The position numbers and the translations under genes are program-made. From NCBI RefSeq assembly GCF_011397635.1, contig NC_064759.1, forward strand, positions 22,096,428 to 22,160,427: a stretch of 64,000 bases of DNA. Reading direction: 5' to 3'. The notes beneath the pieces are model-generated. The model was given only the letters and a program-made list of their open reading frames with translations, made no database searches and was not told where the DNA came from. Origin of the DNA: Epinephelus fuscoguttatus. Its lineage: Eukaryota; Chordata; Actinopteri; Perciformes; Serranidae. Of the stretch, positions 1 through 64,000 are shown piece by piece (the first letter of the stretch is position 1; each line of letters begins with the position of its first letter).

Positions 1-1555
1 TGGCAACATGTGGGGCTTTCCCTGTTTCCATGGTGATGACGAGCTAGGAGTTTTGGAGCCAGAAAGAGAGACCGAAATAAACACAACAGCGAGTCCTGCT
101 GTAGGAATGATCTGATCGACCAAGTCTTTGCATCTGCGGGTGACATGTCAAAACAGGCTGTTTGTATTCTTGGCCAAAACGTTGCGCTAAATATTGGCAT
201 GTGAATAGATTGGAATAACTTAATTATCTCTGTGAATGTGTGTCATCTTGTAATGGAATAAATAGTTTTACTGCCAGTTTTCTCTCTGTTTTGTCTTTTA
301 ATATTTAGGTTGACTGTATGCCCTGTCATTTTCAGATTCAGGATGTTGAGAGTACAGACTGCGGTCTGTTGCAGCCAATTATATTTGGTGTGGTATTCAG
401 ATAGTATATGCTTAATTTCACATGTAACAGCTGGTGCCACACCTCTCTGGCATACTGGTGTGTGAGTTTGACAGTATTATTAGCAAACATTTATTAGATC
501 AGAACAGAACAGTCTTCTCACAACTTTGCTGACAAAAATGACAACCAGTTTGTTGTCTTGTTCATCCAGTACTTTTATTTTACTTTATATCAGTTCAAAT
601 TTAGTTAAGATGATTAAATATTAGCAAGTTTGGGTAGTGGATTAATTTCTACACATTAAATTTCTTTGCTTTCTCTTAAATTTTATTGGATCATTTTAAA
701 TTCCATCCTCAATTTGTGTGTGTTAAAAGAGCAACAGCAATATTATTTAGAGACAGCAAGGGTGAAACTCACAGATAAACACTTTGCTGACCCCCGAAAC
801 TGCTTACACAACATCACAGGCAGCAGCCGCACTCTGACATCAGAGGGGAAAAAGACCGACAAGTGCAAGCCAGAGAGCAGATGAGTTCAACAGGGAGGGA
901 GACAGAACAATACAGAACCAGAGTGGCAAATTAGGTAACAGGAAATGACAAACATGAAAATGAACTGTTACTCCGGTAACTCATCATGTGACTTGGGGCC
1001 ATGGTGCTTACCTCATTCTTCAGTGTTCAGGGATTAATGGATCGATAGATGGACTGATGACAGAGAGCCAAGCTAGCACTTCTTGTATTGAACTCCTTGG
1101 TCGTACTATCTCCTGTCTGACGGGTTAGCAGTGTGCAGGTGCAGCCGATGTGTTCACGCAAGGCTGATGAACAGGACTGCACAGTGACAATAAAGCTTAA
1201 TTGCTGCTTAATACATAAAATAAACAGTGCATCTGCATCTGAGTGACACCTGAGAAGTGAGAGGGACACCTACAGTTGAGGTGATGATGCCAGTTGAGAT
1301 TTCACAAACACCCCTCTCTTCTTTTTTAAGCTGTAAGTTTATCAGCAGCTATATTTGTTCAGGTCAACCGGGTTGCATGGAGGCTTTTAGACATTATCCA
1401 GTAAAGCAGTACTTCTGCTGAGCTGGCAATCTATCATGGGAAGTTTTAGGTTGCCATAGAAACTACCATTGCTGATCATCTGGCTCAGTGCTGACGCCCC
1501 CTCTTGCATTCCTGCTATCTTTTTTATACCCTCACTTTTTTTTTATCTGGAAAAG

Positions 1556-1950
1556 TAAAGAAAATCAGGAGCGTGCTGGAGAAGAGGGTAAAATGGAGGG
1601 CACAAGCAGATGCTACAGCTCGTCCTCGAGGGAAACGTCTCCTTGTCGATTCCTCGGGGACGCAATCAGAGCAGGAGGCAGATGGTGTAATAATTAGCTG
1701 TATACTTTTAGGTGTTTTTTCTGCCCTTTTAATTGCTTGTGTTTTCTGTTTCTCTTTCCCTCCACTGTTGGTTTTGTTTTCCTTGAATCCCCCTCCTTTG
1801 CTCGATTTCTCCATCTTCCCCTTGTTTTTGCAGTACTGGTCCTTTCCTTCAAGGTTGAGGGCAGCACTGAGAGAGAGCAGTGGAAATCTGCTGACATCAT
1901 CCCCCAAGATCCAGTCATAGCTTGGCTGAGAGAGAAGGAGGGGCAGAGAG
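1556..1950 (+). other. Unassigned exon-like island
   Basis: About 1560-1690 has unusually many CpG dinucleotides for this region and one open frame rich in Arg, Lys, Ser and Glu. A pyrimidine tract ending in CAG at 1831-1833 is a good 3' splice acceptor. If a weak donor at about 1687 were joined to 1834, the frame would stay open into a Glu/Arg-rich stretch that then runs into microsatellite DNA. I recognise no protein family. It could be the last exons of an upstream gene, a 5' noncoding exon of naca, or chance. The low-complexity continuation argues against a real C-terminus. Confidence 0.2.
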
Positions 1951-2045
1951 ATACAGGGAGGAAGGATGGGAGGGAGGAAAGGAGGGAGGAAGGGAAGCAG
2001 GAATTGGGCATCAAGAGAGGATACTGCAGCTCACTCTCAGAATCT

Positions 2046-2078
2046 ACACACACACACACACACACACTCACACACACA
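2046..2078. repeat. (CA)n microsatellite
   Basis: A run of CA dinucleotides with one or two interruptions, followed by further CA/TA alternation to about 2090. A second, shorter CA-rich tract lies at 2231-2261. Both sit within 450 bp upstream of the naca start. Confidence 0.9.
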
Positions 2079-2326
2079 TATACACATATTCAGATGAACT
2101 GGATCATGAGGCTCTAAAACAGACGCCCACAGCAGCAGCATCTCCGTGCTGCACCACAGAGAGAAACCAGCGTACACTCCCATCTCTCACTCTCACTCTT
2201 TCTCTCTCTGTCTGTGTCATTCTGTCTCATACACAAACACACACGCACACACAGACAGACACGTCCTGCAGGGGAGATCTGAGTGTTGGGTCGCTGAGCA
2301 TTCAGGCCCCCTCCTCTCCCCTCCCC

Positions 2327-2350
2327 TTCTTCTTCTTCTTCTTCTTCTTT
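2327..2350. repeat. (TTC)n trinucleotide tract
   Basis: About eight TTC units inside a longer pyrimidine-rich stretch (about 2310-2400) just upstream of the naca start codon. Pyrimidine-rich DNA at the start of translation-factor genes can include the transcription start (TOP-type promoters), but no start site can be fixed here. Confidence 0.85.
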
Positions 2351-2455
2351 CCCCCTCTCCACACTCACTCTCTCACTCCCTCTCTCTGTTCACCTTGTCT
2401 GTTCCGGCTGTATGGTTTATTGTTGCGTCAGAGCCAAAGAGAGCCAGCGAGAAGC

Positions 2456-16211
<13,756 letters not shown>

Positions 16212-16320
16212 GTGGTGAGGATGATTTGACTCCTGACCCCCTCCTCCAGCCTATAAAGCCTAAACGCCACTGACTCTTCTGTATCGCTGCTACTGTATGT
16301 TGCATCCCCAATATCTGCTA

Positions 16321-16326
16321 AATAAA
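16321..16326 (+). terminator. naca: naca polyadenylation signal
   Basis: A canonical AATAAA hexamer 110 nt after the naca stop codon, followed within 30 nt by GT-rich sequence. This implies a short 3' untranslated region, as is common for abundant translation-related mRNAs. Confidence 0.85.
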
Positions 16327-16855
16327 GTCTGTTCCAACGTGGGCTTTGAGTCCACTGTCAGATTGACTTTACTGAAAAGATTAAAGATGGTTTGATGTAG
16401 GTGACACTCCCCGACCACCACACAACCCTGCAGCTAAGCGCCTCAACCACTGATTTTGTGTGAATGCAGCTGAACTTGTTTTAAAATTATAGGGGCAGTG
16501 CAGTCCTTTACATTCTGCAAATTCACAAGGCTCATATTTCAAACTGCTGTTCCCTGTTTTCAGGATTAGTCCGTCAATCGACCAACCAATGCCCACACCT
16601 TTTTGCATTGTCTTTGCTAATCTTTCAAAAACTATCGTATCATTATATATCATACTTAAATCTTTTACTTGTTTCACATGTTTTCACCTGATAGGTGTGA
16701 ACCAAAAGCAAACAAAACAAACTTTCAACACAGAAATGGAGCTGTCTACCACTCAGAGTGACAACAATGTAGTTAAAAGTTGTTTTTTATGCCGATGTTA
16801 AGGGTTAACAAGCTGTTATTTGTATGTATGCGCGATTGAAAAACGTGCAAAAGGC

Positions 16856-16939
16856 TTTTTTAAAATCCATATCTCCAACTCTTCATGCGAAAAAAAAAAT
16901 CATTTATGGAGTCATAATATATTTTCATTTGGCATTTAG
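16856..16939. repeat. Duplicated segment, copy 1 left piece
   Basis: Matches 21984-22067 at most positions. Copy 1 continues at 18246 after a 1.3 kb TTAA element that interrupts it. The two pieces plus the intact copy at 21984-22934 are a direct duplication of about 950 bp. Confidence 0.8.
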
Positions 16940-18245
16940 AGGTCTAGTGTGTAGGATTTGTGCCAGCCAACTGAAACTTTTCCCCTGTGCTAAGCATGTA
17001 GAACCATGGAGGCTGATGTGAAAACGTGAATGGTCCTATCTATAGCCAGTGTTTGGTTTGTCCATTCTGGGCTACATGATGGGTTGCTTACCCTGGAAAT
17101 CCAGAGTTTAAATTTGCTCAGTGAGTCACTCTGGCAATCAGTAATGATGCTCATTACCCATGCCGTTTGAGCCGAGCTGCACCAATCACATCGGTGTATC
17201 TGATATAGGCGGGCCAGAGGCGAGCTAAACAGATGACGACATTGCTGCAACGACAAAGTCCGGAATCAGTCAGTAAACATTGCAAGATGGCTACGGATGA
17301 CCACCAGTTGTTTGAAAAGGCTTTGGCCGCTACAATGAACGAGTTACACTTGGCCTTTTCTCGAAAAGAGGAACAGAAGACGGCGCTCGAATCTTTCCTT
17401 TGCAAGAAGGACATTTTTGCTGTTTGCCGACCGTATACGGCAAGAGTCTAATCTACCAGTTAGCTCCGCTGGTAGCACTCTGGATACGTCACCCCGTGTA
17501 TTGTTCTGATTGGTCATAGTGTTATCCAGTTGCGTGCAGTGATATTCTCAAATGCATGCTTGGTGCCATTTGCATTACTCATAGCCAGACCCTAAATCTT
17601 TCTAGATTTGGGTCTGGATTTCTAGGCTATGGATTGCTAGGAAGAGGACCCACTCCATATGTAGATATAAACAGCTCATTCTAAGGTAACCAAAACACAA
17701 CTATTCTAATTTTCAGGTGATTATAAACCAATGAAAAAAATGGTCATATACCATTTTATATACCATTTCTGCTGATGGGTTCCAAGACCAGCAGAGTATA
17801 GCTAATTCGGAAGATCGATAACACACAATTCTCAAAGAAGGCTTGGCTTGGACATGAAGAGGCAATTAGGTGGGCCAAGGTGATTATTTGTGGCAAGGTC
17901 ATCAGGTATTCAATCATTCATTTTCAGTAACCGCCTATCCTGTTAGGGGTCAAGTGGGGGCTGGAGCCTATCCCAGCTGACATTGAGCAAGAGGTGGGGT
18001 ACACCCTGGACAGGTCGCCAGACTATCACATTGTTGACACATAGAGACAGACAACCATTCACACTCTCCCATTTGCACGTACAGCCAATTAAAAGTCACC
18101 AGTTAACCTAACCTGCATGTCTTTGGATTGTGGGAGGAAGCTGGAGTACCTAGAGAAAACGCACGCTGACAAGAGGAGAACATGCAGACTCCGTAAAGGG
18201 TTTGAATCCCTCACTTGTGCCCCCTAAATCCAAAACACTGGACCT
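16940..18245 (+). mobile_element. TTAA-type nonautonomous DNA element with a nested retroposon
   Basis: The ends are inverted repeats: left AGGTCTAGTGTGTAGGATTT, right the reverse complement of AGGTCCAGTGTTTTGGATTT. Flanks are TTAG (16936-16939) and TCAA (18246-18249), each one base from TTAA. The uninterrupted paralogous copy reads TTAA at this exact spot (22066-22070), which gives an empty site. Elements with the same ends occur at 35817-36415 and, in part, from 60337. No transposase frame was seen. A LINE-type tail is nested inside (about 17925-18215). Confidence 0.85.
17925..18215 (+). mobile_element. RTE/Expander-like retroposon 3' fragment
   Basis: Contains strings shared by a very common teleost retroposon tail: GGAGCCTATCCCAGCTGACA, GGTACACCCTGGACAGGTCG, AACCTGCATGTCTTTGGA and GAGAACATGCAGACTCC. 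It has no coding frame and is a dead-on-arrival 3' fragment. The family name is from memory and would need a repeat-library match. Confidence 0.65.
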
Positions 18246-19105
18246 TCAATGTGAAAGGCGTGCTATATCATCACATGCTGTTTATGTGTGGCAGATGCCA
18301 AGAGCTTGGGGAAAAAGGCGAATCAAAAACATTATTTCTGGTCATGGCTTTTTAAAAAAAACTACAGAAATGTGCAGCATTGTGAGATTACATATAATTG
18401 TGTCAATGTTTTGCAGAAGCAGTCTGCAGATATTGAAACAAATACTTTGCACTGCTAAATGATTTTCTGGTCCCAGAAGATTTATGCAAGTCTCACAATT
18501 ATTCGGACCTTTAATACCAACCCCGGAGAAAATAAGCTCATTAATCAGAGTTTAGTATACAACTGCTCACATTGTCTCAAATGTTCCCACTCTATAGAGT
18601 TACATTTTGCCAGCACTGTGCCAGACTCAGATGTTACATATTTCCAAGACAAAAACTGAATGTGTCATTAGGAAACTGAACTCTCGTGCTGTTTTGTTTC
18701 TCACTCTGATATAATGTCACACAATACACATGACACAAACGTGCCCAGACAGATGCCAAATGCCTTTCTGACAGTCCATCACCTTTAAAGTACAAAACAG
18801 ATCAGAGTACAAAACATATACATGGAACTGCAGGGTTCTGCTTTGACAAGTGTTGGCAATAACAGACACTTAAACCAGCATGTTGAGTCGGCACTTTAAA
18901 ATTACAAGCAATTACTCTACATGTGAATACATACAGCCTGTCCCTTTGACTGACTTAGCTCCCATTCTTATTTAAATGCAGATGTGAGGCTATGATATGT
19001 TTCAGTGTGTAAAATTATATAAAAAGTACCGGCATTAATTAATGAAATACTGTCACAGGCAATGTAAACCTACAAATTAAACAATCCAAATGACCACTGG
19101 AAATG
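18246..19105. repeat. Duplicated segment, copy 1 main piece
   Basis: Runs parallel to 22071-22934 nearly base for base, including a long shared block around TTTAATACCAACCCCGGAG. It lies directly downstream of the glipr2 stop (minus strand, 19354), so it probably covers the glipr2 3' untranslated region or flank. A minus-strand ATTAAA at 18510-18515 could serve as its poly(A) signal. Confidence 0.85.
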
Positions 19106-19353
19106 CTTCTGTTAGCAATGTCAAACAGTACTGTATCATACAAAAGTCCCCTTTCAAATGACAACACAGGACTATATGTACATTTCATCCACACAGAAAT
19201 CCACACAGGATAGTGGTATAGATCTCTATGAGGCAAGAGGTGGTGCTCTCCTGAGTATCCTTCATCACTGTGCAGGTTGAAAACTTCAGACTCTCCTGGA
19301 AAATGGAATGAATACCTTCAGGCTTGAGTCAAGTGTTGGGGATCTAGACATCA

Positions 19354-22300
19354 TTAGGTGGTTTTAGCTGGGAGGACGTTGTTCTCAAAGTGTCCCTGGT
19401 TAGTGATATTCCCAGCTGGGAAGTATCTGGCCACCACGAAGGAAGAGCCATCTGATGCAGTGGCTTTACCAACACCCAGCTTAGTGCTGCTCTTCCACAC
19501 CATCGCTGTGAAATGGCCTAGATGTGAGTGAGAGAAAAAAAGGAGTAAATTAATGGCACACAAAGCAGGAGGGGATCAGACTGTTAGGACACGGCTGAGT
19601 GCAGTTCCTCTAAATATTTACAGAAAAAAAAAGAATTTTAATTCCTCTCTTACTCATCAGTCCAAAACCTCCCTGCACACTTTCTGTCTTTCTTTCTCTA
19701 TCAGACAACTTTATATGAATCAGTGTGAATCACTGTGATGAGCTGGAGCAATCTGCTTCATGTGTGATTAAGTTAAAAAGGCTCATGCACACTGGAGTCT
19801 GAGGCTATAGGAAACCATCTGGAGGAATTAGGCCATACTGGAAATGACATGTGGGCTGAAGAGTGATACAGAGGACTGTGATTTCCCCTCAGTTTCCCCA
19901 TGGCTGCTCACTGACTCAGACAGTCACACGCTGACTGAGGTGTGACATCAACAGGGGAACAACAACAACCTTGCCCATGCCTGGGTAAACATGACACCGA
20001 GACAGAGAAACTGACAGCCAGTGAACAGAAAATGACAAAGAGAAATAGAGCAAGAAATAGATACACTGAGATAAATGCACAGATCCAAAAATGAGGAGGA
20101 ATAAAATGAGACAAGACCAAAGGATACGACAACAAATGAGAAGGGAAATGTTTGCACATCCAGGTTAAGCTGAAAAAGTCACTTTTGAAATATTTGAAAA
20201 ATAAAGACATTTTCCTATTGCATTCAGTGCGATGAGCAAAGTTTTTATTATGTCAGGGCTTCTAGGAATAATTATTTTCAGTATTGATAAATCTACTGAT
20301 TTTTCCCCTTTATGAATTGATTCATTTTTGGGATATTAAGCCTTGGAAAACAGTTAAAAATTGCAATTCCAGTAGCCAAGTTAACATACTTAAATTGCTT
20401 GTTTCAGCTCATAACCTAACATGCACAAAATTCTAACCATTTTCTTAAAAAATTATCTACCTGTCTTCTAATCAAGGAATCAACTAATTGTTTAAGTTTT
20501 TCTATGTTTTGTTTTTCTGACTTATGAGTTTAATTGTTACATACTGTATTTTAACGGAGATCTTTATTTAACGTGAATCTATATCCTCTTTTACACTGCC
20601 AGATTTTCGGCGAATGTTGGGCCATTTTGCCGGCAAGCTGCAAGCGTTTAGACACACAGAGCTGGATTGGCAAGTTGATCGGAGGCGCCCAATTTTGCGC
20701 CTCGTAGGGTAGTCATATTGGCAGAGCCCTTTTAGTTTAAACAGACCGAGGCGGCCTTCCGCAACGGGAGGGGCTGTTGAAGACTTGTGGGAGGAGCTGT
20801 TGATGACGCCGCACGTGCGACCCACTGGCGGTGGATAAACAAGAAACAGCTGATAGCAGGAATTAGCGAGCAGCTAGTAGCAAGAGGGCAACGTAAACCT
20901 GACAGACACTGTAAAGATGAGCAACTGGGGAGACAAAGAATTGCGCGCCCTCCTTGCCCTCGCAAACGGAGAGGCCATTAACCGTCAAATGACGGGGACG
21001 GTGAAGAACGGGCCAACTTACGAGAGAATTGCCGAAGGACTGACTAGCCACGGCTTCCCTCCCACGTCACTGTTTACGTCACACGCTGAGCTACACGTTT
21101 TGTTACTTGCTCACGCCCCCATTGCCCCGAAAAAGGCGCATTCTGTATAACAAAAGTAGGTAGGCGGCATTTTGCTGCACTCCCTGATTTTGTTTTTATA
21201 CTGCCAATGCTGAAAAAGACTGATTGGGCTTCCCTGTAAATTTGCACAATTCTGATCTAAAAAGGGCTATGGTTCAGTGATTGTCTGGGCTCTCAACATG
21301 GAGGTGGCTGAGACTGCAGCTAGCAGCTGATGATGCTAACACTTAAAACAGCAGGAACAGTGCTGATCAACCTGGTCTCACTCTGAAGTCATCGAAATCT
21401 GGTGCTTGGGCAGTGACTTGCAGCATCAGACACTGATGAAAAAAGCTGTCCTTTAATGCTGTCGTGATAGGTGGCCGGTCGCCATTATAGTTTAAGGGCA
21501 CTCAGTGGTGTCAGGGGGAAACCCAACAAGGCAAGAATGAAAGTTAAGGTGGTGAAAGTCTGAGTAGGGTGGAGGGGTCCAACAAACACCGACTTTCACT
21601 TGCAAGAGTAGTGTTTGAGTCCCATGAGATTATAAAGCCAAACCCTGTTCTTTTTTCCTAAACCTATGGCCATGTGTTTTTGTTGCCTAAACCCAACCAC
21701 GTGTGTTAGTTGTTGGAGGGAAAAAAACGTCTATTTGCATTGTACTGATGTAGCGTGTTTATTTTGAAAGAGACTGTATGTAAACATTAAATTTCCTGTG
21801 AAAACAGAAGTGTAATTTGAAGGAAGACAATACATTGAACAGGCATAACTAACGCATCTAGGGTAAATTTCACGTTGTATCTGGACGTGGAAAGTCCATG
21901 ATCACATGTCAATATGTGACGAGGTCGGAGTGAGAATGTGTTGTGCTGATAGAGCTTACCGTGTTAACTAGGGAGCGTTTACTTTTTAAAAAAAATCTAT
22001 ATCTCAAACTCTTTATGTGATTTTTTTTTTGTATTCATATGCTCGAAATATATTCTCATTAGGCATTTAAAGTGAAAGGCGTGCTCTGTCATCACATGCT
22101 GTTCATGTGTGGCAGACGCCAAACGCTGAGAGAAATAGGCGAGGCAAAAACATAATTACTGGTGATGGCTTTTTTAAGGAAACAATGCAATGTACTGCAT
22201 TGTAAGATTACATTTAATAATTTCACTTTTTGCAGGAGCAGTCTGCAGATATTAAAAATAAATAAATACTTTGCACTGCTAAATTGTTTTCCAGAGGATT

Positions 22301-25300
22301 TATGCCAGTCTCACAATTATTCGGACCTTTAATACCAACCCCGGAGAAAATAAGCTCATTAATCAGTGTTTAGTAAACTGCTCACATTGTCCCAAATGTT
22401 CCCACTCTATAGAGTTACACTTCGCCAGCACTGTGCCAGACTCAAATGTAAAAAAGTGGATGTGTCATTATGAAACTGAACTCTCATGCTGTTTTGTTTC
22501 TCACTCTGATATAATGTCACACAATACACATGACACAAGTGTGCCCAGACAGATGCCAAATGCCTTTCTGACAGTCCATCACCTTTAAAGTACAAAACAG
22601 ATCAGAGTACAAAACATATACGTGGAACAGCAGGGTTCTGCTTTGACAAGTGTTGGCAATAACAGACACTTAAACCAGCATGTTGAGTCAGCACTTTTAA
22701 ATTACAAGCAATTACTCTACATGTGAATGCACAAAGCCTGTCCCTTTGACTGACTTAGCTTCCATTCTTATTTAAATGCAGATGTGAGGTGACGATGTGT
22801 TTCGCTGTGTGAAACTATAAAAAGTATTGGCAACTGGCAATTGGCAGTAAATGAATGAAATGCTGTCACAGGCAATGTAAATGAACATCAAAACCTAAAT
22901 TAGGCTAAACAATCCAAATGGTCACTGGAAATGTGAACCGGGGAGAACTGGAGGGTGGGCGCTACGCTTCCACAACAACGCTGTCCCAATATCAACTGCT
23001 GTATGAGCGCTATGTAGAGCCACAGCAATTAGCTAGCCAGTGGGATACACACACACAGGGGATCATGTGCACAAACATGCATGCGTGGCTGGAGCCTCTA
23101 TGGGGTCATCCCTATGTTCCCCGCTTTCCGAAAAGAGAAAATGCTGAATTAAATCAGGGAAGCCCCGCATAGACTATTTGTTGTGGAATTCGGCAAATTT
23201 TAGTGGAGAAAATGAGCCCTTTCTAAATATATGTGACTTTTGGGGAGCGTTGTCTGCGCCTTTGGGCATATAATCATGCGATCACATGAGGTAAGTGTGT
23301 TTATCTTTCACGTTTCAGGGGGAACATTGGACCCAGGGAACACAGGACCCTTTTTCGAAAAAGCGGGGAACAAAGGACCCTTTTCCGGAAAAAGGGTCCT
23401 ATGTTCTGCACCCGGGGAACATAGGACCCTTTTTCGGTCCCTATATTATAGGGGAACATAGGTACGGCTCCGTGTCTACCATGACAAAGAACAGAGAAGC
23501 TTAGATTACAACACACACAGAGGGAGTGTGACCTCATTCTCTGCTCAAGATGCTATTATATCTTTATATCGGAAAAGTTGCAATCATTACTTATGATTAT
23601 CCTGAAACTGAATTTGGTAATTTTGCCCAATTAGTTGTTATTATAGTGTAGGTAAGGAGGTTAGCCAGTGACTGAAATATGACAGGAAGTGAGGGAGACA
23701 GACAGACATCTTGTGCAAATCTCACCAGTGCCAGAGGAGAATCCAGGACGGTTGAAGTTGTACTGTTTCACTTCATCATACCAGCGGTCTGCTACATCCT
23801 TTCCTGCATGGGACAAAGTGTAACCTCAACTTCAAGGACAATCAGATCAGCCTTAAGTCGTACATATTGATCAGAATGACAGCAGTATAAGAAGAGTGCA
23901 CCCTGGAGCCACAAATCTCTTTGGGGCACATGTTGTTTACAATGCTGCACTTTTTGTCACCCAGTGGTGCACTGTGGGAGATGTTTTATGAATCACACCG
24001 TCCGGGGCTGACATATTTCTGCAGTGAGTCATGGTGTCTGAGCTCTCAAACACAGTGCGAAGTGGAGGGGAAATAGATCCCAGCTGTTCACTTTCAGGGT
24101 AGGACAGTTCACTTTCAGGCCTGTAGACTGAATTATTGTGTGTATGGAGGGTTGTGTATCTCAGGAGGAGCACAAAGACAGGATGCACAAAATTATTCAC
24201 TTTTTAGAATAGTATATTGAGAATGTGTGTACGTATATATATATATGTACCTGATTGATCATAGGAGGCCCATGCCAGGTTCTCTCCACAGCTCCCTCTA
24301 CTGGACTCCACGCTGTGCTTCAGGATCCTTGTGCTGGCCAGACTTTCAGCATAACTGCAGACAGTGACAAAGAAAGTTGCAGATAGTACTGCTGAAATAG
24401 TCTTCTCCGCCATGAATCCTGCAACAAAATCCGCTCCTGCTCTGGACAGATTGTCACTGCGGGTGGCTTATACTTTAAAGCTTGTCATTTCTTCAGATTA
24501 AAGCTTCCTGATGTCTCAGTTTTCAAAAGCTTGCTGCACTCTGCCGTTCTCCTTCCCTCAAGACAAACAATTAAAAACCCTTACCTCAGAGGTTTAATAG
24601 AGTGTAAATATGCAAAGCAGGCACAGAAACCAGTTCCTTTTAAACAACTGCTTTTGGTACCGTTTAAAAGACCATCTGGGGCTTACACAACATTTCCATG
24701 AAGTTCATTCTGCACAGTGACAAAGGAGTTTATGCCAACCGACTGCTTTTAACCAATTTAGTGTTGATGCAGTGATAATATTTACTCCAATTTACAATCT
24801 TGGGTGTGACCACAAGGACAGTGTTTAACATCTTGGCATGGCAGTATCTTGTTTACATCTCTGTTAATAAGACAATTGACTATCATGTGACTGCCATGTG
24901 ACCTCACAGCACAGTGTGGAATACACCACAGAAGTTAAATACAGGAAGTGTCCCTCAGTACAAAAGTGTTGTTTTTTTTTTTGAATGAAAAATCAAACCC
25001 CAGCTTTTCAGATACAAATCCAGCGAGCTTTGTTACTCATATGGTTGGATTATTTTCTAAATCTAGACATTATTCCTCAAGACATGCAGCTGTGAATGAG
25101 CAAATCATGCCCAACTGTCCTCTTGAACAGGGGTGAAACAGCTGCAAGTAGTGATGGGCGAAAATGAACAAATGGCTCTTTTTGAATGACTTAAGTTTTA
25201 GAGCAGCCTGTCAATCGTCCAAGTGCTTATGACTCCCCAACTTTTCCCACTCGTCCACTCATGGTTATTGTACGCTACTGATCACACTGCCTGCTACAAT

Positions 25301-27390
25301 GAGCAAACGAGAAGCGACTGAATAGCACTTGAGTCTGACCTCCACCAGTCAAGGCCAACAATGCATTCACATACTCCTCAGATGGTCGTTCTTCCGACTT
25401 TGGTGTACTCAGAGCATTTAAACACCACATTGATGATGAAGAGCAAAGGACATAAGATTGGAGACTTATTATTCGCAAAAGGTACTCTAGGTCATACTTT
25501 GTGGTTTTGTCCTATAATTATGGCACCTCTTGCTCTGCCACATACTGCACAGTCTCTGATGGTTGGCATGTTAGTAGCAGAGAGGATTATTCTTAAGGAA
25601 TGGAAGGCTACCAGTGCACCCCGTTTCTCATGATGGCTTAGTGAAATCGTCTTGGGGTTTCACCTGGAGAGACTTTGATACAACAGCTGGGCTTGTATGA
25701 TGAATTTGAGAGTATTTGGGGACCAGTGGTTAGGCACCTTAATTTACCATCTGTTGGCTGAGGTCCCTACTGAGAGTCACCATGTTTTGTTGTTCTTGGG
25801 CATTTTTCATTTTTCCTTTCTGTTTATGTGGTAGGCTAAGCGTTGTATTTATTTATTTTGGTCCAGGCCGCGGAGGTAATTGGGACGTCTGCTATTTGCC
25901 CCTTCATACATACAGATTGTTGATTAGAATGACTGATAATGCACTGAGGAGAAGTTTTGCGGGGCGGGCAGCACTAGCTGTCAAACGTGTATGTACTGAG
26001 ACGATGTGTCACAGAGAAACTGAGACCATATTTTCATAGTTTCGCAAAGATCTGAAAGATTCGATACATTTGCATGTGTCAACTTGAGCAGCTGATACTG
26101 TGAAAAATATCTGCCCGCCCATCACTGTTCAGTAGCGTTGAGTTGATAAAGAGGGAGAGGTGAAAACACCATTCATCATGTTCCAATGAACTGTGCCGCA
26201 ATGTTTGATTACCTCCAAACTCAAATATTTACCATCACAGATATTACCAGCATATACAGCATTTAAAAGTCACTCTCTCCTTTTAAAACATGTGTTAACA
26301 TATTAAAAGCAATTGAGGAATTAACTTTTCCCCCAACACTATCTTGTGTAAATTTCCATATCAGGTGCCATAAAATGAGAGGTTGTCAGCAAATCAATGC
26401 TGCTGCAGCTGCTGCTGCTACTGCACTATCAAACATGCCCAAGATAAATGGACTGACTCTGCTATTCAAGACAGTTAGTAGGCTCTATCCTTCCTGACAG
26501 CACTGATCGAGTCTGCATTTACTCAACACAATAAATTGTCAACATAACTGGTAATCACAATGAAAACAAACCGAGATCCTCAATATGGTATTATATATTG
26601 TGGTTATTTCATTTGACAGGCTGGGCTGGAGCTGCCGCTGTTATCCAGAGCAGTTTGACAATGACTGGTATGCATAGTCCTTGCTAATTAGGTTTCTAAT
26701 TTGATCTGTGTAGGCGTTAACCCACCGGGTAGCCTCTCTGCACAACTTGCTGCTCAGCTTCAGTGGAGGAGCCTGGTGCTTCCTCCTGTAGTCATTATGG
26801 CACCGCAGCACCTCTTCAGAAAACTGCTTCGAGGCTGATGGACAGAGAGGAGAAAGACAGGACGGGTTAATAGGCTGCCAGAAACAGAAATCTGACAAAG
26901 GAGACGTGATGATGCAACATGAAGATTGGTGCATGGCAACTTGATGGCAGATGATGGAGTAGAAAACGTCATCGACGTCACCCTCCCTCTGCCCGGTGCC
27001 TATCACTCACAGGCCTTTTCATAAGTCCAACAATCTCTCGAGTGCCCACACAATAGGCACATTGAAACAGCCACACACAAACAATACAACTACCAATGCT
27101 GCCTAACAGCCAGCATCTACTCGGCATGCTGCAAGATGGATCTTAACAAAGGATCAGTAAAAGCCATTTTGAAATCTCACCGTAAACCCCATTAAATAGC
27201 TATTTCTTTTGCAGTTTTGTATTTCCTCTGTCCTACTTTTCAAAGGTAGTAAAGTTCACAAACACATACAGTAAACAAGCAAGCCAGCACACGTACAGTT
27301 TCATGGGGCCAAAGTTCTAACTCAGGCCAAATTGATACAATCAGAGTTAATATCCTCAGGGTCTAGTTTCCACTTACCTGACTTTCCCAT
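19354..27390 (-). CDS. glipr2: GLIPR2/GAPR-1-like CAP-superfamily protein
   Basis: GAPR-1 is a small lipid-raft protein on the cytosolic face of Golgi membranes that binds acidic phospholipids and negatively regulates autophagy through Beclin-1. Exons (minus): 27390-27378, 26834-26726, 24354-24251, 23803-23726, 19517-19354; sum 468 nt, or 155 residues (human 154). The protein starts MGKSASKQF, an N-myristoylation context, with no signal peptide. The CAP pocket residues His54, Glu65, Glu86 and His103 fall at the same numbers as human GAPR-1. Conserved stretches include [21 protein letters not shown] and GHFTAMVWK. All junction phases agree. Introns 2 and 4 are swollen by repeats; intron 4 carries a copy of the gene's own 3' flank. 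Confidence 0.95.
20575..21285 (+). mobile_element. Harbinger-like element fragment with Myb/SANT-type N-terminus
   Basis: A GC- and CpG-rich block unlike its AT-rich surroundings. At 20917 an ATG opens a 77-residue frame beginning [20 protein letters not shown], which resembles the Myb/SANT-like DNA-binding protein partner of PIF/Harbinger transposons (W..KE.RALL pattern). The similarity fades after about 50 residues and the frame ends at 21150, so this is a broken or captured fragment, not a host gene. The phrase ACACTGCCA occurs near the left end (about 20594) and ATACTGCCAA near 21198; clear terminal repeats were not established. Confidence 0.5.
21368..21943 (+). mobile_element. Compact nonautonomous element, 7-bp target duplication
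   Basis: Flanked by identical TGCTGAT at 21361-21367 and 21944-21950 (possibly 8 bp with the preceding G). The ends are imperfect inverted repeats: CAACCTGGTCTCACTCTGAA on the left, and CAACACATTCTCACTCCGAC as the reverse complement of the right. No transposase frame. Its middle contains one copy of GTTGCCTAAACCCAACCACG (about 21690), which is the unit amplified in the reverse-oriented copy at 60507-62205. The 7-8 bp duplication suggests an hAT-like mechanism, but the termini do not prove it. Confidence 0.85.
21984..22934. repeat. Duplicated segment, copy 2 inside glipr2 intron 4
   Basis: An uninterrupted direct copy of 16856-16939 plus 18246-19105. It has the empty TTAA site at about 22067 where copy 1 carries the 1.3 kb element. 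Because copy 1 lies immediately 3' of the glipr2 stop, this copy places 3'-flank sequence, with the same minus-strand ATTAAA (about 22327), between glipr2 exons 4 and 5. Confidence 0.85.
23320..23460. repeat. GGGAACATAGGACCCTTTTTC repeat and hairpin cluster
   Basis: Several direct copies of a motif like GGGAACATAGGACCC-TTTTTC, plus an inverted pair around GGACCCTTTTCCGG / CCGGAAAAAGGGTCC that would form a strong hairpin. A related inverted piece (CCTATGTTCCCCGCTTTCCG) lies at 23112-23131. Probably the core of a short DNA element spanning about 22935-23500; its boundaries are unclear. Confidence 0.6.
25360..25770 (+). pseudogene. Decayed L1-like ORF2 tail
   Basis: Two broken frames read like the C-terminal end of a fish LINE-1 type ORF2: [20 protein letters not shown], then a [11 protein letters not shown] stretch, a stop at 25631, and further coding-like sequence in another frame. 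Located in glipr2 intron 2. The similarity is by eye to the tail of L1/Tx1-type reverse transcriptase proteins and is tentative. Confidence 0.4.
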
Positions 27391-28985
27391 GGTGCTGACA
27401 CAGGAAGCCTTCAGTAAGATCAGTAACAGGCTTAGCACTCAGCGAGAGCAGCCTCTCCCCTGTCTTGTTTTCTGTTCCTGCTCTCTGTCTCTTTCTCTGT
27501 TGCTCCCTCTCCCTCTCTTCCTGTAGTGCTGTCTATCTACCACTGATGCTTTCAAACAGCTGCTAATGCCTTTATTTTGGGGCCCTTCCTTCAATTCCTC
27601 CCTCTCTACTCCACTTTGAATTTACAGCAGTTGTGTAAAGTTCCTCTTTAGCACTGTGTAGAGATCATTACGTAACATGCTTCTTCCTCAACTTTTCTTC
27701 CACTTCTTTCAACTAAACCTGCCTGTCTCTCTTGAAGCCACACACCCAACTAATCTGCGTGCCCTACGTCTATCTTTATGTGTCAGAGGAGCACACACCC
27801 ACTCCTGTGTCTTTACATTCCCACAGCTGAAAGGGGAGCCCATGCAGACGTTGGTGACATCATCTCTGTGAGACACATGCCCATATATGGCTCTGAGAGT
27901 CTTGTTTTCTGCAACTTTGTAGCCACGGACAAGAGAATGTTACTCCTAACAACTGTAACCAGGACAGTGGCTTTCCTCACAGTCCATGCTGTCATGACGC
28001 AGTGTTGTGCCGGGCCACTGAAGACAATAGCAAACTTTGAGATGGGCCACACTGTGCAAATTGTCCATGCTTCTCTCTGTTTTTTTCTGAACTTAGCTAT
28101 ATATATATATATCCCTGTTTCAAAGCACACTTTCACTTTCAGTTGCGCTGATGGCTTCAAGGTTCTTCTGTCACAAAAACTTTACAGGGGACTTTCCACC
28201 TCCATCTTTCAGTTTCTTCAGTGACGTCTGGATCTATAAATTACACCCCACATACCCAATTGTAAATGAGTGATTCCGTAACCTCCACTTCGAATGAAAA
28301 AGCAATGATTGAGCAATTTGCCTACTGCAGTTGACACACAGGGAGAAGCTGAATCACCATTCATCATGCTGCAGAACAGGTTTCTACTATTTGTTTTGTC
28401 TGTATGAGGTATGCTTCTCTCTGTGTCCTAATGGTATTTCCAAACTGGGATATCTATCATTTAAAAAAAAAGAAAAAGACACCTGCTTTAACAAAGGTAC
28501 GGATGGTGTGCAACAAAACCTCAAAATGGATTAGCTCATATTTTACTGTACAGCTCATAACTCAGCCTTTGAAATTGTCCCTCCACTTTTTGCGAAGGCT
28601 ACAGTTTGTATAAAGAATGAATACTTAAGAAAAATGCCCTTTTCTCACACCCTCTAAATCAATAGGACTTTATTGTGTCAGCACCAAGGTGATTGCTAAT
28701 CTCCCGGTTGTGAATGTGAATTTATCAACACTTTGTTAGACTTGAATAAATTAAGGCCAATAAACACACACTCTAGTTACGACAGCTGAGTTGTAGCTCA
28801 GCCTTAAAGCCAAGGGAGTCAAAGAACACTGCTTGAGCTGTGCCCCCAGCACCACTTTAATGACACTGGGGTCACGGTTCCAGTTCACGTTCATGTGAGA
28901 TGCACAAGGCTTTCCGCTAACTCCAGTGTATCCCATCTGTGTCATTATTAGACGCTTAGAGCAATGGAAGATGTTTGAAGAGCAT
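27391..28985. other. Upstream flank of glipr2
   Basis: No coding exon was seen. Just upstream of the glipr2 ATG (to about 27530) the DNA is pyrimidine-rich on the plus strand. The glipr2 promoter and 5' untranslated region should lie here, since transcription runs toward lower coordinates. The rest is ordinary noncoding sequence with an (AT)n stretch near 28097-28113. Confidence 0.5.
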
Positions 28986-29430
28986 GAAAGTCCAATGAGG
29001 GTAGATGTGAGTGAGGTGGATGGGTCCAACAAACACTGGGCTTTGACCCAGGAGAGTGGTGTTCAAGACCAACAAACAACCAGCTGCATTTGAGCAATTC
29101 AAAGCCAGGTGATTTAGCAAAATGCTGCTGCCTTCCCATGTGCGTTTGTGCCACCAAAAACAGGTGTGTATTAGCATCACAATGCTGCATTTCCAACTGC
29201 ATTTGTGCTACTCAAAAGATAGGTGTTTTTTAGCAACCAGCACTGCCTTTCCAGTCGCATTTGTGCCACCAAAGCAAAGTGTTTTTTAGTGACACATTGC
29301 TAACTTTCCAACCGCATTTGTGCTATTCAAATGATGGGTGTTTTTTAGCGACACGCTTCTGCCTTTTCCTACCCTTATGCAAGTAGTCTTGTTGCCTAAA
29401 CCTAACTGCCAACCCCTTCTGCATAAGGTC
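28985..29430 (+). mobile_element. Diverged relative of the 7-bp-duplication element
   Basis: Shares with 21555-21720 the phrases GGGTCCAACAAACAC, GAGAGTGGTGTTCAAG (compare AGAGTAGTGTTTGAG) and TTGTTGCCTAAACC, in the same order and orientation. Between the last two blocks it carries a tandem repeat (29111-29360) instead of the short spacer. Its outer ends were not identified. Confidence 0.55.
29111..29360. repeat. Tandem repeat, unit about 59 bp
   Basis: About four diverged units, each with the core CATTTGTGC(T/C)A(C/T)(T/C)(C/A) followed by (G)GTGTTTTTTAGC. They begin near 29111, 29170, 29229 and 29287, with a partial fifth at 29345. It sits inside the element relative at 28985-29430. Confidence 0.8.
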
Positions 29431-29572
29431 GCCCCTGGCATCATGTTACAGACACCTGGGCCTTCTGTCCAAGCAAAAGAATACAAGGAGTACAGATGTG
29501 ATCATGCTATGTAGCTATGCTAACATGGCTACCACTTTGGTCCAGACTGAAATATCTCAACAACAACCCATT

Positions 29573-29898
29573 CAACATTGTATGTAGGGCCCATTTGGTC
29601 AGTAAATAAGCTGAAAAGTTGACCCTATATTGGATTGTCCATGGGTTCTTTAATGGCGCCATGCCAATTGCCCACATAGGTGGCTTTACTCAAGTGGGCC
29701 CAAGATAAGACCGCTCTTTTGGGCCCATACCCACTTGGTATCCAGGTAGCCGTAGCATAACCCATGTGGGTCCCACTTGGGTAAACCCACCAATGTGGAC
29801 AACTGGCATGGGGCCATTATAGAACCCATGGACAATCCAATATAGGGTCAACTTTTCAGCTTATTTACCAACCAAATGGGGCCCAAATACACATGTTG
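29573..29898. mobile_element. Full-length palindromic (foldback) element, copy A
   Basis: Almost the whole 326 bp is an imperfect inverted repeat. CAACATTGTATGTAGGGCCC at the left pairs with GGGCCCAAATACACATGTTG at the right, and TATTGGATTGTCCATGGGTT pairs with AACCCATGGACAATCCAATA. The centre lies near 29715. No coding capacity. A second family member lies at 47539-47868. Confidence 0.85.
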
Positions 29899-29899
29899 A

Positions 29900-32800
29900 C
29901 TGGGAATTAAATTGTTTGTCGACACTCATGGTCCCCAGGAAATGAATCCTACTTACTCTGGTGATCCCTTGACCTTTTCGTAGCAACATTGTCTGGTTAA
30001 AAATCTGGGTTTGTACAATATTTTGGTTTACAATATCATCCAAAAATCACATTCCCATCATCCTTTCCATGCTAACACACCAGATGCTAAACATAATACC
30101 TGCTAAACATAAGCATCATGTCATTGTGGGTATGTTCCAATGTTAGGATGAGAACAGCTAGCACGGATGTGAATCCTCAGTCATGTTGAGTCTTTTTCCA
30201 TTGCCACATTTTGTAATTTTGCTGTCTTGGCAAGTGATGCAGCGATTCATGCTGTGAATAGAGGAAATCATAATTTCAAAGACAGCCTCATAAATGAGTC
30301 ATATCAAGCTGAATGCCAGTTTGCAGTATATGTGTCAGCTTTATAAGAGGTCTAACAATCAACGCTTTGATATGTGATTTCTAAAGTCACCATAAGGCAA
30401 CTTGAAACTCCCCACAAAGAAGCAAGATAATCACTGTCTGAGCTGCTGATGCATCATTGCACCACAACACCACAATGTTGCAAGAAGGAAGAGTCTAGTA
30501 AGAACATCATGATAGCCATCAGCCAACATATACATATATTCCTGAAGATAAAGTATTCATACATAGTGTAAATATGTGGGTACCATTTTGTTTCTATGTG
30601 CATTACTGCAGCTCAAAAGGAGCTCTCCTTTCCCTTTATATGCTCTTTCTTGGGAGATGTCTTAAGTACATGAGTAAAAGTCTATTCAGAGTATTTAAAA
30701 TTTTAAAAGTATAACATTAAGCAATGTGTGTGCCACTCAGGATTTAAGAAGTCAATCTCTGGGTAATAAACATTGTGTGAACAAGGTCCCATGTCATACA
30801 TATTGTACAAGGGGCAAATGGGTGTGCGACCGATATTTCTTGTGGCGTCAACCATTGATTTTAATCCACTCCACTTCAAAAAAAAAAAAAAGAAACACAC
30901 ATTATAAGCAACTGTTCTGCATTGTGAGATGTTTCAGATACTTTGTCCAACCTCCTGTCTGATCCTTTCTGGTGTAATTATTGAGAATGCCACAAGGTGG
31001 GACTGTTAGCAAAGACACTGAACAAGGATGTGGTTTGACTATTAGTCACACTAAGTGTAACTAATGACATCTTAGTTTCATAATATGAGTGGACATGATG
31101 GGATTCATGTGAAAAGTCAAGCCACTTGATTTCTCATTAGCTGGATAGTGCTATCTTAACAAATTGATTTCCTCCTCGGTTCCTCCTACCATCTGCATAG
31201 TGATGGGACTGGACAGCTGGAAGAAGACATTTACATAGTGGTCTCGAGACACTGAGACTTTACAGCCATACATCTTAATTCATACTAATTGAGATAGCTG
31301 CGGAGTGTGTGTATTTGTGTGTATCCGCAGTGTGAATGTGTGTATTCGAGTGCGCGTGCGTGCACATGCAGTAGGAGGGATGGTGATGTGATTTATAGAG
31401 AGAGCCCCTTTTAGAGGGACAGTACAGACATCGATCCATGCAGATATTACATCATTTATCTCTGCACATTGGCTATATCTGCTGTACTTATTGCTTGGCT
31501 CCCCTCCCTGTCAGCTGCGACATCCTTCCTTCGCTTCTCCTCTCCTCCCCATCACTTTCCCTCTGTCTCTCGTCCCCTCCCTGCCTTCCCTCCAATTTGT
31601 AATTTTCATTTTTTCCTTACCTGAAGCCCCTAATGAAAATCTTCCAACAGATCCCTTATAAAAAAGAAAGGAACACCAAATTCTTTCTGGGCCAGAAATA
31701 ATTTTCCACTCCTGTCATGACTGAAGTGGATGTGGATTTATGGCAACAGAAATGTGAAATAACTCTAACTGGGGCTGTAAGTGCACTTCCTTGCATATAA
31801 TTCCTCTTTAGCGGTCCCAAGAGGAAGGTGAGGACTTTTTAATAACTCCTTCCATTCACCTCCATCCTCATTAAGAGGTCTAGTTGAGTGAAAATGGGGG
31901 GGTGTTGAGAGGATTGATCTCAGCCGAGAGAAAGAAAAGTGAGGGGGCTGTACTTTTTCGAAGGAGTTGTTGGAAGCTCTCTCTCCAGAGCTCTGCTCCA
32001 GAATTTGACACATCAAGAAGCCTTTTATGGTGTCATTAGTGTAACTGTTCCACCGAGGACAAATGATTCTGCGGGTTAAGAGGAGTTAATCACCTGCCAA
32101 TCAAACCTCATCAAGCCGCCTCTACGGATGAGGCTCTATACAAATCTCATCATATTTACGGAGCCTTCAATTAAGAAGAAACAGGCGAGGAGACGCATGC
32201 AGAGAGGAGCGAGCGACAGGGTGAGCAGAGGGCAAGCTGGGAGGGAAGGAAAGGAAGAAAGACAGAGATAGAGGAAGACAGAGACAGTAAGCAGAGCTGG
32301 ACGACTCCTGTCTGACACTAAGCAGCAGAAACGTAATGTCTTAAAAGGCCATCGCAGTCAATAAAGTTCCTAATGTGCTTAAAGCAATTACTGTGTCCGG
32401 AGAGGAGCAGAGTGCATGCAGGATATTAACCTCAGTAACCCGCTCTATCTGGTCCATAATTAAATTATCCTCACATCCTCATTCTAATACAGACACACAC
32501 ACTTGAACACTCACACACACACTGATGCAAGCATACATTGATGCATGTTCACATTAAGTATTAGCTGAACCATATCCTGACCTGACAAGAGAAGAAAAAC
32601 AAGAATAAAAGTGAATGTGAGAGATAGATGATGATGATGTGAGATGTCAGCGCTGATAACAGCACAAGTATTGTTTCAGCCTGAGGTTGATTGACATGTT
32701 ATGATTTGGTCTTTTAGGTGGCATCTCAAACACACTGTAGATTTCCATGCACGCACTTGAGAACAAATGATCAACTCTCTGACTGTGTCAATGGTCTCTC

Positions 32801-33890
32801 CTTCTCTCTTTAAGAATTCTAGGGTGCAGTTTATTTCCAGAGTTCCATAGTTTTCTAAAATTTCCTAGAAAAGAACTGATGTGTAAGCATAAAGTCAAAG
32901 AGAGATTCCTGGAAAAGAATATGTCACTTAGTCCTACAAATACTGGGCAGACAGTGTTCAACTAGTCTCCAGAGAGTCGAGCAATTCAGTTAATCAATTC
33001 GACATGGATAGGTAAAATTACATTTCCAGTAGTAAATAAACAAGGAATGTATGTTTACTTAGGTTGAAACTGGGCATTTCTTTCAAGAAAATTCCTCTTA
33101 AATTTAGAAACTTGACACAAATCTAATGGGTGATTTTCTTAGAACTATGTGTCTCTGCAATGGACGAAGAGCAGCTGATGGGTGAAGCTGAAATGAAGAG
33201 TTATCTATATGATACCTCCTCATTTCACTACAAAAACCTAAATAATCTAGCAGCTGGCTGGGGGAACGTCGCCAGGGAGCTGAAAAGTTCTGATAATAAA
33301 TAGAAACAGGGTGTCTGACAAAAGTTCAGCTCAAAAACCATAGTGCTGCATTCACTCACATCCTGTTAGGACATTTCAATAGAAAACAGTGCAATCAAAC
33401 TGACTCCCTGCATTCATTTAGGACACGTGTCAGAGCAGAAAAAACAATACCAAATACAGTAATTCCTTCAAGTAACCTTTTTTTAAAGACAGTAACTGTA
33501 TTCAGAATACCACTAATTCAAACTGTAACTGAATACAGCCACACATATTTTTTGTTTTAAATATGTAATCCCATTACTTACCCTGAGGACGAGCTGAATA
33601 GATGTTAATGGTTGAAGGTCAAAGGTCACTGTGACCGAACAAAACATATTTTGATTCAGTTTCATGTCTAATAGAATAAAATGATGAGGTAATGATTAAA
33701 TTGTATATTATTATATTATTCCATATCCACAAGGTTAAAGGTCAACTTGACTGTGATGTCATAATGTTTTCTGGTCATTACTGAACACCACAACTGAGGA
33801 ACAGAAAAGAAGACATTTGGTCCAAAACTGAATTTGTGACACTAATCCTGGGTGCCCATCTTGAGACTGTGCTGATAGCATAGATCCTCT
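29900..33890. other. Gene-free interval, partly unique
   Basis: No exon, SINE or terminal-repeat element was recognised. There is a poly(A)-like run at 30877-30891. The portion 31240-32460 is repeat-poor and is listed separately as a regulatory candidate. The remainder looks like ordinary noncoding DNA. Confidence 0.5.
31240..32460. promoter_or_regulatory. Candidate conserved noncoding region
   Basis: A repeat-poor stretch with balanced composition and many TAAT/ATTA cores (about 31630, 31845, 32030, 32085, 32455), with no coding frame. Unlike neighbouring DNA it shows no match to any repeat family noticed here. In vertebrate gene-poor intervals such stretches are often enhancers. This is an inference from texture only, and no alignment was possible. 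Confidence 0.22.
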
Positions 33891-33904
33891 GAGCTGTGAA
33901 GCAT

Positions 33905-34205
33905 CCAGTAGCTCAGAGGTAGAGCGGGTCGTCCACCAATCAAAAGATCAGCGGTTCGATCCCGGGCTCCTCCAGGCTGCATGTCGAAGTATCCTTGAGC
34001 AAGATACTGAACCCCAAATTGCTCCTGATGGCTGTTCCATCGGTGTGTGAGTGTGTTAAAACTGAGCAGCAGGTGGCACCTTGTATGGTAGCCTTGGCCA
34101 CCAGTGTATGAATGTGTGTGTGAATGGGTGAACGTGACTCGTAGTGTAAAAAGCGCTTTGAGTGGTCACTAGATGACTAGAAAGATGCTATACAAATGCA
34201 GGTCC
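33905..34205 (+). mobile_element. tRNA-derived SINE
   Basis: The head carries polymerase III promoter boxes: GTAGCTCAGAGGTAGAGCGG (A box) and GGTTCGATCCC (B box). The tRNA-like part is followed by a body with CTTGAGCAAGATACTGAACC and a tail reading AAGCGCTTTGAGTGGTC, then CTATACAAATGCA. This is the common teleost tRNA-SINE layout with a LINE-like tail. It cannot fold as a full functional tRNA because the 3' acceptor half is replaced by SINE body. Confidence 0.85.
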
Positions 34206-34468
34206 ATTTTAGAATTTGTAGCTTCTTTGCAACAGCATCCATATTTGAAGCCTTTCCTATCTATAGTCATGTCTACATGGCACTTTATGCTCTGTCCTGT
34301 TTCTCTAGTAGTCCTCCACAAGCCCATTGGTTTTGCTAATATTGAGCCTCAGGTGATTGTTGTTGTACCGTGTGATGGAGCGCTCTGAGTCCTCTGCACT
34401 CCACTGTCAAGATAGTCTCTAAGTAAAGCTTGTTTCTTGCTGTAAATTATTTAATGGAATCATAAATA

Positions 34469-35180
34469 TCAATATAGCCCTTCTGGCCAATGTGACCTCC
34501 AGCATGCACTGGGGCAGTCTGCTGCTGAGTGTGAAGCGGTTGGGATGAGAGTCAGCGCCTCCAGATCAAAGGCCATTGTTCTCTGCTGGAATCCTGTGGG
34601 TTGCCCCCTCTGGTTTGGGAGAGAGTTAGTGCCCCAAGCGAGAGAGTTCAAGTATCTTGAAGACCAGTACGCTTGTTCATGAGTGAGGGTAGAATGGAGC
34701 GTGAGATGGATCGGCAGTTTGGTGCAGCGTCTGCAGTGATGCAGGCGTTGTGCCAGACCATCGTGGTGATGAGAGAGCTGAGCCAGAAGGCATAGCTTTT
34801 GATTTACTGGTCCATCTACGGCCCAGCTCTCACCTATGGTCAGGACCGAAAATCTGAGATCACAGATACAAGCAGCGGAAATGAGTTTCCTCTGTGGGGT
34901 GTCTGGGCTCAGCCTTAGAGATAGAGTGAGGAGCTCGGACTTCCGGAGAGAGCTTGGGGTAGAGCCGCTGCTCCTTCAAGTCGAAAGGGGTCATTTGAGG
35001 TGGTTCAGGCATCTGATCAGGATGCCTCCTCGGTGCCTCCGTTGAAGGTGTTCTGGGCACGTCCCACTGGTGGGAGGAAAGTGTTGCTGGGGAGAGGGAC
35101 GTCTGGGGTGCTTTGCTCGGCCTGCTACCCCTGCAACTCGGCCTCAGATAAGCGGATGAAAATGGATGGATGGATGGACA
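34469..35180 (+). mobile_element. RTE/Rex3-like LINE 3' fragment
   Basis: Frame-broken remains of the C-terminal part of a non-LTR reverse-transcriptase ORF. Visible are FLCGVSGLSLRDRVRSSDFR, then RWFRHLIRMPP in one frame, and GRKVLLGRGTSG in another. It ends in AGCGGATGAAAATGGATGGA with a short (ATGG)n tail at 35162-35177, as expected for teleost Rex3-type elements. 5' truncated, with several frameshifts; not active. Confidence 0.75.
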
Positions 35181-35816
35181 TATCAATATAGTGAAAACTT
35201 CAAAAGTCTGCACTACATACAGCATTTTATATCAGTAAAAACAGACATGGATTACATTGCAACTTGTCTGATTGGCCGAGGCGTACAGCTGCAAGGTGGT
35301 TAGTCTACTTATACTTCCCCGTGATTACAATTCCAGGAAAATAGCACGCAAATTAAATCATTCCATAATTTTTCTGCACTCTTCCACCTATTCATACCTC
35401 ATTTTCATTTTCCTCTTTGCACTCATTGTTTACATAGGTCCTCTAATTGTGGCTGACATTTGGATCTGCTGCATGTTTCTTAAACTCCTCTACCTCTCTC
35501 CCTCTGCATTATGTGTATTCAAATTTAAATAGCTATGTCCAAGTAGTGTAACTAATAAGCTCTTCGAGTTGATTTAATGCTGTTTAATAGTTGTCATACA
35601 AAATGTTATTTGCAGAGCAAAAGAAAAATCTTGACACTGTGAATGCTTATTATTGCCACTAAAAATAAGTAACCACCCTTAAGCGTTATGCATGGGGCCC
35701 TGGTGAAGCTTTCCTCAGCATCTGGGGCGGCTTTTGTGGTTGGACTGGGCAGCGAGCTAATTTAGTATTTCTGGATGGTGCCTCTTTGGTTTGTTTTGCT
35801 ATGTTTGTATTGTTAA

Positions 35817-36415
35817 AGGCCCAGGGTGTAGGATTTAGGGGGATATATTGGCAGAAATGAAATATAATAGGTATGTTTTCCTATATATCTTATAAGTATC
35901 TTTATTTTTTCGTTACCTCAGGACCTGTTTCCAACAAGCAGTATGGTACAGGTCGGTACGCTTTTTTCCCCGTTTCCACTGTGAATAGTTGTGGATGGTA
36001 CCAATGGATCCGTTCCGTACCATCCCCGTTTTTGATCACCCCTCTGTTGGGGTACTTGGCACACTGATCTGGTACTACAAGGTCGGGCTGTGAACACTGC
36101 AGTCCGTTGACTGGTCAATAGAGGACGGTCAGTCTGCTCAGGGCTGAATTGCTGCCTGCAACATGCTAAACAGCATAAGAGTAAGATTGATTTGTAATGT
36201 GAAACTGCTTTCTTACATGTTTTTACCTTTTTGTATCACCCGGTACAGAAGATACCTCTGTAGTTAATGCAGCCCCTGGTAAAAAAAAACAAAAAAAAAC
36301 ACAAAAACATCCTGCACAAAAAACACTGAAGGAATTCTAACCTAGAGAAGTTAAAGCTCGTTGCAATCTTCAGTCCTCACTAATAAATCGCCCTCAAATC
36401 TTACACACTGTTCCT
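35817..36415 (+). mobile_element. TTAA-flanked nonautonomous DNA element with inner insertion
   Basis: Exact TTAA on both sides (35813-35816 and 36416-36419). The ends are inverted repeats: AGGCCCAGGGTGTAGGATTT on the left, and AGGAACAGTGTGTAAGATTT as the reverse complement of the right. Same family as 16940-18245. The middle (about 35930-36250), rich in GGTACC-type motifs, looks like a second element inserted into it. An A-rich run lies at 36281-36306. Confidence 0.85.
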
Positions 36416-38709
36416 TTAAGTAATATTTTCTGACCTAGCCTTGGGAATTCTAAGCTGCTTCTTCAGATCAACGTAACACAGAGCTATCTGTTAAATAAGA
36501 ATTGCGAGTCTGATGGTGCTTATGAATGTGTGTGGGTGTATGTGTGGGTGGGTATGGGTGCCTTTGTCTAGGTGTGCTTTGTTTACCATGCTGGGGAGGA
36601 CACCATTGCTCTGGCAAGACGATACAGGAGGATAGGCTGTCTGGGAAAAAGGTGTAAGCCCATCAGCAGGCTGTCAACCACACTCTCACACACACATTTT
36701 CACACGTACACACACACACAAGAATAAAATACAGCCATCATACTAACTAATAGAGAGATGGAGATAGGGAAAATATTTTTGTCACTGGTCACTGCCAGTC
36801 TGCTGCATCCACCAGTATGAATTCATATTCAAGAAGCCATATACCCTTGTATACAGTATACAGTCACATGAACAGCAATTTGTCACTGTGTGGTGTTTAA
36901 GCTGTTGTGATGAACACTGTGTGAATATTATGAACTGGGTTAGTGCACTGAATTTAACCATATCAGCTGGTACAAACCCAGCAGGAACTACAGCTTAAAC
37001 CATGTTACAGCAAGTAAGCACTTTTGGAAGATTCATACACATGTCCTTGAGGTATTTGAATAGCACATGTTAATGAATATTTAACGGTGAAAATAGTAAC
37101 CTCTGAGCAGACTTGACTTTCACTGCATATTTAAGGACATATCTCACTGCGTTAACAGGAAGGAAATTATGATTTTTATCAGTAAATGCAAAACCGCATC
37201 TATGCTTCACTCTCTATAAGTGACAGCTCCTTCATGGCACTGATGAGAATTAAATAGGTGTTGAACGTTGTGGCATTAACAGCTTGTTGATGTCATTTAC
37301 ACAATGACTGCAATCGTCTCTGTGAGAATGTGATCTTTGGCACTATCAAGCCACCTCTCAACAGAAATAAAGACTTGTCTATCACAGAGGGCTCTCACTG
37401 ATGATTGAAGTTGGTGACACCTGGCTATTGCAGCTTCATTCCTTTCTGCCTTATAAGGCCATTTTCAATAGAGATGTATTGTACATTTGACTCCAATGGA
37501 GTATCTCAGACTCATTCAGCCTAAGGATGCTTCATAGATGGATAAATGTGAAAATTGTGAGGTCTAAATAAAGAGCACAGGAAAGTCATGTGGCTCACAA
37601 TATGCCCTTCAATAGAAGTGTGTATTTATAAGGACAATTAAAGCTGGAATGCAGGACTTCCTTTAACAAGGAGCTAATGAAATGCTGGTGAAGCCTTTTG
37701 CTGCCAGGTGAAGCTGTCTGTATTTTGCAGGAGTTTTGTCACAGTCTGTGGTGTCTTTCCTGCATTGCTGCACCAGACGTTATGCATTTTGCATCAACCT
37801 GAGGGGCTCGATGGAGCAGCAGTTAGGAGTGTGGGGGAAGCTATGTTGGAATATCCAAAAAGTTATAGAGTGGATATTACAGATAAAAAGGGGTTAAAGT
37901 GTCATGAATCAATTCAGGAAGGACCCAAATGCAGAAGACAAGGCAGGTTGAAGGTTAACCAAAACGTGAGCTTTAATGCTGATGGAAATTCCTCAAATTC
38001 CTCCTGATAGATCAAACTATGACGCCCTACCCCTCGAGCGTCAGATTTGGACGCTAAGGGACAGCCATTACATGTCTTGTGTCTTTTCAAAGTGAACGTC
38101 TGTTTTCATAGGAAATATACAGTTTCTGCCTGCAGACAATAAACTTACAATGTAGGTAAAAAATGACCACCACTTACTGTTCTTGTCTGGTATGCAAGCT
38201 GCTATTCAAATTGTTGAATATTTGCACATTTGATTTGATTGCAGTTACATCTTTGCACCACTTGATTGCACATATTTATTTTTATTTTGTATTATCGCTT
38301 TTATTCTATACTTCATCATGGGTCAGTTCAGAATTAAATGTTGTTTTGATTTGCTGTATGCCTGTGCATAACTGTAGAAATGACAAAAAAGCCTCTTGAA
38401 TCTTGAATCTTGCATAAATTTAGGCAACAAAAGTATGGCTTAGAAAAACATCATGGTTCGGCTTAAAATAATTACAGTTGTCACTAATGCAGTGCAACTT
38501 CAGTGAAAGACCCAGTGCTACTAGTGTTGAATCCTACACACACTAAGACACTACATTGTTATTAGAATATTTTTTTAATTTATATGTTTATCGCTTTTTA
38601 AAGGCATAGGAAAAAACATAGGAAAAACAAAGCCAACAGGCACAGCACATCATATGTAACAGTGGCCTAGTCACAGTGATTAGTACAAGTAGTAATAGTA
38701 AAAATTAAG

Positions 38710-39090
38710 TATACAGAAAAGGAAACATGTACACAGCAATGTGCTTCATGTAAAAAATATTATTACATTAGCCTTCGCTCTGAAAGAATTTCAGTACAGG
38801 GTCCCAAATCATATCAAACACAGCACCTCTATCGTCATTATACAATCTCAGTCTCTCCAGATGTAATGAATTAAATTATATGTAGGAACACAGTCCATCT
38901 TCCACACTCATAAAATGAACTTCTCTGCAATCACCATTCCAAATAAAACAGACATTTTTTGATATTTGCCAGCAGAGGATAAGGAGCTGGTTGCTCCAAT
39001 GATAGTACTGAATAACTTGATTGATTTTTGGTTTCACATGGGACATGAACAGCAGTCTCTCAGGTGAAAGTCCAGTGTTTGTTTCACCCA
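38710..39090 (-). pseudogene. Possible L1-like ORF2 C-terminal remnant
   Basis: On the minus strand a 71-residue frame (39091-38876) followed by LERLRLYNDD...WDPVLKFFQ reads like the extreme C-terminus of a fish LINE-1-type ORF2, which ends in a similar aromatic WxPFL pattern. A stop interrupts the join. The call rests on weak pattern similarity. Confidence 0.35.
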
Positions 39091-40397
39091 TCCACCTCCC
39101 ATCCCGCCCACCATATGCCGTCTTGCTGTTTATACTATGACAGTTGCTTTAGTGTCAAAATAATGCCACCGCCTGATGCGTCTCAAAACGCCACTAAAGG
39201 GTGTCGCTATTTGACAAGTTGGGAATGAGACTGTGTTGCACCTGCAGGCGTAAATCATAAGCACACGTTGACAGTGTTTATGTAGTTACTCTCACTGCCA
39301 GAGGGGGGAGACAAAAAGTCCCACACTCCATCTTTAAGTTAGACAGCAAACATGTATGTCCACAAGGATACTGAGCAAACACGAACGAGTAGAAATAAAA
39401 TGATTTTTTTGTTTGTTTGTTTGCCCTGAGAAGTGCGTGTTAGTATTTCAGCGAAGGATAAAGCTACCGGACAGCTCAATACTGCATGTCTGTACTGCTA
39501 ATATTCAATTTATTTGCTCTCACTGTGTGTTCACTCTCTATTTGTGGTCATGGATCATAGAAGGCCAGGGAGAACAAACAAAATTTTTTTAATATGAGGC
39601 GAAAATGCATGACCATAGCCTTCGGGTGGAGAAGGACAGCACGGTAGGGACCATTTGTATTTGTGTGTGTGTGTGTACATGTGTGCAAGACATAAAGAAA
39701 GGGACCATTTCTCTCAGAGCCAAAATGAGGTTGGGGAATTGGATAGAACACTTTCGTTCCCCCCAATGAAAGTGCCTCTCTCATATTTGCGGGAGGACAT
39801 ATGGGGTGTGAAGCAAAGCCATCGGATGGCGATGGGGGGAGAGGAATGCTCGCGAGCCTGAAGAGATGACAAGAAAAAAAAACCCCTGAAACCGAGTTAA
39901 GGGGGAATCAGTAGGGGAGATTGCCTGGGAAACCTCTGCTCTGGCACCACTGTAAACTTTAATGAAGAAACTTCCTGAGTCTCTCATATGGGGGACGGAG
40001 AGCCCCTGTTACAGCTTTCTAAACAAAATTCTGTCAAACGCTGATGGGCTGGAGTCTGGACAGCATGTTCTAACACCATGGAGCACAATATGTAGTGTCC
40101 ACCTCACCTTACTCCATCACTGAGAATGTGCTGATACACTAGGCTCACACATGGGCAGAGGCACCCACAAAGCATGCACGCGCCTTTTACGCACGCACAC
40201 ACACAGCGAGAGATGCACACACAAGCAAGACAAGGTGGTAGACAGTCGGTGTGGAGATAGATGGGGGAGGTAAATAGGGGTGTCATGGCAGTGTGATGGA
40301 ATGAGGCAGGGGAGAATTCATCCTGTGTTTCCTCTAGCCTCTGTCCCCCTGCTGACAGCATCCTGAAATAGGGCCCACTGTGTCTGTATATATATAC

Positions 40398-40400
<3 letters not shown>

Positions 40401-40472
<72 letters not shown>
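40401..40472. repeat. Compound (TG)17(AG)19 microsatellite
   Basis: A pure TG run (40401-40434) passes directly into a pure AG run (40435-40472). A second GA-rich patch follows at 40645-40690. The purity suggests a young, polymorphic locus. Confidence 0.95.
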
Positions 40473-40473
<1 letters not shown>

Positions 40474-41844
40474 ATTTCTTTTTTGTATGTGCTTCCTCCT
40501 TTTCTCTGTGTGAGTTTTTTTAACTTCTGTGTGTCTGTGTGTGTTTCTCCCTCTGTGTGTTGTGTACCTCCTCAGCTCTGGGAGCGGGATGAAAGCGGCG
40601 AATGTGGAGAAAGATAGAGATAACACCAGGGAATGTGCGAAAGAGGGAGAGAGAAAGAGCAAGAGAGAGAGAGAGAAATAGAGAGAAAGAGCCCTCTGGG
40701 GGAAAATGAAACATCCTTCCTGTTACGTTTTTTTTTTATGTTCAGGTCTGGTTTGAACTGGAATCCCACTGGGCCAGTGGTCAGTAAAGTGTTATTAGAT
40801 CCCGCTGAGCATCTGTCTGTGTTCCGCACAGGTTGGCAATACCTGGGGGTAATCATTTAAAAACTGTTGCCACTAAAGGTACGAGAGACATAGCTGTAAA
40901 CGTGTTAGGTATTTAATGTGTGTTTTCCCATTTCTGGCACCAGTGGGACAGGCTTGGGTCATTCAAATGGTTCCTCCGTGAAGAGACGAAAGGAAAAAAA
41001 ACAAAACAAAGAAAACATCCTTTGGGTTTGGGAGAATGTTGCCACGGTGGCAATGCCACATATATGCAAATCTACCTTCTGCTACCTTTGAACAATGACT
41101 ATGAAATATTGATTTAATTCTGCTCGGTTTTACCAATACTCATTAAAAATATAAATTTACAATCAGAGAAAAATTCACTTTCTCCTTCTTCTCCCTCCCA
41201 CCTTTTTGGACCAAGATTAACCGTTGTGTTAAATTATTTCTGTTTGGCAGACATGACTCTGCCCTCTTGGGATATACCTACCAAAAAATGCCATCAATAT
41301 GGCAGAAAAAGGCTTTAACAGTGCGGCTAAAAAATGCAAAAAGCACAAAAGCCTGCAGAAGAAAACTGGCTTGAAGCAACACTTTGGGAATGAATGAGAG
41401 ATCATTTTGTTCCGCATATCTTAATACATATAAATATAGATTTCGGGTGCTTTGGCAACAGGTAGGTGCACATTAAAATAGCAGTTATGTGCATGGGTGG
41501 ATTATAAGACAATGGGAACAGATATGCAAAAGGCACCATCACCTCTCCTACAGACAAGCAAAACACAGACTTGGTCATGGTTTTGCATCTCTTTGTTGTT
41601 GTTATCTTTCTGTGGTTCTGTGTCTCTCTGTGGCCATTTTGTGTCTCCTTGTGATCATGTTGTGTCTATCTGTGGTTGTTTGAGTGTATGTGTTGTTATT
41701 CTGTGTCTCTTTGAGGTCATTTTGTGTCTTTTTTTATGCGTTTATGCCTCTTTGTAGTTATTTTGTGCATCTCTTTGTGGTCTCTCTGTGTCTCTCTCTC
41801 TGTGGTAATTTTAAAGCTCCTCCTGGTCAGTGCGTGTTAATTTA

Positions 41845-42472
41845 AGGGTGTTTTCAGACCTAGAGTTGTCTTGCTTTGGTCTGAATCAGGGACTAATTTT
41901 GTTACAGAGTTGGTTTGTGTTCTCACAGCAGCAGATAAAATGCCTGTGTGACAAAGCTGCTCTTGATTGGTCGGAATTTCAATGCAGGAAAAATCCAGGA
42001 AGTAAACAAAACCTTACTAATGTCACAATGGAGGGATGACAACTCGAGTTGATTTTAGCGCTGCTCATCGTGGACTATATTGCTGTCATTGTTCATTTTA
42101 GTCAAACCATACAGTTTGAAAACGAGGCGCAGCTCCAACTAGAAAACAATGTTTTGATGCATTGGATGTGCTGAATGTGCATATTAAGGCAGTACAGGAG
42201 GAGGTGCACATTAATAATCCTCCAGGACTGTAACATGCTCATGTTTAACCCAAACAATGTGTCATGTGACTGCAGTTGGTTCAGATCGAGGTCGGAACAC
42301 GTTCTCACCACAAACGAACAAACTTCTTTAAGAAGGTCTAGGTCCAGTTGTTTTGGTGCGCACCCGAGTCCAACTGCTGTGTACACATCTGCCCAAACCA
42401 ACCACACTTAGAGGGCAAACAAACTTGAGTTTGATTGAACCCAACCAAACAGGACAGGTGTGAAAGCACCCC
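41845..42472 (+). mobile_element. Inverted-repeat DNA element, family H copy 1
   Basis: Begins AGGGTGTTTTCAGACCTAG and ends GGTGTGAAAGCACCC, so the termini are inverted repeats of the form AGGGTGCTTTCA-ACCT. The body matches the reverse complement of 58346-59032 along its length (for example CACATTAATAATCCTCCAGG, and GCGCTGCTCATCGTGGACTA against GCGCTGCTCATCGTGGACTA read backward). No transposase frame. The termini resemble hAT-type nonautonomous elements, but a target duplication was not clear. Confidence 0.75.
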
Positions 42473-43198
42473 AAGTGACATTTTGCAGGCCTCCTGACCT
42501 TATATGCCACTGGGCCTCTGCCTGGTAAGCTCATTTGGTAATCCATCGAAGGTTATGTGTCCCAGCAGTACAGAGCAGTGCTGTTTAGCAAGTTTTTACA
42601 CAGGCAACCTTTTGTTTAGTGCTTGCCCTCTTCAACCCATCTCGACCTGCCGGTTTTTGAGAGGCATGTTTGTCATTTTGCTGCTGTGTACTTTGTGAAG
42701 TAAAATGTGCCATTCACTCTGTTGTTGGAGCTGTGTGTACTTGTCTGCCCTTGTCACTAAGAAAAACAAAGCATTTTAAAGCTAGCCATCAGTGAAACAG
42801 TGCTAAGCAAGGCAGTGCTGTTATCCTTACTCGTTTAGTTCTACACTACCTTCCCTCTCTCTACTTTCAACTCTCTGTTTCTTACGTTTTTTCTTTCTTT
42901 TCCTCTTTTTCTGGCTCGGTCTGTCTGCCTTTGTCTCCTATAGTCTCTCCCTCTTTCTCTCCCAAGGGATAAGACCCTCCCAGTCTCCAGCTCACTGAAG
43001 CCTGTGTGGAGTAATTAGAATTAAAGTATTAGAGTTAAAAAGGAGGATTTGAGTCTGATTATGATGAAGGAAAAACTATAATCCAAATACTCCCTAGTGG
43101 GTTTTCTAAAATTTCAGTGCAATAGTCTTTCAAATACACAATATGCTTAACGGACAGACGAAACATTATTTGCTGCTAACCGTTTGAAGCCATGAAAA

Positions 43199-43225
<27 letters not shown>
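43199..43225. repeat. (TG)n microsatellite
   Basis: An uninterrupted TG run of about 13 units. Confidence 0.95.
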
Positions 43226-43233
<8 letters not shown>

Positions 43234-43929
43234 GCCGTGTGTGAACATGTATGGTGTCCACAGGTGTGTGTAAGGTGTGTGCGTATGTGAATGGGCCTCA
43301 TCTATCTGCCTCACTCTTCGCGGTGAAGCTGACTTTTCCTCTCGATTAAAAATGAATGTCCCCCCTTCTGCTCTCTGTCTGTTTCCTCACTTCTGTCGCT
43401 TTTTCCCTGCTCCTGCTCCCTCTCTTTCTCACTGTTATCCGCTCTATATCCTCTCTATTTTCTTCAAACCATCTCTATATATCACCCCCCTCCCCACACC
43501 CACACACATGCACACATACCCTGACACTTTCTTTTCCCCCCTCGCTCCTCCTGGCTCTCTCCTCCCACCTCATTCTCTGCGACCCCCTCTCTTTCTGAAC
43601 ATATTTCATCAAAGGCCTCCTCACAGGTAACACTCACCCTGATCTCATTAACTGCTGCTAAGCGCAGAAGACTTGAAAGAACACACTGTCTCAAACACGC
43701 ACACACACACAGAGGCACAGACACACACTGCTTGTATAACCCTAACGGTAGCATAGGACAAGAGAATCAAAGACAGGAACCTTCCAGAGGACTCATGTAT
43801 AATTCTTAAACTGAGGATAGTTATAACGATCTGATGATTTCAGGCTACTGCACGGGCACCGAGATAGACTTTTTTATTGGCTCTGTGCGTGTGATTGTGT
43901 GTGTGTGTGTATGTGTTAAACCCCCTCAC

Positions 43930-44330
43930 TCAGTCTCTGTCCTGTTAGTAGCTGTATTAACCTGGGGTCTCTCTGCTCTCCCGATCACTGTAACCCCATT
44001 AACTCCCATTAAGTCTCATTACTACCCTCGTGAGGATCGTTACCGCTTCCTTTATCTCATTTCCTAAACACCATGGTATGCATTCTGCGGATGTCTGCCT
44101 GGTGCAACACCGTTTTCTTGTCAGTAATTAGGAGCCGTTATGCGTTTCATTGGAGGCGGGACCAGGTGTGAATGGTGGTTTGCCAGTCAACGATTGACAG
44201 TAATTGAGCAATCCACTGCCTCCGAAACAGCAGCCCACACTGCCAAGGAAACTGTTTTTTTTGTGTGTGTTTTTAAAGGCCTGAAGGACTGTGTGAAAAA
44301 CCTACCAGAGAGGGGGGCACTGGACTGACA
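43930..44330. promoter_or_regulatory. Candidate conserved noncoding region
   Basis: Repeat-poor DNA with several homeodomain-like cores (CCCATTAACTCCCATTAAG, GTCAGTAATTAGGAG, GACAGTAATTGAG) and no coding frame. It resembles enhancer-type DNA in texture only; there is no direct evidence of function. Confidence 0.22.
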
Positions 44331-46677
44331 GCCTGACATAGAGTCAACTATAATTATACATGACTGTCAGAGTGAAATATTCAGCAATGTGTGGTCACGG
44401 GGATGAATTATATATTCACTACCGTCAGGACTTCTGTTCCAGAGTGGGATTTGATGTTGTAAGGGCCAGGAGGGAGTGGGTCCTGGAGTAAAATGGAGAG
44501 AAGACAGAGAAAAGGGAGTAAGTGGAGTGATTAAAGACAAGAAGGGAGGGCAGATTAAATTAGACATGGAGGAAGTGAAGTTTTACTTCTACAGCTCACT
44601 GAAGTCTGTAATATCACCAGGTGCACGGGAGAGGATTGGGATTTGTCTATCACATATCACCATTTTTTAGGTGTAAATTTTCCGTATACATTCAATAGTT
44701 TTATTTTATTTCAGGTCATTTATAGTCACACATGGATGACTCAGTGAAATGTGATGATTTGTGCACATCCTCTGTGCAAACATGCTGAACAGGACATGCT
44801 ACTTCCAGTTTATTTAGTTTTACTTCTTGTTTTAGTGTGTTTGGCAAGAGATGTTTTTTTTTATCTGAAATAAAAAAAGTGATTACAAGACTCGTGCAAT
44901 TACAGAATAGCTCTGTTGTAATTGTTATCAGCAGTTGTGGTGTAATGCAAGGAGTACTACATCCTGAATGGCATATACAGAGCAAAGCCTGCAAAGCTAA
45001 TTCGGGCAGACAATTCAAGGTGCGCTGCCACATTCGCATGTGACACACTCTACTAGCTGCAATATCCAACAGAGCCTTAGGAATAAGTCGGTGTATTCAA
45101 GCTGTCAAAAGCCGTGCTTACACTTGTGGTGTGCCGGTGCTGCTGCTTTATGGCTCAGTTTGCAACTGGTGCTGCCACAGTTACTGCTGCACTCCAGCAT
45201 TTCATCAACAACTAGTGCCTGACCCACACATACCAGGTTTAACAAGGTAGAAATTCCTCTCAGGGGCTTTGAGATGTCTAGTAATAGTCATATGCTTACT
45301 GACACGTAGAGGATCCCATATAAAATACTGTAGCTGGTGTTTGGCTCTGTATCTAGTGTGGCTTTATGATTGTAAGCTAACTGTGAGCTTTAAAACCCTT
45401 GAAAACATGACTTATATCATATTATTTCACCATAACACCATCTTTTTTCACTTTAGTTATGATTTATTGAGCGCCAACACATACTCCAATCTGTTTTAGC
45501 AATACAGTATGTGTGTGTTTGATCATATTTGACTGACAGTGACTTAAAACGCCCAACAACTGCCACCGGATACTGTTGCTAAATGCTGCTAATTCCTGAT
45601 TGGTGCACAGAAATTTGAGACATCACCTTTTTTTTTCAGCAATGCCCTGCCCACTTCAAACCAGTAGGAAAAAAACTACACAGAAATCTATCATGGGAAA
45701 TAGCTAGATCCCATCCCTCATACCAAGAAGCTGAGGCAAAATTACATTTTTAGGGCCTTACAAATGTTTGCAGAGAGTGATGAGGTCAGAGCCATGGCTC
45801 AAAAATATCAACTCTGCAGATGTTCTTTGCATACAGTACGATGAATTAGTTTATGTGAGAGGACTGACATTCAGCTACAAGAGCTAAAAATACTCCCTTT
45901 AAAAATCATTTTTACCAAACATAAAAGCAAAGACAGAAGTATCATATATTTTAAATTTTTAGTTTAGAATGTTTAGTGTAGTGAGGTTATTTTTATTTCT
46001 AGTCTTAGTTTAAAGGCCCTTCACACCCACACTGTTTTCAGTGCCTGTGGCTGATGAGGCCTTCAGCTGGGTTTTGCTAGAGTTGAAAAGTGCAAGGAGC
46101 TGCTTGTGCAAGTGTGTTCCCGTTTTTTTTTAATGATGTCTTTAGTGTTACTTAGGAAACATGGGACCTTTCTGAATGAAATAAAAAATTAAACAGGCTT
46201 ATGTCACGAATGCCATTTTGAAATATTTCTGCCACAGTTTCTGGAAAATCAGGTTTTGTCCATCATTTTGACATGACAGATGAGTCGAGGTACCACGATT
46301 CCCCTGGAGAGACTTTGGTTGATCCAAGCTGTAAAACTTCTGACGGTCACATAATATGGGAAAAAATGAATAGTTGTAGGCATCCAAAATTGCTCATTTC
46401 ACTTTGCAACTCCAGTGATATCACCAAACTATACAGATATGTGCTAATAAGAACGACAATGGGATATATGCCCTCACAGTCGCAACAAAATTAACAGGAG
46501 ACTGAGGCAGGTGTCACTCAAGCCTAGTCTGTACACCCACTCAGTCCAGAGGCATATGTGACAGCACCTGTGTGGGTGGACTATGGGTGTGTAGGCACTT
46601 AAAGGTTCTTGTTTTTAACACCTCCACATCATTTTAGTTTTACTGGAGACAGAATGGACAGTGACAACTGTAATATT

Positions 46678-46780
46678 TAGAGATGTTCTGGTACATTGTT
46701 TTCCATCCCAATGCCAATTCTGACACCTCAACTCGCATACTGAGTACCGATCTGATACCACTGTGTTGTAAAAACAAGAA
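46678..46780. mobile_element. Left end of a possible split DNA element
   Basis: Contains GATACC/ACCGATC-type motifs (GAGTACCGATCTGATACCAC). A related reverse-complement motif (TATTAGATCGGTGCACAGAC) lies near 48161-48180. Together they could be the two ends of one hAT-like element interrupted by the palindromic element at 47539-47868. Weak evidence. Confidence 0.3.
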
Positions 46781-47538
46781 AGAAAAAAAAAACATTAACA
46801 GCTGAACCCTATATGGATGTAAAATGATTGTTATGTTGTATGACATTGCTCGGGTAATTGTAAAACATGAACAAAAATGTACATAGAATAAATACCAGAG
46901 AACTGTCTTAAATCTTGTGTAAAATATTGCCAAACTGATGAAATTTTACTGACAGCTAACAAATGTTTTCCCCAGAAAAGTTGCGCTAGTCATGGGGAAA
47001 GTTACAGCATGTTGCCAAGGACAAAATGTGATGGAAAAATCTCATTGCAGCCTCATGACTCGCATTTCCTTGAGTGTGAAGTCAGTTTAAATTTCATCGC
47101 TGTTCACTCTAATGTTAGCAGGGTGTTTGTCTTTACCCTCTAGGCTACTATAGTTTAAAACACATTGTTTCGTCCCCGCCAGAGGTCTAGGGGAAGGGGG
47201 AGTAACACGGTGAAAAAAGAAAAAAGGCAAGCAAAACAAATCGCCAGTTCAAACGAAGTTTATTTAAAATGAAAACAGGAAATAGGACAATCATCGAAAT
47301 ATGAGCTCCAAAGGGTGGTTAGCGTTAGGAAAAGATGTCCAGGTGGGTGTGTTGTGTTGTGAGTGAGGAGTACGCAAGACTATACGTAGACCATAGGCTG
47401 TAAAAATAATGGATGTAGCTACCATGACGTCACCCATGGGTTTGTAAAGCCTCGAGTTCGGCATTTCAGCCATCGCCATCTTGGTTTTTTGGATACAGAA
47501 TTGAACATAATTGTGCAAGTAGCTGGACACTATCACCC

Positions 47539-47868
47539 AGCCAATGTTTGTATGTGGGGCCCATGTGGGTAGTAAACAGGCTGGAAAATGGGCCCTATAT
47601 GGGAATGTTCATGGGTTACATATTGACCCAATACCAATCGCCCACACTGGTGGGTTTACCCAAGTGGGCCTGAGATAACGTGCCCATTTTGGGCTCATGC
47701 CCACTTAGTACCTAGTGGTCCTAGCATAACAATGTGGGGCCCAATTGGGTGAAGCCATTGATGTGGGCAATTGGCATGAGGCCAATGTAGAAGCCATGGG
47801 CAATCCCATATAGGGCACATTTTTCAACCCATTTACTAACCACAAAGGCCCCACATACAAATGCTGGC
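47539..47868. mobile_element. Full-length palindromic (foldback) element, copy B
   Basis: Same family as 29573-29898. GCCAATGTTTGTATGTGGGG at the left pairs with CCCCACATACAAATGCTGGC at the right, and GGGCCCTATATGGGA pairs with TCCCATATAGGGCAC. The whole element is an imperfect inverted repeat without coding capacity. Confidence 0.85.
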
Positions 47869-49239
47869 CTGCCCTTAATTATCTGTAATTTTAAGCTTTC
47901 ATAATATGTAAACAGGTTTTATGTAGACACTTATGTAAATATTTACTCCCATAGAATGAAAAGTTGGCCATTTTAACATGCGGGCCTACAGGGATTGACT
48001 GGCTTCTGCAGCCAATCTTAGTTTAGTTTAATCTTAGCTCTGGAGGTTGCCACTTGATTGCACAGTTGTGATTGTACATCTATGCTGCACAATGCAACTT
48101 GATGTGTAGGCTGCTGTTTTGGAGGAAAACTGTTGCCAAGTTTATTAATGAATTACTTAGTATTAGATCGGTGCACAGACTCACATACTTGCCAATGCCA
48201 GATCCAGCATTTTAAGCAGTATTGGAGGCATTTCTGACTCTGTTATTGCAACAACTGTAGTAATATTGCATACATCAGTATTACCACAGAACGACTGCTC
48301 GCTCATTCAGTCACAGGTTTTATAACCATTGTGATTAGAGCCCCCATAAAGCTGAGACCATGTCCTGATGCTGCTCTGAATTGTAAGAGACGGAAAGAGA
48401 GACAGGAAGATGTGCGTGTGCATCTGAGGGAAAGAGAAAGTGAGGTTATGCGTGTGTATGTGTGTGTGTGTGGAGTGAAGTGTGTTACAAGGAAAGATTG
48501 GATCTGACCCATTAACTTTACAGGCCACTCATTGAGCACCGGTGCAGCAGGGGTCAGTAGGGAGATTTCACTGTAAATCTCTGCAACGATCACGATGATA
48601 GACTGGAGAGGGAGAGGGGGGGAGGAGAGAGAGAGAGAGAGAGAAAAGCACAGCTTGCAACACAGTTCCTGACTCTGTCCAAAGCCAAGATAAGTTTCAC
48701 TAAGGATATCATCTGCTGCCAACAAGCCAGCTGGACTTTATTTTCTTCTGTTACTCATTTAAACGCCCGACAAAAAAAAAGGGCTTTGACAGCTTAGCCA
48801 TTTGCTGAGCAAATGATGAGTATATGTGGGCTGTTTTTCAGCCGGGCTCTCTCATGTTTCTGCCTTAAGAAAAGCTGTTTTTAGATATGGCCTTTCTGGC
48901 TGTGTCAGGTCACGGCCTGCAAACCGAAAACATAACCTCAAAAGGATAGCTAAGGGGGCTCATATGAGGACACTCTGTGCCTCAAGGAAGACACAAACAG
49001 CAGATGTGTCGTGTGGAGGAGGTGAAGTGAGAAGAGGAAAAAAGTCAGTGTACCAAACATCCTTCCTCAGACCGGGGTGTTTCTCGCTCTCCTTTTGCCC
49101 TGCGGCACAGCAGCTCCTTGGCTTGGTCACACCTCAGATCTAGCTACCTCTACCTCCTCTACACACCGAACCCCTGCAGTGGTGCAACCATTCTCTAGCA
49201 GCACTTCCAACACACGCAGCCCCTCTCTATGCCATTTCC

Positions 49240-49960
49240 CTCTTTCTTTTTGACATCGAATCACACTCTACAACAAATCTTTCCACTGTAGATTATTAAT
49301 AATTCATCCCCCCGACCATGCTCTCCAATGAATAATTGCTATAGTTATTCATGTATGTGATAATCCATTACCTGGGGAGCATCTGCTGATAACCCCATCA
49401 CTGCAGAAAACCTACATTACTCCTTCTTTCCTTCTCTTCAGCTCTCCAAGGTCTTTATTCCACCATGGTCACAGTTATACGTTTGTTAGAGCTGTTTGAA
49501 AAACAGTGCAGAAGCCACACTTTACCAAACACAACACTCTGCATTCAAAAATCAATCATTTTGATTATATAGTACAATGATCTAGAAAGCAGGATGTTAC
49601 TCAGTGAGCCTCATTTCATGCACCAGAATTCATTAGCATAGACTTGTGGCTCTAATGCACACTGCGTTTTTGCTTAGACAATCAGATATTGCGCAGTGTA
49701 AAGCCAATCATGGTAATGGCTGTATGGCCTGGGAACACTGGACGGTCCAATCATCACCCTTGCCTGAGAGTGCCTTTTTCCAGGCTTGACATTTGATACA
49801 TGATTGCTGCTTCCATTCAGTTTTGTTTTGATCGTCAGAGAGCCACCCACGCTGTTGGAGGCCGGATTGTTTGGTGTTGTTGCTCACAAGTACTTGACTG
49901 CAGCTCACTGAGGTCGAGGGCTGTTCTTCAGAGCCTGGGTCGTTACTGGTTGATCTTTGA
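49240..49960. promoter_or_regulatory. Candidate conserved noncoding region
   Basis: Repeat-poor, with clustered TAAT/ATTA and CCAAT cores (GATTATTAATAATTCATC, CAATGAATAATTGC, GCCAATCATGGTAATGG). No reading frame of coding character. Enhancer status is only a guess from sequence texture. Confidence 0.22.
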
Positions 49961-50336
49961 GCTCGGCTTCAGAGGGCAAGGAACTCCAGGTCAGTCATAA
50001 GTGACCACTTGATATGGGAAAAAAGAAAACCTCACACCACAGTGTATAAACAATACGCTGACCTGCTGGATTTGCACTGAACTTTAAGACTTTCTCTATC
50101 CAGCATTCTTTTGTTTGTTTGTTCTTATTTACTGATGCAAAAACTCCTGATTTTTCTTTGTTTAACAAGCCTGACTCCCCCATCTCATGAGCATCACTTT
50201 ACTTTAGGCTTTAGAATCTTGTGGGAGGAAGACTAAGCAAGTAATTGTTTACCAAACGGCAGATTAATTGCTGTTAAGGTCTCAGGCTAATTACTGCCCA
50301 AGAAACCAGATCAGCGACAAATTTCATTACATTATC

Positions 50337-50338
<2 letters not shown>

Positions 50339-50372
<34 letters not shown>
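50339..50372. repeat. (GT)17 microsatellite
   Basis: A pure GT run. A CA-rich patch follows at 50418-50454 and could pair with it. Confidence 0.95.
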
Positions 50373-50373
<1 letters not shown>

Positions 50374-51726
50374 GGTGCGCGCTAGTAAAATACCATTATA
50401 CTTGTGTCACACATAGACACCCACACACCCACACACACTCATACAAACACACAATGGCTACTTAGTGAAGCAGCAGAGCAGAGGGAGTAATTACAGTGTA
50501 GGACAGGTCACTAGGCCCGCGGTTCACCTCAACCCTGAACACTGGAGCTATTCTGGACCTCTGGGAAAATAAGAAGGGTTGCACTCAGAGGCCAACTTCA
50601 GTCACCAGGCTAAGAACATTAATTACTCATAGGGCCAACACAAGATTAGACTGTAATTGGTGGGTTTGCCTGCTCACATGAATCAGCGAGTGCCTCCACT
50701 GACCACCATATCAGTGACTGATTATAAGGATTGGGTTTTTTTCACTGTAAGTGCAGGGCAAATAACCCCCTGCTAATACAAATGTGTGTTATTTGTTTTG
50801 CATACATGTCAAAGTAATTACGCACTTGGTAGGGCATGTGAAATTTATGGCCATATAATGGAGATTATGCAGGGAAAAGAGGAGGGGGCTGGGAGCATTC
50901 CACCACGCTGTGTTTGCACACCATGACCTGGACTCAGCCCAAACAGTGTGTTTGTGGAAAGACCAGTGTTGCTGCTTCACAAGTGTAATAGGTAAACCAT
51001 CAGCTAATCTTAGTCTTGTCTGAGCTGCACTTTAAGGTTCTGTGTGTAACTTTTCACCAGGATAAACCTTTGATCCTTGCCAAGGGGTGAACAGGTTGGG
51101 ACATGACTCAAACACTGAGACTTGGGCTGACTTTTATGTTAAGGACTCGGACCATATTTTCCTAGAAAATCTAAAGGATGTGACATTATGCACATTCTTC
51201 AGTACTTTGCCTCTCCTCAGCTCAGCTACAGCAGTGACAGTGTACGACAGTAGCAAAGAAGCATCTTGGATGAGAGGTGAAACGTCTTCAAGAAACTCAA
51301 GCACGTCCAGTTCGCTATGATGTCCTACTGAGACCCTGTGTCCTCATATGAGGACGTAACATTTTGGGTTTACTTGACCTTGTACTTGATTCTACTTAAC
51401 TTAGACCTGTTGTCCTCATTCGTGGACACTTTTTTGTGCATCCTAGTGGCAATAAGAGCACAATACATAAATTCATGTGAAAACAAGATGGCAACCATCT
51501 CTGCCAAGTCAGTCTGCAGCCGATCGACACAAAATTGGACAAGGTCGAAAACCTGATCACATTTAATGGTTGAAACTTGTTTATCTGTGATTAATAATGC
51601 TTGTAGCTTGATATGGCAACTAATTTGACCAATTTCAGCAACAGTAACAAGCTCAGACACTAATTAGGAAGTAGTTGTTTGAAGACATTAGGACTTTATT
51701 GTCATCTCTTTATTATCATTGACAAT

Positions 51727-52480
51727 GAGTGCGTTTACATGGACAGTTTAATTCCCTTTTCTTTGGAATGAAAGTTCATTCCTATTAAAAGTAATCTTGT
51801 AAACACCTCATTCGGAATGAAAATGGCCAGTGTGATTGGGACATGGGCGCTTGAAAATTCAGTCCGACGTAAGGGGCTGGAATATTCTGTTTCTAATTCC
51901 GAATGAAAGAATTTCTCGCACGTGGATACACTCATTCCTCTTAAAGTTCATTCCGGTCTTTCTGCGCATGCTTGTTTCCTTGCCCTTGGCGCAATGATGT
52001 ATATAGTGCGCACGCGACTCGTTGCATGAACCAGTTTCCATTCGCCACAGCACGGTCTTCTATCTCCCTTCTTCGACCTTCTACCACCCTTCTCCTCCTC
52101 AACAGACGAAGCATTAGCAGAACAAGGTTGTTGTCGTACTGCTGCTTCAAGAATATAAGCAAAACAAGCCCGAAAAAGGCACTAAGAACGGCGTCGTCAA
52201 GCATCTCGTTATCCGGAACGAGGACTACAGTGTTTTTTTTCGATAAACGTAAACATGTAACATCCGCCCCGCCCCCTATCCAATCAGAAACCTTCCCTGC
52301 CCCAAACCTTGCGCGGACCCGAATACAGGCCATTAAAAGGTGATTAAACTGATCTCCCGGTAAACCCTCATTCAGAATGAATATTTCCCATGTAAACTAC
52401 CTGGAAAAACTTTAATTCTGAATGATTTCATTCAGATTTATTTCATTCCGAATGAGAAGCCATCATGTAACCGCACCCAC
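51727..52480. mobile_element. Inverted-repeat DNA element with internal CATTCCGAATGA palindromes
   Basis: Left end GAGTGCGTTTACATGG; right end ATGTAACCGCACCCAC, which reads back as GTGGGTGCGGTTACAT. Near both ends the palindromic motif CATTCNGAATGA recurs (51811, 52370, 52446 and others). The middle has higher GC and CpG content and, on the minus strand (52333-51941), a 130-residue frame with a leucine-rich then Arg-rich stretch (LVLLMLRLLRRRR). This is weakly like the N-terminus of Harbinger transposases. Probably a deletion derivative. Confidence 0.7.
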
Positions 52481-54490
52481 TGCGTAGTTTTTTTTTTATA
52501 CTTATTGGGTCCTACTGACCCCAAACAGTAGGGAAAAAATGCATGTCAAACAAAAGTTCAGGTCCCAGGAGGATATAGCACTTGAGATGACCATGCCCTG
52601 GATGACTGAGAATCTTCACCAACAACAGTAGCTAACGTTAGTCTGCTCATATTAACAAATGACCAACACCTACCACAACACAGGGTCCACACATGCTGTT
52701 TCAGTTATATACATTTTACGTCTGAGTGGATTTGTTAGTTGGCTAGTTCAGGATTTGTCAGTTGTCTCGCTTGCCAAATTACTTCCTCCGCTTATGTGCT
52801 ACATGATACTAACTAATGCAGCGTAGACTAAGTGTTCCATATGCTTTTCACAATTAAGCACACATTAGTGAGCACTCCTCTGTTGTTCTGTCTGTTGAGC
52901 CAAACAAGAATGTTTGTGAGCTCATGTTAATGTGCTCATTCTTCGGGGGAATATCCACAAGAATCCACGAGTCTATACTTTAACTGATGTCTTTCTGACC
53001 AGTGGTATCTTAATTTGTAAGATCAGAGGTTCAAAGGTGTTCCATACAGAGGGAATGTAACATAAAGTCACAAAGCACAGGAAATATTACCTGATTACTT
53101 GTTTTAAATGAATCATAATCAATCATGTATCAAATCTGTGAAATCCTATCATGATTGCTCACAGGATGATGTGCAATCAACGTCTATATTGACAGACTTG
53201 CAGCTGCAGTTTAGGTTTGTAAATTTGTTGTATAATTGTCTCAATAAAGCTGAACAACAAACAAACAAACAAACAAAACACCTCAAAAACTTGCAGCTGC
53301 AGTCTCAGAGCACTATCAGACAGTCAGCGCCCAGTACTGATGTAAGAAAATGGCCATTTTAAAGCATTTCTTCAACAAAAGACAAAATATTTAATAGCTT
53401 GTGATAACATAATAATCATTTAATATAGACTACTGTACTGTGAGAGACCTAAATAACCTTGAACATGCATTTGGTATTGGAGCCTCCTTTCTTTCCATTG
53501 TCAAGTGCTTCATGCGTACCTAGCAAACTTACTGAAACCTCACAGGAACAAATGGTGCGGAGGTCTCTTGCTTGGTCGGAAATGAAGGAGGGGGAACTGG
53601 AGATGACACACAGTATTTTTCTCATAGCCTGGAAATATTTATTCAGCTATTGGCGAAAAATGGTAATCTATGTAACACTGTTAGTCTATGTAAGCCCTAA
53701 TGCAACAACTGCTGTTGATTTAGCCAATAATATCAGATGTAACAGTTTAAAGTGCTTTCTACTAGCCAGAGGCAACACAGCCTAACCCTAACCTGAGATG
53801 ATGTTAGCCAGCTAGCTGTAATTTAGCCTTTCATGTTTGCTCCTAGCGTCAGCTGATTCGGTAATTTGCAAATGGTAAGCTATGTGGTATTATGGGGCCA
53901 AGGGGTGAAATGAATTATAGAAACATTGCAGATAGTAACATTATGCTAAATAATGATTAACTTTTTTTCCAGCTTTGTATCAACATGATGACAGTCAGTC
54001 ACAGTCAGTTGTGTGTTTGGCACCGTTTTGGCCGATGCTCATGTGCTTGCTCGTGGGCACTGAGTACAAGAACTGGAGCTCAAGCAAGAGGATGTTGACT
54101 ACAGTTTGCTTAACAACATTAGAGAAGTGTCTCTAAAAACAAGGACTGTCTGAAAGCTATAAAACCTTAAATCAAGGACACTAGCTCTAGATTTAAGTTG
54201 TTTTCATCTGTTTGGTTTTATTCTGTGTAAATGCCTAAAACTCTTATAAGCTAATGCCTTTGAGCAACTGACATTTGATAAGCTACAATTTAAAGATCTT
54301 TGTCACACTGCCAGTCAAGGAGGGCCTGTTGCGGTTTTTAGATGTGCACTTCCTTTATGTCCTATAATTAACTGGAACTTTCACTCACTACTGTACCTTC
54401 CTCTGAGTGTTTCTTAATGTGTGATGTGTCATAGCAGCAATTTGGTAAAGCCAGAAAAACCAGACCGTAATGAATTAAGAGTTGCTTTCC
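52481..54490. other. Gene-free interval before steap4
   Basis: No exon recognised. It contains a short (CAAA)n stretch near 53257-53280 after a LINE-like AATAAAGCTGAACAAC phrase, and otherwise AT-rich noncoding DNA. Confidence 0.5.
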
Positions 54491-54494
54491 AGTG

Positions 54495-54665
54495 TTGCTT
54501 AATCTGTCACAGATGATCCGCTGATTTCCCAGAAGCAGGCAGTACTTGAAACTTTCCAGCACAAACACACAGACACAGACTGACACAGAGTTTGTACAAA
54601 GAAAACATCAGACACTCATGCCAGCAGAAACACACACACCTCCCACCTTTGCTGTGGGGTTTCCC
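54495..54665 (+). promoter_or_regulatory. steap4: Candidate inflammatory response motifs upstream of steap4
   Basis: Three short motifs lie 300-480 bp upstream of the steap4 ATG: TTGCTTAA (54495-54502, fits the C/EBP form TTRCNNAA), TTCCCAGAA (54526-54534, fits the STAT form TTCNNNGAA), and GGGGTTTCCC (54656-54665, fits the NF-kB form GGGRNWYYCC). Mammalian STEAP4 is induced by TNF, IL-6/STAT3 and C/EBP-alpha, so the set is suggestive. Each motif is short enough to occur by chance, and the transcription start is unknown. Confidence 0.3.
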
Positions 54666-54977
54666 AGTTTAGACAGTCTTCATCCGGAGCCATGGGAGGG
54701 GATGGGCCAATACAAAATCTGACTCAAGCCCGAAAAATCTGTCAGTCTACAGAGTAATGAGTTAGAAGAGCAGACACTTGGGCTTGAGGGGCAGACAGTT
54801 GATTTGCTGACACTTTTTCCAGAAGCACCCAGAAGAGCTGTTACTTTGAAGACTATTATTTTGTTACATCTGCCTTGAATCCGGACACATCACACGTTTT
54901 GACAGAAAATCCGGTGGAGTGTTTTGTTCTGTCAAAACCACAGGAAATATCATCACTGTTTGTGTCAGACTGTGGCC

Positions 54978-60041
<5,064 letters not shown>

Positions 60042-60336
60042 GTAGACACTGGCATGTTTGTCTGAGTCATATGGTATGTGGATATCTGGATGTGTTAGAA
60101 TGTGTGAGCTTCAGTGTGTGTGTGTGCACATTCACAGTGACACATTGTGCACATGGAATACAGAACTCTACTTGGGTTGTGCAGGATGCTTTTCAACCCG
60201 TCAGAATTTGGCTGTGCCCATGCATCCTGTTTACACTAGCGGTCGCAGCTGGAATGTGAATTTTTTTTTAATATAGTTTCCAGTGGTGCTGGCTCTATGG
60301 TTTCCCAAGGAGTCTGTTCAACAGCTTTTCGCTTAA

Positions 60337-60506
60337 AGGCCAAGTGTATTGGATTTAGGGGGATAAATCGACAGAGATGTAATATGATATAATAAAGATG
60401 TTTTCTTTAGTGTGTAATCACCTGAAAATAAGATTAGTTGTTGTTGTTTTCATCACCTTAGAATGAGCGGTTTATATCTACAAAGGGAGTAGGTCCTCAT
60501 CCATGG
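60337..60506 (+). mobile_element. TTAA-family element, left part, host of the array element
   Basis: Preceded by TTAA (60333-60336) and starting AGGCCAAGTGTATTGGATTT, like the elements at 16940 and 35817. Its body resumes after the insertion at 62206 (CCATGTTTCTATGTTAGCCC, then ACCACTGGCTCTAGATGG). The right terminus is uncertain. Confidence 0.7.
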
Positions 60507-62205
60507 CAACACATTCTCCCTCATCACGTCATGGACTTTCTAGTCTGCACGTGACTGTTGTACGTTCACACAGGACGTGCAAGTTACCCTGGATGCGTGT
60601 CAAGTTCTGCCTGTTACATGCATTGTCTTCTTTCAAGATACACTTCCATTTTCACAGGAAATTTAACGTTTACACACAGTCTCTCTCAAAATAAAGGCAC
60701 TATGTCGGTACAACACTGCAAATTGACATTTTTTCCCCTCGACAACAAACACATGTAGTTAGGTTTAGGCAACAAACACACGTGGTTAGGTTTAGTCAAC
60801 AAAAGCATGTAGTTGGGTTTAGGCAACAAACACACGTGGTTAGGTTTATGCAACAAAAACACATGATTGGGTTTAGGCAACAAAAACACGTGGTTAGGTT
60901 TAGTCAACAAAAGCATGTAGTTGGGTTTAGGCAACAATAACAAATAGTTAGGTTTAGGCAACAAACACACGTGGTTGGGTTTAGGTAACAAAAACACGTG
61001 GTTGGGTTTAGGCAACAAAAACACGTGGTTAGGTTTAGTCAACAAAAGCATGTAGTTGGGTTTAGGCAACAAAAAAAACGTGGTTGGGTTTAGGCAACAA
61101 TAACACGTGGTTGGGTTTAGGCAACAAAACCATGTGGTTAAGTTTAGGCAACAAAGACACGTGGTTGGGTTTAGGCAACAAACACACGTGGTTGGGTTTA
61201 GGCAACAAAAACACGTGATTGGGTTTAGGCAACAAAAACACGTGGTTGGGTTTAGGCAACAAAAACACGTGGTTAGGTTTAGTCAACAAAAGCATGTAGT
61301 TGGGTTTAGGCAACCAAAAAAACGTGGTTGGGTTTAGGCAACAATAACACGTGGTTGGGTTTGGGCAACAAAAGCAAGTGGCTGGGTTTAGGCAACAACA
61401 ACACGTGGTTAGGTTTAGTCAACAAAAGCATGTAGTTGGGTTTAGGCAACAAAAAAAACGTGGTTGGGTTTAGGCAACAAAAGCAAGTGGCTTGGTTTAG
61501 GCAACAACAACACGTGGTTAGGTTTAGTCAACAAAAGCGTGTAGTTGGGTTTAGGCAACAAAAAAAACGTGGTTGGGTTTAGGCAACAATAACACGTGGT
61601 TGGGTTTAGGCAACAAAAGCATGTGGTTAAGTTTAGGCAACAAACACATGTGGTTGGGTTTAGGCAACAAAAACACATGATTGGGTTTAGGCAACAAAAA
61701 CACGTGGTTGGGTTTAGTCAACAAAAGCATGTAGTTGGGTTTAGGCAACAAAAAAAATGTGGTTGGGTTTAGGCAACAATAACACGTGGTTGGGTTTAGG
61801 CAACAAAAGCATGTGGTTAAGTTTAGGCAACAAAAGCAAGTGGCTGGGTTTAGGCAACAACAACATGTGGTTGGGTTTAGGCAACAAAAGCACGTGGTTG
61901 GGTTTAAGCAACAAGAGCACGTGGTTGGGTTTAGGCAACAAAAGCATGTGGTTAGGTGTAGACAACAAAAGCACATGGTTAGGTTTAGGCAACAAAAGTA
62001 CATGTCGCAATCACAGACCTCTCAGTCTTAACTTTTGTCCTTGTCCCGCCATGTTTCCCCCTTACACCACCATGCGCGATTAAACTATAATGGCAACCGT
62101 TGCATATCATGCTGACGTTAAAGGACGCCTCTTTCATGGGTTTTTGATTTTACAAGTCACTGCATAAGCGCCGGATTTTGATGACTTCGGAGTGAGACCG
62201 GGCTC
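60507..62205 (-). mobile_element. Array-bearing copy of the 7-bp-duplication element
   Basis: Flanked by identical TCCATGG at 60500-60506 and 62206-62212. The left end, CAACACATTCTCCCTCATCA, is the reverse complement of the right end of the compact copy (21368-21943). The right end, TCGGAGTGAGACCGGGCTC, is the reverse complement of its left end. Inner flanks also correspond (for example ACTATAATGGCAACCG against CGCCATTATAGTTTA). The difference is the centre, where one 27-bp unit has become about 1.25 kb of tandem copies. Confidence 0.88.
60751..61999. repeat. 27-bp minisatellite array, about 46 units
   Basis: Consensus near GTGGTTGGGTTTAGGCAACA plus AAAACAC. Variant units with TTAGTCAACAAAAGCATGTA recur near 60791, 60899, 61036, 61278, 61415, 61522 and 61710. 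These spacings are multiples of about 27 bp, which shows a higher-order pattern and duplication of multi-unit blocks. Because 27 is divisible by 3 and the unit lacks stops in several frames, both strands show long repetitive open frames; these are not genes. Confidence 0.95.
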
Positions 62206-62350
62206 TCCATGGAGATGGCCATGTTGCACTGCCATGTTTCTATGTTAGCCCAGAATATAGAAACCACTGGCTCTAGATGGCACCATTCATGTTTTCATAT
62301 CTGCCACCATAGTTAGAAGCCCATCAGTGTTGAGCACGGTTGGAAACCAC

Positions 62351-62480
62351 AGATTCTTTAATGTGAAACAACTTTATTCAGTGTTTTTAGCGCTTTAAAT
62401 CACCAGGCCCATTTGTTTTAGAGAGGAAGAGACCTCTGCGGATAATTCAGCTACTGGTAAAAAACCTCCTGAATGTCTGG
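62351..62480 (+). repeat. Direct repeat of an element tail, first copy
   Basis: Matches 63103-63240, with shared phrases TTTATTCAGTGTTTTTA, GGAAGAGAC and GATAATTCAG. A similar phrase set occurs at the right side of the element ending at 36415 (AGGAATTCTAAC). The pair, about 750 bp apart, looks like the tail of the TTAA family present twice. Confidence 0.65.
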
Positions 62481-63102
62481 ATCTTAAGTTATCAAACAAA
62501 AAGGGTGAGCACACATTAGCACGTGCTGGGCCAGCGGCCTATCTCTGATGATCCAAACTGAAAAAACAGTATAGTTGTGCTGCGGCTGGCTTGCAGAACA
62601 TCTGATGATGGGGTGCACACTTAAACACACTGGATCCAGGGAGCTGTTTCAACATTTTATTGCAGACAGGGTAGCTGACGTTGTTGTCGGATTATTTTCT
62701 TTATAACAAAGAATATTTAAAAGGAAATGCTACCGCTCTGAATAATGTTACACAATAGTAAAAATGCAATTAATATTAACAAACTGGGTATCATTTAACT
62801 TACGTCATTAATGCATCTGCTAAGGTATCACTCTTTTTTCTTCTTTTAACAACAGTTTAAACTTAGGAATCTTAGAACAATAACACAAAACAATCTGTTA
62901 ACTTTAAATAATACATACAGGATTAACAAAGAAAACATTATAAAACTGAAAAGTCCATATGCACTCACATGAGTCATCTCTCTGTTCTACCTGGCATGTT
63001 TAGAGGGGAAAAGAGAGTCACAGGCCTGAGGGGTGGAGTTTTATAGTTTTAGTTTTTATAATCTTGGGGGAATTTAACACAAGCAGTGTAGGAGAAACAC
63101 TG

Positions 63103-63312
63103 ATCTGTTATGTGAAACTACTTTATTCAGTGTTTTTATCGGTTTTGATGCCATGGTGCGTTTGTTTTGAAGGAAGAGACTTCTACAGATAATTCAGTTC
63201 CCAGTAAAAACATCCTGATCAGTGAAAACCGAAGGAATTCTAACTGGAAGAAGTTTTAGCTGGTTGCAACCTGCAATTTTCACCACTAAATGCCTCTAAA
63301 TCCCCTGAAATC
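63103..63312 (+). repeat. Direct repeat of an element tail, second copy
   Basis: Second copy of 62351-62480, extended by GAAGGAATTCTAAC and GGTTGCAACCTGCA, which also occur in shortened form near 36340-36370. Consistent with a further TTAA-family fragment. No terminus was confirmed. Confidence 0.6.
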
Positions 63313-64000
63313 ATAAGAACATGTCAGTGTTTGTGCCCATGTGTGTTTTTACAGGAATCATTAAATGTCAGATTGAAATATTTTCCAAGAAACCTAAAAT
63401 GACAAAGATTCGTATTCTGATCATATCTTTATAAACTTCATCAGCCCACAAATTACATGTGTATCCACTGTCCACTTAGATTTACACTTACATGTTACAC
63501 TCTCTTTAACAAAGTGAAAGCCTTCACAGCTTTTGTAGCCAACAGATTTGGCACAGGTAGCCCACAAACAGGAACATGAATGGCAGACAAGCCCATTTTA
63601 CAGCCATTCCGATTATATTTTGCGAGCCAGCTCCTGATAAAATGAATACAAACAAGCTCATTGGGAAATATAATTTGGTACAACTGATTATCTCACCTCC
63701 ACACTGTGGCCTTGAAAAGCTGCAAATGACAACCAGATTGATGATTCAGTTAACAGAGAGATACATGCTCACAATATTAAATAGGCTCAGTTGGTATCCA
63801 CTCACAATGTGCCCGCTGGAGGTATTTTAAAGCGCATTATGAAATGCTCTGTGTAATGCCACTACAGTATTGCACCTGTTTATGCTCTGGGCTGCTGAGT
63901 TTCAGTTGGTGTGGAAATTTACAGAGAAGCTACTGGACCTTTAAAGTATGTGAATAGTGGCATAAAAACTGTTTGCAACAATATTCCATCATGTCCATGA

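Follow-up and report, generated by a model that had tools for sequence, protein, structure and literature searches.

A 27-bp unit inside a non-autonomous, MITE-like DNA transposon has probably been amplified into a long tandem array after the transposon inserted. In the window analysed here (the whole stretch of 64,000 nucleotides, C8:22096428-22160427), we estimate at roughly 0.85 the probability that the sequence at 60507-62205, hereafter the long copy, is an old insertion of such an element in which the array grew after landing by unequal exchange, gene conversion or slippage, as other copies of the family would have done independently.

Two copies of one element bordered by exact duplications

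The initial annotation had paired the long copy with a compact copy in opposite orientation, each bordered by a perfect 7-bp duplication. Coordinates, ends and duplications were reproduced, and the opposite orientation was seen in the alignment. The features are as follows.

60507-62205, minus strand: long copy, array-bearing MITE-like element of 1,699 bp, delimited by its ends and by a 7-bp duplication whose register matches that of the compact copy
60500-60506, no strand: target-site duplication TCCATGG, low-coordinate side of the long copy, exact
62206-62212, no strand: target-site duplication TCCATGG, high-coordinate side of the long copy, exact
60507-60742, minus strand: right arm of the long copy (236 bases), 81.6% identical to 21713-21943 over 223 aligned sites
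60743-62005, plus strand: 27-bp tandem array of the long copy, from TRF and unit parse
62006-62205, minus strand: left arm of the long copy, with about 85-90 bp of its inner part missing by alignment to the compact copy
21368-21943, plus strand: compact copy of the element, 576 bp
21361-21367, no strand: target-site duplication TGCTGAT of the compact copy, exact
21944-21950, no strand: target-site duplication TGCTGAT of the compact copy, exact
21657-21712, minus strand: two diverged 27-bp units of the compact copy, found with a two-unit query (87.5% match over 56 columns)

The ends of the two copies lie at matched places, and their letters agree in part (CAACCTGG versus GAGCCCGG at one end), so that the common termini claimed earlier hold for position and partly for sequence. 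Common inner flanks were likewise borne out on the right side and only in part on the left, where some 85-90 bp of the inner arm is absent from the long copy. The outer left arms are 75.1% identical over 173 sites, and the K2P distance between the copies is 0.32 in the left outer arm and 0.21 in the right arm. An exact 7-mer at one fixed register is expected by chance in about 7e-5 per copy; in the window, 7-mer matches spaced about as far apart as in each copy number 8 in 63,410 and 1 in 62,287. The compact copy had been credited with one unit; it holds two diverged ones, and the exact 20-mer of that annotation is present once. A fusion of two elements was rejected for the long copy, which has a single left arm, a single right arm and one duplication, and the proposal that an internal unit of one element was amplified with its duplications intact was thus upheld.

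TRF describes the array at 60743-61997 with period 27, 46.3 copies and a score of 1709, and the unit parse gives 46 full units plus one partial unit of 16 bp, in agreement with the roughly 46 units first reported. Since the array was judged from the assembled sequence alone, its length might have been invented by the assembler; this is very improbable, because the units are not identical (30 distinct types among 46) and arrays elsewhere carry variants of their own. Every open frame of at least 110 aa in the long copy passes through the array, and the compact copy has no open frame of that length. A coding role was rejected, since a unit of 27 bases (3 x 9) accounts for the frames, one of 198 aa, that stay open through the array. 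A protein search with the 198-aa frame returned 3 relatives out of 1,137 candidates; judged by eye, they repeat about every nine residues, like the unit, and hint at similar arrays in other sequenced DNA. Folding of five units as a single strand gave z -2.07, with 6 of 200 shuffles equally good, and was given no weight.

Structure and class of the element family

The element ends in imperfect terminal inverted repeats (CAACNNNNTCTCACTC), whose two sides match at 12 of 16 positions in the compact copy and 10 of 16 in the long copy. On the element strand the unit reads CCTAAACC[C/T]AACCACGTGTTTTTGTTG and mostly occurs once or twice in the interior. Seven array-free copies bearing an exact 7-bp duplication measure 479-932 bp, and the family has the properties of a MITE, namely a short length (576 bp in the compact copy), terminal inverted repeats and a 7-bp target-site duplication. 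Among 36 copies (the two window copies and 34 loci), a search run without a shuffled control found an exact 7-bp duplication at matched ends in 8, including the window's two, and a duplication with one mismatch in 5 more (L010, L013, L019, L022 and L035, of which L010 and L019 have weak ends); none was found in the other 23. L035 is a second array copy with both ends, carrying 39 units.

Members of the hAT superfamily make target-site duplications of 8 bp. The compact copy and L022 are readable as having an 8-bp duplication via one common adjacent base, whereas the long copy is not, and hAT was rejected since the exact duplications are 7 bp in most copies that have one. Galileo, of the P superfamily, is described in the available part of its report as making a 7-bp duplication (PMC2775673); the length found here agrees with this, and the duplicated sequences vary and differ from Galileo's GTAGTAC. 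Dada elements, as far as the accessible text of PMC8869645 tells, insert into multicopy small RNA genes with a 6- or 7-bp duplication. Dada was set aside on its target rather than on duplication length: the long copy sits within another repeat, and an Rfam scan of the window gave nothing at gathering score. The seven-base duplication thus appears to speak against hAT and would fit the P superfamily (as Galileo) or, by length, Dada.

The long copy sits in a repeat that is itself interspersed and has relatives in the window at 17629-17761 and 35813-35869. Neither showed a clean empty site, since the former ends close to the insertion point and the latter is divergent.

Unit numbers across the genome

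The genome searched comprises 1.047 Gb in 26 contigs. At up to two mismatches the 27-base unit occurs 1,743 times and the reversed pattern 0 times, and a motif across two unit joints has 1,690 matches versus 1 in the control. At least one element arm is present in all 28 of the first distinct loci with an exact unit (L002-L029, the window's own excluded). By parse, 20 of them have two units, three have one, one has three and four have arrays, measured by TRF at 47.7 (L004), 20.1 (L020), 52.1 (L024) and 51.3 units (L029, where only the left arm was seen). Loci L030-L036, which were picked for clustered unit matches and are not a random sample, carry arrays of 97, 46.5, 25.3, 11, at least 110, 39 and 6 units, in that order, and 143.8 units lie between two arms at C1:5746400-5753000. 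Among the matches listed, which span the first 21.3 Mb of C1, there are six array loci up to C1:21317621, with 144, 25, 39, 6, 3 and 25 units; all six adjoin an arm and four have both arms. L042 adjoins a right arm; the sole arm beside L040 resembles that of a distant relative at 28.9 kb in the window. Extrapolation from these six loci gives about 300 array loci genome-wide. Across the family, arrays range from 3 to 144 units.

Copies were also collected from the arms. The compact copy's right arm gave 3,047 first-look candidates. Scores were obtained for 40, among them the compact copy, and the sequences of the other 39 were retrieved in lengths of 641 bp. Motif counts in these were 0 (4 copies), 1 (15), 2 (14), 3 (5) and at least 21 (one copy, L047). 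Measured as length between two anchors, about one unit is present in 14 of the 39, so that copies of the single-unit length do exist, and two units are present in 10 and three in 1. A length of six was obtained for L047, because its array exceeds the anchors, and for L055, because other sequence lies between them; no unit number was assignable in the remaining 12. The long copy's right arm gave 4,376 first-look candidates, again with 40 scored. No array was found in the best 20 of the 39 scored other relatives, where a laxer motif, which tends to overcount by one, gave counts of 1 (5 copies), 2 (11) and 3 (4). Identity of these 20 to the long copy is 90-94% and is confined to roughly bases 3-155 of the 236-base right arm, so that their standing as its nearest relatives rests on about 140 bp and the outer part of the arm (60507-60742) differs among them; its outer ends seem to vary as in a mosaic family. 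Taking both searches together, 58 of 59 arm-seeded copies have 0-3 units by motif count and one has at least 21, the 59 being best-scoring copies and not a random draw.

Evidence on whether the array grew in place

Copies with and without arrays are intermingled: a tree of 36 copies needs 10 changes to account for its 11 array rows, and a single clade of array copies was rejected (AU p 0.00018). Of 39 rows with arms available, L031, L033 and L040 had been dropped for fewer than 200 aligned bases. Support in the tree is poor (23 of 33 inner branches open, 2 starred), its label of two units includes a few rows with one or three, and its rows were mostly seeded on the unit and assembled from the best match per arm per locus, by which two copies in one locus could mix. 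The median terminal branch length is 0.13, compared with 0.18 for the long copy.

An element already holding many units could have transposed to this site. Intact duplications are equally expected from such a transposition, and similar sizes of 46-52 units recur in the long copy, L004, L024, L029 and L031. We nevertheless consider it quite unlikely that the array arrived in this way: other copies in the same genome have few units, arrays are absent from the 20 best relatives found with the long copy's right arm, and array copies form no single clade, which together argue that the array did not travel in. Unit order points in the same direction, since two successive identical units were shared by 0 of 55 pairs among 11 arrays (L029, L030 and L035 being parsed only in part). 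This test is weak for an old transposed array, because exact order is lost at the arms' divergence.

Similarity within arrays bears on growth in place. Units are nearest to others of their own array in 106 of 107 cases in L034, 34 of 44 in L004, 33 of 44 in L031 and 31 of 42 in L024; the long copy gives 20 of 40 (15 ties) and L032 gives 7 of 17 (7 ties), and in L020, L029, L030, L033 and L035 the units resemble those of other arrays as closely as those of their own. The offset of the longest exact internal repeat, determined for 12 arrays, is 3 to 11 units in ten of them and 1.9 and 1.0 units in the remaining two. The best-matching blocks of 4-6 units in the long copy, being the best out of many comparisons, are 96.9-98.2% identical; compared with an arm branch of 0.18, this suggests that the latest block duplications are younger than the insertion. 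Shuffling unit order was a weak control: the longest run in the long copy is 6 units (shuffles: mean 3.1, maximum 7), and its best lag was equalled by 22 of 500 shuffles. Judged from these sequences, the evidence favours in-place growth of the array over arrival with the element, two routes between which the initial annotation had not chosen.

Growth in place would proceed as follows. The element would insert carrying the unit mostly once or twice, and neighbouring units would then misalign through unequal exchange, gene conversion or replication slippage; two neighbouring units suffice for misaligned exchange or slippage. In the long copy the unit number would have risen to 46, with multi-unit blocks duplicating on the way, and the same amplification, repeated independently in other copies, would have given the arrays of different sizes. 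Whole-unit steps at one place, multi-unit shifts and private variants appear to fit either molecular act. If two ancestral units had exchanged unequally, hybrid units might mark the event, but this signature was not relied on: the 5' half of array units is mixed, although the 3' half is nearly always of the first-unit type; only some arrays keep the second-unit type at the right edge, and the sample had been chosen by exact unit.

Arrays with no detected arm at one locus

The initial annotation had held that arrays occurring without the element's ends would count against its reading. Such arrays were found at one locus, C17:4874900-4882600, which contains three arrays of 5, 97 and 49 units (L039, L030 and L038); no element arm or end was detected at E 1e-3 across the 7.7 kb retrieved. 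The other array loci that were retrieved adjoin an arm. The two long arrays there are the most degenerate seen, with TRF matches of 74 and 65%.

These arrays could be a source from which the element captured pieces, the satellite having come first, and capture has been proposed for another MITE, miDNA4, in the part of PMC12628747 available. Such an origin is unlikely. Among the arm-seeded copies of the compact element, 25 of 39 hold about one, two or three units' length at the corresponding position in the element, and the association of all six array loci on the first part of C1 with an arm (at L040 of the 28.9-kb-relative type only) also stands against it. The degeneracy of the two long C17 arrays is as expected of decayed arrays, which makes them less likely to be the source. 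Under growth in place, we infer that they would represent a final stage at which arrays lose their arms.

Relation to known repeat-bearing elements

Satellite DNA forms long element-free arrays in heterochromatin. The array of the long copy lies inside an element and extends over 1.25 kb, with a single locus elsewhere lacking detected arms, and it is a minisatellite within an element, not a satellite. The family agrees with a MITE-borne minisatellite of the miDNA4 type, having one to many units in one element family and arrays within the element. The earlier description as a direct view of satellite birth is therefore fair for one stage, the structure being a minisatellite and the process having been published for other MITEs.

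In the sections available of two reviews (PMC9659126, PMC12628747), miDNA4 of Xenopus tropicalis (Scalvenzi and Pollet 2014) is a MITE whose internal repeat is single or in variable arrays, and is regarded as a route to satellite arrays that lack the element's ends. The present family is like it in having an internal repeat as few units or as an array, and unlike it, as miDNA4 is listed there under Tc1/mariner, in its 7-bp duplication and 27-bp unit. The capture of an existing repeat suggested by the authors of miDNA4, as the accessible text reports it, fits less well here than growth from a resident one- or two-unit state. The Xstir / Xmix MITE of Xenopus (Hikosaka and Kawahara 2004) has given MITE-derived tandem repeats, with MITE, array and composite forms coexisting, and its Xstir repeat is placed in the terminal inverted repeat by the table of one review and internally by the other, in the same sections (PMC9659126, PMC12628747). 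Unlike Xstir as described there, the repeat here lies mid-element between two unlike arms. For the non-autonomous DNA transposon Tetris / TIR-220 of Drosophila virilis, the available part of PMC4079207 describes internal tandem repeats grown to satellite-like arrays and proposes unequal crossing-over; its repeats of about 220 bp lie in long foldback inverted repeats, in contrast to the 27-bp unit between arms here.

Searches of the open-access literature found no paper carrying the letters of the unit, the element end or the flanking repeat. To judge from a title, tandem-repeat-bearing MITEs are also reported from the clam Donax trunculus. The element family may well be catalogued already. No match was found in the viral_contigs collection, and the only one in the genome_contigs collection, 21 bases in Pseudoalteromonas, was taken as chance.

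The process is known from other MITEs, and what is unusual here is the number of apparently independent cases in one genome. Origins of tandem arrays are usually deduced from finished satellites; here one family in one genome presents a series that runs from single and double units through short arrays to arrays of 20-144 units beside arms, and to a locus whose arrays have no detected arm. With array copies interspersed with ordinary ones, each array looks like a separate trial, so that the rate of amplification and the sequences that trigger it could be estimated. The chances are about even that the 27-bp word of this dead transposon family is intrinsically prone to amplification and has grown independently in perhaps hundreds of insertions, from one or two up to 144 units, with some arrays losing the element. 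If so, the family would be a replicated natural series of satellite birth whose trigger could be readable from sequence.

Other relatives and repeats in the window

A third, distant relative of the element lies at 28939-29406 and carries a different tandem array, of about 57 bp (29126-29366, 4.2 copies), which adjoins a 27-bp unit at 29389-29406; when the 57-bp array was compared with the 27-bp unit, 10 of 500 shuffles scored as high. A fourth relative, at 38030-39237 (minus strand), has a left end that begins CAACACAGTCTCATTCC, an inner left arm and a portion of the right arm, and is interrupted by about 1 kb of other sequence. A repeat of about 350 bp, at 29566-29919 and 47535-47886, aligns to its partner in either orientation, which is the pattern expected of a near-palindromic element. 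A 0.9-kb repeat at 18236-19105 and 22057-22933 is 84% identical between its two copies, the second of which starts about 110 bp after the compact element. At 6342-11879 there is an open frame of 1,845 residues with a very acidic middle and no Pfam match at E 0.001. The repeats may resemble those of ray-finned fish, and an animal source is indicated by a STEAP-like exon at 56917-57297, with STEAP4 as the best solved relative (E 1e-26).
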